64,000 nucleotides of DNA. It comes from Vicingus serpentipes. Its GTDB lineage: Bacteria > Bacteroidota > Bacteroidia > Flavobacteriales_E > Vicingaceae. The stretch is taken from positions 372,001-436,000 of the forward strand of contig NZ_VOOS01000002.1 of the NCBI RefSeq assembly GCF_007993035.1, read 5' to 3'. This document shows, piece after piece, positions 1 through 64,000 of this stretch. The first letter of the stretch is position 1; the number at the start of each line of letters is the position of its first letter. The notes beneath the pieces are model-generated. The model was not told the DNA's origin and did no database searches. It saw only the letters and a list, made by a program, of their open reading frames with translations. The position numbers and the translations under genes are program-made.

Positions 1-112
1 ACTTCCCTTCTTTAGGTAATAAAAAAATGATAAAAACTGCAGCTATTAAGAACAGTAATATTTTAAAAATAAATTCTTGTTGGTGTCTTATATTATTTAT
101 AATTCTACTCAC
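1..112 (-). CDS. 7TM-HD family membrane protein, N-terminal fragment (partial)
   Basis: Only the first 37 codons are in the window; the gene continues beyond the left edge. Reading starts at a GTG (112-110). A short polar stretch (residues 1-17) is followed by a hydrophobic membrane segment (about 18-32) and the sequence LLPKEGK. This matches my memory of the N-terminus of Bacteroidota 7TM-HD (PgpH-type) proteins, where a first transmembrane helix is followed by FPKEGKF. PgpH proteins elsewhere hydrolyse c-di-AMP through a cytoplasmic HD domain, which cannot be seen here. It is divergent from the thiolase. The family call rests on a short stretch, and the start could lie further upstream at a TTG. 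Confidence 0.55.
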   Translation of the reverse strand, partial: MSRIINNIRHQQEFIFKILLFLIAAVFIIFLLPKEGK

Positions 113-261
113 TAAATTTAGTTTAATAAAATATAAAAGTAATTGTAATATTTTTATCAAAATATCAAATACCAATAAAACAGTCGTTTATTACTCTTTT
201 TTAATCTTAAATAATTAACTTCGCGTGAATGAAAACCAGTATAAAATCAAGTTAATTTATT

Positions 262-1440
262 ATGAAAGAAGTATATATAGTATCGGCTGTTAGAACGCCA
301 ATAGGAAGTTTTATGGGTAGCTTATCGACTGTAGAGGCACCAAAACTAGGGGCTGCTGCCATTAAAGGAGCATTAGCAAAAGCAAATGTTTCTGCTGACC
401 AAATTGAAGAAGTTTTTATGGGTAACGTTTTACAAGCTAATGTTGGTCAAGCTCCTGCTCGTCAGGCTGCAATATTTGCAGGTATTAATGAAAATGTACC
501 TTGTACAACAATAAACAAAGTTTGTGCTTCTGGTATGAAAGCAATCTCATTAGGCGCTCAATCAATTATGACTGGTGACAACAATTGTGTAGTTGTTGGA
601 GGAATGGAGAATATGAGTTTAGTTCCTCATTATTACAATGCTAGAACAGCTGTAAAATTAGGAGATATTAAAATGATAGACGGAATGGTTAAAGATGGTT
701 TAACTGACGTTTATAATAGAGTTCATATGGGAGTTTGTGCTGAAAAGTGTGCAACTGAAAAAAATATTTCTAGAGAAGAACAAGATGCATTTGCAGTTGA
801 ATCCTATAACAGAAGTGCAGCAGCATGGAATGCTGGAAAATTTGACAATGAAATTGTACCAGTAGAAATTCCTCAACGCAAAGGAGATCCTATTGTTTTT
901 AGTAAAGATGAAGAATACTCAAACGTAAAAATGGATAAAATTCCAGCTTTACGTCCTGTATTTGATAAAGAAGGTAGTGTTACAGCTGCTAACGCATCTA
1001 CATTAAATGATGGTGCTTCTGCATTAATTTTAATGAGTAAAGAAAAGATGGAAGAGTTAGGTGTAAAACCTATTGCAAAAATTGTTAGCTATGCTGATGC
1101 TGCTCAAGCACCAGAATGGTTTACTACAGCTCCTTCATTAGCTATACCAAAAGCATTAAAAAAAGCAAATTTATCTACTAGCGATATTGATTTCTGGGAA
1201 TTAAATCAAGCTTTTGCTGTTGTTGGTATTGCAAACACTAAAGAATTAGGATTAAATCCTGCAAAAGTTGATGTAAACGGTGGTGCTGTTTCATTAGGTC
1301 ATCCACTTGGAAACTCTGGTTCTAGAATTATTGTTACCCTTATTAATGTTTTAAAGCAAAATGGTGGTAAACTTGGTGGTGCTGGAATCTGTAATGGAGG
1401 TGGTGGTGCTTCTGCTATGATTATTGAAAATATAGATTAA
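262..1440 (+). CDS. acetyl-CoA C-acyltransferase (thiolase)
   Basis: Thiolase II family enzyme of 392 residues, the usual length. It condenses two acetyl-CoA to acetoacetyl-CoA or cleaves 3-ketoacyl-CoA. The nucleophilic cysteine is C88 in NKVCASGMKA; the catalytic His347 lies in SLGHPLGNSG and the second cysteine C377 in GICNGGGGASAM. All three active-site blocks are intact. The ATG start gives the family N-terminus (KEVYIVSAVRTPIGSF). The C40 peptidase gene begins 4 bases after the stop, so the two are probably cotranscribed. Biosynthetic and degradative thiolases cannot be separated by sequence reading alone, so no symbol is given. Confidence 0.93.
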   Translation: MKEVYIVSAVRTPIGSFMGSLSTVEAPKLGAAAIKGALAKANVSADQIEEVFMGNVLQANVGQAPARQAAIFAGINENVPCTTINKVCASGMKAISLGAQSIMTGDNNCVVVGGMENMSLVPHYYNARTAVKLGDIKMIDGMVKDGLTDVYNRVHMGVCAEKCATEKNISREEQDAFAVESYNRSAAAWNAGKFDNEIVPVEIPQRKGDPIVFSKDEEYSNVKMDKIPALRPVFDKEGSVTAANASTLNDGASALILMSKEKMEELGVKPIAKIVSYADAAQAPEWFTTAPSLAIPKALKKANLSTSDIDFWELNQAFAVVGIANTKELGLNPAKVDVNGGAVSLGHPLGNSGSRIIVTLINVLKQNGGKLGGAGICNGGGGASAMIIENID

Positions 1441-1444
1441 TTGA

Positions 1445-2218
1445 ATGAAATACGGTATTTGCCATTTAAGTGTTGTTCCTTGCCGACTAGAACCTTCTGA
1501 TTCTAGCGAAATGGTTACGCAGCTATTATTTGGTGAAACTGTAAAGATTTACGAAGAAAAAAGAGCTGATTGGCGAAAAATTAAAACAGCTCATGACAAT
1601 TATGAATGCTGGGTTGATAAAAAACAAATTATAGAAATAACTGAAGAAGAGTTTTCATCCTTAAACTCTTCTTCTTTTGTTTCAACCGATCTAGTTCATG
1701 TTGTAAAAAATGATGACTTAGTTATTCCGATTGTAATTGGAAGTTCATTACCTAATTTTGGTAACGATTATATTAGCATTAATGAGGTTAAATATAATTA
1801 TGATGGCAATTCAACTCAAGCATCTTCTTCTCCAGATAAAAATAAGTTAATTGAAAATGCATTCATGTATTTAAATTCTCCTTATTTATGGGGAGGTCGT
1901 TCTCCATTTGGGATTGATTGCTCGGGATTTAGTCAAATAGTTTATAAGCTGGTTGGTTTTAGTTTACCCAGAGATGCCTCTCAACAAGCAAAAATAGGTC
2001 AAACACTAAGTTTTGTAGAAGAATCTGAACCTGGAGATTTAGCTTTTTTTGACAATGAAGAAGGAAACATTATTCATGTAGGAATTGTTTTAGAAAACAA
2101 TAAAATTATACATGCATCTGGATGTGTTAGAATAGACAAATTAGATCATCAAGGAATTTACAATGTAGATACAAATCGTTATTCTCATCGCCTTCGATTA
2201 ATCAAAAAAATATTATAA
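1445..2218 (+). CDS. C40 family (NlpC/P60) peptidase with N-terminal SH3 domain
   Basis: Cell-wall peptidase of 257 residues, expected to cut gamma-D-glutamyl-diamino acid bonds in peptidoglycan stem peptides. Residues 1-65 look like a bacterial SH3 domain (GETVKIYEEKRADWRKIKT). The NlpC/P60 domain spans about 135-257, with Cys159 in GIDCSGFSQ, His211 in IIHVGIV and a polar third residue near His223 (IIHASG). No signal peptide is visible; this is common for the Bacteroidota form, whose location is uncertain. It follows the thiolase by 4 bases and ends in a bidirectional terminator shared with the convergent serine palmitoyltransferase gene. Confidence 0.9.
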   Translation: MKYGICHLSVVPCRLEPSDSSEMVTQLLFGETVKIYEEKRADWRKIKTAHDNYECWVDKKQIIEITEEEFSSLNSSSFVSTDLVHVVKNDDLVIPIVIGSSLPNFGNDYISINEVKYNYDGNSTQASSSPDKNKLIENAFMYLNSPYLWGGRSPFGIDCSGFSQIVYKLVGFSLPRDASQQAKIGQTLSFVEESEPGDLAFFDNEEGNIIHVGIVLENNKIIHASGCVRIDKLDHQGIYNVDTNRYSHRLRLIKKIL

Positions 2219-2220
2219 AA

Positions 2221-2250
2221 AAAAGGCTAACCATTGTTTAGCCTTTTTTT
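2221..2250. terminator. bidirectional intrinsic terminator
   Basis: Stem AAAGGCTAA / TTTAGCCTTT around a six-base loop, with A-tract before and T-tract after, between two convergent genes. Confidence 0.85.
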
Positions 2251-2268
2251 ATTATATAAATATTTCAA

Positions 2269-3516
2269 TTAAGAAATATCTGCAATTGTCTCAGATTTGT
2301 ATGCTCCAGCACTCAATTTTTCTTGAACTGCTTTAAAACAGTTAATTGTATATTCAACATCTTCTAGATTGTGCATAGCAGTTGGAATTAATCTCAACAT
2401 AATAACTCCTTTTGGAACAACAGGATAAACAACTATAGAGCAAAACAAGTTATAATTCTCTCTTAAATCCAAAATCAAGTTTGTAGCTTCAGGAATATCT
2501 CCACTTAAAATAACAGGAGTAACTTGTGTTGTTGTTGTTCCTAAATTAAATCCATTGTCCTTTAATCCTTTTTGTAAAGCATTAGCAACAGTCCATAATT
2601 TTTCTCTAATTTCTGGACTATTTTTCAACATTTCTAATCTTTTTAAGTTACCAATCACTAATGGCATTGGTAAAGACTTAGCATATATTTGAGAACGCAT
2701 ATTGTATCTCAAGTAATCAATCACATCTTCATCAGAAGCAATAAACCCGCCAATACTAGCCATAGCTTTAGCAAATGTTCCAAAATAAACATCAATTCCA
2801 TCTTGACAACCTTGAGCTTCTCCAGTACCCATTCCTGTTGCTCCCATTGTTCCAAAACCATGAGCATCATCAACAAATAAACGGAATGAATATTTTTGTT
2901 TTAAATCAACAATATCTTTTAAACTTCCTTGATTACCCGACATACCAAAAACACCTTCTGTGATCACTAAAATTGCACCATTAGTTTTCTCAGTAATTTT
3001 TGTAGCTTTTTCAAGCATCTTATCAAGGCTTTCCATGTCGTTATGTTGATACACAAATCTTTTACCTTGGTGTAATCTTAATCCATCTAAAATACATGCA
3101 TGACTTTCAGCATCATAAACAACTACATCATTTCTATCTAATAATGCATCAATTGCAGAAACCATTCCTTGGTAACCAAAATTCAACAAAATTGCATCTT
3201 GCTTTTTTTCAAATTCAGCTAACTCAGCTTCTAATTGTTCATGATAATTAGAATTACCAGACATCATTCTAGCTCCCATTGGATAAGCTAAACCCCAGTC
3301 TTTTGATGCTTGTTCATCAACTTTTCTAATTTCAGGATGATTACCTAACCCTAAATAGTTATTTAAACTCCATTGTAAAACTTCCTTACCTCTAAAGGTC
3401 ATTTTATTATTTAGCTCTCCTTCTAATTTAGGAAATGCAAAATATCCATGAGCTTCTTTAGCATATTTACCTAAAGGACCTCTATTGTTTTTTATTTTCT
3501 CAAAAATGTCTGCCAT
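2269..3516 (-). CDS. spt: serine palmitoyltransferase-type PLP-dependent acyltransferase
   Basis: Alpha-oxoamine synthase family enzyme (415 residues from the chosen start), closest in style to the Bacteroidota serine palmitoyltransferase, which condenses serine with a long acyl-CoA in the first step of sphingolipid synthesis. PLP-site features are FVDDAHGFG (Asp217 and His219) and the Schiff-base lysine K250 in FGTFAKAMASIGG. The substrate glycine-rich stretch GARMMSGN is present. Start: a longer reading begins at a TTG at 3552, but that TTG lies inside the -7 promoter element, so the ATG at 3516 (MADIFEKIKNNRGPLG, the family N-terminus) is preferred. Related KBL and BioF enzymes are alternatives, judged less likely. 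Confidence 0.85.
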   Translation of the reverse strand: MADIFEKIKNNRGPLGKYAKEAHGYFAFPKLEGELNNKMTFRGKEVLQWSLNNYLGLGNHPEIRKVDEQASKDWGLAYPMGARMMSGNSNYHEQLEAELAEFEKKQDAILLNFGYQGMVSAIDALLDRNDVVVYDAESHACILDGLRLHQGKRFVYQHNDMESLDKMLEKATKITEKTNGAILVITEGVFGMSGNQGSLKDIVDLKQKYSFRLFVDDAHGFGTMGATGMGTGEAQGCQDGIDVYFGTFAKAMASIGGFIASDEDVIDYLRYNMRSQIYAKSLPMPLVIGNLKRLEMLKNSPEIREKLWTVANALQKGLKDNGFNLGTTTTQVTPVILSGDIPEATNLILDLRENYNLFCSIVVYPVVPKGVIMLRLIPTAMHNLEDVEYTINCFKAVQEKLSAGAYKSETIADIS

Positions 3517-3549
3517 TTTATAGTAATATTCGTTAAATAAAATAAGCGA

Positions 3550-3557
3550 CAAAGTTA
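3550..3557 (-). promoter_or_regulatory. -7 element of spt promoter
   Basis: TAACTTTG on the minus strand matches the Bacteroidota TAnnTTTG consensus, 33 bases before the ATG at 3516. No clear -33 TTG is seen. Confidence 0.55.
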
Positions 3558-3645
3558 AGCATTCTTAAAAGATTTCATAATAATTAATCAATTTACTTTA
3601 TCACTTTTTAGTACAATAATTAATTTATAATTTGGCTAAAGTTTT

Positions 3646-4701
3646 ATGCCTCGAATGAAAAAAGATAAACAAACCAACTTTATTATATTCTTATTAGTAT
3701 TACTAATTGTTGGAGTTATTTTGTTTGTATTAGACATATTTCTTGGATCTGTTAATATTCCAATAAAAAGTATATTAAACATTTTGTTTTTTAATAATAC
3801 AGAAAAAGAAAGTTGGGAGTTGATTATCTTACACAGTAGGCTACCAAAAGCTATTGCAGCAATATTATGTGGAGCAGCTCTTTCTGTTAGTGGTTTAAAA
3901 ATGCAAAGCTTATTTAAAAACCCTCTTGCTGGCCCATATATTCTTGGTATTAGTTCAGGGGCAAGCCTAGGTGTCGCTATATTTATTATGGGTGCAGGAA
4001 TTTTTGGAATTTCACTCTCTAACTTCCCTCTGTTTTCAAACTACGGGCTACTACTTTCTTCAATTCTCGGATCTTCTTTTGTATTGCTTATTTTATTAGC
4101 TGCAATAATTAAAATTAAAGACATTATGACTGTATTAATTCTTGGAATTATGATAGGTAGTATTGTTACTGCAATTGTTAGTATCATTCAATATTTTAGC
4201 CCAGACACACAACTAAAATCTTTTATTTTATGGACGATGGGAGACTTAAGTTCTGTTTCATTAGACCAACTAAAATTTTTCGCACCAACAGTTCTTTTAG
4301 GCCTACTTGCTTCTTTCTTTATTTCTAAAAAATTAAATCTTTATTTGCTAGGTGAAGAATACGCTAAGAGTTTAGGACTAAACGTAAAACAAACTCAATT
4401 TTTAACCATCATCATTACTGCCGTTCTTGCAGGAAGTGTTACTGCTTATTGCGGACCTATTGGGTTTATTGGTATTGTAGTTCCTCATTTTGCAAGGTTA
4501 ATTAGTAAATCATCCGATCATAAAAAACTAATTCCGTTAAGCATATTAATAGGTATTAATGTTTTACTCCTAGCAGATATTATTTCAAGCGTTCCTGGAA
4601 ATGACACAATTTTACCAATCAATTCTATTACTTCTTTTATAGGTATACCATTTATTATTTGGATTATTTTTAAAAATAAAAAAATGACAAATCCTCTTTA
4701 A
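3646..4701 (+). CDS. FecCD family ABC importer permease
   Basis: Inner-membrane permease of 351 residues of the BtuC/FecCD/FhuB type, which carries iron-siderophore, heme or cobalamin into the cytoplasm. About ten hydrophobic segments run through the sequence. Family blocks seen are LPKAIAAILCGAALSVSGLKMQ, here split between residues 65 and 90, NPLAGPYILGISSGASLG near 92-109, and YCGPIGFIGIVVPHFAR near 266-282. A second Met at residue 4 is a possible start. The next gene, its ATPase, overlaps by one base. No substrate-binding protein or TonB receptor gene is nearby, so the substrate is unknown. Confidence 0.92.
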   Translation: MPRMKKDKQTNFIIFLLVLLIVGVILFVLDIFLGSVNIPIKSILNILFFNNTEKESWELIILHSRLPKAIAAILCGAALSVSGLKMQSLFKNPLAGPYILGISSGASLGVAIFIMGAGIFGISLSNFPLFSNYGLLLSSILGSSFVLLILLAAIIKIKDIMTVLILGIMIGSIVTAIVSIIQYFSPDTQLKSFILWTMGDLSSVSLDQLKFFAPTVLLGLLASFFISKKLNLYLLGEEYAKSLGLNVKQTQFLTIIITAVLAGSVTAYCGPIGFIGIVVPHFARLISKSSDHKKLIPLSILIGINVLLLADIISSVPGNDTILPINSITSFIGIPFIIWIIFKNKKMTNPL

Positions 4702-5465
4702 TGAATAAAGGAATTAACATATCAAACCTTTCAATTGGCTACCAAAAAAAAACATTAATTGAAGCTATTAATGTAGATTCTAATCTTTGTCAATTTATTT
4801 CTATTATAGGAAGAAATGGAGAAGGAAAATCTACTTTAATAAAAACTTTAACTTCATTAATTGAACCTATAAAAGGTGATATATCTGTTGCTGGTAAGTT
4901 GTTATTTAAGCTTTCGGAAGCTGAGAAATCGAAATTAATAAGTGTTGTTTTAACCAATAAAATAAGTATCCATAATATCAATGTTTTTGATTTTGTAGCT
5001 TATGGTAGATATCCTTATACAAATTGGTTAGGAATAAAAACAAATAATGACAAAACTATAATTTCTGAAGCAATTTCGTTGTGCAACATAAATCATCTTA
5101 CTACTAAATTATATACCGAATTAAGTGATGGTGAAAGACAAAAAGTTAACATTGCAAGAGCTATTGCTCAAGACACACCTATAATTGTACTAGACGAACC
5201 AACTGCTCATTTAGATTTGGTTAATAAAATTGAGGTTTTCAAACTTCTAAAACTACTAGTTGAAAAACATCAAAAAACAATTATTATTTCTACACATCAA
5301 ATAGAATTAGCGCTTCAATTGAGTAATACTGTTTGGTTAATTAATCAACAAAAAGTAATTAGCGCAACACCTAATGAGTTAATTAAAAATGGTGAAATCG
5401 ATAAGTTGTTTGCAAATACAGACGTCATCTTTAATCCAGCAACTAATTCATTTACTGTAAAATAA
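4701..5465 (+). CDS. ABC importer ATP-binding protein (FecE/HmuV type)
   Basis: Cytoplasmic ATPase of 254 residues that powers the FecCD-type permease upstream. Walker A is GRNGEGKST (about 37-45), the Q-loop region lies near VVLTNKIS, the signature is ELSDGERQ, Walker B is IIVLDEPTAHLDL and the H-loop is IISTHQIE. The ATG shares its A with the TAA of the permease (stop 4699-4701), which indicates translational coupling. The signature reads LSDGE rather than the commoner LSGGE, as in many FecE/HmuV proteins. The substrate is iron chelate, heme or cobalamin and cannot be decided from this pair. Confidence 0.92.
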   Translation: MNKGINISNLSIGYQKKTLIEAINVDSNLCQFISIIGRNGEGKSTLIKTLTSLIEPIKGDISVAGKLLFKLSEAEKSKLISVVLTNKISIHNINVFDFVAYGRYPYTNWLGIKTNNDKTIISEAISLCNINHLTTKLYTELSDGERQKVNIARAIAQDTPIIVLDEPTAHLDLVNKIEVFKLLKLLVEKHQKTIIISTHQIELALQLSNTVWLINQQKVISATPNELIKNGEIDKLFANTDVIFNPATNSFTVK

Positions 5466-5516
5466 GTTTTAACAATCGTTAACATCTTAGCTGCAACTTA
5501 TTATCTCATTAATCGT

Positions 5517-5524
5517 TATATTTG
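5517..5524 (+). promoter_or_regulatory. -7 element for the small membrane protein gene
   Basis: TATATTTG matches TAnnTTTG, 22 bases before the ATG at 5547. Confidence 0.55.
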
Positions 5525-5546
5525 AATATAACTAAAAAAAACGACT

Positions 5547-5804
5547 ATGTTTAGAAAAGGAATCTCAATATTATTGGCTTTATTAGCTTTATTTTTTACT
5601 GTAATTTCAATATTAGCGGTTTGGGATATTATTGAAATAAAACACATTATCAGCAAAACATTAACAACATTATTAATCATTTTTATTTCGGCTGCAGTAA
5701 TGTTATTTATATTTTCAGTACTCTATAAAGGTGGAGATGAAACTCCTCCTCGACAATTAAACAACAACAATCAAAATACAGATAATAAAAAAGAAGGACT
5801 ATAG
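5547..5804 (+). CDS. small two-helix membrane protein, unknown function
   Basis: Protein of 85 residues that I do not recognise. Two hydrophobic helices are visible (about 5-27 and 36-60), followed by a short polar, Asn-rich tail of about 23 residues. The ATG has a TAnnTTTG promoter 22 bases upstream, and the stop codon sits inside a strong terminator hairpin, so the gene is a monocistronic unit with its own signals. That makes it likely to be real. A membrane role is inferred from hydrophobicity only. Confidence 0.75.
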   Translation: MFRKGISILLALLALFFTVISILAVWDIIEIKHIISKTLTTLLIIFISAAVMLFIFSVLYKGGDETPPRQLNNNNQNTDNKKEGL

Positions 5805-5817
5805 TCCTTCTTTTTTT
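5790..5817 (+). terminator. intrinsic terminator overlapping a stop codon
   Basis: AAGAAGGACTA / TAGTCCTTCTT followed by a T-run. The stem begins inside the coding sequence and contains the stop TAG (5802-5804). Confidence 0.85.
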
Positions 5818-5997
5818 ATGTTATTATTTTTTAAACAACTCATATACAATTGTAAATTGTAATGTGTGGTTATTTTCATAATGAATACCATCTCCTTTTT
5901 TTTTATAGATACATTTATATAACCAAGTTGTATTAAACAATTTAAATCATATTATCTATTAAGATGAAATGTTTAGTTAAAAACATGTTAAACTTTT

Positions 5998-6750
5998 CTA
6001 AAAGAAGTAGGATAATACAATTCCTGAAGTAGAAGAAATTCCAATCGTATTATTACTTTGCTCTTGTTTACCTAATATAAATGTAGAAGTTTGGCTACCA
6101 CTTACAGGTGTATTAACAGTGCTTTCACTATAATTCCCTCCCGATTTCATGTAGGTATAAGCAAAACCAAATTCAGCACCAAGGCTAAATTTAGGAGCGA
6201 TAAAATAGTTAAAACCAGCAACCAAACCTAAGCCCATTGTAAAACCTCCATCTTGTTGACGAGTAAAATCAGTTTTATCAGTTCCTGTAACATCCTTGAG
6301 CGTTGTTGTTGCATCTGTTTTTGTGTTACCAATTCTTCCTATCATTAATTCCGCAGCAAAATAAGGGTCTAATCTTTTTGTTCCAGCCATGTGTTTTTCA
6401 TAACCAACTAAAACTGAAAAATCAAAACGAGTTTTAGAAGAATCTACCGTTTGTAAAGCTCTACTTCCTGAAGCTAGCGATAAACTATCTTCTGTTGTCC
6501 ATTTATTTCTATCACTAGTTACATTTAAACCTATTCTAAGGGCAACATCATCTTTTAAATATTTACGAGCAAAAACCATATAGTTTCCATTTGCATCTTT
6601 ATCATTTTCTAATCTTATGTCATTAATAATACCTGAAATATTGATACTCAACCCCCAATCACCTTCTTGACCTTTTAAAGTTTCAATTTCTTGAGCTAAT
6701 AAAACTGTACTGAAAATTGTTAGCGCTAATAATAATATTAAATTTTTCAT
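5998..6750 (-). CDS. outer membrane beta-barrel protein (porin-like)
   Basis: Exported protein of 250 residues. A signal peptide (MKNLILLLALTIFSTVLLAQ) is cut after LLAQ. The rest is rich in alternating polar and aromatic beta strands with repeated glycine turns (DVALRIGLNVTSDRN, FDFSVLVGYEKH, KFSLGAEFGFAYTYM) and ends in LSYFF, the terminal aromatic typical of BamA substrates. It is probably an eight- to ten-stranded outer membrane barrel; the cargo or partner is unknown. It is divergent from the phosphoesterase gene at 6875, with a 124-base shared upstream region. The 193 bases on its 3' side contain no gene I can support. Confidence 0.8.
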   Translation of the reverse strand: MKNLILLLALTIFSTVLLAQEIETLKGQEGDWGLSINISGIINDIRLENDKDANGNYMVFARKYLKDDVALRIGLNVTSDRNKWTTEDSLSLASGSRALQTVDSSKTRFDFSVLVGYEKHMAGTKRLDPYFAAELMIGRIGNTKTDATTTLKDVTGTDKTDFTRQQDGGFTMGLGLVAGFNYFIAPKFSLGAEFGFAYTYMKSGGNYSESTVNTPVSGSQTSTFILGKQEQSNNTIGISSTSGIVLSYFF

Positions 6751-6860
6751 TATTTTATTTTTAAGTTCGGTACAATAACCTAATTATTTCATTTTTATTT
6801 TAATTAGGTCGAAATTAAGTTAAATCTCTATGTTCAACAAAATTATTAATAACAATAATA

Positions 6861-6868
6861 TAGATTTG
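6861..6868 (+). promoter_or_regulatory. -7 element close to the start codon
   Basis: TAGATTTG matches TAnnTTTG and ends 6 bases before the ATG at 6875, which implies a leader of a few bases at most. Confidence 0.5.
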
Positions 6869-6874
6869 TAGTAG

Positions 6875-7375
6875 ATGAAAAAAATTGGATTAATATCGGA
6901 CACACATAATTATCTAGACCCAAAAATTGAAAAATATTTTAAAGATTGTGATGAAATATGGCATGTTGGCGACGTAGGTACTATCAATGTTATTGATGGC
7001 TTATTAAAAATTGTTCCTACGGTTAGAGGTGTTTATGGTAATATTGACGGTCAAGATATTAGAGGGTATTTTCCTAAAAATTTACGATTTAAATGTGAAG
7101 ATGTTGATGTGTGGATGACTCACATTGGAGGTTATCCCAATCGTTATTCGTTAGACGTAAGAGATAAAATAAAAAGGAATCCTCCTAAACTTTTTATTAG
7201 TGGTCATTCTCATATTTTAAAAGTGATGTTTGACAAAAAATTAAACTTACTTCATATTAATCCTGGAGCAGCTGGCAAACATGGTTTTCATAAAGTAAAA
7301 ACCATAGTTCGTTTTACCATTGATAAAGAAAATATTAAAGATTTAGAAGTAATTGAATTGGGCGAAAGGGTATAA
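6875..7375 (+). CDS. YfcE/MJ0936-type metallophosphoesterase
   Basis: Calcineurin-like phosphoesterase of 166 residues, the size of the compact YfcE/MJ0936 family, which hydrolyses phosphodiesters using a dinuclear metal centre. The metal ligand blocks are all present in order: ISDTHNYLD (8-16), HVGDVG (32-37), GNIDG, THIGG and SGHSH, with the usual metal-binding histidines. The natural substrate is not known for this family in Bacteroidota. The -7 promoter element lies only 6 bases before the ATG, so its transcript is probably leaderless or nearly so. Confidence 0.9.
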   Translation: MKKIGLISDTHNYLDPKIEKYFKDCDEIWHVGDVGTINVIDGLLKIVPTVRGVYGNIDGQDIRGYFPKNLRFKCEDVDVWMTHIGGYPNRYSLDVRDKIKRNPPKLFISGHSHILKVMFDKKLNLLHINPGAAGKHGFHKVKTIVRFTIDKENIKDLEVIELGERV

Positions 7376-7391
7376 TTTAGTGTACTATTCG

Positions 7392-7399
7392 TAACTTTG
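7392..7399 (+). promoter_or_regulatory. -7 element of M3 peptidase promoter
   Basis: TAACTTTG, 21 bases before the ATG at 7421. An in-frame TTG at 7397 overlaps this element and is therefore unlikely to be the translation start. Confidence 0.6.
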
Positions 7400-7420
7400 A
7401 CAAAAAATAAAAAGAGAAGC

Positions 7421-9460
7421 ATGAATCCATTATTAGAAGCATTTAATACCCCTTTTGAAACAGCACCTTTTTCAAAAATTGAAAATAGTCATTTTAAACC
7501 TGCTATTGAAAAAGCTATTGATTTAGCTAGAAAAGAAATTGACGAAATAGTTTCAAATACTGATGCTCCTACTTTTGAAAATACAATTGAAGCACTTGAT
7601 TATAGTGGTAAATTATTGGATAGTGTAACCCATATTTTTTTCAATCAAAATTCAGCCGAAACTTCGCCTGAAATACAAAAAATAGCACAAGAAATTTCGC
7701 CTTTACTAACTGATTTCGGAAACGATATAGGTTTAAATGAAGATTTATTTAAAAAAGTTAAAACTGTTTACGAAAACAAAAACAATTTAGATTTAACAAC
7801 CGAACAACAAACCCTATTAGATAGAAAATACAAAAGCTTTGTTCGTAATGGAGCAAATTTAAACACCACTCAAAAAGATGAGTTAAGAAAAATTGATAAA
7901 GAACTTTCGCAATGCTCTTTAAACTTTGGTGAGAATGTTTTAGCAGAAACAAATAAGTTTGAACTTTTAGTTACTGACGAAAAAGAGTTAGCAGGATTAC
8001 CCGAAGGTGTTTTAGAAGCTTCGAGAACTGCAGCAAAAGCTAAAAACAAAGAAGGCTGGTTATTTACATTGGCCTACCCAAGTTTAATTCCTTTTATGAC
8101 TTACGCTGATAATCGTGAGTTAAGAGAACAACTATATAGAGCTAACGCTACAAAATCGTGTAAAGGAGATGATTTAGATAACCAAGATATTGTTTTAAAA
8201 ATTGTTGAGTTACGATTTAAACGTGCAAATTTATTGGGTTATAAAAATCACTCTCATTTTGTTTTAGAAGAGCAAATGGCTAGTAAGCAAGAAACTGTAT
8301 TGAGCTTCTTAAACGATTTATTAGCAAAATCGAAACCTATAGCTTTAAAAGAACACCAAGAATTAACTGATTTTGCTCATTCATTAGGTTTTGAAGGTGA
8401 ATTGCAAGCATGGGATTTAGCTTACTATAAAGAAAAGCTAAAACAAAAATTATTTAGCCTAGATGATGAAATGCTTAAACCCTATTTTAAGCTAGAAAAT
8501 GTAATTGATGGTGCTTTTATTGTTGCTTCTAAATTATACAACTTACAGTTTGAAGAAATCTTTAATATAGACAAGTACCACAAAGACGTTAAAACATTTA
8601 AAGTAACCGACAAAAACACTAAAGAATTAGTTGCTTTGTTTTATGCTGATTTCTTCCCAAGGGAAGGAAAACGAAATGGTGCTTGGATGACTTCGTTTAA
8701 TAATCAATACATACAAGATGGCGTCAATCATCGTCCTCACATTATTAACGTATGTAACTTTACAAAACCAACTGAAACAAAACCATCGTTATTAACTTTT
8801 AACGAAGTTACTACCCTATTCCATGAATTTGGACATGCCTTACACGGAATGTTAGCCAATACCGTTTATCCAAGTTTATCTGGAACAAGTGTATACAGAG
8901 ATTTTGTTGAATTACCATCTCAAGTTTTAGAAAACTGGTGTTACGAAGAAGAAGCTTTAAAATTATTTGCAAAACATTACGAAACTAACGAAGTAATTCC
9001 GATGGATTTAATTGAAAAAATTAAAGCATCAGCTACATTTATGGAAGCAAGTAACATCGTTCGTCAATTAAACTTTGGCTTGTTAGACATGGCTTGGCAT
9101 ACTACAAACCCAGAACTAATTAAAAATGTGATACAGTTTGAAATAGAAGCTACTGCAAATACTCAAATTACACCATTGGTTAATGGAGTTTGTATGAGTA
9201 CAGCTTTCTCTCATATTTTCCAAGGTGGTTATTCTTCTGGATATTACTCATACAAATGGGCAGAAGTTTTAGATGCTGATGCTTTTGAATATTTTCAAGA
9301 GAATGGACTATTCAATGAAGAAATTGGTGCTAAATTCAAAGAGTTTATTTTATCGAAAGGTGGTTCAGAACATCCGATGGAATTGTATAAGAAATTTAGA
9401 GGACAAGAACCTGATAGCAATGCGTTACTTAAAAGAGCTGGTTTATTAGAAACAGCTTAA
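7421..9460 (+). CDS. M3 family oligopeptidase (Dcp/oligopeptidase A type)
   Basis: Zinc metallopeptidase of 679 residues, the usual length for bacterial Dcp and oligopeptidase A (about 680). The catalytic zinc motif HEFGHALHG lies in the block TLFHEFGHALHGML near residues 470-483, and the third ligand region follows about 25 residues later (FVELPSQVLENW). No signal peptide is present, so it acts on short peptides in the cytoplasm. The ATG at 7421 (MNPLLEAFNTPF) is chosen because a longer reading from TTG 7397 starts inside the promoter. It converges on the DUF6913 gene with a three-base gap and no visible terminator. Confidence 0.92.
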   Translation: MNPLLEAFNTPFETAPFSKIENSHFKPAIEKAIDLARKEIDEIVSNTDAPTFENTIEALDYSGKLLDSVTHIFFNQNSAETSPEIQKIAQEISPLLTDFGNDIGLNEDLFKKVKTVYENKNNLDLTTEQQTLLDRKYKSFVRNGANLNTTQKDELRKIDKELSQCSLNFGENVLAETNKFELLVTDEKELAGLPEGVLEASRTAAKAKNKEGWLFTLAYPSLIPFMTYADNRELREQLYRANATKSCKGDDLDNQDIVLKIVELRFKRANLLGYKNHSHFVLEEQMASKQETVLSFLNDLLAKSKPIALKEHQELTDFAHSLGFEGELQAWDLAYYKEKLKQKLFSLDDEMLKPYFKLENVIDGAFIVASKLYNLQFEEIFNIDKYHKDVKTFKVTDKNTKELVALFYADFFPREGKRNGAWMTSFNNQYIQDGVNHRPHIINVCNFTKPTETKPSLLTFNEVTTLFHEFGHALHGMLANTVYPSLSGTSVYRDFVELPSQVLENWCYEEEALKLFAKHYETNEVIPMDLIEKIKASATFMEASNIVRQLNFGLLDMAWHTTNPELIKNVIQFEIEATANTQITPLVNGVCMSTAFSHIFQGGYSSGYYSYKWAEVLDADAFEYFQENGLFNEEIGAKFKEFILSKGGSEHPMELYKKFRGQEPDSNALLKRAGLLETA

Positions 9461-9463
9461 TTC

Positions 9464-10009
9464 TTAAGGATTAATCATCTTCAAATAGTGCTTAATTTGA
9501 ATAATTAAGTAATCTAAATTGTTGTTTTGGCTAATATCGATGATTAAATCACATTCTTCGTTGCGGTAATTGCCAGCGGCTCCAACTTTAAATTTTGCTC
9601 TCGACAGCGTTGTAATATATTCAATTGGGAAACAATCTTCGGTGTTTAAATCAATTAAAATACTGAAGGATTTTGAAATAAAACTTTTAGCATCAATACT
9701 GTTTGGTACTTTAATTTTTGAAATACTATTGTTGTCAAAAAACTGATAATTTAAATGCGGTTTAACCACATCATCCGAATTTTTAGAGTTGATATAACCT
9801 AAAGATAAAACATCTTTACGTTCTTCTTTTAAATACTGAACAAACTTTTTAGCTAGTTCGTAATCGTTACGATTAGTTGCATTATAAATAACACCAACAG
9901 TAGAAGCATTGCTTAGGTTAAATGCTTTTACATCACGCTTCAGTTTTTTCTTCTCATTTTTGAGTTTGAACTTTCCTAGCTTAAGTTGTATGTTTTTTAT
10001 CGGACTCAA
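9464..10009 (-). CDS. DUF6913 family protein
   Basis: Protein of 181 residues of a Bacteroidota-specific unknown family. The basic N-terminal helix (IKNIQLKLGKFKLKNEKK) is followed by an alpha/beta domain beginning TVGVIYNATNRNDYELA. No membrane segment or known catalytic motif is seen. The start is a TTG directly abutting the TAA of the DUF721 gene (TAATTG); no in-frame ATG follows before the conserved domain, and the family N-terminus fits this TTG. It is the last gene of the recF-DUF721-DUF6913 unit, which hints at, but does not prove, a link with DNA or RNA. Confidence 0.8.
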   Translation of the reverse strand: MSPIKNIQLKLGKFKLKNEKKKLKRDVKAFNLSNASTVGVIYNATNRNDYELAKKFVQYLKEERKDVLSLGYINSKNSDDVVKPHLNYQFFDNNSISKIKVPNSIDAKSFISKSFSILIDLNTEDCFPIEYITTLSRAKFKVGAAGNYRNEECDLIIDISQNNNLDYLIIQIKHYLKMINP

Positions 10010-10294
10010 TTATTTAATATTAATTTCTTCAACTATTCTTTTTCCCATCATCTGGTTGAGTTTTTCCTTTATTGCTTCTTTAGCATAACTTAACTCTTGT
10101 TTTAAAGCAGCTGAATCGAGCTTAATAAAAAGCGTTTTATTTTTAAAATAAACTTCTTTGGTGTGTTTTACAAAAACAGTTCCCACCACTTCATCATAAG
10201 CTTTTAGCAACTCAATCTCATCCAATTGATCTTGGTAGCCATAAGCTCTCAATAATTTATCAATTACTTCTTTTAATGGACCATTTTTAGACAT
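10010..10294 (-). CDS. DUF721 (DciA-like) protein
   Basis: Protein of 94 residues of the DUF721 family, which includes DciA, the ancestral loader of the replicative helicase DnaB. The domain covers nearly the whole chain: LKEVIDKLLRAYGYQDQLDE, then VGTVFVKHTKEVYFKNKTLFIK, and a helix with SYAKEAIKEKLNQ. It overlaps recF by 8 bases, so the two genes are translationally coupled. The recF neighbourhood supports a role in DNA replication or repair. Whether the compact Bacteroidota DUF721 proteins load helicase is not shown. Confidence 0.87.
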   Translation of the reverse strand: MSKNGPLKEVIDKLLRAYGYQDQLDEIELLKAYDEVVGTVFVKHTKEVYFKNKTLFIKLDSAALKQELSYAKEAIKEKLNQMMGKRIVEEINIK

Positions 10295-11390
10295 CTACTG
10301 CTCCTCCGTTCTCTATTTTAAAAGCCTTAAAGTTAATGTTTTCTTCAGTTAAAATATCAGGTATTCTCGATAAACTTGTATCAGTTATAAATATCTGTCC
10401 AAAATCGCCATTACTCACTATAGCCAATAATTGCTTCATTCTATTATCATCCAGTTTATCAAAAATATCATCCAATAAAAAAATCACTTTCTTTTCACTA
10501 ATATTTTTAATCAACTCCGCTTGAGCCAACTTCAATGCCATTAAATAGGTTTTTTGTTGTCCTTGCGAACCAAACTTTTTCATCGGAAACTCATCAATAG
10601 CAAAAACCAAATCGTCTTTATGTATTCCAAAGTTGGTGTAATGATTAGCCTTATCCTTAGCTAAATTATTGACTAGCAGATTTTCAAAACTATCGTCATT
10701 TAATTGCGATTGATAGATTAAAGCAACTGTCTCTTTATTATTACTTAATTGAGTAAAATATTTCTGGAAAATTGGCGTAAAATCATCAACAAAAGTTTTT
10801 CTTGATTGATGAATAAGTGTTCCATACTTAATCAATTGCTCGTCCCAAATTTCCAACGAATCTTTGTCGAAATTTCGGTTTAACCAAAACGATTTTAATA
10901 ATAAATTCCGATGATGTAAGGCTTTATTGTAGTTTAATAAATTATTTAAATAGCTTTTATCGTATTGCGAAATTATTCCATCAATAAACTTTCTTCGGCC
11001 ATCACTCCCTTCAATAATTAATAAAATATCTATTGGCGAAATCATTACCAACGGAATTGTACCAATATGATCTGCTAATCGCTCGTAATTTTTCTTGTTT
11101 CGTTTAAATTGTTTTTTCTGATTTCGTTTTAATCCACAATAAATCACATCTGTTTTATCACCTTTATCATATATTCCTTCAACAACAAAAAATGGTTCTT
11201 CGTGCTTTATATTCTGGCTATCAATAGGATTAAAATAACTTTTACAAAACGATAAGTAGTATATCGCATCCAATAAATTTGTTTTTCCTTCACCATTGTT
11301 TCCTAAAAAGCAATTTACATTCTCCGTAAAGCTTAAATTGGCTTCACTGCAGTTTTTAAAATTTAAAATATTTAGCTCCTTAAGTAACAT
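10287..11390 (-). CDS. recF: DNA replication/repair protein RecF
   Basis: SMC-like ABC ATPase of 367 residues that binds gapped DNA and helps RecOR load RecA. The Walker A motif is FLGNNGEGKTN (about 28-38) in the typical context LNILNFKNCSEA...F. The RecF signature KFGSQGQQKTYLMALKLAQ and Walker B VIFLLDDIFDKLD lie in the C-terminal part. It is the first gene of an operon with DUF721 and DUF6913. Its -7 element TAAATTTG ends only four bases before the ATG, suggesting a leaderless transcript. dnaA and dnaN are not adjacent, as is usual in Bacteroidota. Confidence 0.96.
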   Translation of the reverse strand: MLLKELNILNFKNCSEANLSFTENVNCFLGNNGEGKTNLLDAIYYLSFCKSYFNPIDSQNIKHEEPFFVVEGIYDKGDKTDVIYCGLKRNQKKQFKRNKKNYERLADHIGTIPLVMISPIDILLIIEGSDGRRKFIDGIISQYDKSYLNNLLNYNKALHHRNLLLKSFWLNRNFDKDSLEIWDEQLIKYGTLIHQSRKTFVDDFTPIFQKYFTQLSNNKETVALIYQSQLNDDSFENLLVNNLAKDKANHYTNFGIHKDDLVFAIDEFPMKKFGSQGQQKTYLMALKLAQAELIKNISEKKVIFLLDDIFDKLDDNRMKQLLAIVSNGDFGQIFITDTSLSRIPDILTEENINFKAFKIENGGAVDV

Positions 11391-11394
11391 GACA

Positions 11395-11402
11395 CAAATT
11401 TA
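11395..11402 (-). promoter_or_regulatory. -7 element of recF promoter
   Basis: TAAATTTG on the minus strand, four bases before the recF ATG. Confidence 0.55.
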
Positions 11403-11432
11403 TTAATAACTTATAGAGAATTATCGTTAAAA

Positions 11433-11464
11433 TTGCTATTCATTTTAAAAAAAAGCTATTTTTG
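11433..11464 (+). promoter_or_regulatory. Promoter of TPR protein-ribH unit
   Basis: TTG at 11433-11435 and TATTTTTG at 11457-11464 are separated by 21 bases, close to the -33/-7 arrangement of Bacteroidota promoters. The ATG follows at 11491. Confidence 0.6.
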
Positions 11465-11490
11465 CAATCTTATAATAATTTTAGTGAACA

Positions 11491-12177
11491 ATGAGTAAGA
11501 AACATAACGAAGAAAATCAAGAAGTAATAGTTGACGTACAAGAAGTTTACAGTAAAACGGAACATTTTGTAGAAAACAACAAAAAAAACCTTTCAATTAT
11601 TGTTGGAGGTATTGTTGTAGTTATTGCATTATACTTAGGTTATACTAAAATGTATATCGCTCCAATGGAAATAGAAGCTCAATCATCTATGTTTATGGCT
11701 GAGAAATATTTTGAGCAAGATTCCCTACAAAAAGCAATTAATGGCGATGGTTTAAACTATGGTTTTATTGATATTATTGATGAGTATAGCGGAACAAAAT
11801 CGGCTAACATAGCACACTATTACTTAGGAATATCTTACTTAAGAACTGGTGATTTTGAAGCTGCTATTGATGAATTAAAAAGCTTTAGCTCTGACGATAT
11901 TATGATTAGTTCAATTGCTTTAGGTGCAATTGGTGATGCTTATTTAGAATTAGGAGAAATTGATGATGCAATTAGCTACTATAAAAAAGCAGCTAAAAAC
12001 CAAGCTAACAATTTAACTTCACCAATGTATTTGTTTAAAGCAGGTATTGCTTACGAAGAAAAAGGTGATTACCAAGCTGCTTTTGACAACTATACTACAA
12101 TTAAGAATGATTACGCTGAATCTAGCGAAGGTAGAACTATTGAAAAGTATTTAGCTAGAGCTGAAGCATTAAAATAG
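11491..12177 (+). CDS. membrane-anchored tetratricopeptide repeat protein
   Basis: Protein of 228 residues with a cytoplasmic N-terminus (about 1-34), one transmembrane helix (LSIIVGGIVVVIALYLGY, about 36-53) and an extracytoplasmic TPR region. At least three repeats are visible (AHYYLGISYLRTGDFEAAI, LGAIGDAYLELGEIDDAI, FKAGIAYEEKGDYQAAF). The layout resembles YfgM/TPR_21 proteins, ancillary partners of the Sec translocon, but that link is an inference. It is followed by ribH after three bases and shares its promoter. Confidence 0.85.
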   Translation: MSKKHNEENQEVIVDVQEVYSKTEHFVENNKKNLSIIVGGIVVVIALYLGYTKMYIAPMEIEAQSSMFMAEKYFEQDSLQKAINGDGLNYGFIDIIDEYSGTKSANIAHYYLGISYLRTGDFEAAIDELKSFSSDDIMISSIALGAIGDAYLELGEIDDAISYYKKAAKNQANNLTSPMYLFKAGIAYEEKGDYQAAFDNYTTIKNDYAESSEGRTIEKYLARAEALK

Positions 12178-12180
12178 TTT

Positions 12181-12669
12181 ATGGCAACAGTAAACAAAAA
12201 TCTTTCTGATTACGATATTAATTCAATTCCGGATGCTAGTAAAATGGTTTTCGGAATTGTTGTTTCTGAATGGAACGAGAATATTACATCTGGGCTTTTA
12301 AATGGTGCTTACAACACTTTAGTTAAGCATGGAGCTACAGAAGCTAATATTATTGTAAAAAACATACCTGGAAGCTTTGAATTACCCTTAGCCGCTCAAA
12401 GTTTACTAGAAAAAACTAATGTTGATGCTGTTATTTGTTTAGGCAGCGTAATACAAGGAGAAACCAAACATTTTGATTTTGTGTGTGAAGCAACTGCTTT
12501 AGGAATTAAAGATGTTGGTTTAAAATACAACAAACCGGTTATTTTTGGTGTGCTTACCGATAATACCATGCAACAAGGTTTAGACCGCTCTGGTGGTAAA
12601 CATGGCAACAAAGGTGACGAAGCTGCAATTACAGCAATAAAAATGGTCGCTTTTCAGCAAGGGTTGTAA
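12181..12669 (+). CDS. ribH: 6,7-dimethyl-8-ribityllumazine synthase
   Basis: Enzyme of 162 residues for the penultimate step of riboflavin synthesis; it joins 5-amino-6-ribitylaminouracil with 3,4-dihydroxy-2-butanone 4-phosphate. Family blocks are VVSEWNENITSGLLNGA near the start, VKNIPGSFELPLAAQ, CLGSVIQGETKHFDFV with the catalytic histidine in TKHFDFV, and FGVLTDNTMQQGLDRSGGKHGNKG at 121-144 in two halves around the Met. It lies directly after the TPR gene. No FMN riboswitch is visible upstream, and the other rib genes are elsewhere. Confidence 0.96.
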   Translation: MATVNKNLSDYDINSIPDASKMVFGIVVSEWNENITSGLLNGAYNTLVKHGATEANIIVKNIPGSFELPLAAQSLLEKTNVDAVICLGSVIQGETKHFDFVCEATALGIKDVGLKYNKPVIFGVLTDNTMQQGLDRSGGKHGNKGDEAAITAIKMVAFQQGL

Positions 12670-12680
12670 ATTCTTCTACA

Positions 12681-12859
12681 TCGTCATTCAGAACAATATT
12701 TTTCTTGAAATTTATTTCAATGAAAAATGAAGTGAGGAATCTTGTTTTTAAGTCTAGCTAACTTTTAAAACAATATAAACAACCCTTGACTTTCTCTAAA
12801 AAATAATCGAACTTCGTTTAACACAGTTTAAGGTGAATTTATCCTGAGCTTGTTGAAGG
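12681..12859. repeat. degenerate interspersed repeat remnants
   Basis: This noncoding stretch after ribH contains TCGTCATTCAGAA (12681-12693), GTGAGGAATCTTG (about 12732-12744) and CCTGAGCTTGTTGAAGG (12843-12859). These resemble the phrases GTCATTCTGA, GAGGAATCT and CCTGAGCTTGTCGAAGG that recur in small dispersed repeats of many bacterial genomes. No open reading frame or transposase is present. I infer decayed copies of such an element; a single window cannot show the copy number. Confidence 0.35.
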
Positions 12860-12911
12860 GGTAAAACGTTTCCAACAAAATCATTATAATGCAATTTAAT
12901 ACCTCATTAAT

Positions 12912-14501
12912 ATGAAATCATATCTAAAACAAATATTTCTTTTCGCAACACTAATCGTTACTAATAGTGCCTTAGCTCAACAATTGGATTGGCTTGGTCA
13001 TTTTCGATCAACCAACCATGTTAAATCAACTGCTATTAGTACAGATAATGATGGGAACATTTACGTCGTTGGAACCATCGAAATTGATTCTGCTGATTTG
13101 AATCCTGACGCAGGAACTTATTATTTAAGTCCAGAATTTAGTAATGCGGCATTCGTCTGTAAACTAGACTCATTAGGTAACTTTATCTGGGCTAAAAGTT
13201 TCGGTGGCGGAAGCAGTATTAGTCCAACGAGCGTGGCTGCAGATGATTTTGGGGGTGTCTACATAGGAGGAAGCTACTTCAATACTGTTGACTTTGATCC
13301 TGGACTAGGTGTATACGACTTAACGGTCTTTGGAGGATCAGACTTATTTTTAAGTAAATTGAATGTAAATGGTGACTTCGAGTGGGCATTTAATGCAGGT
13401 TCTACATCAACTGATGCTGTTACAGATATTGCAGTCGATATTGACAATAACGTTTATATAACTGGGTATTTTGATTATGCTGACTTCGACCCAGGAGCTG
13501 GTTGGTTTGCTCTTAACCCTCCTGAAAAAGCTGGTTATATAGCAAAATATAAACCTGACGGAAGTTTTGTTAACGCTGTAGATTTCGAAGGCGATGGCCC
13601 TTCGGGTTCAAATTCAATCGCAATTGCACCAAATGGTTCCCTTTATGTTGTAGGGGCTTTTAATTCCACCATCGATTTCGATCCTGGGGTAGGAACTTTT
13701 AATCTGACCTCCATTAGCTCGAATGTGGACATTTATGTCTGCAAACTGGACACTTCACTAACATTTCAATGGGCTAAAAGCTTTGGCAGCTCTTCTGCTG
13801 ACAATGGTCATACTGTATCTGTTAGTGATTCTGACGAACCTGTTATCACCGGAGGATTTTGGAATACTATTGATGTTGATCCAGGACCAAGCACTTATAA
13901 TGTTACTAGCAACGGATTGGTTGACAACCTTCTGCTAAAACTAGACGCATCGGGTAATTTCATGTGGGCTAACACTTACGGAAATGCCCAAACGGAATAT
14001 TCATTGGATGCAGCAATAGCTGTCAATGATGATATTTATATTCTAGGAAAATTTATTGATAGCATTGATGTGGATGGCGGTCCAGGAACTCAATTAATTG
14101 CTTCTGTCTCTCCTTCCGATTCATACATTGCTCGATTAGATGGTTCTGGGAATTTAATATCTTCAGGACAGTTGGGTGGGCCTGGATCTGTAAGCGGAAA
14201 AGGTCTATGCATTTCAAACACACAAAAGATTTATCACACAGGTATATTTTCCGGATCAGCTGAACTGGACCCAAGTGCTGGCATTGATAGTTTAACTTCT
14301 TTAGGCTTAAATGATAGCTATATACAAATAGCTATACCTTCTGCTATGGTAGGACTGAAAACCATATCAACAGAAACCACCAAGAAAGAGTTAATAAAGA
14401 TTATTGATATAATGGGCAGATATATAAAGGATCAACCAAATACTTTGCTGATCTACGTCTATAGTGACGGGACAACAGAAAAAGTGTTCAGAGTTGAGTG
14501 A
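12912..14501 (+). CDS. secreted beta-propeller (SBBP-type) repeat protein with T9SS-like C-terminus
   Basis: Surface or secreted protein of 529 residues. A signal peptide (MKSYLKQIFLFATLIVTNSA, cut after ALAQ) is followed by about seven repeats of 55-60 residues, each with a core like DFDPGxGTYxLT then xLSKLDxxGxFxWAKSFG, the pattern of SBBP beta-propeller blades. The last 45 residues (ELIKIIDIMGRYIKDQP then LIYVYSDGTTEKVFRVE) look like the end of a T9SS type A sorting domain, but the usual YPNP strand before it is missing. Base composition is clearly richer in GC than its neighbours (33 of 60 bases in 13201-13260). It lies between repeat remnants and a hairpin. The ligand is unknown. Confidence 0.8.
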   Translation: MKSYLKQIFLFATLIVTNSALAQQLDWLGHFRSTNHVKSTAISTDNDGNIYVVGTIEIDSADLNPDAGTYYLSPEFSNAAFVCKLDSLGNFIWAKSFGGGSSISPTSVAADDFGGVYIGGSYFNTVDFDPGLGVYDLTVFGGSDLFLSKLNVNGDFEWAFNAGSTSTDAVTDIAVDIDNNVYITGYFDYADFDPGAGWFALNPPEKAGYIAKYKPDGSFVNAVDFEGDGPSGSNSIAIAPNGSLYVVGAFNSTIDFDPGVGTFNLTSISSNVDIYVCKLDTSLTFQWAKSFGSSSADNGHTVSVSDSDEPVITGGFWNTIDVDPGPSTYNVTSNGLVDNLLLKLDASGNFMWANTYGNAQTEYSLDAAIAVNDDIYILGKFIDSIDVDGGPGTQLIASVSPSDSYIARLDGSGNLISSGQLGGPGSVSGKGLCISNTQKIYHTGIFSGSAELDPSAGIDSLTSLGLNDSYIQIAIPSAMVGLKTISTETTKKELIKIIDIMGRYIKDQPNTLLIYVYSDGTTEKVFRVE

Positions 14502-14593
14502 AGCTTATAACACTATCTATGCAGCATGCTTCATTTTTACTTCGAGAATTTATTCTTAGTTGAATCACTATATTTAGTTTCAAAAACACAATT

Positions 14594-14626
14594 CAAGTCT
14601 AAACTGCCGAACCCAGTTTAGACTTG
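14594..14626. repeat. perfect 12-bp inverted repeat
   Basis: CAAGTCTAAACT and AGTTTAGACTTG are separated by nine bases. No T-run follows on either strand, so it is not a standard intrinsic terminator. It lies downstream of the propeller gene and 43 bases before a proper terminator. Confidence 0.6.
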
Positions 14627-14668
14627 ACCATTAAACGAAAGAATAAATCTAATATTAGAATAAAAACA

Positions 14669-14699
14669 AAAAACCCAAACTTTTCAGTTTGGGTTTTTT
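14669..14699. terminator. bidirectional intrinsic terminator
   Basis: AAACCCAAAC / GTTTGGGTTT around TTTTCA, with A- and T-tracts, between convergent genes. Confidence 0.85.
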
Positions 14700-14719
14700 A
14701 ACTTATGTTGTTTTATTTT

Positions 14720-15064
14720 TTATCCTAAATCGTCAAAATCAACATCTGTATAATCAGAAGCTACTTTTTCTACAATCTCTTCACCCTGCTCTAATTTTAA
14801 CGCTTTAATTTTATCAATTGCTTCAGTTAAACCTTCTGTAAACTTTCCAAAATCTTCTTTGTATAAGAAAAGCTTATGCTTCTCAAAAAAGAATTTACCA
14901 CTATCATTATTAAACCTTCTTTTACTTTCTGTAATGGTTAAATAATAATCTTCAGCTTTAGTAGCTTTCACATCAAAAAAATAAGTTCTCTTCCCTGCTC
15001 TAACTGCTTTAGAAAATACTTCTTCTCTTCTGTTGTCTTGGTCGTTGTTTTCTGTTCCTTCCAT
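14720..15064 (-). CDS. PUR family (DUF3276) DNA/RNA-binding protein
   Basis: Small nucleic-acid-binding protein of 114 residues, close to the usual family size. The PUR repeat is recognisable as VFSKAVRAGKRTYFFDVKAT (about 16-35), YYLTITESKRRF, and FEKHKLFLYKEDFGKFTEGL. PUR-alpha-like proteins bind single-stranded nucleic acid; the Bacteroidota and Borrelia versions (BpuR) are small and highly expressed. The tail is acidic (DYTDVDFDDLG). It is monocistronic and ends in a bidirectional terminator. The cellular target is not known. Confidence 0.9.
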   Translation of the reverse strand: MEGTENNDQDNRREEVFSKAVRAGKRTYFFDVKATKAEDYYLTITESKRRFNNDSGKFFFEKHKLFLYKEDFGKFTEGLTEAIDKIKALKLEQGEEIVEKVASDYTDVDFDDLG

Positions 15065-15163
15065 TTTCTTCTTTCTGTTTTATTATAATTAACTTATTAA
15101 TACAAATCTGATAAATAATTGTTTAAAAAACAAGTTCAACGTTAAAATTAAGAAATACATCTA

Positions 15164-16174
15164 TTATTTTACATCATTCAACTCAATAAATTTACTAATT
15201 TCTTGGCTTGCAAAGGTTTGGAATTCATTTTTTTCATCCACATAAATAAACAGTACTTCTAAATCAGAATTTGAGGCTACAATTTCTTTACTTTTTTCAA
15301 GTCCCAACACCATAAAAGCGGTAGCATAAGCATCTGCCAATGAGCACGTTTTAGCCAACACAGTTGCACTTAATAAAGTATGCTGAACTGGGTACCCCGT
15401 TTTAGGGTTTAAGGTATGTGAGTATTTCACTCCATTTTTCTCGTAAAACTTACGATAATTGCCAGATGTTGCTAAAGCTATGTTATCTAAATTAATAATA
15501 GCTTCCAAATCTCTATTGATGTTGTTTTCAATTGGCTTATCAATACCTATTCGCCATAATTTGTTGTTTGTGTTTTTTCCTTTTACCCTTAACTCTCCAC
15601 CTACTTCAACCATGTAATTTTCTATTCCTTTTGCTTCTAAAAATTCTGCTAATACATCTACCGAATAGCCTTGAGCAATTGCATTAAAATCTATCATTAT
15701 ATTCGGGTTCGATTTAAATACAATACTATCTTTAATTGTTACGGCATTAAAATTTACATATTGCAACAAACTGTCAATAAAGGTACTATCTGTATTTTCT
15801 AAATTTTTAAATCCAAACCCCCAAGCATTAACAACAGGAGCTACAGTTGGGTCAAGAGCTCCATTTGTAGCTTCAAAAACTAACTTAGCATCGTTAAATA
15901 CTTCAATAAACAGTTGGTCAACTTTTTGAGTTGAATCTGCTTGGTTAAACTTTGATATTATAGACCTTGGCTGATAAGTTGATAATGAATTATCAATCTC
16001 TATCAATAACGAATCTATTGAGCGTTGATAATTTACTCCATCATTACTGATGTAAGTAATGTGATATGAAGTTCCTTGAGCAAGACCTTCAACTTTTATT
16101 TCTTTATTTTTTGGCTCTGGTTCTGCACAACTAACTGTAAATAAGATAAAATATAAGGCAATTATTTTTTTCAT
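15164..16174 (-). CDS. apbE: FAD:protein FMN transferase, ApbE family lipoprotein
   Basis: Lipoprotein of 336 residues that attaches FMN from FAD to threonines of target proteins such as Na+-NQR and Rnf subunits in the periplasm. The signal peptide ends in the lipobox FTVSC (Cys about 16). Family blocks are GTSYHITY, STYQPRSIISKFN, the IDFNAIAQGYSVD motif, EVGGELRVKG and the flavin/metal region KYSHTLNPKTGYPV with CSLADAYATAFMVLG. The ATG at 16174 gives the lipoprotein signal; a reading from 16204 adds ten residues and spoils it. It is divergent from def. No target operon lies in the window. Confidence 0.93.
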   Translation of the reverse strand: MKKIIALYFILFTVSCAEPEPKNKEIKVEGLAQGTSYHITYISNDGVNYQRSIDSLLIEIDNSLSTYQPRSIISKFNQADSTQKVDQLFIEVFNDAKLVFEATNGALDPTVAPVVNAWGFGFKNLENTDSTFIDSLLQYVNFNAVTIKDSIVFKSNPNIMIDFNAIAQGYSVDVLAEFLEAKGIENYMVEVGGELRVKGKNTNNKLWRIGIDKPIENNINRDLEAIINLDNIALATSGNYRKFYEKNGVKYSHTLNPKTGYPVQHTLLSATVLAKTCSLADAYATAFMVLGLEKSKEIVASNSDLEVLFIYVDEKNEFQTFASQEISKFIELNDVK

Positions 16175-16214
16175 TCGTTCGATTTTTGAAGTGCAAAGGA
16201 ACAAAAATTAATAT

Positions 16215-16222
16215 TACTTTTG
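16215..16222 (+). promoter_or_regulatory. -7 element of def promoter
   Basis: TACTTTTG, four bases before the def ATG. Confidence 0.55.
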
Positions 16223-16226
16223 TAGT

Positions 16227-16796
16227 ATGATACGACCAATTATAGCTTACGGAGACCCCGTTTTGAGAAAAGAGGGAGAAGAAATTGATGAAAATTATCC
16301 TGATTTAAAATTACTACTTGAGGATATGTTCGAAACGATGTATAATTCTCAAGGTGTTGGATTAGCAGCTCCTCAAATAGGATTAGCTATTCGCTTATTT
16401 ATTGTTGATGCTTCGCCTTTTGCTGAAGATGAACCAGAATTAGAAGGTTTTAAACGTGTATTTATCAATCCAATTATAATCGAAGAAACAGGTAAAGAAT
16501 GGAAGTTTGAGGAAGGTTGTTTAAGTATTCCTGGCATTAGAGAAGATGTAAGTCGTAAACCAGATATTATTGTAGAATATTACAACGAAAAATTTGAATT
16601 AGTTGAAGAAAAATTATCTGGCTTGGCAGCAAGAGTTGTTCAACATGAATACGATCATATTGAGGGTGTTTTATTTACAGATAAAATTAATCCATTAAAA
16701 AAACAATTGATTAAGAAAAAGTTAAACGATATTGCAAAAGGAAACATTAAGGTAAGCTACCGAATGAAATTCCCTTTAGTAAAAGGCAAACATTAA
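16227..16796 (+). CDS. def: peptide deformylase
   Basis: Metalloenzyme of 189 residues that removes the formyl group from the N-terminal Met of new proteins at the ribosome. Motif 1 is GVGLAAPQIG (43-52), motif 2 EGCLSIPG with the metal ligand Cys98, and motif 3 QHEYDHIEG with His140, Glu141 and His144. The ATG start matches the family N-terminus (MIRPIIAYGDPVLRK). A TAnnTTTG element lies four bases before the ATG, so the mRNA is probably leaderless. The TPR lipoprotein gene follows after six bases. Confidence 0.97.
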   Translation: MIRPIIAYGDPVLRKEGEEIDENYPDLKLLLEDMFETMYNSQGVGLAAPQIGLAIRLFIVDASPFAEDEPELEGFKRVFINPIIIEETGKEWKFEEGCLSIPGIREDVSRKPDIIVEYYNEKFELVEEKLSGLAARVVQHEYDHIEGVLFTDKINPLKKQLIKKKLNDIAKGNIKVSYRMKFPLVKGKH

Positions 16797-16802
16797 TTTA
16801 TC

Positions 16803-17378
16803 ATGAAAAACATATTTTTTATTCTATCGTTAAGTATTTTAATATACAGTTGTAAAAATGACACACAGCCTAAAGAAGTTGTGTTAGAAAAACAAGAGAT
16901 TGTTGAAGACCCTATAGACACTTACGACGAAAGAGTTGAAGATATTGCTAAATATACAGTCTTAATGTATGATGACAGTTTAAACTTTAACAAAGAAGTT
17001 GCTGAAAATTTACTACTGGCTTACGATAGATTTATTACTAAAGATGACTTTTACAACATACATAAAGAGTACATATTTAAAGCTGGTGAATTATGTAGAG
17101 GCTTAAATAGACCTCACGATGCTATTCGTTATTTTAATATGCTACTAGAAAAAGACCCCGAATACAAATTAGCGCCCGAAGCATTGTTTTATAAAGCTGC
17201 TACTGTAGGCGATATGCTAAAGGAACACGATGAAGCAAAACGATTATACCAAGAATTTATTGATACTTATCCTAATCATCCTTTAGTTGAAAGTGCTAAG
17301 GGTTCAATTTTAATTGAAGGACAGGATTTAAAAGATGTTATCAAAAACTTTAAAAAGAAAAACGAAGCTGATGCCTAG
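16803..17378 (+). CDS. TPR-repeat lipoprotein
   Basis: Exported protein of 191 residues. The signal peptide ends in a lipobox (LIYSC, Cys about 17). After an acidic linker come tetratricopeptide helices: YIFKAGELCRGLNRPHDAI, FYKAATVGDMLKEHDEAK and QEFIDTYPNHPLVESAKG. It is cotranscribed with def (gap of six bases), a pairing I remember in other Flavobacteriales but cannot check here. The stop overlaps the stop of the convergent cvfB-like gene by four bases. A scaffold role in the envelope is inferred from the TPRs only. Confidence 0.85.
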   Translation: MKNIFFILSLSILIYSCKNDTQPKEVVLEKQEIVEDPIDTYDERVEDIAKYTVLMYDDSLNFNKEVAENLLLAYDRFITKDDFYNIHKEYIFKAGELCRGLNRPHDAIRYFNMLLEKDPEYKLAPEALFYKAATVGDMLKEHDEAKRLYQEFIDTYPNHPLVESAKGSILIEGQDLKDVIKNFKKKNEADA

Positions 17379-18214
17379 TTTTCAGCTATAACAATACTTT
17401 GTGGGTTAACCACTATTTTTCGTTCGCTATACAATAAGCCTACTGCTCTTTTAAAAGCTTTTTTACTTACTTGAAAGCGTTTGTAAATTACTTCAGGTTC
17501 GCTTTTATCAGAGATGTTTATTGCTCCATTTTCTCTTAACAAGGTTTCATATATTTTATTAGCCAAAACTTCAACTTCGCTTAATCGAGAACTGTTTAAA
17601 GAAATATCTAATTTATTGTCTTCTCTTATGGTTGTTATGTAGCCAGTCAATAAATCTCCTTGACTTACTCGTCTAAACAATTCGTTTTTATAAATTAAGC
17701 CAATAAATTTATTTTCAACAATTACTTTATACCCTAAATCAGTTTCAGGTCCAACAATCAAGCTTACCTTATCTCCTAAATTGTATTCAGGTATATTATG
17801 TTTTAAAAACTTATCAATTTTGGTAGATCCAACTAAACGATTAGTCTTTTCATCTTTATAAAGATAAATTAAGCATTCATCTCCAGCTTCAATGTTATAA
17901 TGTTGTTCAGAAAAAGGAACAAGCAAATGCTTCTCTAAACCCCATTCAAAAAAAGCACCATAATCTGAAACATCGAAACATTTTAAATAACCAACCTGAT
18001 TTAACTTTACTTTAGGAACTAATGTTGTTGCTACAGGACGATTATCAAAATCATTGTAAACAAAAACTTCTATTTTATCCCCCATTCTTAAATCACGAGG
18101 AACATATTTATTTGGCAATAAAATCTCATCATTTTTATCGGTAATTAAATACACACCTTGAGGGGTAGTTTTTAAAGCTTCTAACGCTACTGTTTTTCCA
18201 ATTAAATCTTCCAT
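17375..18214 (-). CDS. CvfB-type S1-domain RNA-binding protein
   Basis: Protein of 279 residues resembling CvfB/YitL. It contains tandem S1-like beta-barrels (starting at LIGKTVALEALKTTPQGVY and at LNQVGYLKCFDVSDYGAFFEWG) and a C-terminal winged-helix-like part (YKRFQVSKKAFKRAVGLLYSE). CvfB binds RNA and affects virulence gene expression in Staphylococcus; the role here is unknown. The ATG at 18214 is chosen: it lies one base after the TAA of yaaA, indicating coupling, while a longer reading would overlap yaaA by 62 bases. An AGAGG sequence just upstream may act as ribosome binding site. Confidence 0.87.
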   Translation of the reverse strand: MEDLIGKTVALEALKTTPQGVYLITDKNDEILLPNKYVPRDLRMGDKIEVFVYNDFDNRPVATTLVPKVKLNQVGYLKCFDVSDYGAFFEWGLEKHLLVPFSEQHYNIEAGDECLIYLYKDEKTNRLVGSTKIDKFLKHNIPEYNLGDKVSLIVGPETDLGYKVIVENKFIGLIYKNELFRRVSQGDLLTGYITTIREDNKLDISLNSSRLSEVEVLANKIYETLLRENGAINISDKSEPEVIYKRFQVSKKAFKRAVGLLYSERKIVVNPQSIVIAEN

Positions 18215-18215
18215 G

Positions 18216-18980
18216 TTATCCTCTATAAAATACAAATTCATTAGTTGTTGAAGCCTCTTGATTAAAGCAATAACCATCTGTATTAAAACCTATTAAGTCG
18301 GTTGTATTTTCTATTTTATTTTTTATAATATAATTAGCCATCATGCCTCTTGCCTTTTTAGCATAAACCATCACCATTTTATATTTTCCATTACTAAAAT
18401 CTTTAAATACAGGCGTAATAATTTCAGCATTTAGCTTCTTTTTATTAACCGATTTAAAATATTCAGTAGACGCTAAGTTTACTAAAGTAGAAGAATTCAA
18501 TTCTTTTAATGCAATATTTAATTCATTTACAATTTTATCTCCCCAAAACTCATACAAATTCTTTTTCTCTCCAATTTTCAATGAGGTTCCCATCTCCAAA
18601 CGGTAAGCATGCATTAAATCTAATGGTTTTAACACACCGTATAATCCTGATAAAATTCTTAATCTATTTTGAGCTTCTTTTAGTTCCTTATCTGAAAAAC
18701 TTTCTGCCCCTAAACCACTATAAACTTCTCCAGTAAAAGATAAAATTGCTTGTTTACTGTCTTCAAGTAAATGTTGTTCATTCCATTCTTGATAACGTTG
18801 AAAATTTAATTCAGCTAAAGAAGTGCTAATTCCCATTAGTTTTTCAAGACTTTTGGGATTCATTTTTTTTAGATTGGTAATTAGCTTTTTTGATTCAGAA
18901 GTATATACTGGTAAAGAATAATCTTTAGGTTTATCGCCAGTAACATCTAATTTTTTGGCTGGAGAAACTACAACTAACAT
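18216..18980 (-). CDS. yaaA: YaaA family peroxide stress protein
   Basis: Protein of 254 residues of the YaaA/DUF328 family. In E. coli YaaA lowers free intracellular iron during peroxide stress. The family N-terminus MLVVVSPAKKLDV is followed by conserved blocks including LMGISTSLAELNFQRYQEW, the AILSFTGEVYSGL segment and RILSGLYGVLKPLDLMHAYR (split at the Leu-Lys). It is upstream of the cvfB-like gene in a two-gene operon with a one-base gap. Its promoter has TAACTTTG 17 bases before the ATG. Confidence 0.93.
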   Translation of the reverse strand: MLVVVSPAKKLDVTGDKPKDYSLPVYTSESKKLITNLKKMNPKSLEKLMGISTSLAELNFQRYQEWNEQHLLEDSKQAILSFTGEVYSGLGAESFSDKELKEAQNRLRILSGLYGVLKPLDLMHAYRLEMGTSLKIGEKKNLYEFWGDKIVNELNIALKELNSSTLVNLASTEYFKSVNKKKLNAEIITPVFKDFSNGKYKMVMVYAKKARGMMANYIIKNKIENTTDLIGFNTDGYCFNQEASTTNEFVFYRG

Positions 18981-18997
18981 ATCTTAAAGTTTTAAGG

Positions 18998-19005
18998 CAA
19001 AGTTA
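18998..19005 (-). promoter_or_regulatory. -7 element of yaaA promoter
   Basis: TAACTTTG on the minus strand, 17 bases before the ATG. Confidence 0.55.
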
Positions 19006-19021
19006 GTATTATAAAAAAGGA

Positions 19022-19669
19022 TTATCGAGAAAATGGCATTGTATTTATTAGCGAAGATTCCCTCATAAAACTCCCAGAACCAAATCCGTGATTTTGTATA
19101 GGATTATACATATTACTGCCTGAATTAAAATCATTAATTCTAATTTGCCCCTCAATAAACATATTATCACCAATTTTATACTCAAAGGAGGCAGCATAAC
19201 CAACCCTATCAAAATCAGATAAGGCATTAGCAGTATAATTACCTGCTGAAATTTGAGCAAAATTATAGAACACTTCTCCGTAAACTGCCAATCTGTCGTT
19301 TATCTGGTATTTACCTCCAACAAAAGCTGACATTTGAGAAATATTTCCTGTAAAAGGCTGATAACCAAAATCTGATAACATATTAAAGTTTTCCATCTGG
19401 TAATTGGTATATCCAACACCTGAATAAATAGAAAATTTAGGGGTTAAATTATAGGTAACAGTTGGTCGAAGAGTAGTATATAAAAAAGAACCATTATTAG
19501 AAACACCAGCTCCAAAAGCAACTTTTGTATTTACATCCATTCTATCTTTAAACCTAATTGAATCTTTAGGCAAAACATAATCATCATCCCCATCAGTAAG
19601 GGATTGAGAAAATGAAAACGATGTTAACGAAACACTTAGTATTAATATATATAGCTTTATATACCTCAT
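19022..19669 (-). CDS. putative outer membrane beta-barrel protein, unknown
   Basis: Exported protein of 215 residues with a signal peptide (MRYIKLYILILSVSLTSFSF, cut near FSFSQ). The mature part alternates polar and hydrophobic residues in strands with periplasmic-turn spacing (KFSIYSGVGYTNYQM, RLAVYGEVFYNFAQIS, VGYAASFEYKIGDNMFIEGQIRI, split here at the gap between strands). It looks like an eight-stranded barrel, though the C-terminus (NTMPFSR) lacks a final aromatic, so the barrel call is moderate. The gene stands alone; I do not recognise a named family. Confidence 0.7.
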   Translation of the reverse strand: MRYIKLYILILSVSLTSFSFSQSLTDGDDDYVLPKDSIRFKDRMDVNTKVAFGAGVSNNGSFLYTTLRPTVTYNLTPKFSIYSGVGYTNYQMENFNMLSDFGYQPFTGNISQMSAFVGGKYQINDRLAVYGEVFYNFAQISAGNYTANALSDFDRVGYAASFEYKIGDNMFIEGQIRINDFNSGSNMYNPIQNHGFGSGSFMRESSLINTMPFSR

Positions 19670-19762
19670 AATGAATTATAAAGTTACTTATAAATTTAAT
19701 GCCTTAAACACCCTATCTATAATTAACTTTTTTTAACAAAAAAAAGTCCAATGTAAAAAACT

Positions 19763-19779
19763 TTGGCATACATATTGAA
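19763..19779 (+). promoter_or_regulatory. sigma-54-like promoter
   Basis: TTGGCATACATATTGAA has the GG and TTG blocks of a sigma-54 promoter at the correct spacing (11 positions from the last G of GG to the G of TTG). One base differs from the consensus at -12 (GA instead of GC). The predicted start near 19790 leaves a leader of about 21 bases before the small gene at 19811. Confidence 0.45.
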
Positions 19780-19810
19780 GAAGATTAATTGAATTTTAAA
19801 AAATGAAATC

Positions 19811-19951
19811 ATGAATTTAAGACAGAGATATATTGAGCTAAAACAAAAAGCCAAAAATGCAATGGAAAATGGTCAACTAAATCAATATCTAAAACTTTTA
19901 ATTGAAGTTGAACAACTTAATTTAATATTAGTTAGAGTAAAGAATAAGTAA
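19811..19951 (+). CDS. small helical protein, 46 residues, unknown
   Basis: Open reading frame of 46 codons starting MNLRQRYIELKQKAKNAM and ending LILVRVKNK. The chain is charged and probably all helical, with heptad-like leucines. It resembles a short protein I remember from other Bacteroidota beginning MNLRERYIALKQKA. It stands alone, with a sigma-54-like promoter upstream and a strong terminator starting 29 bases after the stop. That combination supports a real, separately regulated gene. Its function is unknown. Confidence 0.65.
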   Translation: MNLRQRYIELKQKAKNAMENGQLNQYLKLLIEVEQLNLILVRVKNK

Positions 19952-19979
19952 GTTTTATAGTTAGTTAATTAGGTTAATT

Positions 19980-20016
19980 AAAAAAGCCCTCGGAACGTTT
20001 TCCGTAGGGCTTTTTT
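19980..20016 (+). terminator. intrinsic terminator of the 46-residue protein gene
   Basis: AAAAAAGCCCT-CGGAA / TTCCG-TAGGGCTTTTTT with a short loop and T-run. Confidence 0.8.
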
Positions 20017-20061
20017 GTTAACATAAAACTTATCTAAAAGGGGGGATACAAATTTATTTGA

Positions 20062-20202
20062 CTACAAAAAATAATTTTTATCATTTAAATTAAATTTACT
20101 TTTTGAGTTGTAATCATTACTTTTTCCATAGCTACTACCCTCTCCACTTAGTGCAAAAACTAAGAACAATAAAAAAGCAACTATCAAAATTAAAACTATC
20201 AT
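20062..20202 (-). CDS. small single-pass membrane protein, 46 residues, unknown
   Basis: Open reading frame of 46 codons on the minus strand. A hydrophobic helix fills residues 2-17 (IVLILIVAFLLFLVFA), followed by SGEGSSYG and a polar Asn/Lys-rich tail. An in-frame stop two codons before the ATG fixes the start. A TATATTTG -7 element ends 27 bases before the ATG. Codon use looks like the neighbouring genes. It is divergent from sixA with about 90 bases between. No function is known, and expression is inferred from the promoter. Confidence 0.5.
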   Translation of the reverse strand: MIVLILIVAFLLFLVFALSGEGSSYGKSNDYNSKSKFNLNDKNYFL

Positions 20203-20229
20203 TATCTATTAAATCATTAATTTCGTCTA

Positions 20230-20237
20230 CAAATATA
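20230..20237 (-). promoter_or_regulatory. -7 element for the small membrane protein
   Basis: TATATTTG on the minus strand, 27 bases before the ATG at 20202. Confidence 0.5.
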
Positions 20238-20245
20238 CAACTTTT

Positions 20246-20290
20246 ATCGAAAATAAAAAATTTATCGAACTTTTTTTATCATTCATCGAA
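20246..20290. repeat. three short direct repeats ATCGAA
   Basis: ATCGAA occurs at 20246, 20264 and 20285, each preceded by T-rich sequence, in the divergent space between the small membrane protein gene and sixA. Possibly a regulator site; no inverted symmetry. Confidence 0.35.
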
Positions 20291-20292
20291 AA

Positions 20293-20784
20293 ATGAAGTC
20301 AATTTATCTAATAAGACATGCTAAATCAAGTTGGTTAAAACCAACTTTATCTGATTTTGATCGCCCTTTAAATGATAGAGGAAAAAACGATATTCCAACT
20401 ATTGCTAAGAAATTAATTAAGTTAGATTTCAATCCTGAGTTAATTCTATGTAGTCCATCAAAAAGAACTCGAGAAACTTTAAAAAAACTCAAAAATCATT
20501 TAAAATTAAACGATGAAGAAATTAAATTTATCGATTCTATATACGAATCATCTACTCAAAATTTAATAGTGCTTATTAATAACTTACCCTCTACAGTAAA
20601 TTCAGTTGCATTAATAGCTCACAATCCAGCTATCACTCAACTATCAAATTATTTAACCGATTATTATATTGACAATATACCTACTTGTGGTGTAGTAAAA
20701 ATTGATCTTGATATAGAACAATGGAATGAAATAATTCAAGGTGTTGGTTTACAAAATTTCTTTATTTATCCTAAAATGTTTTAA
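20293..20784 (+). CDS. sixA: SixA-like histidine phosphatase
   Basis: Phosphatase of 163 residues in the compact SixA branch of the histidine phosphatase superfamily. SixA removes phosphate from phosphohistidine in phosphocarrier or phosphorelay proteins. The catalytic histidine is His9 in YLIRHAKSSW, Arg8 precedes it, a second arginine block is CSPSKRTRETL (about 54-64), and the second histidine lies in LIAHNPAITQL. The chain is within the usual size for SixA. The upstream space holds three ATCGAA repeats. The target in this organism is unknown. Confidence 0.88.
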   Translation: MKSIYLIRHAKSSWLKPTLSDFDRPLNDRGKNDIPTIAKKLIKLDFNPELILCSPSKRTRETLKKLKNHLKLNDEEIKFIDSIYESSTQNLIVLINNLPSTVNSVALIAHNPAITQLSNYLTDYYIDNIPTCGVVKIDLDIEQWNEIIQGVGLQNFFIYPKMF

Positions 20785-20825
20785 ATCCTTTAGTAGATTA
20801 TTTTAAATAAAGCCTTTGTTATAAT

Positions 20826-20833
20826 TATATTTG
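20826..20833 (+). promoter_or_regulatory. -7 element of carboxyltransferase promoter
   Basis: TATATTTG, 21 bases before the ATG at 20855. Confidence 0.55.
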
Positions 20834-20854
20834 AGCTTTCTAAAAAAATAAACG

Positions 20855-22495
20855 ATGAGTAAAAAGGAAAATTTAGAATTCAATAAAAATGAGGATGTAA
20901 ATAAATTGCTAGTTTCTGATCTAAACAGGAATTTAGAAAAAGTTTATTTAGGTGGAGGTAAAAAACGTATTGAAAAGCATAAAGCTAAAGGTAAGTTAAC
21001 TGCTAGAGAAAGAATTGAATATTTATTAGATAAAAATACAGAGCACATAGAAATAGGTGCATTTGCAGGCGATGATATGTATGAAGAACACGGAGGATGT
21101 CCTTCTGGTGGTGTTGTAGGTGTTATAGGCTATGTAAGCGGCAAACAATGTATAGTTGTTGCCAATGATGCAACTGTTAAAGCTGGAGCTTGGTTTCCAA
21201 TTACGGGTAAAAAGAACTTACGTTTACAAGAAATATCAATTGAAAATAAATTACCTATCATCTATCTTGTAGATAGTGCTGGAGTTTATTTACCAATGCA
21301 AGATGAAATATTTCCAGATAAAGAACATTTTGGTAGAATATTTAGAAACAACGCAATAATGTCTTCAATGGGAATAACACAGATAGCTGCTATTATGGGT
21401 AGTTGTGTTGCAGGTGGTGCTTACCTACCTATTATGAGTGATGAAGCTTTAATCGTTGACAAAACTGGATCAATATTTTTAGCTGGCTCTTATCTAGTAA
21501 AAGCTGCTGTTGGAGAAACAGTTGATAACGAAACTTTAGGAGGCGCAACAACACATTGTGAAATTTCAGGAGTCACTGATTATAAATGTGTTGATGACAA
21601 TGAATGTTTAGATAAAATCAGAACAATAATGGATAAAATTGGCGATTACAACAAAGCCGGTTTTAATCGTGCAAAACCACAAAAACCAAAATTAGATCCA
21701 AATGAAATATTTGGAATTTTACCAGATGTAAGAGAAAAACCATACAATACCAAAGACATTATTGCTCGTTTGGTAGATAACTCTGAATTTGAAGAATACA
21801 AAGAAGAATATGGCAAAACAATTGTTTGCGGTTATGCTAGGATTGATGGATGGGCTGTTGGAATTGTTGCAAATCAAAGAATTGTAGTCAAATCTAAAAA
21901 GGGTGAAATGCAGTTTGGAGGTGTTATCTATTCTGATTCAGCTGATAAAGCTGCCCGATTCATTATGAATTGTAATCAAAAGAAAATTCCTCTTGTATTT
22001 TTACAAGATGTAAGTGGTTTTATGGTTGGCTCACGCTCAGAACATGGGGGAATTATTAAAGATGGAGCTAAAATGGTTAGTGCACAAGCAAATTCTGTTG
22101 TTCCAAAATTTACCGTAATTATTGGAAACTCATATGGTGCTGGAAACTATGCTATGTGTGGAAAAGCTTACGACCCAAGATTGATATTTGCTTGGCCTTC
22201 AGCTCAATTAGCTGTTATGAGTGGTGCTTCTGCAGCAAAAACTTTATTACAAATTGAAGTTGCCTCATTAAAAGCTAAAGGTGAAGAGATTACAAAGGAA
22301 AAAGAAAATGAACTTTACAATCATATAAAAAACAAATATGACAGACAAATTTCTCCATACTACAGTGCTGCTCGATTATGGACAGATGCAATTATCAATC
22401 CTTTAGATACTAGAAAATGGATATCTATGGGTATTGAAGCTGCTGACCATGCCCCTATTGAAAAACAATTTAACCCTGGAGTAATACAAGTTTAA
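20855..22495 (+). CDS. acyl-CoA carboxylase beta subunit (carboxyltransferase)
   Basis: Carboxyltransferase of 546 residues that moves CO2 from biotin to an acyl-CoA. The two crotonase-like halves are intact: the N half has KGKLTARERIEYLLD, SGGVVGVIGYVSGKQ, GSCVAGGAYLPIMSDEA and GATTHCEISGVTDY; the C half has YARIDGWAVGIVANQ, VFLQDVSGFMVGS and GNSYGAGNYAMCGKAYDPR. Length and motifs suit methylcrotonyl- or propionyl-CoA carboxylase of Bacteroidota. The biotin-carrying alpha subunit is not adjacent, so substrate choice stays open. A TATATTTG promoter element lies upstream. Confidence 0.92.
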   Translation: MSKKENLEFNKNEDVNKLLVSDLNRNLEKVYLGGGKKRIEKHKAKGKLTARERIEYLLDKNTEHIEIGAFAGDDMYEEHGGCPSGGVVGVIGYVSGKQCIVVANDATVKAGAWFPITGKKNLRLQEISIENKLPIIYLVDSAGVYLPMQDEIFPDKEHFGRIFRNNAIMSSMGITQIAAIMGSCVAGGAYLPIMSDEALIVDKTGSIFLAGSYLVKAAVGETVDNETLGGATTHCEISGVTDYKCVDDNECLDKIRTIMDKIGDYNKAGFNRAKPQKPKLDPNEIFGILPDVREKPYNTKDIIARLVDNSEFEEYKEEYGKTIVCGYARIDGWAVGIVANQRIVVKSKKGEMQFGGVIYSDSADKAARFIMNCNQKKIPLVFLQDVSGFMVGSRSEHGGIIKDGAKMVSAQANSVVPKFTVIIGNSYGAGNYAMCGKAYDPRLIFAWPSAQLAVMSGASAAKTLLQIEVASLKAKGEEITKEKENELYNHIKNKYDRQISPYYSAARLWTDAIINPLDTRKWISMGIEAADHAPIEKQFNPGVIQV

Positions 22496-22569
22496 AAACA
22501 AATATTTTGCGATAACAACTAATTTTTATTTATTTACAATTCAATTTAAAATTATATAACCTATTAATT

Positions 22570-23403
22570 ATGAAAAAATTAAGTTTTAAAATAATAGCAC
22601 TTGCTTTTATAACCAGTACTTTTTTACAATCGTGTGGTGGTTCTCACGAAGAAACTCCAGAAACTACCGAAGAAACTCCTGTTGAGGAAGTTGTAATCGA
22701 AACAGTTGATGATGATGTTACCTATATGTTACCTTCTCCATTACAAGTTGTAAGTTTATTTAAAAATGCTGGTTTGGAATATGTTGGAGGAATTACAAAT
22801 CCTAAAGAAAATGTAAATAACTACAACTCAAAATACAACCAAAAATTAAACTTTGGAGTTTATGCTGCTGACATGGCTTATGCGATCACAAATAACCAAT
22901 CTCAAGAATCAATTAACTACTTAAATGCTATTCGTGAATTATCTGAGAAAATTTGGATGACAGATGTAATAAATTCAATTGGAGTTGCTGAGCGTTTAGA
23001 AAAAAATGTTGGTAATGAAGATTCATTAGTTAGTATTATGGCTGATTTACAAATGCAATTAGATGATTATTTAGATGAAAATGGAGCTAGCTACGCAGGC
23101 TCTGTAATTTTTGCTGGTGCTTGGGTTGAAACTATGTATTTAGCTTTGAATGGAAACAAGAATAATAATGAAAAATTAACAAACAGATTATCTGAACAAT
23201 CATACATTGTTGAAAACATTATTCTTGCAATTAAACAAGCAAATGAAGATAAAGAATATGATGAATTAATTACATCTTTAGAGGGAGTTCATTCTCACTT
23301 TAATGAAATAAGTAATGGTGATTCAAAAGTCTTATCTCCTGAAAAGCTAGAGAGCTTAAAAGCTTCTATTATTGAATTAAGAACTAATATTATTAATGGA
23401 TAA
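22570..23403 (+). CDS. lipoprotein of unknown function
   Basis: Exported protein of 277 residues. The signal peptide ends in the lipobox LQSCGG (Cys about 22), followed by an acidic Glu/Thr linker (about 24-50) and a predicted all-helical domain (SPLQVVSLFKNAGLEYVGG, NFGVYAADMAYAIT, ASYAGSVIFAGAWVETMYLAL). I recognise a conserved Bacteroidota lipoprotein pattern but no named family. The next gene, another exported protein, starts two bases after the stop, so the pair forms an operon. Confidence 0.82.
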   Translation: MKKLSFKIIALAFITSTFLQSCGGSHEETPETTEETPVEEVVIETVDDDVTYMLPSPLQVVSLFKNAGLEYVGGITNPKENVNNYNSKYNQKLNFGVYAADMAYAITNNQSQESINYLNAIRELSEKIWMTDVINSIGVAERLEKNVGNEDSLVSIMADLQMQLDDYLDENGASYAGSVIFAGAWVETMYLALNGNKNNNEKLTNRLSEQSYIVENIILAIKQANEDKEYDELITSLEGVHSHFNEISNGDSKVLSPEKLESLKASIIELRTNIING

Positions 23404-23405
23404 TT

Positions 23406-23879
23406 ATGAAAACGATGAAAAACATTATTGCTATTGCATTATTATCTTTATTTAGCTTTTCTTCATTATTTGCACAAGAAATTGCTAGTTGTGATGCAAC
23501 AACTATTAAAAACGAATTGAAGGCTGAATTAAAACCAGACTACAAATATGATTCTTCAAAAATTACTAGATATACTACATCTGGTGATTTTCAAGGAAAA
23601 GAAATTGAAGTTCCTTTATTTGAAGGAGAAAAATATAGATTAGTTTTTAATATAACTGATGCAGATAAAAACTTCCAAGTATATGTTTACAGTGAAAAAG
23701 CTGGGACTAAAAACAGAAAAGCTTTATTTGCTTTAAAAAATGTTAGAGAAGAAGGAAAAAGTGTTTATGTATATGAACCAGAAGGACAAAGTAAATTATA
23801 CATTACTTATGTTATACCTCCATCTTTAGAAGGAGTTAAAGAGTCATGTGCAGCATTTATGCTTGGATATAAATTTTAA
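23406..23879 (+). CDS. secreted protein of unknown function
   Basis: Protein of 157 residues with a signal peptide (about 1-24, ending SLFAQ; Met4 is an alternative start). The mature chain is mainly beta (YRLVFNITDADKNFQVYVYS, LFALKNVREEGKSVYVYEPE, KLYITYVIPPS) with two cysteines (in IASCDATT and KESCAAFM) that could form a disulfide. It is coupled to the preceding lipoprotein gene (gap of two bases) and ends in a bidirectional terminator. No family recognised. Confidence 0.8.
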   Translation: MKTMKNIIAIALLSLFSFSSLFAQEIASCDATTIKNELKAELKPDYKYDSSKITRYTTSGDFQGKEIEVPLFEGEKYRLVFNITDADKNFQVYVYSEKAGTKNRKALFALKNVREEGKSVYVYEPEGQSKLYITYVIPPSLEGVKESCAAFMLGYKF

Positions 23880-23895
23880 GATTAACAGATAATAA

Positions 23896-23927
23896 TAAAA
23901 AAGGCAATCTAAAGATTGCCTTTTTTA
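23896..23927. terminator. bidirectional intrinsic terminator
   Basis: AAAAAGGCAATCT / AGATTGCCTTTTT around AA, between convergent genes. Confidence 0.88.
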
Positions 23928-23933
23928 TTATAC

Positions 23934-24737
23934 TTATTTAAAAGAATCTACTGCTTTTCTTACACTTCCGTATTTCAACAACAAATCATTTGCTTTCTGA
24001 TAGTCGATATTTAATTCAGCCATAATCATTTTAGTACCTCTATCAACAAGCTTATCATTACTCAATTGCATATCCACCATTTTATTTCCTTTCACTTTTC
24101 CGAGTTTTATCATTGTAGAAGTTGAAATCATATTTAGCACTAACTTTTGTGCAGTTCCTGATTTCATTCTTGTACTGCCAGTAACAAACTCAGGTCCCAC
24201 AACTACTTCTATAGGATACTTTGCAGTTTTAGCAACTGGACTAGCTGCATTACAAACAATACAGCCTGTTGCTATTCCTTTTTCATTACATTTTTCTAAT
24301 GCTCCAATAACATAAGGAGTAGTTCCTGATGCCGCAATTCCAATTACTATATCTTTATCCGATATGTTATGCTTCAGTAAATCTTCCCATCCTTGAGTTT
24401 TACTATCTTCTGCAAATTCAACAGCTTTCCACATAGCTGAATCTCCTCCAGCAATTAACCCAATAACCAATCCATGTTCTACACCAAAAGTTGGTGGGCA
24501 TTCAGATGCGTCAACTACTCCCAATCTTCCACTTGTACCAGCTCCCATGTAAAACAACCTGCCTCCTACTTCCATTTTAGCAACAATTACTTCAACTAAT
24601 TTTTCTATTGTAGGGATTACTTTTTCTATGGCATGAGGAACTGTTTTATCTTCATAGTTAATATTAGTCAACAATTCTTTGATGGACATATTTTCTAATC
24701 CATCGTAAATAGAATCTTTTTCTGTTGTCTTTTGCAT
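23934..24737 (-). CDS. murQ: N-acetylmuramic acid 6-phosphate etherase
   Basis: Enzyme of 267 residues that cleaves the lactyl ether of MurNAc-6-phosphate to give GlcNAc-6-phosphate during peptidoglycan recycling. The SIS sugar-phosphate domain is clear: RLFYMGAGTSGRLGVVDASE (about 63-82), the ECPPTFG segment, IGIAASGTTPYVIGAL and EVVVGPEFVTGSTRMKSGTA. It is slightly shorter than E. coli MurQ. It is monocistronic with a TAATTTTG promoter element and ends in a shared terminator. MurNAc import and kinase genes are not adjacent. Confidence 0.95.
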   Translation of the reverse strand: MQKTTEKDSIYDGLENMSIKELLTNINYEDKTVPHAIEKVIPTIEKLVEVIVAKMEVGGRLFYMGAGTSGRLGVVDASECPPTFGVEHGLVIGLIAGGDSAMWKAVEFAEDSKTQGWEDLLKHNISDKDIVIGIAASGTTPYVIGALEKCNEKGIATGCIVCNAASPVAKTAKYPIEVVVGPEFVTGSTRMKSGTAQKLVLNMISTSTMIKLGKVKGNKMVDMQLSNDKLVDRGTKMIMAELNIDYQKANDLLLKYGSVRKAVDSFK

Positions 24738-24750
24738 AATAGCTTGTTTA

Positions 24751-24758
24751 CAAAATTA
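24751..24758 (-). promoter_or_regulatory. -7 element of murQ promoter
   Basis: TAATTTTG on the minus strand, 13 bases before the ATG. Confidence 0.5.
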
Positions 24759-24826
24759 TAATACTAAATACGGCTTATTTTAACGATTTTACTACCTTTA
24801 ATGCTAATTGTTTTTAACACAAAACT

Positions 24827-27121
24827 ATGAATAAACGTAAAGTACAAATTGTACCTCCTGAAGATTTCAGTAATCTTAAATTAACCGAACGAAAAGAAAA
24901 AGCTGTTGGAATTCCTGCTATAATCTCTTCAATGAAACACATTAGTCAAGAGTTAGGAATTTGGCAAGGTATAAAAGTATTAAACAAAATGAACCAAAAA
25001 GATGGTTTTGATTGCCCGGGATGCGCTTGGCCTGATCCTGATGGCAAACGTTCTAGCTTAGGAGAATATTGCGAGAATGGTGTTAAAGCAATTGCCGAGG
25101 AAGCTACCACTAAAAAAGTTGATCCTAATTTCTTTAAAAAATATAGCGTAGAAGAATTAAGCACTTGGACAGATTACAAAATTGGTAAAGCAGGTCGAAT
25201 TACTGAACCTATGTTTTTAAAAGAAGGTTCATCCCATTATGAACCAATTTCATGGGATGAAGCTTTCAAAATAATAGGCAACAAATTAAATAGTTTAAAC
25301 TCTCCTAACGAAGCTTGTTTTTATACTTCAGGAAGAACGAGCAATGAAGCAGCTTACATGTATCAATTGTTTGCCCGTCAATTTGGAACTAACAACTTAC
25401 CAGACTGCTCTAATATGTGTCACGAATCTAGTGGCGCTGGATTAAGTCAAACCGTTGGCATAGGAAAAGGAAGTGTTACTTTAGAAGATTTACACATTGC
25501 TGAAGTAATTGTTGTTATGGGACAAAACCCAGGAACTAATCACCCTCGTATGCTAGGTGCATTAGAAAAGTGTAAACAAAACGGAGGGAAAATAGTTAGT
25601 GTTAATCCTATTCCCGAAGCTGGAAGTAATGTTTTCATTGACCCGCAAAATCCTTTATCAATAATTAAAGGAGGAGAACAATTAACCGATATTTACTTGC
25701 AAGTAAAAATTAATGGTGATGTTGCTTTATTAAAAGCTACCTTATTTTTAATGTATCAACAAGAGCAAAAAAATCCAGGAAGCGTTTTTGACCTAGAATT
25801 TATTAATGAATTTACAGAGGATTACGATTCATTTTTAGCGGATTTAAAAAACATTGATTATAATGAAGCTGTTGCTGAAAGTGGTATTCCCGAAGAAAAA
25901 ATTAAACAATTTGCTCAACTTTTAATTGAAAACAAAAAAATTATCATTTGTTGGGCAATGGGTTTAACTCAACACGAAAACGGAGTTAATAATATCAGAG
26001 AAGTAGTAAACATTTTATTAGCCAAAGGTAGCATAGGAAAACCAGGAGCTGGAACATGTCCTGTTCGAGGACACAGTAATGTTCAAGGAGACAGAACAAT
26101 GGGGATTTGGGAAAAGCCTAAGGAAGATTTTTTAGCAGCAATGGATCAACACTTTAATATTAAAACTCCAAGAGAACATGGATATGATGCCGTCGAGAGT
26201 ATTGAAGCCATGAACCAAGGTAAAATTAAATTGTTTATGGCACTGGGTGGTAATTTTATTTCTGCAACACCAGATAGTGATTTTACAGGAAAAGCTGTTC
26301 AGAATTGTGACTTAACTGTTCAAGTTTCTACTAAATTAAATCGTTCACATTTGGTAACCGGGAATGAGGCTTTAATTTTACCATGTATTTCTCGTTCTGA
26401 AACGGACATCCAAAAAAGCGGTAAACAATTTTTAACCGTAGAAAATTCAATGGGTGTTGTACACCGAAGCAAAGGAAGCTTTAATCCAGCTTCTCCTCAC
26501 CTATTAAGCGAACACGCTATTATTGGAGGAATTGCAAGTGCTACGTTTAATAATAGCAGCATTAATTGGCAATACATGGTAGATGATTACAGTGAAGTTC
26601 GTGACCACATTGCTGCTACCATTGCTGGATTTGATAACTTTAACGAAAAAGTAAAGAACCCTGCGGGTTTTTATTTACCAAATGGTGCGAGAAATAGAAA
26701 GTTTACCACAGAAAATGGAAAAGCCAAGTTTACCATTAACCCAATACCAAAACGTAAAGTAGCTGATGGCAATTTTATTATGATGACGATTAGAACACAC
26801 GATCAATACAATACAACGATTTATGGTATGAATGACCGTTACCGTGGCATTATTAATGAAAGGCGTGTAGTTTTAATGAATAAGCAAGATATGAAAGCCA
26901 AGGGTTTAAAACAATTACAACAAGTAGATTTAAAAAGTGTGTTTAAAAATGAAGAACGAATTGCTCACAATTTTAAAATTATAGAATACAATATAGCTAA
27001 AGGTTGTATAGCGACTTACTTTCCAGAAACGAATGTATTAGTACCAATCAAAAGTGTAGCCAAAACAAGTAATACTCCTGTAAGTAAGTTTATAGAAGTA
27101 GAAATAATAATTAATGAGTAA
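24827..27121 (+). CDS. FdhF/YdeP family molybdopterin oxidoreductase
   Basis: Cytoplasmic molybdopterin enzyme of 764 residues, the usual length for FdhF/YdeP-type oxidoreductases. The N-terminal CPGCAWPDP block replaces a full [4Fe-4S] cluster-binding motif. Cofactor-binding blocks follow: YTSGRTSNEAAYMYQLFARQ (165-184 approx.), NMCHESSGAGLSQTVG, VVMGQNPGTNHPRML, and GTCPVRGHSNVQGDRTMG in the middle. The physiological substrate of this family is not settled. The methyltransferase gene overlaps its end by 8 bases. The maturation gene fdhD, often adjacent, is not in the window. Confidence 0.9.
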   Translation: MNKRKVQIVPPEDFSNLKLTERKEKAVGIPAIISSMKHISQELGIWQGIKVLNKMNQKDGFDCPGCAWPDPDGKRSSLGEYCENGVKAIAEEATTKKVDPNFFKKYSVEELSTWTDYKIGKAGRITEPMFLKEGSSHYEPISWDEAFKIIGNKLNSLNSPNEACFYTSGRTSNEAAYMYQLFARQFGTNNLPDCSNMCHESSGAGLSQTVGIGKGSVTLEDLHIAEVIVVMGQNPGTNHPRMLGALEKCKQNGGKIVSVNPIPEAGSNVFIDPQNPLSIIKGGEQLTDIYLQVKINGDVALLKATLFLMYQQEQKNPGSVFDLEFINEFTEDYDSFLADLKNIDYNEAVAESGIPEEKIKQFAQLLIENKKIIICWAMGLTQHENGVNNIREVVNILLAKGSIGKPGAGTCPVRGHSNVQGDRTMGIWEKPKEDFLAAMDQHFNIKTPREHGYDAVESIEAMNQGKIKLFMALGGNFISATPDSDFTGKAVQNCDLTVQVSTKLNRSHLVTGNEALILPCISRSETDIQKSGKQFLTVENSMGVVHRSKGSFNPASPHLLSEHAIIGGIASATFNNSSINWQYMVDDYSEVRDHIAATIAGFDNFNEKVKNPAGFYLPNGARNRKFTTENGKAKFTINPIPKRKVADGNFIMMTIRTHDQYNTTIYGMNDRYRGIINERRVVLMNKQDMKAKGLKQLQQVDLKSVFKNEERIAHNFKIIEYNIAKGCIATYFPETNVLVPIKSVAKTSNTPVSKFIEVEIIINE

Positions 27122-27749
27122 CACAAAAAAAACAGTCCTGCTCTTTGATAAATATGCAAATATTTACCAAGAGAAATTTATGGATGTTAGTTTATACCAT
27201 AAATCATTAGATATACTATGTAACAACATCATTAATGAAAATGCAAAAGTTCTAGAATTAGCTTGTGGTCCAGGCAATCTAACAAATTACATTTTACAAA
27301 AAAGACCTAATATCAATATTCTAGCAACCGATTTAGCTCCAAATATGTTAGATTTAGCTAAAAAGAACAACCCAAGCGCTCATTTTCAACTTTTAGACTG
27401 TAAAAATATCTCTCAATTAAACACAAATTTTGATGCTATTATTTGTGGTTTTGGGTTTCCTTACCTTTCAAAAAAAGAAGCAATCCAATTTATTAAAGAC
27501 AGTTCATTAATTTTAAATCCTAATGGTATTCTCTATCTCAGTACTATTGAAGATGACAATAAAAAATCTGGCTATAGAAAAGGAAGCAATGGTGATGAAA
27601 TGTATATGAACTTTCATGAAGCATCATACATAGAAAAAGCTTTAAAGCTAAACAATTTTGAAATATTAGAATTAGATCGTGTAGTAACACAAAATAAAAA
27701 TCAAACTATTACTGATTTAATTATTATAGCTCAAAATAAAGTTACTTAA
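27114..27749 (+). CDS. class I SAM-dependent methyltransferase
   Basis: Rossmann-fold methyltransferase of 211 residues. Motif I is VLELACGPGNLT (about 43-54), motif II ILATDLAPNMLDLAKK, and motif IV NFDAIICGFGFPYL. The N-terminal helix (FDKYANIYQEKFMD) resembles UbiE/BioC-like enzymes. The substrate is unknown. It overlaps the end of the molybdopterin oxidoreductase gene by 8 bases, so the two are translationally coupled; a shared pathway is an inference. Confidence 0.87.
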   Translation: MSNTKKTVLLFDKYANIYQEKFMDVSLYHKSLDILCNNIINENAKVLELACGPGNLTNYILQKRPNINILATDLAPNMLDLAKKNNPSAHFQLLDCKNISQLNTNFDAIICGFGFPYLSKKEAIQFIKDSSLILNPNGILYLSTIEDDNKKSGYRKGSNGDEMYMNFHEASYIEKALKLNNFEILELDRVVTQNKNQTITDLIIIAQNKVT

Positions 27750-27775
27750 TAGCTTCTTTGCATACAGTAAAAAAG

Positions 27776-27783
27776 TAAGTTTG
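27776..27783 (+). promoter_or_regulatory. -7 element of tpx promoter
   Basis: TAAGTTTG, 24 bases before the tpx ATG; a TTTG at 27757-27760 lies 15 bases upstream as a possible -33 element. Confidence 0.5.
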
Positions 27784-27807
27784 TAAAAAACTTAAAACCA
27801 AAATAAA

Positions 27808-28305
27808 ATGTCAAAAATCACCTTAAAAGGAAACGAAATAAACACTAGCGGAGAATTACCTGCTATTGGTTCTATTGCAAAAGATTTTAATTTAGTAGCT
27901 GAAGATTTATCTACAAAATCATTAAATGATTTTAAAGGAGAAAAATTGATATTAAATATTTTTCCGAGTATAGATACTGGAACTTGTGCATCATCAGTTC
28001 GTAATTTCAATAAAGAAGCTTCAAATCTAGCAAACACAAAAGTATTATGCATTTCTAGAGATTTACCTTTTGCTCAAAAGCGTTTTTGTGGAGCAGAAGG
28101 AATAGAAAATGTAATCATGCTTTCAGATTTTAAAACAGGACAATTTGGTAAAGATTATGGATTAGAAATTTTGGATGGTCCCTTAGCAGGATTAAATTCA
28201 AGATGTGTTTTAATTATCAACGAAGAAGGTAATATTATCTATACTGAACAAGTTACTGAAACAGTTGAAGAACCAAATTACGAAAAAGCTTTAGCTAGCC
28301 TATAA
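27808..28305 (+). CDS. tpx: thiol peroxidase
   Basis: Atypical two-Cys peroxiredoxin of 165 residues that reduces peroxides with thioredoxin as donor. The peroxidatic Cys60 is in FPSIDTGTCASSVRNF and the resolving Cys94 in KRFCGAEGIE, matching the Tpx spacing of 34 residues. The N-terminal strand ITLKGNEINTSGELP is also typical. It has its own promoter element. The MOSC gene follows after 11 bases and is probably cotranscribed. Confidence 0.96.
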   Translation: MSKITLKGNEINTSGELPAIGSIAKDFNLVAEDLSTKSLNDFKGEKLILNIFPSIDTGTCASSVRNFNKEASNLANTKVLCISRDLPFAQKRFCGAEGIENVIMLSDFKTGQFGKDYGLEILDGPLAGLNSRCVLIINEEGNIIYTEQVTETVEEPNYEKALASL

Positions 28306-28316
28306 CATTATATTTT

Positions 28317-28937
28317 TTGAAAGTTGTTTCAACAAATATAGCCAAGCCAACTACTATAGAGTGGAATGGTGAAAAACTAGAAACAGGTATTTATAAAACA
28401 CCTGTTTCTAGTTCTATTTATTTAGGTAAAAATGATGTTAATAATGATAGCGTAATTGACAGAAAAGATCATGGAGGTGAACATAAAGCTTGTTACTTCT
28501 ATTCTGCCTCACATTATGCTCATTTTAAAGAACTCTACCCTAATTTAGATTGGAAATTTGGAATGTTTGGAGAAAATATTACAATAGATAATTTTGAAGA
28601 AACTAATATTAGAATTGGTGATACTTTTAAAATTGGCTCTGCAATTATTCAGGTTTCCGAACCTCGTCAACCCTGTTTTAAATTAGGCCTACGCTTCAAA
28701 AATCAAAAAATATTAAAAGATTTTATTCAATCTTCTTATTCTGGATTTTACGTTAGAATTATAGAAGAAGGTGAAGTTAAAAATGGTGATAATTTAACAT
28801 TAATTGAAAGAAATCCAAACGACATTTCTGTTGAAGATGTTTTTAGCCTTTTATCTTACAACAAAGATAATGAGCTACTTAAACAAGCTATTAAGGAAGA
28901 ATCTCTGCTTTCTGAAAAATATAGAAATTCAATCTAA
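28317..28937 (+). CDS. MOSC domain protein (YiiM type), TTG start
   Basis: Protein of 206 residues with a MOSC sulfur-carrier domain; YiiM-type proteins reduce N-hydroxylated compounds with molybdenum cofactor. The key cysteine lies in VSEPRQPCFKLGLRF (about 119-133), and DRKDHGGEHKACYFYSASHY and FGMFGENITI are family blocks. The start is a TTG at 28317: the resulting N-terminus (MKVVSTNIAKPTTIEWNGEK) agrees with YiiM, and no ATG is near. It lies 11 bases after tpx. The molybdopterin oxidoreductase lies only 1.2 kb upstream on the same strand. Confidence 0.85.
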   Translation: MKVVSTNIAKPTTIEWNGEKLETGIYKTPVSSSIYLGKNDVNNDSVIDRKDHGGEHKACYFYSASHYAHFKELYPNLDWKFGMFGENITIDNFEETNIRIGDTFKIGSAIIQVSEPRQPCFKLGLRFKNQKILKDFIQSSYSGFYVRIIEEGEVKNGDNLTLIERNPNDISVEDVFSLLSYNKDNELLKQAIKEESLLSEKYRNSI

Positions 28938-29002
28938 AAAACATAAAGAACATATTTATCAGCTTTTAGTAGTAATTTTACATATCTACTTAAGTGATTT
29001 TT

Positions 29003-30109
29003 ATGGAATTTAAGACTATCAACTACAACAATACAGATCAACCTGAATTTGTAAAAGAACTACGTAAACGTATCAATTTATATTTCAAAGAAAACAACAT
29101 TAGCAAATACGGAAATGCAAGTATGGTTTTGAAAACTATTGCAATGGTTAGTATGTATTTTGTCCCTTATTTTTTAATTTTATTTAATGTTTTTACAAAC
29201 CCATGGCTAGTTTTAGGCTTATGGATTATTATGGCTTTTGGTATGACTGGGATTGGTTTTTCAGTAATGCATGATGCTAATCATGGAGCTTACTCTAAAA
29301 ATCAAAATGTAAATAAGTATTTAGGTTACCTCATTAATTTAGTTGGAGGAAGTGCTGTAAATTGGAAAATTCAACATAATGTATTGCATCATACCTACAC
29401 AAATGTTCATGACCATGATGAAGATATAGATTCTGGAGGATTGATGCGTTTATCATTTCATCAAAAAAGATACAAAATACATCGATTACAACATATTTAC
29501 GCTTGGTTCTTTTATGGATTACTTACAATCTCATGGTTATTAAAAAAAGACTTTTTACAGTTAAGTCGATATAAACAGAAAGATTTAATAAAAACTCAAG
29601 GCATATCATATAAACAAGCTTATTGGCGATTGGTTGGAGCTAAAATATTCTATGTTTTATATATGATAGTTCTTCCATTAATCTTCTCATCTCAAGCATG
29701 GTGGCTTACAATTATTTTCTTTATAGCCATGCATTATGTTTCAAGTTTAATTTTATCTACAGTTTTTCAAGCAGCGCATGTGGTTGGAGAAACAACTTTT
29801 CCTTTGCCTGATAATGAAGGTAAAATGAAAGATAATTTTATTGTACATCAGCTAAAAACTACAGCAAATTTTGCTAAAAAGAATAGGCTATTATCTTGGT
29901 ATGTTGGAGGATTAAATTTTCAAATTGAACACCACTTATTTCCTAATATTTGTCATGTACATTACCGTAAACTGTCTAATATTGTAAGTAAAACTGCCAA
30001 AGAATATAACATACCTTACCATGCAGGCAAGTCTTTTCTTAGTGCATTATACAGTCATGGAAAACTACTTAATCAGTTAGGTAAAAATGATTTTACTACT
30101 GTTAATTAA
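29003..30109 (+). CDS. fatty acid desaturase (acyl-lipid/acyl-CoA type)
   Basis: Integral membrane di-iron desaturase of 368 residues that places double bonds in fatty acyl chains. Three histidine boxes are visible: HDANHGAY (about 90), HNVLHHTYTNVHDHD (about 126) and the third box QIEHHLFPNICHVHY (about 305). Membrane helices lie near 40-85 and 195-245. The ATG at 29003 is chosen over a GTG three codons upstream. The histidine pattern fits the delta-5/delta-6 front-end group, but regiospecificity cannot be read from it. Desaturation may serve cold adaptation. Confidence 0.92.
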   Translation: MEFKTINYNNTDQPEFVKELRKRINLYFKENNISKYGNASMVLKTIAMVSMYFVPYFLILFNVFTNPWLVLGLWIIMAFGMTGIGFSVMHDANHGAYSKNQNVNKYLGYLINLVGGSAVNWKIQHNVLHHTYTNVHDHDEDIDSGGLMRLSFHQKRYKIHRLQHIYAWFFYGLLTISWLLKKDFLQLSRYKQKDLIKTQGISYKQAYWRLVGAKIFYVLYMIVLPLIFSSQAWWLTIIFFIAMHYVSSLILSTVFQAAHVVGETTFPLPDNEGKMKDNFIVHQLKTTANFAKKNRLLSWYVGGLNFQIEHHLFPNICHVHYRKLSNIVSKTAKEYNIPYHAGKSFLSALYSHGKLLNQLGKNDFTTVN

Positions 30110-30160
30110 ACAATGTAGTTTTTCATTTTTTCTACTCAACTAAAAATATTATTTTCACAC

Positions 30161-30174
30161 TGCATAAATATGCA
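30161..30174. repeat. 14-bp palindrome upstream of the adhesin-like gene
   Basis: TGCATAAATATGCA is a perfect inverted repeat (TGCATA/TATGCA) 51 bases before the ATG at 30225. It could be an operator; only position and symmetry support this. Confidence 0.35.
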
Positions 30175-30224
30175 ACCTTAGACCTATTTTTAGTGTCTTA
30201 TTGCTAACTATACTTCAATCTATA

Positions 30225-33200
30225 ATGAAAAATATATTTTTAATTTGCTCACTTTTTATTTTAAGTACATTACATGCTCAACGAGGAAAAGACGGTGATC
30301 CAGTATTTAGTTCTACCGCCTTTGTAAATGCTTATACCTTTTTAACTGCAGATGCAAATGCAGGAGACACTTCAATAACTGTTAACAACAGTGCTCTTAA
30401 CAGTAACTTTTCTAGCAACATTACTTCTGGAGATTTAGTAATGATTATACAAGTTCAAGGTGTATCAATTATCGATATGGCTCATCCGGGACAAACACCT
30501 GATTGGGGAAGAATTACTAATTATAATAATTGTGGTAATTATGAATTTGTTCAGGTGGAAAGCGTCCCTAATTCAACCACATTAAATTTTGATTGTGGTT
30601 TAACAAATAATTATACCTCTGCTGGAAATGTATTAGTTATAAGAGTTCCAAGATACAATACTTTGACAATAAATCCTGGAGGAATACTTACAACAACTCC
30701 ATGGGATGGTATTTCTGGTGGAATATTAGCAATTGAAGTACTTGGAAACACTATTATAAATGCTCCTGGTAAAATTGATGTTTCGGAATTAGGATTTAGA
30801 GGTGGTATCGCATATGATCCAACTCTTGTTATTTCAGGAAGTGATAGATATGCTGATGCAAGTAGAGTTGAAGGTGCTGAAAAAGGAGAAGGAATAGCTG
30901 GTGATGCTGCTAATTTCAACAACCGAAAATTTAACAGAGGTGCTGCTGCAAATGGTGGTGGTGGTGCAAATGCTCATAATGCCGGTGGTGGTGGTGGTGC
31001 AAACGCGGGTAATATTAATATTTGGAATAATGGTGTTGGAAATCCAGATATTTCGTCTGCTAATTATATTCAAGCATGGGACATGGAAAATACAATTACT
31101 GGACTAAATTCATCAACTGTTTCTTCTGGTGGTGGACGAGGTGGTTATTCATTCTTACAAAATAATCAAAATGTTTTAACAGTTCCTCCAGGAGACCCTA
31201 GCTGGGGAAGTTCAAAAAGAGAAGCTGTTGGAGGTTTAGGTGGACGTCCATTAGATTATTCTACAGGAAAAATATTTATGGGGGGCGCTGGTGGTGCTGG
31301 CGAAGGAAATGATAACCAAGCTGGATATGGAGGAAATGCTGGAGGAATGATTTTTTTAAAGACATTTAATACTGTTTCTGGAGATGGTGATATAATCTCT
31401 AATGGTGAAGATGGAGGAAACTCTTTTGGTAATGCAACAATAGGTCAATTAGCAGGAAAAGATGGTGCTGGTGGCGGTGGTGCTGGAGGAACTATTCTTA
31501 TACAAACTACATCTACTGTTTCATTAACAGGACAAATCATTGCTAATGGTGGTAATGGCGGTAATCAAATACTTACTGCTGGTTTATTTGCTACTAAAGA
31601 TGAAGGCGAAGGACCTGGTGGTAGTGGTGGTGGTGGATATATTTCAATTTCTGCAGGTTCTCCAACAATGAATATTATTGCAGGTATTAACGGTATTTCT
31701 GATGCTCCTTATGTTTCTAACTTCCCTCCTAATGGAGCTACAAATGGTGGTAATGGAATAACAGAAATTGGTACATTAACATCCTTTGACATAACTGCAA
31801 GTGATGTTGGAATTTGTCCAAATACATCCGCAAGTTTAACTGCTACAATTACAGGAACATCTCCAGCTGGCATCACTATAGAATGGTATGATGCTGAATT
31901 TAATGGAAACTTATTAGAGACGGGTGCAAACTTCACAACTCCTTCACTCTCTTCAAATACAACTTATTATGTAAAATCTTGTCCAGGTAATTTTACAATA
32001 CCTGTAAATGTTACTATTAACGCTTGTGGAACTCCACCTGTTAGTAGTTTTCAATCTTCTGACTCTACATTATGTATAGGTTCTTGTATTGATTTTACTG
32101 ATTTAAGTACAAATTCGCCTACTAGCTGGAAATGGTATTTCTTTGGCTCCGATTCATTAACAAGTTCTCAAGAAAACCCATTAAATATTTGTTACAATAC
32201 AGCTGGAAATTTTGATGTTGCTCTTGTTTCAACTAATTCTAGTGGCTCTGATTCTTTATACATTCCTAATTTCATTACAGTTAATCCTCTGCCTTCAGTT
32301 ATCGCAAATGCAACTGACACAACTATTTGTAGTGGAGATAGTATTATATTGTTTGGTAGTGGTGCAATCAACTACAATTGGGACAACTCTGTTTCTGATA
32401 GTATAATTTTTGCTCCTTCAAACACACAACTATATACAGTTATAGGTACAGATAATAATTTATGTCAAAATACTGACACGATTACGATTCATGTTCAATC
32501 TTTAACAACTCCTACTTTTACTCAACTTGGTCCTTATTGTATTGGTGATACTCCTGATGTTCTTCCTACTACTTCTAATAATGGTGTTTCTGGTTCTTGG
32601 GATGCTGCTATTTCAACTGCTGCTGCTGGAACGATTACTTACACATTTACTCCTTCGGGATCTGGATGTGCTACTAACACAACTATGGATATAGATGTTA
32701 CATCTTCTATCACTCCTACTTTTACCCAACTTGGTCCTTATTGTATTGGTGATACTCCAGATGTACTTCCTACTACTTCTAATAATGGTGTTAATGGAAC
32801 TTGGGATGCCGCAATTTCAACTGCCGCTGCTGGCAGTATTACTTATACATTTACTCCTTCTGGATCGGGATGTGCTACTAACACAACTATGGATATAAAT
32901 GTTACATCTTCTATCACTCCTACTTTTACTCAACTTGGTCCTTATTGTATTGGTGATACTTCTGATGTTCTTCCTACTACTTCTAATAATGGTGTTAATG
33001 GAACTTGGGATGCCGCAATTTCAACTGCCGCTGCTGGCAGTATTACTTACACATTTACTCCTTCGGGATCTGGATGTGCTACTAACACAACTATGGATAT
33101 AGATGTTACATCTTCTATCACTCCTACTTTTACCCAACTTGGTCCTTATTGTATTGGTGATACTCCTGATGTTCTTCCTACTACTTCTAATAATGGTGTT

Positions 33201-34025
33201 AATGGAACTTGGGGTGCAGTTATTTCAACTGCTACTGCGGGAACAATTACTTATACATTTACTCCTTCTGGCTCGGGATGTGCTACTAACACAACTATGG
33301 ATATAGATGTTACATCTTCTATCATTCCTACTTTTACTCAACTTGGACCATATTGTATTGGTGATACTCCAGATGTTCTTCCTACTACTTCTAATAATGG
33401 TGTTAATGGAACTTGGGGTGCAGTTATTTCAACTGCTACTGCGGGAACAATTACTTATACATTTACTCCTTCTGGCTCGGGATGTGCTACTAACACAACT
33501 ATGGATATAGATGTTACATCTTCTATCCTTCCTACTTTTACTCAACTTGGACCATATTGTATTGGTGATACTCCAGACATTCTTCCTACTACTTCTAATA
33601 ATGGTGTTAATGGAACTTGGGATGCAGTTATTTCAACTGCTACTGCTGGCACAATTACTTACACATTTACACCTTCTGGTTCTGGATGTGCTACTAATAC
33701 TACTATGGATATAGATGTTACATCTTGTTCACAAACAGTTACTCCAATTGAGCCTAATGTCATTATTCCAACTGTGTTTACGCCTAATATTGATGGTTAT
33801 AATGACCAATTCAATATTACAGGTGTAGGAATAACATCTTTACAATTTAAAATCTATAATAGATGGGGACAATTAATTTTTGAATCCAATCAATTAAATG
33901 AAGGTTGGAATGGTCGTACAAACTCAGGAACAGAAGTACCTGAAGGAACTTATTATTTTATTGCCACTGTTACAACAACTAATGGAGAAGAGACTCATCA
34001 TGGTTCCGTAACTTTAATTAGGTAA
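30225..34025 (+). CDS. T9SS-secreted adhesin-like protein with tandem repeats and gliding-type C-terminus
   Basis: Surface protein of 1266 residues. The ATG at 30225 gives a signal peptide (NIFLICSLFILSTLHAQ); an upstream TTG only lengthens it. Order: an N-terminal beta-rich domain (about 20-230), a glycine-rich region (about 230-500), an Ig/PKD-like part (PPVSSFQSSDSTLCIGSC near 605), another Ig-like domain, then six nearly identical units of 68 residues (about 762-1169) and a T9SS type B (gliding motility-associated) C-terminal domain (VFTPNIDGYNDQFNI, IYNRWGQLIFES, GTYYFIATV). Each repeat has two cysteines (PYCIGDT and GSGCATN). A role in adhesion or motility is inferred from this architecture. 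Confidence 0.88.
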   Translation: MKNIFLICSLFILSTLHAQRGKDGDPVFSSTAFVNAYTFLTADANAGDTSITVNNSALNSNFSSNITSGDLVMIIQVQGVSIIDMAHPGQTPDWGRITNYNNCGNYEFVQVESVPNSTTLNFDCGLTNNYTSAGNVLVIRVPRYNTLTINPGGILTTTPWDGISGGILAIEVLGNTIINAPGKIDVSELGFRGGIAYDPTLVISGSDRYADASRVEGAEKGEGIAGDAANFNNRKFNRGAAANGGGGANAHNAGGGGGANAGNINIWNNGVGNPDISSANYIQAWDMENTITGLNSSTVSSGGGRGGYSFLQNNQNVLTVPPGDPSWGSSKREAVGGLGGRPLDYSTGKIFMGGAGGAGEGNDNQAGYGGNAGGMIFLKTFNTVSGDGDIISNGEDGGNSFGNATIGQLAGKDGAGGGGAGGTILIQTTSTVSLTGQIIANGGNGGNQILTAGLFATKDEGEGPGGSGGGGYISISAGSPTMNIIAGINGISDAPYVSNFPPNGATNGGNGITEIGTLTSFDITASDVGICPNTSASLTATITGTSPAGITIEWYDAEFNGNLLETGANFTTPSLSSNTTYYVKSCPGNFTIPVNVTINACGTPPVSSFQSSDSTLCIGSCIDFTDLSTNSPTSWKWYFFGSDSLTSSQENPLNICYNTAGNFDVALVSTNSSGSDSLYIPNFITVNPLPSVIANATDTTICSGDSIILFGSGAINYNWDNSVSDSIIFAPSNTQLYTVIGTDNNLCQNTDTITIHVQSLTTPTFTQLGPYCIGDTPDVLPTTSNNGVSGSWDAAISTAAAGTITYTFTPSGSGCATNTTMDIDVTSSITPTFTQLGPYCIGDTPDVLPTTSNNGVNGTWDAAISTAAAGSITYTFTPSGSGCATNTTMDINVTSSITPTFTQLGPYCIGDTSDVLPTTSNNGVNGTWDAAISTAAAGSITYTFTPSGSGCATNTTMDIDVTSSITPTFTQLGPYCIGDTPDVLPTTSNNGVNGTWGAVISTATAGTITYTFTPSGSGCATNTTMDIDVTSSIIPTFTQLGPYCIGDTPDVLPTTSNNGVNGTWGAVISTATAGTITYTFTPSGSGCATNTTMDIDVTSSILPTFTQLGPYCIGDTPDILPTTSNNGVNGTWDAVISTATAGTITYTFTPSGSGCATNTTMDIDVTSCSQTVTPIEPNVIIPTVFTPNIDGYNDQFNITGVGITSLQFKIYNRWGQLIFESNQLNEGWNGRTNSGTEVPEGTYYFIATVTTTNGEETHHGSVTLIR
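32508..33731 (+). repeat. six tandem 204-bp repeats inside the adhesin-like gene
   Basis: Units start at 32508, 32712, 32916, 33120, 33324 and 33528, all in frame (68 codons each). Bases 33168-33323 and 33372-33527 (156 bases of units 4 and 5) are identical, including synonymous positions. Confidence 0.92.
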
Positions 34026-34038
34026 TAAAAAACAAATA

Positions 34039-34069
34039 AAAAAGCCGGAGTATAAACTCCGGCTTTTTT
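34039..34069. terminator. bidirectional intrinsic terminator
   Basis: AAAAAGCCGGAGT / ACTCCGGCTTTTTT hairpin with T-runs on both strands, between the convergent adhesin and dnaK genes. Confidence 0.9.
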
Positions 34070-34091
34070 CTTGATTAAAAGAAACTGTTTA

Positions 34092-35993
34092 TTACTTCTT
34101 TTCTTCAGTTACTTCTTCAAAGTCAACATCTGTTACTTCATCATCTCCACCGGAAGCATTCTCTGCCCCTGCATCTGCTTGCGCTCCTTCTTGTTGTGCA
34201 CTATACATTTCTTGAGATGCAGCTTGAAAAACAGTATTTAACTTTTCTATTCCAGCTTTCATTGCTTCCAAATCTTTAGCTTCATGTGATTTTTTCAACT
34301 CAGCTAAAGCATCTTCAATTGGTTGCTTTTTATCTGCAGGAATTTTATCTCCATATTCTTTCAATTGCTTTTCTGTTTGGAAAATCAAACTATCAGCTTG
34401 ATTAACTGTATCTGCATTTTCTTTTGCTAATTTATCGGCCTCAGCATTTTCCTCTGCTTCACGTTTCATTTTAGCAATTTCATCATCGCTTAGTCCAGAT
34501 GAAGCTTCTATTCTTATACTTTGCTCTTTCCCTGTAGCTTTATCCTTTGCAGAAATATTCATCAAACCATTAGCATCAATATCAAATGTCACTTCAATTT
34601 GAGGAACTCCTCTTGGTGCTGGTGGAATATCTGTTAATTGAAATCTACCTAATGATTTATTGTCATTAGCCATTGGTCTCTCTCCTTGCAGCACATGTAT
34701 ATCCACTGCAGGTTGATTGTCGGAAGCTGTTGAGAATGTTTCGGATTTTTTAGACGGTATAGTTGTGTTTGCCTCAATTAATTTAGTCATTACTCCTCCC
34801 ATTGTTTCAATACCCAATGATAATGGTGTAACATCTAATAATAAAACATCCTTAACTTCTCCTGTTAAAACTCCTCCTTGAATAGCTGCACCAATCGCAA
34901 CAACTTCATCAGGATTTACTCCTTTACTTGGCTCTTTTCCAAAGAATTTTTTCACAGCATCTTGAACTGCTGGAATTCTTGTTGAACCTCCTACCAATAT
35001 TATTTCATCAATATCACTTGTTGAGTAACCTGCATTTTTTAATGCTGATTTACAAGGCTCAATAGTTCTTTTAATTAAACTATCTGCTAACTGTTCAAAT
35101 TGAGATCTACTTAATGTTCTTACTAAGTGTTTTGGACCTGCAGCAGTTACTGTTACATATGGTAAGTTGATTTCTGTTTGAGTGGTACTTGAAAGTTCAA
35201 TTTTAGCTTTTTCTGCGGCTTCTTTTAAACGTTGAAGAGCCATTGGATCTTTACGTAAATCAACAGATTCATCTTTATTGAATTCATCAGCTAACCAATC
35301 AATTATTACTTGATCAAAGTCATCTCCACCTAAGTGAGTGTCTCCATCTGTAGATTTCACTTCAAAAACACCATCACCTAATTCCAACACAGAAACATCA
35401 TGAGTACCACCACCACAATCAAAAACTGCTATTTTCATATCTTGATCTTTTTTATCAAGACCATAAGCTAATGCTGCTGCAGTTGGCTCATTAATAATTC
35501 TTTTTACTGTTAAACCTGCAATTTCTCCAGCTTCTTTTGTAGCTTGTCTTTGAGAATCGTTAAAATATGCTGGAACTGTAATTACAGCTTCAGTTACTGT
35601 TTGCCCTAAATAATCTTCTGCAGTTTTCTTCATTTTTTGAAGAACCATTGCAGAAATTTCTTGAGGAGTATATAACCTATCATCAATTTTTACTCTTGGA
35701 GTATTATTATCACCTTTTTCTACCGTATAAGATGATCTTTTAATTTCTTCAGCAACTTGATCGAAAGAGTTCCCCATAAAACGTTTTATTGAAGAAATCG
35801 TTTTAGTTGGATTTGTAATCGCTTGACGTTTTGCTGGATCACCTACAGCTCTTTCTCCTCCTTCAATAAAAGCTACTATCGAAGGTGTTGTTCTTTTACC
35901 TTCAGCATTAGGAATTACCACTGGCTCATTTCCTTCCATTACAGAAACACATGAGTTTGTTGTCCCTAAATCTATTCCAATAATTTTACCCAT
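34092..35993 (-). CDS. dnaK: molecular chaperone DnaK (Hsp70)
   Basis: Hsp70 chaperone of 633 residues, normal length. The ATPase domain opens with [19 protein letters not shown] and carries [38 protein letters not shown] (phosphate 2 region; DLGGGT is the commoner form) and [13 protein letters not shown]. The linker is [19 protein letters not shown], then the substrate-binding domain ([20 protein letters not shown]) and an acidic lid tail ending [12 protein letters not shown]. grpE and dnaJ are not adjacent. A 30-bp inverted repeat (36051-36080) lies in its promoter region. Confidence 0.98.
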
Positions 35994-36050
35994 TGTATTT
36001 AAATTTTAATTTGTAAACATTTTTAATTGCTAAGCAACAGTCAAATCTTA

Positions 36051-36080
36051 TGCCATTGGATTTTGATTGAAAATATGGCA
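36051..36080. promoter_or_regulatory. candidate operator upstream of dnaK
   Basis: TGCCAT and ATGGCA are separated by 18 bases. On the minus strand the inner arm directly precedes TAAGATTTG, a one-base-longer version of the TAnnTTTG -7 element, so a protein bound here would cover the promoter. It is not the CIRCE sequence of HrcA. The regulator is unknown. Confidence 0.4.
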
Positions 36081-36104
36081 GTTTTAATAGTAAGATCTTT
36101 ATTT

Positions 36105-36132
36105 AATGACATTATCAATGACATTAAGTCAT
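36105..36132. repeat. short direct and inverted repeats between dnaK and the lipoprotein gene
   Basis: AATGACATTA occurs twice, 12 bases apart (36105 and 36117); the second copy is also half of ATGAC-ATTAA-GTCAT (36118-36132). Confidence 0.35.
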
Positions 36133-36166
36133 AAAAAAAGCTTCAACCCATATTTAAGTTGAAGCT
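36133..36166 (-). terminator. intrinsic terminator of the lipoprotein gene
   Basis: On the minus strand AGCTTCAAC / GTTGAAGCT with a ten-base loop is followed by a run of seven T. Confidence 0.8.
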
Positions 36167-36187
36167 CGTTCTTAATCAAATTATTTA

Positions 36188-37264
36188 TTATTGCCAACAA
36201 ATAGGTGCAGGAGGATTAGCTCCTGCAGATCGAGGACTACAAAAATTCAACCCCATAGTCAAAATCTTTTTAATTGTTTCATCTCCTAAATTAATTCTTC
36301 CATCGTAACCTGTCTCACCAAAATCAGGTCTATTTGACTTTTCTAATTGAACATTTCTTGATGAAAATAAACCTAACCCATTTGAAATATTTGTAAAATC
36401 TACTGACGAAGTATTTGAAGGAGCATTAACACTCATATATGTACTCATATCAACTCCTGCTGAAATCAATTCAATTTTACAACTATTTAATCTTCTGTAA
36501 TCAAGGAAAGGAATATTTGCTGCAACATTGTTACTTATTGCATCAAAAAAGACATCTCCAGTTAAATAAAATTCTAAATCAATATCATTTAAGTTAGCAA
36601 GTTCTTCACCCATTGATATTCTAAAAGATTTTTCGACCGAATCTTGTCCATTAGTATAAACTTCCATATAACTAAAAACAAGAGAGGCTTTTATTCTACC
36701 TACATTCTCTCCCTCTTTAACTTTTATGTTTTCAGGAGTATAGCTAGAACCATTAAAAAAGTTTAAAGTGTTAAAATCTGTAGTACTTGCGCTTGAAACT
36801 TTTGCGCCTTTTGGTATTGCTGTCTCGGAAGAAATAACTTTATCTAGGGAAGGGTTGTATATAGAAAGCTTAAATATATTATTTGAATTTAAACTAGGTT
36901 CAGTAAACTTGTATAGAACGTTTGTAGTATTATCAAAAACACCATTTTCTTTAGGCACTTCATTTAATGTTCTTTGAAGTGAATAAGATTTCACAAAGAC
37001 ATTGGAAGAAGTATATTCTTCAACTTTTACAGATATTTCACCTTCAGAATAATTATAATTTGATGCATTTGCTGCTAAATCATTAGCACTACCTTCACCA
37101 ATAAAACCTTTGTTAATTTTAATATAATGATCTGTTTCACTTGGATTTAACAGTCCATAAACAACAGTCATATCTTTATATTCAGCATTTGTTTTAATCT
37201 CAGTTTCGCAAGAAAAGAAAAAGAAGGATAAAGCTAGAAATGTAAATGTTGTAATTTTTCTCAT
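36188..37264 (-). CDS. lipoprotein of unknown function (DUF4249-like style)
   Basis: Exported protein of 358 residues. The signal peptide ends in the lipobox FFFSC (Cys about 19). The mature part is beta-rich; its opening (MTVVYGLLNPSETDHYIKIN) resembles DUF4249 and related Bacteroidota lipoproteins that start with a Val-rich strand and a YIKIN segment. No catalytic motif is seen, and the C-terminus holds two cysteines (NFCSPRS and PICWQ). Promoter: TTTG (37314-37317) and TAAATTTG (37290-37297) with 16 bases between. It is monocistronic with its own terminator. The family link is weak. Confidence 0.75.
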   Translation of the reverse strand: MRKITTFTFLALSFFFFSCETEIKTNAEYKDMTVVYGLLNPSETDHYIKINKGFIGEGSANDLAANASNYNYSEGEISVKVEEYTSSNVFVKSYSLQRTLNEVPKENGVFDNTTNVLYKFTEPSLNSNNIFKLSIYNPSLDKVISSETAIPKGAKVSSASTTDFNTLNFFNGSSYTPENIKVKEGENVGRIKASLVFSYMEVYTNGQDSVEKSFRISMGEELANLNDIDLEFYLTGDVFFDAISNNVAANIPFLDYRRLNSCKIELISAGVDMSTYMSVNAPSNTSSVDFTNISNGLGLFSSRNVQLEKSNRPDFGETGYDGRINLGDETIKKILTMGLNFCSPRSAGANPPAPICWQ

Positions 37265-37289
37265 GTTATTAATAAATAATCTTAGCTTA

Positions 37290-37317
37290 CAAATTTATCA
37301 TTTTAAATTTAACCAAA
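37290..37317 (-). promoter_or_regulatory. promoter of the lipoprotein gene
   Basis: On the minus strand TTTG (37317-37314), 16 bases, then TAAATTTG (37297-37290), 25 bases before the ATG. Confidence 0.6.
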
Positions 37318-37326
37318 CATATTTTG

Positions 37327-37334
37327 TAGCTTTG
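37327..37334 (+). promoter_or_regulatory. -7 element of panB promoter
   Basis: TAGCTTTG, which leaves a leader of about 65 bases before the ATG at 37404. Confidence 0.45.
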
Positions 37335-37403
37335 TCTTATATATATTTTATTAGTGGTTAATAAGCTAATTAAACGGTTTAATATTTAAAACAAAAGGTA
37401 CTT

Positions 37404-38222
37404 ATGTCTGTTCACAAAAGCAATGTAAAAAGGATTACAACTCACGTTTTACAAGAGATGAAATTAAAAGGTGAAAAAATAGCGATGCTTACAGGCTATG
37501 ATTTTTCAATGGCAAAAATAATTGATAACGCAGGCATTGACATAATTTTAGTTGGTGACTCAGCATCTAATGTTATGGCAGGACATGAAACCACTCTTCC
37601 TATTACCTTAGACCAAATGATTTATCATGCTTCTTCTGTTATTAGAGCTGTAGAGAGAGCATTAGTTGTTGTTGATTTACCTTTTGGAGCTTACCAAGGA
37701 AACTCAAAAGAAGCGCTAACCTCTTCTATTCGAATTATGAAAGAATCTGGTGCTCATGCTGTAAAACTTGAAGGTGGTGAAGAAATTTTAGAATCTGTAA
37801 AAAGAATACTATCTGCTGGTATTCCTGTAATGGGCCACTTAGGCTTAATGCCTCAATCTATATATAAATATGGAACTTATGTTGTTAGAGCTAAAGAAGA
37901 TGAGGAAGCAGATAAACTAATTGAAGATGCTAAACTTCTAGAAGAAGCAGGTTGTTTTGCAATTGTTTTAGAAAAAATACCAGCTAACTTAGCAGCAAGA
38001 GTAGCTCAAGAAGTTAAAATACCAGTTATAGGTATTGGAGCAGGAAATGGTGTGGATGGTCAAGTTTTAGTTGTGCACGATATGCTTGGTATTACTCACG
38101 AGTTTAGCCCTAGATTTTTAAGAAGATACAACAACCTTTATGAAGAAATAAAAGGGTCGGTAGAAAACTATATTAAAGATGTAAAAACACTAGACTTTCC
38201 TAATGATAAAGAACAATATTAA
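37404..38222 (+). CDS. panB: 3-methyl-2-oxobutanoate hydroxymethyltransferase
   Basis: Enzyme of 272 residues that makes ketopantoate from alpha-ketoisovalerate and methylene-tetrahydrofolate, the first committed step of pantothenate and CoA synthesis. TIM-barrel blocks are [14 protein letters not shown] (about 25-38), [41 protein letters not shown] and [20 protein letters not shown]. The metal-binding Asp lies in LVGDSAS and the catalytic Glu in IVLEKIP. panC is not adjacent. A weak terminator follows. Confidence 0.97.
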
Positions 38223-38233
38223 ATTTTGACAAA

Positions 38234-38264
38234 AGTTTAAAGTCAAAGACTTTTAAAACTTTTT
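38234..38264 (+). terminator. imperfect intrinsic terminator after panB
   Basis: AGTTTAAAGTC / GACTTTTAAAACT with a bulge and AAA loop, followed by TTTT. Confidence 0.5.
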
Positions 38265-38298
38265 GTTGTAAATCAAAACAATTTTTTAAATTTAACCT

Positions 38299-39879
38299 AT
38301 GAAGAAAAGTTTACTTCTTTTTTTTATAGGTTTTTTTATTGCATGTGGGTATAATTTACATGCCCAAAAACTTCATTATGAACTACCTGAAAATGCTTCA
38401 AAACTATATAATTCTGGGAATTATGTAAAAGCATTAGAAATTTATAGAAGTCTACATAAAAAAAATCTTAAAGATTTAAAAAACACTTTCTATTTTGGAG
38501 TTTGCTTGATAAATACTCATCAATATGATGACGGTATAAAAACTTTAGAAAAAATAGCTTCGAATAAGAATTGTCCTGATGAAGTATGGTTTCATTTAGC
38601 AAAAGGTTACCACTTTACTCTCCGATTTGATAAATCAATTTCTTACTTCAAAAAATTTATAGCACTTAGCAAAGATGAAAAATTAATCAATGAGTCAAAT
38701 CGACTTATTGAAATGTGTTTAAATGCTAAAAAATTAGTTAACAATCCAGTGAATGTAAACTTTGAAAACATTGGTGATCGAATTAATTCTAAAGGAAAAG
38801 ATTATTTACCATACATTACTGATAATGAGTCCTTACTCCACTTTACTACAAGAAGAGAAGGCACTACTGGAAGGATTTATGATATGGAAGGTTATTATAC
38901 ATCAGATATTTATACTGCAAAATATAAATATGAAAAATGGAGCAAAACACGTTCTGTGGGGTTCCCTAATTCTTATGGGAATGAATTTACTGCTGGAGTT
39001 TCGGAAGATGGTGAAAAAATATTTTATTACTTAAACAACCCTGACAATAAAAATATACTTCATATTTCTAGAAAAAGTAAATCTTCTTTTAAAAAATCAG
39101 AAGAAATTAAAAGTAAAAGCATTAATAATAAAGCTAGCAATCAAAATGCTGCAACGATAACAAACGATGAAAGCACATTGATATTTAGTAGCGATAGAAC
39201 TGGTGGTACTGGTGGTTATGATTTATACATCTGTAAAAAGCTTCCTAACGGAAAATGGGGTGAAGCTTTAAATTTAAGCTCAAATATAAACTCTCTCTAT
39301 AATGAAAACTACCCTTATTTAACTGATAATGGTAAAACTTTATATTTTGCTTCTGATGGATTTAACAGTATGGGAGGTTACGATATTTTTAAATCTACTT
39401 TGAATGAAGAAACAAACGAATGGTCTTCTCCAACAAATATTGGTTACCCAATAAACACTCCTATTGATGACTATAACATTTGTTTTACAAACGATAAAAA
39501 ATTTGCTTATGTAGCTGCAATTAGAAACGATTCTTATGGAGACTATGACATTTATAAAATAAATTTTGAAGAAACTCCTGCTCAATTATCAACAATTAAA
39601 GGCTATGTTTTAAATGCTGATTCAACTATATTAACGAATTCTATTCATATTGAAGTTTTTAATACTGAAACAGGAGATTTACAAGGTATTTATGATAGCA
39701 ATAAAAAAGGTAGCTACATAATGATTTTACCTCCGGGGCAATACAACTTAGTTGCTGAAATTCCAAATCTAGGAACCTATCAAGAAAAATTAAGTATTAA
39801 AGATAGAAAATTATTTAAACCTGAAATATCCCGAAATATTCGAATTAACTTTGTTCATGATAAAGAACAGAGCCACTAA
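38299..39879 (+). CDS. exported TPR-PD40 repeat protein (PorE-like, no OmpA domain)
   Basis: Exported protein of 526 residues with a signal peptide (about 1-23, ending NLHAQ). TPR-like helices cover about 25-140 (LYNSGNYVKALEIYRSLH, FYFGVCLINTHQYDDGI). PD40/TolB-like propeller strands follow (YLPYITDNESLLHFTTRRE, ATITNDESTLIFSSDRTGG, NYPYLTDNGKTLYFASDG). A carboxypeptidase-regulatory-like beta domain is at about 430-515 (IKGYVLNADS...GSYIMILPPGQY). This is the order of the T9SS protein PorE, but the C-terminal OmpA peptidoglycan-binding domain is absent and the chain ends soon after. An envelope role is inferred. Confidence 0.82.
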   Translation: MKKSLLLFFIGFFIACGYNLHAQKLHYELPENASKLYNSGNYVKALEIYRSLHKKNLKDLKNTFYFGVCLINTHQYDDGIKTLEKIASNKNCPDEVWFHLAKGYHFTLRFDKSISYFKKFIALSKDEKLINESNRLIEMCLNAKKLVNNPVNVNFENIGDRINSKGKDYLPYITDNESLLHFTTRREGTTGRIYDMEGYYTSDIYTAKYKYEKWSKTRSVGFPNSYGNEFTAGVSEDGEKIFYYLNNPDNKNILHISRKSKSSFKKSEEIKSKSINNKASNQNAATITNDESTLIFSSDRTGGTGGYDLYICKKLPNGKWGEALNLSSNINSLYNENYPYLTDNGKTLYFASDGFNSMGGYDIFKSTLNEETNEWSSPTNIGYPINTPIDDYNICFTNDKKFAYVAAIRNDSYGDYDIYKINFEETPAQLSTIKGYVLNADSTILTNSIHIEVFNTETGDLQGIYDSNKKGSYIMILPPGQYNLVAEIPNLGTYQEKLSIKDRKLFKPEISRNIRINFVHDKEQSH

Positions 39880-39893
39880 CGATTATTTATTTG

Positions 39894-40595
39894 ATGACAA
39901 CACTTGAAAATCTTGAAATACTATATGAAGACAATCATATAATTGCAATTAATAAAAGGTCATCTGATATTGTTCAAGGAGACAAAACTGGAGATATCCC
40001 CCTAAACGAAATTGTAAAAAAATATATCAAAATAAAATACAATAAGCCAGGCGATGTTTACTTGGGAACTATTCATCGTATTGACAGACCTGTTAGTGGA
40101 ATTGTTTTGTTTGCAAAAACAAGTAAAGCTCTTGAAAGGTTAAACAAAATGTTTAAAGAAAAGACAATTCAAAAAACCTATTGGGCAATAGTAAAAAACC
40201 GACCAGAAAAAAATGAATCTCATCTCATTCATTTCTTAAAGAAAAACGAAAAAAATAATAAATCTAGTGCTTTTATAAAAGAAAAAGGCGACGCAAAAAA
40301 ATCTGAATTAAAATACAAGGTAATACATAAGTTTGACAACTTTTTTTTACTGGAAATAACTCCATATACAGGACGTCATCATCAAATTAGAGTGCAATTA
40401 TCTGCAATTAATTGTCCTATCAAAGGCGATTTAAAGTATGGTTTTAATCGTTCAAATAAAGATGCTTCAATTAGTTTACATGCACGAAAAATTGAGTTTA
40501 TGCATCCTGTAAAACAAGAACCTATTTCAATTATTGCAAATCCAAATACAGCAGATAATTTATGGAATGAAGCTGTAAAAATGTTTAACAACTAA
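39894..40595 (+). CDS. RluA family pseudouridine synthase
   Basis: RNA-modifying enzyme of 233 residues that isomerises uridine to pseudouridine in rRNA or tRNA. The catalytic aspartate is in GTIHRIDRPVSGIVLFAKTS (about 62-81), with the usual HRLDxxxSG form. Other family blocks are YEDNHIIAINKRS near the start, YWAIVKNRP and the TPYTGRHHQIRVQLS region (about 160-174). There is no S4 domain, as in the RluC/D-like short forms. The ATG at 39894 is preferred to the adjacent TTG. Target site unknown. It follows the PD40 gene by 14 bases. Confidence 0.92.
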   Translation: MTTLENLEILYEDNHIIAINKRSSDIVQGDKTGDIPLNEIVKKYIKIKYNKPGDVYLGTIHRIDRPVSGIVLFAKTSKALERLNKMFKEKTIQKTYWAIVKNRPEKNESHLIHFLKKNEKNNKSSAFIKEKGDAKKSELKYKVIHKFDNFFLLEITPYTGRHHQIRVQLSAINCPIKGDLKYGFNRSNKDASISLHARKIEFMHPVKQEPISIIANPNTADNLWNEAVKMFNN

Positions 40596-40701
40596 TTTTT
40601 TAAGCTTAACATTTTTTAACAAAAAATATACACGAAACTCTTTACAGATAACGTTTTGAGGCTAAACTTTGTAATAAGTTTAACATTTAAAATCTGTAAA
40701 A

Positions 40702-42159
40702 ATGAAAAAAATTATTAAACCTACCCTGGCTTTAATTAGCCTATTAACCTTAAGTGGTTTTCTATCTGTAGTTATTTACAAATCTTTATTCCAAGAAGAA
40801 AAAATAAAATACATCGAATCAACCCCGCCAATAAAACCATTATTAACTTCAAGCAATACTATAAATGGATTTGCAAATTTTGAATATGCGGCAGAAATGA
40901 GCATTAATTCGGTTGTGCACATAAAAACTAAAACCGAAGTTAGACATCAATCAGACCCTTTACTTGAGTTCTTTTATGGTCGATCTCAACATTATGCACC
41001 TCGAGCAGTTCAATCATCAGGTTCGGGTGTATTGATTTCAAATGATGGGTATATTGTTACAAATAATCATGTAATTGATGGTGCTAATAATATTGAGGTT
41101 ATACTTAATAATAAAAAAACTTATAATGCTGAAATTATTGGTAGTGATCCAAATACTGACATTGCATTACTAAAAATAGAAAGTACTGATTTACCTTATA
41201 TTGAGTATGGAAATTCAAATGACATAAAAATTGGTGAATGGGTGCTTGCAGTAGGAAATCCATTTAACCTTAATTCAACAGTTACTGCAGGAATTATTAG
41301 TGCAAAAGGAAGAGATATTAATATATTAAAAAATGACCCTTATACTGGGATTTCAGCAATAGAATCATTTATCCAGACGGATGCAGCAGTAAATCCTGGT
41401 AACAGCGGAGGGGCTCTTGTAAATACAAATGGTGAATTAATTGGAATAAACACTGCCATTCAGTCAAATACAGGTTCATATACAGGATATTCATTTGCTG
41501 TGCCTGTTAATATTGTCAAAAAAGTTGTTAGAGATTTAAAAGAATTTGGAACTGTTCAACGTGCATTCATTGGTGTTAGTATTGCTAATATTGATGAAGA
41601 TTTAGCAAAAAAAATAGATATTTCAGATTTATCTGGTGTTTATGTAAATGGAGTAACAAAAAATGGATCCGCAGCAAAAGCTGGAATTAAAAATGGAGAT
41701 ATTATTAAAAGAATTGGCAATAAACAAATAAGTGATGTTCCTGAACTACAAGAACAAATTGGTCAGTTTAGACCTGGAGATAAAATTTCGATTGTATTAT
41801 TAAGGGATAATGAAGAATTAGAAATTGATCTTACACTAAAAAACTTTAATGGAGATGAAGAAATTATTAATAATTCAGAAAATGAGATTATTAAGAAATT
41901 AGGTGTTCAACTTGTAGAGTTAAGTCAAAAAGAGTTGAAAAATTTAAACATAACTAATGGAGTTAAAGTAAATCAACTATACAATGGAAAACTAAGATCA
42001 ATAGGTATTAATGAAGGTTTTATAATTACAAAAATTAACCACGAAAAAGTAAATTCTATAAAAGAAATATCTTCTGCCCTATCAAATATAAAAGGAGGCG
42101 TATTATTAGAAGGTCAATATGAAAATGGAAAGAAAGAATATTATGGATTCGGATTATAA
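40702..42159 (+). CDS. Deg/HtrA-type periplasmic serine protease
   Basis: Protease-chaperone of 485 residues that degrades misfolded envelope proteins. An N-terminal hydrophobic segment (about 8-27) serves as signal or anchor. The catalytic triad is His123 (TNNHVIDGA), Asp153 (NTDIALLK) and Ser235 (NPGNSGGALV). Two PDZ domains follow: the first around 280-375 (VNGVTKNGSAAKAGIKNGDI), the second degenerate at about 400-480. Length is close to E. coli DegP. It is monocistronic with a good terminator. The promoter region contains TAAACTTTG, a near match to the -7 consensus. Confidence 0.95.
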   Translation: MKKIIKPTLALISLLTLSGFLSVVIYKSLFQEEKIKYIESTPPIKPLLTSSNTINGFANFEYAAEMSINSVVHIKTKTEVRHQSDPLLEFFYGRSQHYAPRAVQSSGSGVLISNDGYIVTNNHVIDGANNIEVILNNKKTYNAEIIGSDPNTDIALLKIESTDLPYIEYGNSNDIKIGEWVLAVGNPFNLNSTVTAGIISAKGRDINILKNDPYTGISAIESFIQTDAAVNPGNSGGALVNTNGELIGINTAIQSNTGSYTGYSFAVPVNIVKKVVRDLKEFGTVQRAFIGVSIANIDEDLAKKIDISDLSGVYVNGVTKNGSAAKAGIKNGDIIKRIGNKQISDVPELQEQIGQFRPGDKISIVLLRDNEELEIDLTLKNFNGDEEIINNSENEIIKKLGVQLVELSQKELKNLNITNGVKVNQLYNGKLRSIGINEGFIITKINHEKVNSIKEISSALSNIKGGVLLEGQYENGKKEYYGFGL

Positions 42160-42179
42160 CATTAATTAAATTTTATGTT

Positions 42180-42212
42180 AAAAAAGCAGCAAATATATTT
42201 GCTGCTTTTTTT
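42180..42212 (+). terminator. intrinsic terminator of the Deg protease gene
   Basis: AAAAAAGCAGCAAAT / ATTTGCTGCTTTTTTT hairpin with a T-run. Confidence 0.9.
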
Positions 42213-42321
42213 ATGGAGACAATATAAAACTACACTCAAACTACCAGTAAAGACAACCTATTTTAATTAAATAAAAACATGCTATTTTTAGTTAAAAATG
42301 AAAAGCAATCAAAAATATCGG

Positions 42322-42329
42322 TAAATTTG
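42322..42329 (+). promoter_or_regulatory. -7 element of rpoD promoter
   Basis: TAAATTTG, 33 bases before the rpoD ATG. Confidence 0.55.
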
Positions 42330-42362
42330 CGAACCCTATCAGTATTAACTTAAACTATCTCT

Positions 42363-43226
42363 ATGAGACAACTAAAAATTACCAAGTCTATTACAAATCG
42401 TGATAGCGCATCTTTGGATAAATACCTGCAAGAAATTGGAAGAGAAGAGTTAATAACAGCTGAAGACGAAGTAGAATTAGCCCAGAAGATAAAACAAGGG
42501 GATCAAGTTGCTCTAGAAAAATTAGTAAAAGCAAATTTAAGATTTGTTGTTTCTGTTTCTAAACAATACCAAAATCAAGGTTTAACATTACCAGATTTAA
42601 TAAATGAAGGTAACCTAGGTTTAATTAAAGCTGCTCAACGTTTTGATGAAACTCGTGGATTTAAATTTATATCTTATGCAGTATGGTGGATACGTCAATC
42701 TATCCTTCAAGCTATTGCTGAACAAGCAAGAATTGTAAGATTACCTTTAAATCAAGTTGGCTCTTTAAACCGAATAAATAAAGCGTTCTCTCAATTAGAA
42801 CAAGAATACGAAAGAGAACCATCTCCTTATGAAATAGCAGACTTATTAGAAATTGATAAGGATAAAGTTTCTGAATCAATGAAAATATCAGGACGCCATA
42901 TTTCTGTTGATGCTCCTTTTAGAGATGATGAAGATGGCAATTTATTAGATGTTTTAGCAAACGACAACACACCTAATTCAGACATCGCATTAATGAACGA
43001 ATCTTTACAAAAAGAAATAAACCGTTCATTAGCAACACTTACTGACAGAGAACAAGATGTAATTAAATTGTTTTTTGGAATTGGAATTCAACACCCACTT
43101 TCTCTAGAAGAAATAGGAGAAAAATTCAACCTTACCAGAGAGCGAGTTAGACAAATAAAAGAAAAAGGAATTCGAAGATTAAGACACACTTCAAAAAGTA
43201 AATTATTAAAAACATATTTAGGATAA
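42363..43226 (+). CDS. rpoD: primary RNA polymerase sigma factor RpoD/SigA
   Basis: Sigma-70 factor of 287 residues, the short primary sigma of Bacteroidota, which lacks region 1.1 and reads the -33 TTG / -7 TAnnTTTG promoters seen across this window. Region 1.2 is [20 protein letters not shown]; region 2 has [34 protein letters not shown] and [15 protein letters not shown]; region 4 has [14 protein letters not shown] and the helix-turn-helix [20 protein letters not shown]. The GAPDH gene starts one base after the stop. Confidence 0.97.
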
Positions 43227-43227
43227 A

Positions 43228-44691
43228 ATGGAAGTTTTAGATCAAAACCAAAATGCTTACGAAGCAAAGTTAAAAGAATACGTAACTAATGAAAAATCAG
43301 CAGTTAGCTTAATTAGTTCTATTGGTTACTTAATGTATGAAAAGTCAATAGAATTAGTTTTATTTAGAAACCCTCTTGTTGATGTAAGCATCTCGGAAGT
43401 TTTAAAACTTCATAAAAAAGCAAAAACGATAAGTTTTGCCCCTGTTGATATTCAAACAACTTGTGAAATAGCTAAAGAAATTATTAACTTAAAATTAGCA
43501 CCTTCAAAACTTGATTTAGGTCGCTTAGCTAGCGAATGGGTAAATGAAAAAACTAATTTCTCTTCTCTTTCTGATTTCTTAAATAACAAATTAGCTAATT
43601 TTAAAGAGGATAATTCTCATCAACTAAACCCTAAAGATGTTGTATTATATGGTTTTGGTCGTATTGGTCGTTTAGCTGCTCGTGAATTAATTAAACAAGC
43701 TGGAAAAGGTCAACAACTTAGATTAAAAGCAATTGTAACTCGTTCTGTTTCTGATGAAGAAATTATCAAAAGAGCTGCTTTACTTAGAAATGACTCAGTA
43801 CATGGTTTTTTCCAAGGAACTGTTGAAGAAGATTTAGTTAATAAAGCTTTAATTATAAATGGACAAATAGTTAAAATTATTGAAGCAAAAAATCCTGAAG
43901 ATGTTGATTATACAAGCTATGGAATAAACGATGCTTTAGTTATTGATAACACAGGAGTTTTCACTAATAAAGAACAATTAGGGAGACATTTGAAAGCAAA
44001 AGGTGTTAGTAAAGTATTATTAACAGCTCCAGGTAAAGAAATACCAAATGTAGTCTACGGTATAAACGAAGGTGATCTAGACCTTGAAAATGATGACATT
44101 TTCTCAGCTGCCTCATGTACAACTAACGCTATTTCTCCTATTTTATATACTATAGAAAATACACTAGGAGTTGTAAAAGGTCATATTGAAACTGTTCATG
44201 CTTATACAAATGATCAAAACTTATTAGATAACATGCACAAAAAACCTAGAAGAGGTCGTTCTGCTGCTATCAATATGGTTATTACTTCTACTGGTGCTGG
44301 AAATGCTGTTACTAAAGTAATTCCTTCTTTAAAAGATAAATTAACTGCAAATGCTGTTAGAGTTCCTACTCCAAATGGTTCTCTAGCTATTTTAAGTTTA
44401 AATGTTGCTAAAGAAACTAATGTAGAAGAATTAAATGAAATTATTAGAAAAGCTGCTTTAGAAGGGGGCTTAGTAAATCAAATAAAATACGAAAACGATC
44501 CTGAATTAGTTTCTAACGATATTATCGGTAATATATGTTGCTCTGTTTATGATAGTAATGCTACTATTGTTTCAACAGACAAGAAAAACATTGTTCTTTA
44601 TGTTTGGTATGATAATGAATTTGGATATACTAAACAAGTTATTAGATTAGCAAAATACATTGCAAAAGTTAGAAGATTAATTTATTACTAA
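43228..44691 (+). CDS. glyceraldehyde-3-phosphate dehydrogenase, long form
   Basis: GAPDH of 487 residues, about 150 longer than the classical enzyme because of an N-terminal extension (1-130) of unknown role, a form common in Bacteroidota. The NAD(P)-binding motif is YGFGRIGRLAARELI (about 142-156), the catalytic cysteine Cys297 is in FSAASCTTNAISPIL, and HAYTNDQNLLDNMHKKPRRGRS (split at Asn-Leu) and WYDNEFGYTKQV are further family blocks. It oxidises glyceraldehyde-3-phosphate or runs in reverse. It lies one base after rpoD, so the two are likely coupled, and ends in a terminator. Confidence 0.94.
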   Translation: MEVLDQNQNAYEAKLKEYVTNEKSAVSLISSIGYLMYEKSIELVLFRNPLVDVSISEVLKLHKKAKTISFAPVDIQTTCEIAKEIINLKLAPSKLDLGRLASEWVNEKTNFSSLSDFLNNKLANFKEDNSHQLNPKDVVLYGFGRIGRLAARELIKQAGKGQQLRLKAIVTRSVSDEEIIKRAALLRNDSVHGFFQGTVEEDLVNKALIINGQIVKIIEAKNPEDVDYTSYGINDALVIDNTGVFTNKEQLGRHLKAKGVSKVLLTAPGKEIPNVVYGINEGDLDLENDDIFSAASCTTNAISPILYTIENTLGVVKGHIETVHAYTNDQNLLDNMHKKPRRGRSAAINMVITSTGAGNAVTKVIPSLKDKLTANAVRVPTPNGSLAILSLNVAKETNVEELNEIIRKAALEGGLVNQIKYENDPELVSNDIIGNICCSVYDSNATIVSTDKKNIVLYVWYDNEFGYTKQVIRLAKYIAKVRRLIYY

Positions 44692-44714
44692 TTAAAAATT
44701 AGTTTTAAACCCCA

Positions 44715-44743
44715 TAAAGCTCACTAGAAATAGTGAGCTTTTC
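44715..44743 (+). terminator. intrinsic terminator after GAPDH
   Basis: AAAGCTCACTA / TAGTGAGCTTTTCTT around GAAA. A GTG at 44733 that could open the next reading frame lies inside this hairpin. Confidence 0.8.
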
Positions 44744-44756
44744 TTATATCAAAAAT

Positions 44757-45293
44757 ATGAAAGAAGGAAACGTAAAAAACAATCGTTTAGACAATATATT
44801 TAAAGACCTAAACAGTACTGATAAAACAAAAATTACAACAGCTATAAAACAACTCCGTAAACATGGAAATGCAAAAGCTATTGAACCTTTGTTTGATAAA
44901 TATATTAGTAGTGAAAATGAAATAATAAAAGAAGATATTTCCTCTCTCCTTTTTGATTTAAAAGATGAATCTGTTGTAGCTGAAATAATTAGGTTAATGT
45001 CAAAAACAAAATTTGAAACAATTAAACCATTTATTATTTCAATTTTATGGCAAGCAGCAATTGATTCTAGCAATTTTATTAGCGACTTAGTTAAAGAAGC
45101 AATAAAAGGAGATTATATGACATGTATTGAAGTATTAACTGTTATTGAAAGTTATGACTCTTCGTTCAATGAAGAAGAAATAGAAGATCTAAAGTTCGAT
45201 TTAGATGAAGCAATAGATGAAGCTGATGTTGAAAAACAAAAATTATTAATAACTATTAAATCTGTTTTAGAAGAACTAAATATAGAGTATTAA
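44757..45293 (+). CDS. HEAT-repeat protein of unknown function
   Basis: Cytoplasmic all-helical protein of 178 residues. HEAT-like helix pairs are visible (TTAIKQLRKHGNAKAIEPLF, IIKEDISSLLFDLKDESVV, SILWQAAIDSSNFISDLVKE, DYMTCIEVLTVIESYDSS), followed by an acidic helix (EEIEDLKFDLDEAIDEAD). No signal or catalytic motif. The ATG at 44757 is chosen because the longer reading from GTG 44733 begins inside the GAPDH terminator. Probably a protein-binding scaffold. Confidence 0.8.
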   Translation: MKEGNVKNNRLDNIFKDLNSTDKTKITTAIKQLRKHGNAKAIEPLFDKYISSENEIIKEDISSLLFDLKDESVVAEIIRLMSKTKFETIKPFIISILWQAAIDSSNFISDLVKEAIKGDYMTCIEVLTVIESYDSSFNEEEIEDLKFDLDEAIDEADVEKQKLLITIKSVLEELNIEY

Positions 45294-45318
45294 TAAAATA
45301 GAATACATATCATAAACA

Positions 45319-45353
45319 AAAACAGCTCTCAAAATATTGAGAGCTGTTTTTAT
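45319..45353. terminator. bidirectional terminator; ends the seven-gene exported operon
   Basis: AAAAACAGCTCTCA / TGAGAGCTGTTTTT hairpin between convergent genes. Confidence 0.9.
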
Positions 45354-45375
45354 TTGACATTTAATTGGCAAAAAT

Positions 45376-46056
45376 CTATTCAGATTTGCCTCCAATTCTA
45401 ATTCCAATTTTAAGTGCTAATCTAAGATCAACTCCTAACTCATTACCAAAAAATGGAACATAGTTATTTTCATCAAATTCTTTATATTCTGTTTTGAAAG
45501 TTGTTCCAAAACCATCTTTGATTCCATCTTCAAACTCAGAATTGCTATACTTTACATCATTCATTATGAATTTACCGATACCAACAGTAGCTTCCATAAA
45601 TAAAGCTCCTGAAGTTTTCCATTTATATCCAGCCATAGCTCCTAAAGATATTCCTGTTGAAGTAATATCAGTACTAACAGTAGTCATAGTAGAAGTTGTC
45701 GGTAAAACATCTAAATAGCTATATTCAACACCTTTTGAAGATGAACTTCTATATTTACCATATACACCAATGTAAATACCATCGTTTCCTTTATTAGGAG
45801 TCATAAAGTATTTATATTCTGGTATGATATTCATTTCTGAATAGTCAATTTCACCATTCATATCTTTTGTATCAGACAACATATTTTTTGCAGCCATATT
45901 AAAGTTAATTCCAATAGAATTATTACTGTTAATGGCATACTCATAACCTAATCCATACTTAGAAAAGGCAAATCCTAACACATCAGTACTGATATCATGT
46001 TGTGCTTTTATATTTAAACCTGAAAATAATAAAGCAGCTATTAGTAGTTTTTTCAT
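45376..46056 (-). CDS. outer membrane beta-barrel protein, last gene of exported operon
   Basis: Exported protein of 226 residues; the signal peptide ends NIKAQ (about 19). The mature part shows amphipathic strands and short turns (FAFSKYGLGYEYAINSNN, GIYIGVYGKYRSSSS, ISLGAMAGYKWKTSGALFME, VDLRLALKIGIRIGG), typical of small eight- to ten-stranded barrels of the DUF3575 kind. It is the seventh gene of a minus-strand run of exported proteins, 23 bases after the previous gene. It may be the outer membrane part of a complex formed by the operon, an inference from position. Confidence 0.78.
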   Translation of the reverse strand: MKKLLIAALLFSGLNIKAQHDISTDVLGFAFSKYGLGYEYAINSNNSIGINFNMAAKNMLSDTKDMNGEIDYSEMNIIPEYKYFMTPNKGNDGIYIGVYGKYRSSSSKGVEYSYLDVLPTTSTMTTVSTDITSTGISLGAMAGYKWKTSGALFMEATVGIGKFIMNDVKYSNSEFEDGIKDGFGTTFKTEYKEFDENNYVPFFGNELGVDLRLALKIGIRIGGKSE

Positions 46057-46079
46057 AATAATAAATTTAAGTGTTTAAA

Positions 46080-47027
46080 TTACCATAGAGATTTATAAGT
46101 AACATTAGCTTTCGGCCCTTTACCATAAGCTACACCTATATCTCTAATTGCTTGAATTCTTTCACTTTCTTGTTGTTGATCCTTAACAATGTACTTCCAC
46201 TCTCTATCATCAATTTGCTTAACTTTTGCAGCAATTTTGTTTGATAAAGTTCTAGCTTGTGATGCACATGATGCATCTGGATTAATCGAAGCTAAAATAG
46301 CTCCAGCTTTTTCAGCTGCTGCCATATCTTGTGCTGCATTCCAAATACCCGTAGCTTCTTGTAACTTAACTTTACAATCATTATCAATTTTAGCTTTGAA
46401 AATTGGTTGAATTGCAGCCATTGCTTTTGAGTAACATTCTTCACAAGCTGTTGGTATGGCTGTTAACATAAAAATAGCTTCATCATATTCATTTTGATCA
46501 GCTTTAGATTGAGCTGTTTTTATAATCATATCACAATTATCTTTATAATATTGAATGATTTTTTCTTTACCAGTCTTAACAAAAGCTTGGATTTCTGGAT
46601 TTCCTGGTTTTATTTGTTTTAACCCAGCCATAAAAGCTTTTGTTTCATTAGTACCAACTCCTTTAACAGAAATTGTAGTACTTGAGAAAACAGTTCCTTC
46701 AAAACCGTCACCAATATATAAAGTTACATCCATATTATATGCATGCATTGGTGGTGGACCAGGAAGAATATCCTTAGAAGCTAAGGAAACATTTGCTGAG
46801 ATTATAAAACGAGTATTAAAAGGACTACCTCCTAAACCATTTTTGGTTACAACTTGTGTTAATTTATTTTCTAAATTTTTTCTAGCTTTTACTGGCATAT
46901 TTTCGATTCCTGCAGGAACCCAAGCTGTTAAGCTAATTCTATTTTCATCCTTAGAATCTGTTTGTGAAAACCCAACAGAACTTGCAAAAATGCAAAGACC
47001 TAAGAATAATTTACCTAAATTTTTCAT
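46080..47027 (-). CDS. exported protein of unknown function, gene 6 of exported operon
   Basis: Protein of 315 residues with a signal peptide ending VGFSQ (about 22). The N-terminal half is beta-rich (RISLTAWVPAGIENMPVKAR, TRFIISANVSLAS, YNMDVTLYIGDGFEGTVFSS); the C-terminal half is helical with TPR-like phrases (KTAQSKADQNEYDEAIFML, PTACEECYSKAMAAI). A regulated assembly or lipoprotein-like scaffold is possible but not shown. I do not recognise a named family. It lies 19 bases after the DUF6175 gene. Confidence 0.78.
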   Translation of the reverse strand: MKNLGKLFLGLCIFASSVGFSQTDSKDENRISLTAWVPAGIENMPVKARKNLENKLTQVVTKNGLGGSPFNTRFIISANVSLASKDILPGPPPMHAYNMDVTLYIGDGFEGTVFSSTTISVKGVGTNETKAFMAGLKQIKPGNPEIQAFVKTGKEKIIQYYKDNCDMIIKTAQSKADQNEYDEAIFMLTAIPTACEECYSKAMAAIQPIFKAKIDNDCKVKLQEATGIWNAAQDMAAAEKAGAILASINPDASCASQARTLSNKIAAKVKQIDDREWKYIVKDQQQESERIQAIRDIGVAYGKGPKANVTYKSLW

Positions 47028-47046
47028 AATAATATTTGTTTAGTTT

Positions 47047-48000
47047 TTATTTTTCTCCTAAAATAAGAGTAGCTCTTCCTAATCCTTTCATTACTAATTT
47101 ACTCTCAATTAGTCTAGGATCAGCTTTTAACCATTTTCTTAATCCGCTAGCAAATCTTCTTGCATCTTGAGCTCTACCTCTCTCATCAAATAAAGGAATT
47201 CTTACTTGCTCAAATAAAGCCATAGATTCAGTCATATCTGTAGTACTAAACCTTCCTTTAACAGTATTTTCTGCCATCCAATCTTCGATCAAAATACCTA
47301 ATTCATCATCTCCATAATCTTCACTTTCTAAATCTCCATCCCAAGAATCCCAAGTTTGAATTCTGATAATAACTTCACGTCCGTTAGCAAACATGTCATC
47401 AAAGTGAGATTGAAGACTAGCACTGAAATTATCAATATGAGCAGTAACAGCTTCTTTTAACAAAACAGGAACTTCAGCAGAAAAAGAAGGTGCTCCAGTT
47501 CCATTTGCACCAGCGATTTGTTTATCTGTATAAGCATCTAAACCTTGTAAAATAAAAGTGATCGATTTTTTAGGCCCTGTTGTATTAACAGTCCAAGTTA
47601 GTTGAATAATAATATCAGCTTTTGCTACTTTTTTCAAGGCATCAATTGGACTTTCATTAACTGAAGCTCCGGACTCTTTAGAAGATCTCATGTTATCTTC
47701 AGCAGCATTTGAAGCTAATGTTTTCATCGCAGACTCTAAATTCTTTAAAGGAAACCCTCTTTCTGCCATCATATCATTGATTGAGGAGATAACTAATAGT
47801 ATATCTGTATTTTCCTGCATTGCTTTTTTATAATCAGGAATTTTAGTAGTTGTTCCATCATTATCAAACTCCATTACATAACCATTTTTAATACACCAAG
47901 CATCACTTGGCACTACCATTAACGTTGGTTTTTTTGCTTGACCGAAACTTAAAGTTGTTCCTAAAACAATTAGGCTACATATTAATAATACTTTTTTCAT
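47047..48000 (-). CDS. DUF6175 family exported protein, gene 5 of exported operon
   Basis: Protein of 317 residues; the signal peptide ends LSFGQ (about 21). The chain opens with a strand KPTLMVVPSDAWCIKNGY and has an alpha/beta layout (DILLVISSINDMMAERGFP, KVAKADIIIQLTWTVNT, FILQGLDAYTDKQIAGA) that resembles the DUF6175 family and, more distantly, the CsgG/LpoB fold of envelope proteins. The C-terminal part is helical and basic (RRFASGLRKWLKADPRLIE). The family assignment is from memory; the fold comparison is inference. It sits centrally in the operon. Confidence 0.75.
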   Translation of the reverse strand: MKKVLLICSLIVLGTTLSFGQAKKPTLMVVPSDAWCIKNGYVMEFDNDGTTTKIPDYKKAMQENTDILLVISSINDMMAERGFPLKNLESAMKTLASNAAEDNMRSSKESGASVNESPIDALKKVAKADIIIQLTWTVNTTGPKKSITFILQGLDAYTDKQIAGANGTGAPSFSAEVPVLLKEAVTAHIDNFSASLQSHFDDMFANGREVIIRIQTWDSWDGDLESEDYGDDELGILIEDWMAENTVKGRFSTTDMTESMALFEQVRIPLFDERGRAQDARRFASGLRKWLKADPRLIESKLVMKGLGRATLILGEK

Positions 48001-48028
48001 AATTTTTATTTTATATTTTATTTAGTTA

Positions 48029-48538
48029 TTATTTCTTCATGATTCCATCCTGAATCATTCTTTCTTTTAATTTTGCTCTTTGAACACGAATAGTTACACC
48101 ATAAGTTACTTGGTCTCCAGATTTTTTTCGCCCTTGAACTACTGTAAAGTGCATATCAGAACCATCTTCTCCTGTAATAAATTCTTTGTATGGTCCACCA
48201 TCAGCAAAAAAAGCATTGAAATAATCTTCTTTTTTCTCACGAATATTTACTTCAAATAAAACTGGCTTAGAGTTGCACTCTGTTCTACCAGATCTTATTC
48301 CTTTAAACAGCACATCACTTACACCTTGTTTTTTAGCTTGTTCTATTGCATCTTCCCTATTTCTTCCGTTTCCCCATGCTTTTAAAGTTTGTGATCCATC
48401 CATTTCTGTACCCATACACTCTGTTTCATAAGTATATGCTCCAGACATACTTTTTTGAGGATTTCCGCATGAAAATGATAAAACACTTATTATAGTTACA
48501 GCCAAAAAACTACCGATTGTTAAGTTTAATTTTTTCAT
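48029..48538 (-). CDS. lipoprotein paralogous to the preceding operon gene, gene 4
   Basis: Lipoprotein of 169 residues; lipobox LSFSCGN (Cys about 24). The mature part reads YETECMGTEMDGSQTLKAWG, EDAIEQAKKQGVSDVLFKG and KKEDYFNAFFADGGPYKEFI. The same order of blocks occurs in the 173-residue protein encoded just upstream (48558-49079), so the two arose by duplication. The repeat-strand pattern with AKKQG...FKGI is reminiscent of LPP20-type envelope proteins. The partner protein has an ordinary signal peptide instead of a lipobox. Confidence 0.78.
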   Translation of the reverse strand: MKKLNLTIGSFLAVTIISVLSFSCGNPQKSMSGAYTYETECMGTEMDGSQTLKAWGNGRNREDAIEQAKKQGVSDVLFKGIRSGRTECNSKPVLFEVNIREKKEDYFNAFFADGGPYKEFITGEDGSDMHFTVVQGRKKSGDQVTYGVTIRVQRAKLKERMIQDGIMKK

Positions 48539-48557
48539 AATTTTTTGTTTTTATATA

Positions 48558-49079
48558 TTAAAATCCAGACGACAGACCTCTAACAACACCTGCTGCCTCT
48601 AAATCTTTTCTTAAATTATCAGTCATAACAACTACAACTACACCAACTTTATACTCTTTTCCAACTTTAACAACAGTAGGAACATTATCTCCTGACATAG
48701 ACACAAATTTCATATACTTACCACCTTCGGCAAAGAAATCTTTAAAAAAATCTTCTTTTTCTTGTTCTACAGCTGGGTTGTTTGATAATGGTTTTTGAGC
48801 AGTACAACCCTGACCTCCAGCGGCATACCCCTGAAAAATCAATCCATGCACAGCATTTTTCTTAGATTGAGTTTGTGCTATTGTAGCTTTTTTAGAATAA
48901 GACCATACTCTTACTACTTTAGTTCCTGGTTTACCAATACCAACACATTCTATTTCGTATCTCCAATTTTCTGTATCTTTATTTGCTTTCTTTTTCTTGT
49001 TAATTTGTGCATTTGAAACTAAAGAAAAAGCAAGAAAACATAGTGTTAAAATACTTACCTTATTAATTATTGTTTTCAT
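48558..49079 (-). CDS. exported protein, soluble paralogue of the operon lipoprotein, gene 3
   Basis: Protein of 173 residues with a signal peptide ending LVSNAQ (about 25), no lipobox. Blocks WRYEIECVGIGKPGTKVVRV, QSKKNAVHGLIFQGYAAGGQ and EKEDFFKDFFAEGGKYMKFV align in order with the lipoprotein encoded 19 bases downstream. The C-terminus ends DNLRKDLEAAGVVRGLSSGF. Two conserved cysteines (in EIECVG and GQGCTA) are shared with the paralogue (ETECMG, RTECNS), which suggests a common disulfide. Confidence 0.78.
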   Translation of the reverse strand: MKTIINKVSILTLCFLAFSLVSNAQINKKKKANKDTENWRYEIECVGIGKPGTKVVRVWSYSKKATIAQTQSKKNAVHGLIFQGYAAGGQGCTAQKPLSNNPAVEQEKEDFFKDFFAEGGKYMKFVSMSGDNVPTVVKVGKEYKVGVVVVVMTDNLRKDLEAAGVVRGLSSGF

Positions 49080-49114
49080 AATGATTTGTTATTTAATTTA
49101 TAATTGATTACTAT

Positions 49115-50491
49115 TTAATTTATTTGTCTAATTAACATTCCAGGGTAATAACCTTTACCTCCTTTGAAATGAGTATACTCTAAATTATTTAATGGTGCAA
49201 TAGGATTACCATCTTCATCTAGTGGTTCTTCACCAGCTGCATATCTATTATCCCAAATTTTCTTCTTATCAACAGAAATTGTACCTTTTCTCTTGTAAGA
49301 AACTTTTCCTTCTGCATCAGTAATTTGTTCTAAAACCTCATATTTATCTCCTCCTTCTAAGCCTTCTTTCATACCTATTTTTGCTCCTAATGGGTCACTA
49401 CTCACTAAAGGTGTTTTTGTTCTAAATGGTTCAAATTTTCTTTGAAGTTTTGCATAAACAGCATCAATAGATTTTAATGTAGCATTTTTAATAATCATAT
49501 CTTCATCTTGAGCATTTTTACCCATTCCAGAAATAAACGATGATGCCTTTTGAAAACCTAACAATTTCAACTGAAATAAATCAGTGTTATCAAAAGCTTC
49601 TTTTTTAGCTGGGTCAATATTTGAGTCATCCATCCATAAAGATTGATAGAAAACTGCTGATGTAGAATCGTTCCAAACCAATTGATATAGATAAGCAGTA
49701 GTCCATACTGAATAACCTTGTCTTGTTTTTTCATAAACTGCCTCTGCTCCTTTAATAGCAATATTTTGAGCCATTGCAGGTAATTTTGCAGCAGCAGCTA
49801 CAGCTATATTCTTAGCAGCTAGAGCAGCAACTTCGTTACTTACAAATTTTGAATAATTAACAACAACAAAAGTACTTGGTATAAGTTCTTCCCCAGCATC
49901 AGCTAACATTGATGTTCCTCTTTCAGTTCCTGAAGCAACAGCTGCAGATTGAGCAGAAGCATCATAAAGACCTCTTTCTCCAATTAAATCCATCTTAAAA
50001 CCACCTGCTTCACTTCTATCAAACCATTTTGCAACAATTTTGTTTGCGACTTTATTTTTTGCAAAATACTCACTTATTGCAGGACTTAAATCTTTATCTT
50101 CTTTTTCTGCTTTTTCACCCTCTACAACTGGTTTTTCAATAATGTAATCCTTAATATTAAAAGATTTTTCTCCAATTGTGTGATCATTATATTTATCAGG
50201 AAATGGAGCTTCGTTAAACGTGCTTAATAAGAGGTCTTTTTTAGGAAGTTTTTCATCTTCAATAATCATAGTATGAAGTGAACTTCTTCTATACTTTACA
50301 GCTTCAGCTTTCTTATCAGCTATTCCAATTTTTCCAGAATCTTTTTCTACCTTTTCTTTCTTTTCCTTCCCTTTCTTTTCTTCTTTAACTTCTGCATCTT
50401 GAGCAAAAGAAACATTACTAATTAGTAATAAACATACTGGAGCAACTTTCACAAAATGTTTAACACCAGTAAATTGTAATTTTAAATTCAT
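49115..50491 (-). CDS. large exported protein of unknown function, gene 2 of exported operon
   Basis: Protein of 458 residues with a signal peptide (about 1-31, ending VSFAQ). A charged Lys/Glu linker (about 33-56) precedes a mixed domain with phrases FVVVNYSKFVSNEVAALAAK, YSVWTTAYLYQLVWNDSTSA and KLLGFQKASSFISGMG. The C-terminal segment contains a proline and glycine-rich end (HFKGGKGYYPGMLIRQIN). I know of no named family. It is the longest protein in the operon and follows gene 1 by 43 bases. Confidence 0.78.
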   Translation of the reverse strand: MNLKLQFTGVKHFVKVAPVCLLLISNVSFAQDAEVKEEKKGKEKKEKVEKDSGKIGIADKKAEAVKYRRSSLHTMIIEDEKLPKKDLLLSTFNEAPFPDKYNDHTIGEKSFNIKDYIIEKPVVEGEKAEKEDKDLSPAISEYFAKNKVANKIVAKWFDRSEAGGFKMDLIGERGLYDASAQSAAVASGTERGTSMLADAGEELIPSTFVVVNYSKFVSNEVAALAAKNIAVAAAAKLPAMAQNIAIKGAEAVYEKTRQGYSVWTTAYLYQLVWNDSTSAVFYQSLWMDDSNIDPAKKEAFDNTDLFQLKLLGFQKASSFISGMGKNAQDEDMIIKNATLKSIDAVYAKLQRKFEPFRTKTPLVSSDPLGAKIGMKEGLEGGDKYEVLEQITDAEGKVSYKRKGTISVDKKKIWDNRYAAGEEPLDEDGNPIAPLNNLEYTHFKGGKGYYPGMLIRQIN

Positions 50492-50534
50492 TAATTCTAT
50501 TTTTTAATTTATTATTTAATTATTTAAAGATCCT

Positions 50535-50993
50535 TTATTTAGATTCTTGATTTTTTATTTGTTCTAATTGAATAGGGAAATTCTCTTTAGTCATATTCAA
50601 TGCTTTTGTAGCTGAATTTATTGCTTTTACAGCCTTCATAGAATTTGTTTTAGGAGTAATAGTCTTAGCTTCTTTCATAACATCCGCTGATTGACCTAAT
50701 AATCCTTTAACCTCATTTGTTTGATTTTCTAAATCGTTTTTTATTGATTTGATTTCAGTAGCATTTCCAGCAGCATTCGATAACTTTTCAGTTAATTTTA
50801 TGTTTCTTTCATAAACATCAAACGATGAGTCTACAAACTTATCTGTAGCAGCATGACCAACAATACCTGGTCTCTCAATAACCTTCTCTGTTTTTGCTTT
50901 CTTCTCGCCCTTTTGAGCAAATGTGTTAGCTGACATTCCTAAAATTAATAGTGCAACAAATGCAATTTTAGCTAATAATGCTATTTTTTTCAT
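50535..50993 (-). CDS. exported helical protein, first gene of the seven-gene operon
   Basis: Protein of 152 residues with a signal peptide (about 1-27, ending ANTFAQ), then a Lys-rich linker and a long helical region (KLTEKLSNAAGNATEIKSIK, KGLLGQSADVMKEAKTI, MKAVKAINSATKALNMTKEN). It is probably an extended helical or coiled-coil periplasmic protein. The consensus promoter of the operon (TTTG, 18 bases, TATATTTG) lies immediately upstream. Function unknown. Confidence 0.78.
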   Translation of the reverse strand: MKKIALLAKIAFVALLILGMSANTFAQKGEKKAKTEKVIERPGIVGHAATDKFVDSSFDVYERNIKLTEKLSNAAGNATEIKSIKNDLENQTNEVKGLLGQSADVMKEAKTITPKTNSMKAVKAINSATKALNMTKENFPIQLEQIKNQESK

Positions 50994-51016
50994 ATTTTAT
51001 TATTTTGATTGATTAA

Positions 51017-51046
51017 CAAATATAACTGAAAAAGTTTTAAATCAAA
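51017..51046 (-). promoter_or_regulatory. consensus promoter of the exported operon
   Basis: On the minus strand TTTG (51046-51043), 18 bases, then TATATTTG (51024-51017), 23 bases before the ATG. One of the two best -33/-7 pairs in the window. Confidence 0.7.
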
Positions 51047-51099
51047 TTATAATTATACTTTGTTGATATTTAAGTAATTGTTAACATTCGTTTTCATAA

Positions 51100-51135
51100 A
51101 AAAATAAGGGAGACAAATGAGCCTCCCTTATTTTT
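51100..51135 (-). terminator. intrinsic terminator of the DUF4476 gene
   Basis: On the minus strand AAATAAGGGAG / CTCCCTTATTTTTTT with an A/T-rich loop. Confidence 0.8.
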
Positions 51136-51937
51136 ATGCGTATTGTAATAAAAAACTATTTAAATTCTCTACTGAACTACTAAAAGTAAATTGTTCATTA
51201 ACTAAGAAATAATTCTGCTTATCTACCGTTTTTTCATAAGCAATTTTAGCTAGAGCTAATTTATGAGAATCAAAACTAAACTGATTCATTAGCATTGAAA
51301 TTTGCTCTGTAGTAAAATAATTATCTCTTAGAGCTTGTTTAACAACTATTAATTTTGTCGCATCAAAACTTGTATTATTAACAAGTCTTAAAAGATTATT
51401 AAAACTAGGCTCAGACATTACCATTGGTGAATTTTGAAAAAATGGATTAAAATCATTATCATAATTACTAGAATGACCATAGTCATCAAAATTATCACAA
51501 CTACAGTTGTAGCCATTATCAAACCCACAAGAAGCTTGATGTCCTTGATTATAATGATTCCCATTTGAATGAACATTGTTATTTTTCACAATCCTTAAAT
51601 CAAGTCTTCTGTTTTTAGTAACAACAGCTTTAACTTCTGCATTCTTAGGAATTTTAATTGTTCCACTGTAAAGAACTCTTCTCAACCCACCATTTCCAAA
51701 TTTATTTGGAGTTAAAGTTATTACTTGAATATTATGAACTCCTGGTGTGATATTTGCTAAGTTAAATTGGTTCGATTTAGCAAAAGTATGGTTATCAAAA
51801 ACTACAGTGAAAGCGTGATGATTCCATAATTTTAAATTTAAACCAGAATTGTAATTATTACTTCCATTATAACCATGAGCACTTATAATAGTAATTACGC
51901 CAAAAATTGCGATAAATATTAAACTTAGCTTTTTCAT
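51134..51937 (-). CDS. DUF4476 family exported protein
   Basis: Exported protein of 267 residues with a signal peptide ending IISAH (about 20). An N-terminal beta-sandwich-like part (FTVVFDNHTFAKSNQFNLAN, HNIQVITLTPN) and a His/Asn-rich linker (about 120-170) precede the DUF4476 domain, a helical repeat with FNNLLRLVNNTSFDATKLIV and ISMLMNQFSFDSHKLALAKI. The role of DUF4476 is unknown. Notably it has a canonical Shine-Dalgarno (AGGAGG, eight bases before the ATG), rare in this phylum. It is not part of the operon downstream: a terminator lies between. Confidence 0.85.
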   Translation of the reverse strand: MKKLSLIFIAIFGVITIISAHGYNGSNNYNSGLNLKLWNHHAFTVVFDNHTFAKSNQFNLANITPGVHNIQVITLTPNKFGNGGLRRVLYSGTIKIPKNAEVKAVVTKNRRLDLRIVKNNNVHSNGNHYNQGHQASCGFDNGYNCSCDNFDDYGHSSNYDNDFNPFFQNSPMVMSEPSFNNLLRLVNNTSFDATKLIVVKQALRDNYFTTEQISMLMNQFSFDSHKLALAKIAYEKTVDKQNYFLVNEQFTFSSSVENLNSFLLQYA

Positions 51938-51945
51938 AACTTGGT

Positions 51946-51951
51946 CCTCCT
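51946..51951 (-). promoter_or_regulatory. canonical Shine-Dalgarno AGGAGG
   Basis: On the minus strand AGGAGG lies eight bases before the ATG at 51937, the optimal spacing. Most other starts in the window have no such sequence. Confidence 0.7.
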
Positions 51952-52079
51952 ATAATTTTAAATTAATAATTACTTTCTCAATTTCAATTAGCATGCCAAA
52001 AAACAAATAGTAAGTATAATCAAGCTTTAAGATATATTTGTGTTAACACTTTTTAACTTTATTCAGCATATAAAATCAC

Positions 52080-52087
52080 TATATTTG
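52080..52087 (+). promoter_or_regulatory. -7 element of S41 protease promoter
   Basis: TATATTTG, 22 bases before the ATG at 52110. A second TATATTTG is at 52033-52040. Confidence 0.5.
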
Positions 52088-52109
52088 TTAGTACATCAAT
52101 TTATTTATT

Positions 52110-53705
52110 ATGAAATACCTACCTATATTAAGTTTATTTATAATTTCTATCTTAAACTCCAATTCAGCTAATGCCCAGTATGGAACAGATGGCGGCCGAA
52201 AGTTTGATGCATTACTTCAATATATAAATTATGCTTATGTTGATACAACTGATGAAAACAAATTAGTTGAAGATGCTATTGTTAATGTTTTAAAAGAATT
52301 AGACCCTCATTCTGTTTATATCCCCTCAGAAGAGTTAAAAAAAATGAATGAGCCTTTAGTTGGTAATTTCGAAGGTATTGGTATTCAATTCAATATATTA
52401 AAAGATACTTTAATTGTTGTGTCCCCAATAGCTGGAGGTCCATCAGAAAAAGTTGGAATTATAGCTGGAGATAAAATTATTACTGTTGATGGAATTGGTA
52501 TAGCAGGAATTGGATTAAAAAATAGTGATGTTCAAGATAAACTGAGAGGTAAAAAAGGAACAAAAGTTAACGTAGGTATTCAAAGAAGAATGAATAAAGA
52601 ATTATTAGACTTTACTATTACTAGGGATGAAATTCCGATTTTTAGTGTCGATGCCTCATACATGGCAACTCCAGAGATAGGCTATATAAAAATAAATCGT
52701 TTTGCTAAAAATACAGACGAAGAATTTAAAGAAGGCTTAAAAAAACTTCAGGCTCAAAAAATGAAACACTTAATTATTGATTTAAGTGGAAATGGTGGTG
52801 GCTACTTAAAAACCGCAATTCAACTTGCTGATGAAGTTTTGGATGATAAAAAATTAATTGTTTTTACAGAAGGCTCTAAAAGTCCAAAGCAAGAATACTA
52901 TACATCAACTACTGGAGGTTTTGAAAAAGGTAAATTAGTTATCTTAATTGACGAAGGCTCTGCTTCGGCTTCAGAAATTGTAACTGGTGCAGTTCAAGAT
53001 TACGATAGAGGATTAGTAATTGGAAGAAGATCTTTTGGAAAAGGATTAGTGCAAAAACCTTTCAGCTTAACTGATGGATCAGCAGTTCGATTAACTGTAG
53101 CTCGATATTTTACTCCATCAGGAAGATGTATTCAACGATCGTATGAAGATGGAAAAGATGAATACTACAATGAACTAGCAAGACGATACGAACATGGAGA
53201 GTTAATGAACGAAGACAGCATCAGTTTTCCTGACTCATTAAAATATCAAACTATAAATAGTAAACGAACTGTTTATGGTGGCGGTGGTATTATGCCTGAT
53301 ATTTTTATTCCTATTGATACAAGTATGTATTCCGATTTTTTTGGAAAAGTAAATCGTAAAGGTTTATTTAATGAGTTTACCTTATTATATATGGACAACA
53401 ATAGAACTCGATTAGAAGAAAAATTCAAATCTGTTGAAGATTTCTCTTCAAATTTTAATACTGAAGAAGAATTATTTAATGACTTTATTGTTTACGCAGA
53501 AAAAAATGAAGTTGAGCCTAAAGAAGATCAAGTTAATACTTCAAAAACATTAATTTTGACACGTTTAAAAGGATTGGTTGCAAGAAATTTATGGGGAACT
53601 TCAGCCTATTATCAAATTGCAAATAGTTTAAATAACTCATATTTAAAAGCTATTGAAGAAATAAATAGTGATTCTTTTAAAAAGGAAAAATTAGTTTACA
53701 ATTAA
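52110..53705 (+). CDS. S41 family carboxyl-terminal processing peptidase
   Basis: Serine protease of 531 residues, of the Ctp/Prc type that trims proteins from their C-terminus in the periplasm. The signal peptide ends NSANAQ (about 23). A PDZ domain lies at about 85-170 (GIGIQFNILKDTLIVVSPIA). The catalytic serine Ser286 is in DEGSASASEIVTGA and the lysine Lys311 in RRSFGKGLVQ, with the usual 25-residue spacing. The C-terminal 150 residues are a helical extension. DUF1573 follows after 11 bases. Confidence 0.94.
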   Translation: MKYLPILSLFIISILNSNSANAQYGTDGGRKFDALLQYINYAYVDTTDENKLVEDAIVNVLKELDPHSVYIPSEELKKMNEPLVGNFEGIGIQFNILKDTLIVVSPIAGGPSEKVGIIAGDKIITVDGIGIAGIGLKNSDVQDKLRGKKGTKVNVGIQRRMNKELLDFTITRDEIPIFSVDASYMATPEIGYIKINRFAKNTDEEFKEGLKKLQAQKMKHLIIDLSGNGGGYLKTAIQLADEVLDDKKLIVFTEGSKSPKQEYYTSTTGGFEKGKLVILIDEGSASASEIVTGAVQDYDRGLVIGRRSFGKGLVQKPFSLTDGSAVRLTVARYFTPSGRCIQRSYEDGKDEYYNELARRYEHGELMNEDSISFPDSLKYQTINSKRTVYGGGGIMPDIFIPIDTSMYSDFFGKVNRKGLFNEFTLLYMDNNRTRLEEKFKSVEDFSSNFNTEEELFNDFIVYAEKNEVEPKEDQVNTSKTLILTRLKGLVARNLWGTSAYYQIANSLNNSYLKAIEEINSDSFKKEKLVYN

Positions 53706-53716
53706 ATATTAAAAAA

Positions 53717-54223
53717 ATGAAAGAGAACATTAAAATTGCACTGCTAGGAATTATTGCTTTAACACTTGTTATTGACACTTTTATTATGGATCATGATTCC
53801 TCAAACGAATCAACAGGTAAAACTTCTAGTAATATAGTTGCTTCACCAACACCTACCAACAGTATAATGCCTGAAAAAGTAATTACTCCTCCTACTCCAA
53901 ACAGACCTACAACAAGTATTAATTTTGCAGAATCTAGCCATAGCTTTGGTGAAATTATGCAAGACTCTAAAAACACTTTCGTTTTTAAATTTACAAATAC
54001 TGGAAACGAACCTTTAGTAATTGAGAATGCTTCTGGATCATGTGGATGTACAGTACCAACATACCCTAAAGAACCTATTGCTCCAGGTGAAACAGGAGAG
54101 ATTGAAGTAGTTTATAGTCCTGGAAAACAGCAAGGAGAACAAAACAAAACAGTTTCTATAACTGCAAATACAGAACCTAATGTTACAACATTAAATATTT
54201 CTGCAACAGTTAAAACACCTTAA
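53717..54223 (+). CDS. DUF1573 domain protein
   Basis: Exported protein of 168 residues. A short N-terminal hydrophobic segment (about 6-23) acts as signal or anchor, followed by a Ser/Thr/Pro-rich linker (about 30-65) and an Ig-like DUF1573 domain (FAESSHSFGEIMQDSKNTFV, FTNTGNEPLVIENASGSCGC, GETGEIEVVYSPGKQQGEQN). DUF1573 is common in Bacteroidota and has no known function. It is cotranscribed with the S41 protease gene and ends in a strong terminator. Confidence 0.9.
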   Translation: MKENIKIALLGIIALTLVIDTFIMDHDSSNESTGKTSSNIVASPTPTNSIMPEKVITPPTPNRPTTSINFAESSHSFGEIMQDSKNTFVFKFTNTGNEPLVIENASGSCGCTVPTYPKEPIAPGETGEIEVVYSPGKQQGEQNKTVSITANTEPNVTTLNISATVKTP

Positions 54224-54241
54224 AAAGAAATCAACTTTAAT

Positions 54242-54278
54242 AAAAAGAGGCTTAAACACGTGTTTAAGCCTCTTTTTA
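54242..54278. terminator. bidirectional intrinsic terminator
   Basis: AAAAAGAGGCTTAAACA / TGTTTAAGCCTCTTTTT, a near-perfect palindrome between convergent genes. Confidence 0.92.
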
Positions 54279-54300
54279 TTTATAATTATCAAGAAGTAGA

Positions 54301-55713
54301 CTATGCTTTATTTATAGTTGCATGTGTCTTTTCTAATATTTTAAAAGCAGCTTCTGTTGTTGCAGCTTCTGCATAAGTTCTTAATACTGGTTCTGTTCCC
54401 GATGGACGAATCATTACCCACTCATCGTTATCAAAGAAATATTTAAAGCCATCAATAGTCTGAACTTCATTTACTTTTAAATCTCCAAACGCTTTATAAA
54501 CATCATTTTTACAGTTTTCCATAATGCGAAGTTTATCAGCTTCTTTTAGTTTTAAATCAATTCTTTCAAACTTAAAACCACCTACAATTTGATACATTTC
54601 TTCAATTAATTCTTCTAATGTTTTACCAGATTTAACCATATATTCCCATATAATTAAGCCCATCCATATTCCATCACGCTCAGGAATATGTCCTTTTACA
54701 GCGATACCTCCAGACTCTTCCCCTCCCAACAAGACATCTTCATTTACCATAACTCCGGCAATATATTTAAATCCTATTTGTGTTACTTGGTAATCTAAGC
54801 CATAATGGTCACACATCTTTTTAACCTTAGGTGTAACAGAAAAAGCATTAACAACCTTCCCAGTCATTTTCTTTTCTTCAACTAAATATTTTATAAGTAA
54901 CAAAATAATATGGTGAGAATCAACAAATTCACCATTACTATCATAAAGTCCAATTCTATCTGCATCACCATCTGTAGCTAATCCACAATTGATTTGACCT
55001 TCAGCCAACTTAATCATTTCAGAAAACTCCATTAAGTTTCTATGGATTGGCTCAGGAGCTACACCTTCAAAACCAGGATTGTAATCACAATGTAAAAAAT
55101 CGATTTCAGGCAATAATCTACGCATTACATTCTGACCTGCTCCATACATTGCATCGTATGCAAAATTCATATCTGAATTACGAATAGCATTCATGTCGAA
55201 GTTGGCTTCAACATGTTCCACATACATCGTTTCTAAATCAATATATTCGATAATTCCATTCTCGATAAACTTTTCAAAATTTAGTATCTCTAAATTAATG
55301 TTATTTTCTTCTGGAATTAAATCTTCAACTTCTTGAATTTCTTTTGGTAATAATGGTCCGCCAAAGCTACCTTTAAGTTTAAATCCATTATAAGAAGGAG
55401 GATTGTGAGAAGCAGTTATCACAACTCCTAATGAAGCTTTTTGTCTTAATGTACCTAAACTTACCATTGGAGTAGTCACAAAATCTTTAGCGATGTATAC
55501 TTTTATACCTGCATTAGCCAAAACTTTAGCTGTTGTTTCAGCAAACATTTCGCCAGCAAAACGACAATCATGACCAATAACCACTGATGGTTTTTTAAAA
55601 TTATGTTTTAACCAAGTGGCTGTTGCTAAAGCTACTCTCGCTACATTATCTACTGTATAATCTTTAGCAATTATTGCTCTCCAACCGTCAGTTCCAAATT
55701 TAATTTGTGCCAT
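54301..55713 (-). CDS. phosphohexomutase (phosphoglucomutase/phosphomannomutase family)
   Basis: Alpha-D-phosphohexomutase of 470 residues that shifts phosphate between C1 and C6 of hexoses. The four family regions are seen: catalytic phosphoserine loop VVITASHNPPSYNGFK (about 99-114), metal-binding loop ATDGDADRIG, sugar-binding loop GEESGGI, and phosphate-binding loop RPSGTEPVLRTY. The ATG at 55713 (MAQIKFGTDGWRAI) is chosen over a TTG two codons upstream. Glucose versus mannose specificity cannot be decided. Confidence 0.93.
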   Translation of the reverse strand: MAQIKFGTDGWRAIIAKDYTVDNVARVALATATWLKHNFKKPSVVIGHDCRFAGEMFAETTAKVLANAGIKVYIAKDFVTTPMVSLGTLRQKASLGVVITASHNPPSYNGFKLKGSFGGPLLPKEIQEVEDLIPEENNINLEILNFEKFIENGIIEYIDLETMYVEHVEANFDMNAIRNSDMNFAYDAMYGAGQNVMRRLLPEIDFLHCDYNPGFEGVAPEPIHRNLMEFSEMIKLAEGQINCGLATDGDADRIGLYDSNGEFVDSHHIILLLIKYLVEEKKMTGKVVNAFSVTPKVKKMCDHYGLDYQVTQIGFKYIAGVMVNEDVLLGGEESGGIAVKGHIPERDGIWMGLIIWEYMVKSGKTLEELIEEMYQIVGGFKFERIDLKLKEADKLRIMENCKNDVYKAFGDLKVNEVQTIDGFKYFFDNDEWVMIRPSGTEPVLRTYAEAATTEAAFKILEKTHATINKA

Positions 55714-55805
55714 TCTCAACTATTTTTATTTTTAAGAACTACAAGATTAAAGTTTTTTTTATAAATAATCCCTATTATAGAAAAACTGATTACTAATATA
55801 AACTG

Positions 55806-55813
55806 TAATTTTG
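55806..55813 (+). promoter_or_regulatory. -7 element of DinB-family gene
   Basis: TAATTTTG, 20 bases before the ATG at 55834. Confidence 0.5.
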
Positions 55814-55833
55814 GTTAACTAACAACGCAAAAT

Positions 55834-56349
55834 ATGAACGACATAAAAAAACACAACTTTGCTGAGTATTTTAACAACTATATTAACTTAGTTGAAGATG
55901 CTGATTTTATTTCTGCATTAAAAAACTCTTATAAAACCACAAAAGAAATCATTTCTACTATTTCTGAAGAACAAGCAAACACTGCTTATGCGGAAGGAAA
56001 ATGGACAATTAAAGAATTACTAGTTCATATTATGGATACTGAACGTATTTTTTGTGAACGTGCTTTACGTTTTGCAAGAAATGACAAACAAGATTTACCT
56101 GGCTTTGACCATGATGATTTTGTTTTAGGTTCTGAAGCAAATGATAGAACATTAAAATCGATTATGAAAGAATACAAAACTATTCGTAAATCGACAATTG
56201 CCTTATTTAAAAACTTCTCACCTGCTATGCTTGAAAAAAGTGGCACAGCAAATAAAAACAAGCTTACTGTATTAAGTATTGGCTTTATTATAACAGGGCA
56301 CGAAACACATCATAGAAATGTGTTGCAAGAAAAGTATTTGGGGATTTAA
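55834..56349 (+). CDS. DinB family protein
   Basis: Four-helix-bundle protein of 171 residues of the DinB/YfiT superfamily, which includes thiol-dependent metalloenzymes. Putative metal ligands are histidines in KELLVHIMDTERIFCERALR (His about 66) and TGHETHHRNVLQE near the C-terminus (about 152-157). The substrate is unknown; many Bacteroidota carry several. Its stop overlaps that of the convergent DUF4197 gene by four bases. Confidence 0.88.
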   Translation: MNDIKKHNFAEYFNNYINLVEDADFISALKNSYKTTKEIISTISEEQANTAYAEGKWTIKELLVHIMDTERIFCERALRFARNDKQDLPGFDHDDFVLGSEANDRTLKSIMKEYKTIRKSTIALFKNFSPAMLEKSGTANKNKLTVLSIGFIITGHETHHRNVLQEKYLGI

Positions 56350-57077
56350 TTCCCAAATACTTTTTTCAATAAGTCTGTAGCCCTAGCTGCAGGATTTTTT
56401 CTAATTTGTAATTCTTCTTTTGCAACTTGAATAAACAAACCTGTAATTGCTTTTTCAGTTACATACTGTTCTAAATCGGGATTTACTTTATCTACAAAAG
56501 GAACTTTATTATAAGTAGAAAAAACTGTTTCCCAGTGTTTGGTTGCTCCAACCTTATCTAAAGAAGTTTTTATTATTGGTCTAAATTTTTCGGTTAATTC
56601 AGTGTTAGTAGATTTTCTTAAATAACGTGTAGCAGCATCGTCATTTCCTTTTAAAATATTCATAGCATCGGTAATTGTCATTGCTTTAATTGCTGCGACA
56701 AACAAATCTTTAGCTTCTGAAGCAGCATCTTCTGCAGCTCTATTCATCGATAAAATTGCTTCATCAACCTTTTCTCCTTGTCCTAATTTTCTAAGTTTTG
56801 TTTCTACCTTTTTAGCCTCATCAGGCATTGGTATTTTTATTTGAGGGTCTTTAAAATAACCATCTGCCTGCGACAACTGAGCAACACCTTTTTCTACCCC
56901 TTGAATTAACGCTTCTTTTAATCCAGCTCCAACTTCATCTTCCGACAAACCGGTACCGCCTTTAACTGATTCAACTTTACTACCAACATCTTTGGTTAGC
57001 TTTTTCCACGATTGTGCCGAAGCGATTGATATGCTTACAATAATTGCTAATCCAGTAATAGTTATATGCTTTTTCAT
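56346..57077 (-). CDS. DUF4197 family exported protein
   Basis: Protein of 243 residues with a signal peptide (about 1-22, ending SIASAQ). The DUF4197 domain fills the rest: VGAGLKEALIQGVEKGVAQL, KIPMPDEAKKVETKLRKLG, LNRAAEDAASEAKDL (with Met before Asn here) and LNPLLEQY-like VNPDLEQYVTEKAITGLFI, ending in RKNPAARATDLLKKVFG. The function of the family is unknown. The ATG at 57077 gives the signal peptide; a reading from 57104 adds nine residues. It follows mltG by 40 bases. Confidence 0.9.
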   Translation of the reverse strand: MKKHITITGLAIIVSISIASAQSWKKLTKDVGSKVESVKGGTGLSEDEVGAGLKEALIQGVEKGVAQLSQADGYFKDPQIKIPMPDEAKKVETKLRKLGQGEKVDEAILSMNRAAEDAASEAKDLFVAAIKAMTITDAMNILKGNDDAATRYLRKSTNTELTEKFRPIIKTSLDKVGATKHWETVFSTYNKVPFVDKVNPDLEQYVTEKAITGLFIQVAKEELQIRKNPAARATDLLKKVFGN

Positions 57078-57117
57078 AATGTATTTTTTGTTGGGTTTAT
57101 GCAAGAGTTATGCCATA

Positions 57118-58158
57118 TTAATTATAAATCTTTCTTCTATTCAATTCTCGTTGGTATTGGCGAGCATTATTTATATGCTGATTGTAATTAGCTGCAAAAG
57201 CATGGTAACCACTAAAATCGGCTTTAGCGCACATGTAAATATAATTATGGGTTTCATAATTTAAAACAGCATCTAACGATTTTATACTTGGTAAATTAAT
57301 TGGTCCTGGTGGCAAACCTTTATACATATATGTATTGTATGGATGATTCGTTTGTAAATGTTTAGTTAATACTCTATTAATAGAAAAATCGCCAATACCA
57401 TAAACTACCGTAGGATCTGATTGTAATAACATACCCAATCGTAAACGATTAATATATAATCCAGCTACTTTTGGTCGTTCATCAGCATGTACCGACTGTT
57501 CTGCCTGCACTATACTTGCTAAAATAGCAACTTCCGACTGTGATAAATTTAACTTTTTTGCTTTTGCTTTTCGTTCGGCTGTCCAATAGTTTTTGTATTC
57601 ATCAGCCATTCGTTTAATCAGCTGTTCGGCAGAAGTATTCCAATAGAACTCATAGGTGTTTGGTAAAAACAAGGTTAAAATCGTAATCGTATTAAAACCA
57701 TATTTTTTGGTGAATTCTTTATCGGAAATTAGGTTGTAAAAGTCAACACTATCACACTCTAAATTTCTAGTTATTTTACCGGCAAGTTCTTTTGTTGTCC
57801 TTACATTATTAAAAGTAACTTTTACAGGCTCTTGTGTTCCAGATCTCAACAAATCAATTAAATCATTGTTACTCATTCCGTCTTTTAAACGATACTTTCC
57901 TGGTTTTATATTATTCTTAAAATTCGCTTTTTTTTCAGCTACCCATTCAAACGAATTTCGATTAAGAATGTAGCCATATTCATACAAATCGTTTACCACA
58001 TTCTCAAAAGTATAACCAGTATGAATATAAAAATAATTGTTTTGGTTTTTTGAGATAGTTACGTTTGGCTGATAGACATTCTTATACATATCGTACCCCA
58101 TGTACCCACCTATTGCTAAGCCTATTATCAATAGGGATATGATTACTTTTTTAATCAT
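57118..58158 (-). CDS. mltG: endolytic transglycosylase MltG
   Basis: Inner-membrane enzyme of 346 residues that cuts glycan strands during peptidoglycan synthesis and sets their length. One N-terminal transmembrane helix (about 4-20) is followed by a LysM-like region (FYIHTGYTFENVVNDLYEYG, KPGKYRLKDGMSNNDLIDLL) and the YceG catalytic domain with ASIVQAEQSVHADERPKVAG (catalytic Glu in QAEQ), NRLRLGMLLQSDPTVVYG and YNTYMYKGLPPGPI. It overlaps the GNAT gene by 8 bases. Confidence 0.95.
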   Translation of the reverse strand: MIKKVIISLLIIGLAIGGYMGYDMYKNVYQPNVTISKNQNNYFYIHTGYTFENVVNDLYEYGYILNRNSFEWVAEKKANFKNNIKPGKYRLKDGMSNNDLIDLLRSGTQEPVKVTFNNVRTTKELAGKITRNLECDSVDFYNLISDKEFTKKYGFNTITILTLFLPNTYEFYWNTSAEQLIKRMADEYKNYWTAERKAKAKKLNLSQSEVAILASIVQAEQSVHADERPKVAGLYINRLRLGMLLQSDPTVVYGIGDFSINRVLTKHLQTNHPYNTYMYKGLPPGPINLPSIKSLDAVLNYETHNYIYMCAKADFSGYHAFAANYNQHINNARQYQRELNRRKIYN

Positions 58159-58651
58159 TTTTTAACTCATAATAATTTACAGGTTTTCCAAACAATTCTC
58201 TTTCTTCATTAAATTGAAAACCATATTTTTCAAATAAACGAATACTGTTTTTGTTATCCTTAAAAATATTACAAAAAAGATGAACAATTTTTAGTTCACT
58301 AAAACAGTAATTAATTATTAATTGAAGTGCTTCCGAAGCATAACCTTTCTTTCTATCGCATTCTTCGGCAATTATTATTCCAACTCCTACCCTATTTAAT
58401 TGTTTATAATATTCAAACAAATCTATTGTCCCTATTGGCTGTTGAGTTGAATTTAAACAAATAATAAAACGAAATTGATTGTTCTGGTGAATATCTTGTT
58501 CTTCACTTACAAAAGCTATTATCTCTTCTTTAGTAAATGGTTTTGTAGTTCCACTTATTTCCCAATTTGCAGGATTGTTTTCTAATGCTAAAATAAAATC
58601 AGCATCTGAAGATTGAACTGAACGTAAAAAAATATGTGAGCCAATTAGCAA
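58151..58651 (-). CDS. GNAT family N-acetyltransferase
   Basis: Acetyltransferase of 166 residues similar to RimJ/RimL-type GNAT enzymes that acetylate protein N-termini or small molecules. The chain opens LIGSHIFLRSVQSSDADFIL; the acetyl-CoA pyrophosphate loop is in EECDRKKGYASEALQLIINY (about 93-112), followed by CNIFKDNKNSIRLFEKYGFQ. It overlaps mltG by 8 bases and the unknown gene upstream by 7, in a tightly packed unit. The substrate is unknown. Confidence 0.88.
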   Translation of the reverse strand: MLIGSHIFLRSVQSSDADFILALENNPANWEISGTTKPFTKEEIIAFVSEEQDIHQNNQFRFIICLNSTQQPIGTIDLFEYYKQLNRVGVGIIIAEECDRKKGYASEALQLIINYCFSELKIVHLFCNIFKDNKNSIRLFEKYGFQFNEERELFGKPVNYYELKND

Positions 58652-59199
58652 ACCAAATTAGATTTACGATCTAATGCTGCAATGCAGTCTTTTATATCTT
58701 CTTGAGTATATGTAGTTAGTTCAAGTATGTTGTTATCAATTTTAGCATTCAACCCTAACTGAGAAGTAAACTTTATCAATTTTTTACTTTTTAGTTGAGG
58801 ATATAAATCAAAGAAAAAATGAACTTGACTTGCTTTAATTGAACAAATTTCTTCCAGTACTTCTAATATTGGAACTAAACAACTCTTAAGTTCACTTACC
58901 ATTTGATGCTTCATAACTGACGCTTCAATTCTGCTTTCCAGATTATAAAGATTACTCATTTTAACATCGTTTAGTCCAATAAAAAGAACTTCCATTTTAC
59001 GCTTAACAGCCGTATTGTAAAAAGAATTTAAATCTAATCCTAAAGTTGGACCAACAGCAGTTATGTCATAAACCTTTCCATCTATAAACAATCCTAAATG
59101 TGGAGGAATACGAGTAGCTCGATATACAAATATGCCAAAACTCTCATTTAAATCATTAAGAGTTATTGATTTTGATATTTCAATTTTATATGTACTCAT
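58645..59199 (-). CDS. unknown protein in the dapF-mltG cluster
   Basis: Protein of 184 residues that I do not recognise as a named family. The N-terminal half is beta-rich (YKIEISKSITLNDLNESFGI, GLFIDGKVYDITAVGPTLG), the middle is helical (SVMKHQMVSELKSCLVPILE) and an alpha/beta end contains VHFFFDLYPQLKSKKLIKFT. No signal peptide or membrane helix, so it is cytoplasmic. The ATG at 59199 overlaps the dapF stop (TGATG) and the end overlaps the GNAT gene by 7 bases, so it is translationally coupled to both. A cell-wall link is only suggested by position. Confidence 0.78.
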   Translation of the reverse strand: MSTYKIEISKSITLNDLNESFGIFVYRATRIPPHLGLFIDGKVYDITAVGPTLGLDLNSFYNTAVKRKMEVLFIGLNDVKMSNLYNLESRIEASVMKHQMVSELKSCLVPILEVLEEICSIKASQVHFFFDLYPQLKSKKLIKFTSQLGLNAKIDNNILELTTYTQEDIKDCIAALDRKSNLVC

Positions 59200-59975
59200 C
59201 AAACTTCTATTTCTCCTTTAAAAACATATTGAGCTGGACCAATCAACCAAATATCATTAAACCCGTTTTCATTTCTTTTAAAACCAACACTCAACTTTCC
59301 GCCTTGTGCATTTACATCAACTTTTCCAGCAGAAAGTTTAAATTTATCTGCCCAACTTAATGCAGCTGCAGTAACACCCGTTCCACATGATAAGGTTTCT
59401 CCTTCTACACCTCTCTCGTAAGTTCTAATATCTAAACTTTCTTGATTGTATTTTACAAAATTTACATTCGTTCCTTCTTCTTTGAATCTATCATTGTAGC
59501 GAATTTCTCTTCCCTCAGATACAACATCTAATTCTTTTAAATTAGTTTCTTCTTTAATATAATGAGGTGAGCCGGTATTAATAAAATAATATCCATCGCC
59601 TTTTTCTATCAATTTAACATCATGCATTTTAAGGCTAATATCTCCATTTGCACTCACCCATGCTTCGTGCTCTCCATCAGTTGAATTGAAGTAAGCTTGA
59701 TTGTCGATTATTCCCAAAAACTTTGCGAAAGCAACAGCACAACGGCTCCCGTTACCACAAAAACTTTGACTTCCATCAGGGTTAAAAAACACCATATTGA
59801 AATCAAAATCTGGTAAATTCTCAATTAGAATTAATCCATCAGAACCTATTCCAAATCTACGGTCACAAAGGTGTTGAATTGCAGAAATGTTAGTTTTATC
59901 AAACAAATTTATTCGATTATCTATCATCACAAAATCGTTACCTGTTCCTTGATATTTAAAAAATGGAATTTTCAT
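59199..59975 (-). CDS. dapF: diaminopimelate epimerase
   Basis: Enzyme of 258 residues that converts LL- to meso-diaminopimelate for lysine and peptidoglycan synthesis. The paired catalytic cysteines are Cys73 (SFCGNGSRCAV) and Cys197 (ETLSCGTGVTAAAL). The N-terminus (FFKYQGTGNDFVMID) and FFNPDGSQ are family blocks. It is the first gene of an overlapping four-gene run ending with mltG, giving a peptidoglycan flavour to the operon. TAATTTTG lies four bases before the ATG, so it may be leaderless. Confidence 0.96.
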   Translation of the reverse strand: MKIPFFKYQGTGNDFVMIDNRINLFDKTNISAIQHLCDRRFGIGSDGLILIENLPDFDFNMVFFNPDGSQSFCGNGSRCAVAFAKFLGIIDNQAYFNSTDGEHEAWVSANGDISLKMHDVKLIEKGDGYYFINTGSPHYIKEETNLKELDVVSEGREIRYNDRFKEEGTNVNFVKYNQESLDIRTYERGVEGETLSCGTGVTAAALSWADKFKLSAGKVDVNAQGGKLSVGFKRNENGFNDIWLIGPAQYVFKGEIEV

Positions 59976-59979
59976 GTTA

Positions 59980-59987
59980 CAAAATTA
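59980..59987 (-). promoter_or_regulatory. -7 element of dapF promoter
   Basis: TAATTTTG on the minus strand, four bases before the dapF ATG. Confidence 0.55.
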
Positions 59988-60013
59988 CAAATAAGCATTG
60001 TTCAAAGTACATA

Positions 60014-60418
60014 TCAATCTCCAATTTTAAAATTTCTATTCTGCTTTTTAGCAGAATGTTTCTTTTTTCCATCCAAACGCCTTTTTACGGAACCTTTAGT
60101 TGGTTTTGTATTCCTTCTAATTTTAACTGGTTCTAGTGCTTTTTGAATTAATTCGAAACATCGTTTAATTGCAACTTCTTTGTTTTGCAACTGACTCCTA
60201 GTTTCATCGCATTGCAAATGAAAAATCCCTTCATTATTAATTCTATTGCTTAATTTCTTTAAAACAATTTCTTTTTTCCTTTCAGTCAATAAAGAAGTAT
60301 TAAGAACGTCAAAAAATAAATCAACTTTCGTAGATACCTTATTTACATTCTGCCCTCCAGAACCGCCGCTTCTACTTGTAGTAAATACTACCTCTTTATT
60401 TAAATCTTCTAATTGCAT
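60014..60418 (-). CDS. arfB: alternative ribosome-rescue peptidyl-tRNA hydrolase ArfB
   Basis: Release-factor-like protein of 134 residues that frees stalled ribosomes. The catalytic GGQ is at residues 21-23 (SRSGGSGGQNVNKV). The basic C-terminal tail (TKPTKGSVKRRLDGKKKHSA and on) inserts in the empty mRNA channel in known ArfB. It lacks the codon-recognition domain of RF1/RF2, as expected from its size. It has its own strong promoter (60426-60455) and lies 38 bases before dapF. Confidence 0.95.
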   Translation of the reverse strand: MQLEDLNKEVVFTTSRSGGSGGQNVNKVSTKVDLFFDVLNTSLLTERKKEIVLKKLSNRINNEGIFHLQCDETRSQLQNKEVAIKRCFELIQKALEPVKIRRNTKPTKGSVKRRLDGKKKHSAKKQNRNFKIGD

Positions 60419-60425
60419 TATAGCT

Positions 60426-60455
60426 CAAAGTTAATCAAACCGTTTAACTATCAAA
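60426..60455 (-). promoter_or_regulatory. promoter of arfB
   Basis: On the minus strand TTTG (60455-60452), 18 bases, then TAACTTTG (60433-60426), seven bases before the ATG. Confidence 0.65.
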
Positions 60456-60500
60456 TAAACCACTAGTGTAACTTTTAGCGATAGCTGTTCGTCCTTAATC

Positions 60501-60508
60501 TATATTTG
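60501..60508 (+). promoter_or_regulatory. -7 element of ABC ATPase gene
   Basis: TATATTTG, 19 bases before the ATG at 60528. Confidence 0.5.
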
Positions 60509-60527
60509 GTTAATAAATTATACTACT

Positions 60528-61403
60528 ATGGCTATATTAAAAATAGAAAACTTAACAAAAACATACCCTAACGGTGTAAAAGCATTAGATAACGTTAACA
60601 TAGAAATTACAAACGGAATGTTTGGATTATTAGGTCCAAATGGTGCTGGTAAATCTTCTTTAATGAGAACATTAGCAACATTACAAGAAGCTGATGGTGG
60701 TTCTGTAATGTTAAATGATATTGATGTTTTTAAAAACCCTACCGAATTAAGAAAAACGTTAGGTTATTTACCTCAAGAGTTTGGTGTTTATCCAAAAATT
60801 ACTGCAGAACAATTGCTAGATCACGTTGCAGTTTTAAAAGGTATTACAAATGGTAAAGAACGTAAAGAAATTGTAAATTATCTATTGAACAAAGTAAACC
60901 TTTATGAAAAAAGAAGCCAAAGTGTTAAAGGATTCTCTGGAGGTATGAAACAGCGTATAGGAATTGCTCAAGCTCTTATCGGAAAGCCTCAATTAATTAT
61001 AGTTGATGAGCCAACTGCTGGTTTAGATCCGGGAGAAAGAAATCGTTTTCATAACTTATTAGCAGATGTAGGTCAAGAAGTAATTATTATTTTATCTACT
61101 CACATTGTTGATGATGTAAGAGAATTATGCTCAAATATGGCTATTATGAATTTAGGGAAGATTGTTTATCAGGGTTCTCCTATTACGGTTATTGATGAGT
61201 TAAGAGGTAAAGTTTGGCAAAAATCAATAGAACGAAGTGAAGTTGCTGATTATAAAACCAATTTTAATGTGATTTCTGATAAAATGGTTGCTGGAAAACC
61301 AATTATTCATGTTTTTGCTGATGCCAATCCTGGTTCTGGTTTTGAAAATGTAGAGCCAAACCTAGAAGATGTATTTTTTACGAAAGTGAATTTACAATCT
61401 TGA
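60528..61403 (+). CDS. ABC transporter ATP-binding protein (partner of permease/M1 fusion)
   Basis: ATPase of 291 residues. Walker A is GPNGAGKSS (about 36-44), the Q-loop LPQEFGVYPKIT, the signature VKGFSGGMKQRIGIAQALIG, Walker B IIVDEPTAGLDPGERNR and the H-loop STHIVDD. The C-terminal 60 residues form a domain as in ABC-2-type exporters. The following gene (gap 43) encodes a permease with a fused M1 peptidase, so the two form one ABC-2 system. Its substrate is unknown. Confidence 0.93.
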   Translation: MAILKIENLTKTYPNGVKALDNVNIEITNGMFGLLGPNGAGKSSLMRTLATLQEADGGSVMLNDIDVFKNPTELRKTLGYLPQEFGVYPKITAEQLLDHVAVLKGITNGKERKEIVNYLLNKVNLYEKRSQSVKGFSGGMKQRIGIAQALIGKPQLIIVDEPTAGLDPGERNRFHNLLADVGQEVIIILSTHIVDDVRELCSNMAIMNLGKIVYQGSPITVIDELRGKVWQKSIERSEVADYKTNFNVISDKMVAGKPIIHVFADANPGSGFENVEPNLEDVFFTKVNLQS

Positions 61404-61446
61404 TTTAAACCCATTTATATTCATACAACACAAATAATATAACGAT

Positions 61447-64000
61447 ATGTTTTTAGAGTTTTTAAAACTTGAAATAGATTCAGCCATTAGAAAACCAATG
61501 ATTTACATTTTCTTTTTTGTAATGGCATTACTAGTATTTATGGCTGTAGTTAGCGATAATGTAGTAATTGGAGGAACAGTAGGAAACGTTTACAAAAATT
61601 CTCCTTATGTTATCACCAATTATGTGGCTATCCTCTCTATTTTTGGATTATTAATTGCTGCTGCTTTCTTTAATACTTCAGCATTAAAGGATTATGATAA
61701 TAATTTTAGTGAAATATTATTTAGCACACCAATAAATAAAGCTTCTTACTTTTTTGGGCGTTTTTTTGGGGCTTTAATATTAGCTACAATCCCTTTACTT
61801 GGGGTATTTTTTGGTTTCCTTTTAGGTGCTGAATTAGGCCCGAAATTTGATTGGATTAGTGCCGACAGAATTGGACCTTTTCAATTCTCAACATTTATAA
61901 ACAACTACCTACTTTTTATTTTACCCAACATGTTTTTTGCGGGTACTATAATTTTTGCTTTAGCCAATAAGTTTAAAAGCACCGTAATTTCTTTTGTAGG
62001 AGCATTAGTTATAATTATTGGATATATTATTTCAGGAACTTTATTATCTGACATTGACAATGAAACCATTGGAGCCTTAGCTGATACATTCGGAATTAGA
62101 GCTTTTAGTATTGATACTAAATACTTTACTCCAATTGAAAAAAATACTGTTTCTGTTAGTTTCTCAGGTTTACTTTTAATGAATAGAATAATATGGTTGG
62201 GCTTAGGAACATTAATTCTTTTAGCATCTTATTTTTCATTCTCATTTACAACTAAAAACAAAAAATCTAAAAAACTTAAGGCTTCTGTTAAAACTGACGA
62301 AAACACCAATTTAACTTTACCTGAATATAGTTTAAATTATGATTCGGGAGCTGGATTTAAGCAGTTTATCAGTTTCTTTAAGGTTAACTTAACTAGTATT
62401 ATTAAGAGTACCACTTTTAAAATATTATTTGTTTTTAGTGCTATTATTCTTATTGCTAATTTATTAAATGGTTTTGAATATTTTGGACTTCAATCTTACC
62501 CATTAACTTACAAAATGATGGATTTAATTGATGGTGCCTCAGCTATTTTTGTAATTATAATTTTAGTCTTTTTTAGTGGTGAATTAATATGGAGAGATAG
62601 AGCAAGTCATATTAACGAAGTAATTGATGCTACCCCTCATAATTCATTTATTTCATTATTAGCAAAATCAGCATCATTAATTGTTGTTGCTTCAACTATC
62701 AACATCTTTTTAATTGTTATTTCAATTTGCTATCAATTAGTTACTGGTTATACCAATCTAGAAATAGGATTATATCTACAAAATTTCATCTACTCCTCAC
62801 TTCCAACATACATTACTTGGGGGCTGATTCTGATTTTCATCCAAGTGTTAATCAACAACAAATACATTGGTTATTTTGTTTCTGTTATTGTGCTGTTTTT
62901 GTTAGATATTTTATTCTTGATTTTAGATATAGATTCTAACATGCTAAAAATTGGATCAACTCCATCTCTTACCTATTCTGATATAAATGGATTTGGAGCA
63001 GCACTAACCTCTGTTCATTGGTTTAATTTGTACTGGATTTTATTTGGTATTTTATTCTTATTAATTGCTGGCCTTTTATGGGTAAGAGGAACAGCGGGTA
63101 ATTTTAAAAATAGAATTAAATCTATCAAAAAACACATTACTTCTAAATATGCATTAGGACTTACTATTGTAACCATTTTATGGGTTTCAACAGCTGGTTA
63201 TGTTTATTACAATACACAAATACTAAACAAATACAAAACTTCTGACGAACAAGAAGAATTACAAGTTGAGTATGAAAAAACATATAAAAAATACCAAGGA
63301 ATTATTCAACCTCAAATCACTAAAGTAAAATACCATATTGATATTTTCCCAAAGAAAAGAGATGTTTTAGTAAAATCGGTTATTACTATAAAAAACAACT
63401 CAAATTTACCTATTGATAGTTTACATTATACTATAGATGAATCATGGCACACTAAGATTCACATTCGTAATGGAAAGCAAGTATTTAATGATGAAAAATT
63501 TGGTTATCAAATATATAAATTAGATGAAGCTTTACAACCTGGTAAAAGTATGCGTTTGATTATCGAATCGAGTTACATTACAAATGGATTTGAAAACAAT
63601 GTTAGCAATTTAAGTGTTGCTGAAAATGGAACATTCATTAATAATTTTGATGTGCTTCCAAGTTTTGGTTATAACGAAGCTTATGAGATTTCTGATAAAA
63701 ATGATAGAAAAAAATTCGGGTTACCTGAGAAAGAAAGAATGCCAGAATTAGAAGAAAATTGCACTACTAATTGTATGTCTAATTACTTAACTAATGGCTC
63801 GGCTGATTGGGTTGAAGTTGAAACATTTATATCAACAAGTGATGATCAAATAGCTATTGCTCCAGGAACACTAGCTAAAGAATGGAAAGAAGGTTCAAGA
63901 AATCATTATCATTATAAAGTTGATCATCCTTCTCAAAACTTCTATGCTTTTATGTCGGGTAGATTTGAAGTAGCTCGTAAAAAATGGAATGGCATTGACA
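61447..64000 (+). CDS. ABC-2 permease / M1 aminopeptidase fusion (partial, runs off the edge)
   Basis: Open to the right edge: 851 codons are present and no stop. Two ABC-2 permease halves are seen (helices at about 18-36, 55-75, 98-118, 160-200; and again from about 325 to 580), each opening with a segment like LEIDSAIRKPMIYIFFFVMA or VNLTSIIKSTTFKILFVFS. From about 610 an extracytoplasmic part begins (YHIDIFPKKRDVLVKSVITI, DSLHYTIDESWHTKIHIRNG), which matches the N-terminal beta domain of M1 family aminopeptidases; the HExxH motif lies outside the window. This fusion is known in Bacteroidota but has no assigned role. Confidence 0.88.
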   Translation, partial: MFLEFLKLEIDSAIRKPMIYIFFFVMALLVFMAVVSDNVVIGGTVGNVYKNSPYVITNYVAILSIFGLLIAAAFFNTSALKDYDNNFSEILFSTPINKASYFFGRFFGALILATIPLLGVFFGFLLGAELGPKFDWISADRIGPFQFSTFINNYLLFILPNMFFAGTIIFALANKFKSTVISFVGALVIIIGYIISGTLLSDIDNETIGALADTFGIRAFSIDTKYFTPIEKNTVSVSFSGLLLMNRIIWLGLGTLILLASYFSFSFTTKNKKSKKLKASVKTDENTNLTLPEYSLNYDSGAGFKQFISFFKVNLTSIIKSTTFKILFVFSAIILIANLLNGFEYFGLQSYPLTYKMMDLIDGASAIFVIIILVFFSGELIWRDRASHINEVIDATPHNSFISLLAKSASLIVVASTINIFLIVISICYQLVTGYTNLEIGLYLQNFIYSSLPTYITWGLILIFIQVLINNKYIGYFVSVIVLFLLDILFLILDIDSNMLKIGSTPSLTYSDINGFGAALTSVHWFNLYWILFGILFLLIAGLLWVRGTAGNFKNRIKSIKKHITSKYALGLTIVTILWVSTAGYVYYNTQILNKYKTSDEQEELQVEYEKTYKKYQGIIQPQITKVKYHIDIFPKKRDVLVKSVITIKNNSNLPIDSLHYTIDESWHTKIHIRNGKQVFNDEKFGYQIYKLDEALQPGKSMRLIIESSYITNGFENNVSNLSVAENGTFINNFDVLPSFGYNEAYEISDKNDRKKFGLPEKERMPELEENCTTNCMSNYLTNGSADWVEVETFISTSDDQIAIAPGTLAKEWKEGSRNHYHYKVDHPSQNFYAFMSGRFEVARKKWNGID

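Follow-up and report, generated by a model that had tools for sequence, protein, structure and literature searches.

The gene run and its boundaries

The window analysed here, a stretch of 64,000 nucleotides from Vicingus serpentipes, contains an operon of seven back-to-back open reading frames on the minus strand, referred to as genes A (50535..50993), B (49115..50491), C (48558..49079), D (48029..48538), E (47047..48000), F (46080..47027) and G (45376..46056), with intergenic gaps of 43, 35, 19, 28, 19 and 23 nt. A custom hydropathy-and-cleavage rule, used instead of SignalP, assigns type I-like signals to A, B, C, E, F and G and a lipoprotein-like signal to D. The first-pass annotation had described seven genes for exported proteins on one strand with gaps of 19–43 nt, and the reading frames, the gaps and the signal-peptide-like starts bear this out. 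Proteins A (helical, 152 aa), B, C, D and F have no Pfam match above the cut-off; G is a DUF3575 outer-membrane barrel (4e-11) and E belongs to DUF6175.

A promoter-like motif of the Bacteroidota type, TTTG-18-TATATTTG, lies on the minus strand at 51017..51046, 23 nt upstream of the start codon of gene A. The motif that had been read as a consensus promoter is therefore present, but the window holds five copies of the pattern TTTGN17-20TANNTTTG where shuffles predict 4.28, and since this is as frequent as chance, it is only the position of the motif that argues for a promoter. The strong terminator claimed after the last gene is confirmed by a near-perfect inverted repeat, bidirectional in shape, at 45314..45355 on the minus strand (−25.5 kcal/mol, z −6.9; equally stable shuffles, 0 of 200), which is absent from the list produced by a generic terminator scan of the window.

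Conservation of the set and its distribution

The conserved unit consists of five genes, B-C-(D)-E-F, and not of seven. Across Bacteroidota, 80 loci bearing gene E were compared (the best 80 of 111, with E present in all of them by construction), and in nearly all of them C or D adjoins E, F comes after and B before, while the flanks of the set differ from locus to locus. Genes A (5 of 80 loci) and G (4 of 80) are local additions, and the proposal that all seven genes form a unit is not sustained. Gene D, which is core though not universal, was detected in 36 of the 80 loci and is lipoprotein-like in 25 of 35. The adjacency tally used a greedy choice of reading frames that dropped the E of L081 and hid the C and D of L088, although these are listed separately; the L088 stretch stops shortly past F, at the spot where Alistipes relatives have B. 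Natural C–E fusions occur at L069 and L073 and at the divergent loci L095, L097, L102 and L103.

The neighbourhoods also bear on the architecture that had been suggested. No recurring inner-membrane partner was seen beside the set at the 80 loci and all seven products in the window look exported, so the term “envelope-spanning” is unsupported. Neither a constant cargo gene nor a constant barrel family recurs at these loci. Gene B is absent beside some strong E genes (G210, G214, G374) and is unlinked in some deep lineages.

Independent scattering of the genes in related genomes had been named as the outcome that would speak against a common system; instead, B, C, E and F co-occur in an identical 13 of 60 relatives and are adjacent across the 80 loci. 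These 13 carriers come from three genera of one family and do not amount to 13 independent cases, and two genomes of the same genera (G028 and G035) are without the set. In a phylum-wide sample the set is present in 19 of 395 genomes, and several carriers among the loci are strains with names, in the genera Flavobacterium, Aequorivita and Mucilaginibacter. Median identities of E between Flavobacteriia and Chitinophagia or Sphingobacteriia (63 and 65%) equal those within Flavobacteriia (64%), and are lower toward Bacteroidales (57%) and Cytophagia (56%), with group labels assigned by us, in part from record titles. Horizontal transfer of the set is plausible; E matches were found on 0 of 72,556 plasmid records.

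The exported proteins, one of them CsgG-like, had been said to have no known function. They prove to include a co-inherited set, and in the literature searched no description of B-C-(D)-E-F was found. No paper in that literature names DUF6175, and the function and context of this family are thus undescribed in that literature.

Predicted folds of the core proteins

Protein E is a full-length member of DUF6175 (PF19672; 3.1e-123, 411 bits against a cut-off of 23, positions 1–293 of 293). Its first half, E-N, is predicted to adopt a CsgG/PelC-type fold (Z 10.6 to CsgG; Z 9.5 to PelC, 2.7 Å over 106 residues), in agreement with the CsgG/LpoB-like look noted earlier for this DUF6175 protein. The fold is shared with other proteins, and the model of E-N also resembles GNA1162, LptE, PqiC and TolB.

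The pair described earlier as a soluble protein and a lipoprotein, C and D, is confirmed as paralogous by hhalign (4.7e-38). C is predicted to carry an SHS2-like domain, similar to the N-terminal domain of FlgT and to LPP20, although the match in fold to Lpp20 is weak (Z 4.5); its model has a helix at 62–80 and strands at 136–152, and so about 55 residues between them. An insert between the helix and the second strand of the SHS2 fold marks the ring-forming subset of LPP20/FlgP proteins; in FlgP it is a long β-hairpin (PMC12222027), which the intervening residues of the C model do not form. When C and E-N were taken together (49–383), the VIA structure alignment matched them with residues 1–267 of FlgT (Z 8.9). 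An alignment combining the natural C–E fusion with C and E proteins entered individually was discarded, as its C rows spread over E.

The fold of B was compared on the read-through B–C model of L016, for which the top two PDB matches were FlgT (3w1e, 2.6e-4) and chain 0 of the LPHT ring (8z5n, 1.0e-3), the third being at 0.22. In the VIA alignment, residues 73–471 of B were aligned with 91–354 of FlgT (Z 7.4). B is accordingly modelled as having the fold of the FlgT middle plus C-terminal domains. Like those of E-N and of C plus E-N, this is a domain-level match of modest score: Z values for B of 7.4–7.7 at an rmsd of 11–12 Å are under the caution line of the tool and tied with that of an unrelated chlamydial protein (6uxc, 7.2), and whole-chain agreement with FlgT is poor (rmsd 11–15 Å, TM 0.12–0.24). 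The alignment of B begins at FlgT residue 91, and in the window the domain resembling the FlgT N-terminus is encoded apart from B, by gene C.

The first half of F is related in sequence to the C-terminal part of the LPP20-domain proteins that replace F in divergent loci, and its predicted fold is like that of the lipoprotein CC_3750; the second half is predicted to be helical. These divergent loci keep the gene order and add LPP20, LpoB/CsgG and barrel proteins. LPP20 (PF02169) partners were matched in L095, L097 and L102, and in both L099 and L100 the gene that C immediately follows encodes an LpoB/CsgG protein. Barrel matches beside or fused to the set were obtained in L055 (2.3e-25) and L099 (5.3e-9, plus one of 4e-6 just under the cut-off), and the B-like protein of L097 has one under the cut-off (5.2e-4).

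At the level of sequence, no protein of the window matched the Pfam families of FlgT, LPP20, CsgG or LpoB at E-values up to 1, which holds for E and B against PF03783 or PF13036 (CsgG/LpoB) and for C, D and F against PF02169. Profile comparisons gave no link of E (probability 1%) or B (4%) to LpoB/CsgG proteins, nor of C to LPP20 profiles (9%), and for none of the five proteins B to F did the profile have a meaningful match among PDB sequences.

A possible complex and its relation to known systems

Proteins of the H-ring and of basal disks are known accessories of flagellar motors, and the H-ring gives some flagella a brace at the outer membrane. The domain kinds predicted for the set are those of this ring (FlgO, FlgP, FlgT), of CsgG, the channel for curli, and of the LPP20 lipoproteins. 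FlhA (PF00771) was matched in none of the 13 carrier genomes, with the control matching in 4 of 14; FlgT_M, the best-known Pfam flag of FlgT, was matched neither in the V. serpentipes genome nor in any of 14 controls, and that absence carries no verdict. The presence of FlgT-like predicted parts in carriers without a key flagellar gene suggests that the set may belong to an unrecognised outer-membrane structure.

Our tentative reading, to which we give somewhat less than an even chance, is that B, C, D, E and F form one outer-membrane-associated periplasmic complex of H-ring/CsgG/LPP20-type domains that does not serve the flagellum. D, if lipidated, would tether the complex to the outer membrane on its inner side; together with C, and through the SHS2-like domains of both, it would oligomerise, perhaps into a ring, onto which E and B (CsgG- and FlgT-middle-like) would pack; and an outer-membrane barrel (G here, other barrels elsewhere) would be the membrane partner, the whole acting as a collar or scaffold. 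It is possible, though doubtful, that Bacteroidota have an H-ring-like machine independent of flagella, a periplasmic ring of FlgT/FlgP/CsgG-type parts anchored to the outer membrane, which has spread in part by transfer and braces an unseen machine or an unseen opening in the outer membrane.

The same predicted folds lend themselves to other explanations. The resemblance of E-N to CsgG and PelC would fit a CsgG- or PelBC-like export channel, in which a ring of E, and in some genomes of an LpoB/CsgG protein, under an outer-membrane barrel exports a protein or polymer and A or other neighbouring genes supply the cargo; barrels as neighbours, and the LpoB/CsgG gene immediately preceding C in L099 and L100, point the same way. 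Nevertheless, LptE, PqiC and TolB share the fold of E-N, no constant cargo gene or barrel family recurs at the 80 loci, and A is seldom present, so that we consider such a channel unlikely. The likeness to GNA1162, LptE, PqiC and TolB, together with the LpoB match of the L099 neighbour (Pfam, 2.9e-9), would suit small periplasmic lipoprotein-type domains engaged in outer-membrane maintenance, either in LpoB-like control of peptidoglycan synthases or in LptE/PqiC-like lipid handling; this is quite improbable, as no cell-wall or lipid-transport neighbour was recognised as recurring at the 80 loci and the patchy presence of the set among relatives and in the phylum is unlike that of housekeeping genes. 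There is a slim chance that the set serves type IX secretion or gliding, as an accessory or collar to that machinery: the client is available, with SprA_N in 13 of 13 carriers, but SprA_N is found in 59 of 60 relatives whether or not the set is present, which indicates no specific link, and no gld, spr or por gene was recognised beside the 80 loci.

A co-inherited set with a similar predicted domain kit, in carriers without a core flagellar gene, would provide an outgroup for the origin of H-ring and basal-disk rings. It would also point to an unstudied outer-membrane structure, and DUF6175 and four unnamed families gain a common, testable context.

Comparison with the known systems places the set beside each of them only in part. 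CsgG and PelC share with E-N a predicted periplasmic fold, whereas E has a second domain and lacks a CsgG Pfam match, and among the genes adjoining E at the 80 loci none was recognised as belonging to curli or Pel. According to PMC12222027, the SHS2-like fold is common to FlgP, Lpp20 and FlgT. LPP20-domain proteins are related through their C-terminal part to the first half of F, and Lpp20 is weakly resembled by C in predicted fold, but C, D and F of the window are without the LPP20 Pfam match. FlgO, FlgP and FlgT make up the H-ring, according to PMC6375700. Unlike FlgT, the set has its domains split over separate genes, without a sequence match and in carriers without FlhA. The likeness to the Vibrio-type H-ring lies in the predicted correspondence of B to the middle and C-terminal domains of FlgT and of C plus E-N to its N-terminal and middle domains, and in the LPP20 and LpoB/CsgG-type partners that accompany the set in its divergent loci.

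The operon and its conserved core

The first-pass annotation had described seven minus-strand genes, from A (50993-50535) down to G (45376), as an operon of exported proteins with a consensus promoter and one strong terminator. ORF reading places the genes at the positions claimed, with intergenic gaps of 19-43 nt; a simple rule assigns signal-peptide-like starts to all seven, and a strong terminator does lie 3' of G. The promoter motif exists 23 nt upstream of the start codon of A, but it is no commoner than chance (5 such patterns observed in the window, 4.28 in shuffled sequence). An exported DUF4476 protein is encoded just upstream on the same strand (51134-51937, minus), and a similar gene (209 bits) sits before A in a related locus, L024.

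Searching the named genomes with E (DUF6175) gave 111 relatives, the best 80 of which were kept as loci; profiles of the other families were built from these 80 and searched back against the same loci. Among these best 80 of 111, B (the large protein) occurs in 73, C and F in 77 each and D, the paralogue of C, in 36, whereas A (helical) is present in 5 and G (the DUF3575 barrel) in 4. Where there is enough DNA, C or D immediately precedes E, in the same orientation, in 75/78 loci (the remaining three are two C-E fusions and one ORF-choice artefact), F immediately follows E in 72/75, and B is present in 66/71. The order is B-C-(D)-E-F, except for C-D-E-F-B in three Alistipes loci, while any flanking cluster is shared by 496 of 3160 locus pairs (216 once the three largest clusters are removed). 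These family counts, the shared order and the differing flanks indicate that the conserved unit is not the seven genes first taken as one, but five (B, C, D, E and F), with A and G as local additions; this core set is a strongly conserved block. At L041:7545-9993, B, C and D appear as overlapping pieces, through decay or sequencing error.

E, B, F and C were each found in the identical 13 of 60 relatives' genomes; since all fall within three genera of a single family, these are not 13 independent cases, and the set was not found in G028 and G035, genomes of the same genera. Across a phylum sample of 395 genomes, E matches 19 (8 strong, at 3e-45 or better, and 11 weak) and B matches 9 (5 strong, 4 weak). 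All 5 strong-B genomes also carry a strong E, one weak-B genome (G336) has no E, and in three strong-E genomes (G210, G214, G374) no B match was found. The core set is patchy in distribution, and its genes mostly move together. A MAG labelled Chlorobiota contains an E with 72% identity to that of the window (L028:2753-3709), by transfer or contamination.

Divergent versions of the set

In stretches taken around weak E matches, the order is kept, with changes. C, E and F are preceded by a B-like protein in L098, by an LpoB/CsgG-like protein in L100 (Pfam CsgG 2.2e-4, barely above cut-off), by a 520-aa protein in L101, itself preceded by one that matches LpoB below cut-off (0.025), and by an LpoB/CsgG protein in L099 (LpoB 2.9e-9, CsgG 1.9e-8), where one barrel follows F and another lies further upstream. 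In L095, L097, L102 and L103, a fused C-E is followed by an LPP20-type protein in the F position (Pfam LPP20 6.7e-6, 5.9e-10 and 1.2e-7 in the first three); in L097, the B-like protein ends in a stretch that matches OMP_b-brl_2 below cut-off (5.2e-4). Profile comparisons, with values that each apply to one comparison taken singly, tie the core families to these putative divergent counterparts (B 1.4e-7, C 8.8e-8, E 1.8e-9); for F the link is to the C-terminal portion of the LPP20 proteins (1.2e-6). The linkage of B to the rest is not universal: in L102 a distance of 4.7 kb separates the C-E fusion from the B-like protein that precedes it, and in G135, G193 and G446 B-like and E are on separate contigs.

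A second B-type protein, elsewhere in the genome from which the window comes (contig C3), stands beside a 361-aa protein (L094:9116-10750 and 10756-11841), both with weak, sub-threshold UVR-motif matches, and a similar pair occurs at L096:8622-11202. Some flavobacterial B proteins carry an N-terminal extension of 375-540 aa (L045:6689-8308, L068:6174-7565, L072:6676-7800), for which Pfam yields nothing beyond a sub-threshold UVR match in L045. An exported protein recurs after F (L053:11958-12869, L069:3315-4619, L073:7719-9023); its LPP20 match is not significant.

Predicted folds

Two AlphaFold2 models were obtained from read-through chains and are readable for domain folds only: B-C of L016 (654 residues, pLDDT 77.0, pTM 0.59) and C-E-F of L027 (813 residues, pLDDT 77.4, pTM 0.42). 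The top structure matches of the former are FlgT (3w1e, 2.6e-4) and, at 1.0e-3, LPHT-ring chain 0 (8z5n), which, judged by length and numbering, is probably FlgT; the next match stands at 0.22, and the TM-scores are just 0.14-0.24. VIA places B 73-471 on FlgT 91-354 (Z 7.4, 10.8 Å, 214 residues) and on 8z5n (Z 7.7, 11.8 Å, 213 residues), with chlamydial CT253 next and tied (Z 7.2). The small C-terminal barrel matches the N-terminal barrels of rotary ATPases, and C has weak matches only (Tip-alpha Z 4.6, Lpp20 Z 4.5). In the numbering of the C-E-F model, E 202-386 resembles CsgG (Z 10.6) and PelC (9.5), and also LptE, PqiC and TolB; FlgT aligns with C plus the first half of E (49-383; Z 8.9, 15.3 Å, 195 residues), and F 524-656 with the Caulobacter lipoprotein CC_3750 (Z 9.1). 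In these models the likeness is domain by domain, and whole chains do not superpose.

A possible role and known systems

The Vibrio H-ring is described as consisting of FlgO, FlgP and FlgT (PMC6375700), stability of the Aeromonas polar flagellum is reported to require FlgT (PMC4960245), and an SHS2-like fold is described as common to FlgP, Lpp20 and FlgT (PMC12222027). FlhA was not found in any of the 13 carrier genomes, the control of the same search being positive. This absence and the likeness to the H-ring kit lead us to propose, tentatively and at somewhat less than even chances, that the core set would be an outer-membrane scaffold, free of a flagellum and made of H-ring-like parts. An export channel seems unlikely, and a maintenance set slightly more so. 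A collar for the T9SS or for gliding is quite improbable; SprA_N is present in 59/60 relatives, so that its co-occurrence with the set cannot decide the matter. No description of the core set was found in the literature searched, and the structural idea of a flagellum-free scaffold is open to test.

By Pfam, the window's proteins show no sequence membership in FlgT, CsgG, LpoB or LPP20, and each piece of the set, taken singly, is a common envelope fold. The likeness to the H-ring kit lies in the FlgT-like pieces predicted in B and in C-E, in the LPP20 and LpoB/CsgG partners of related loci, in the lipoprotein-like paralogue D, and in an outer-membrane barrel that recurs, though not constantly. 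Judging from the predicted folds, we argue that the set is built like assemblies of the FlgT, CsgG, LpoB and LPP20 type, and that it may work like them.
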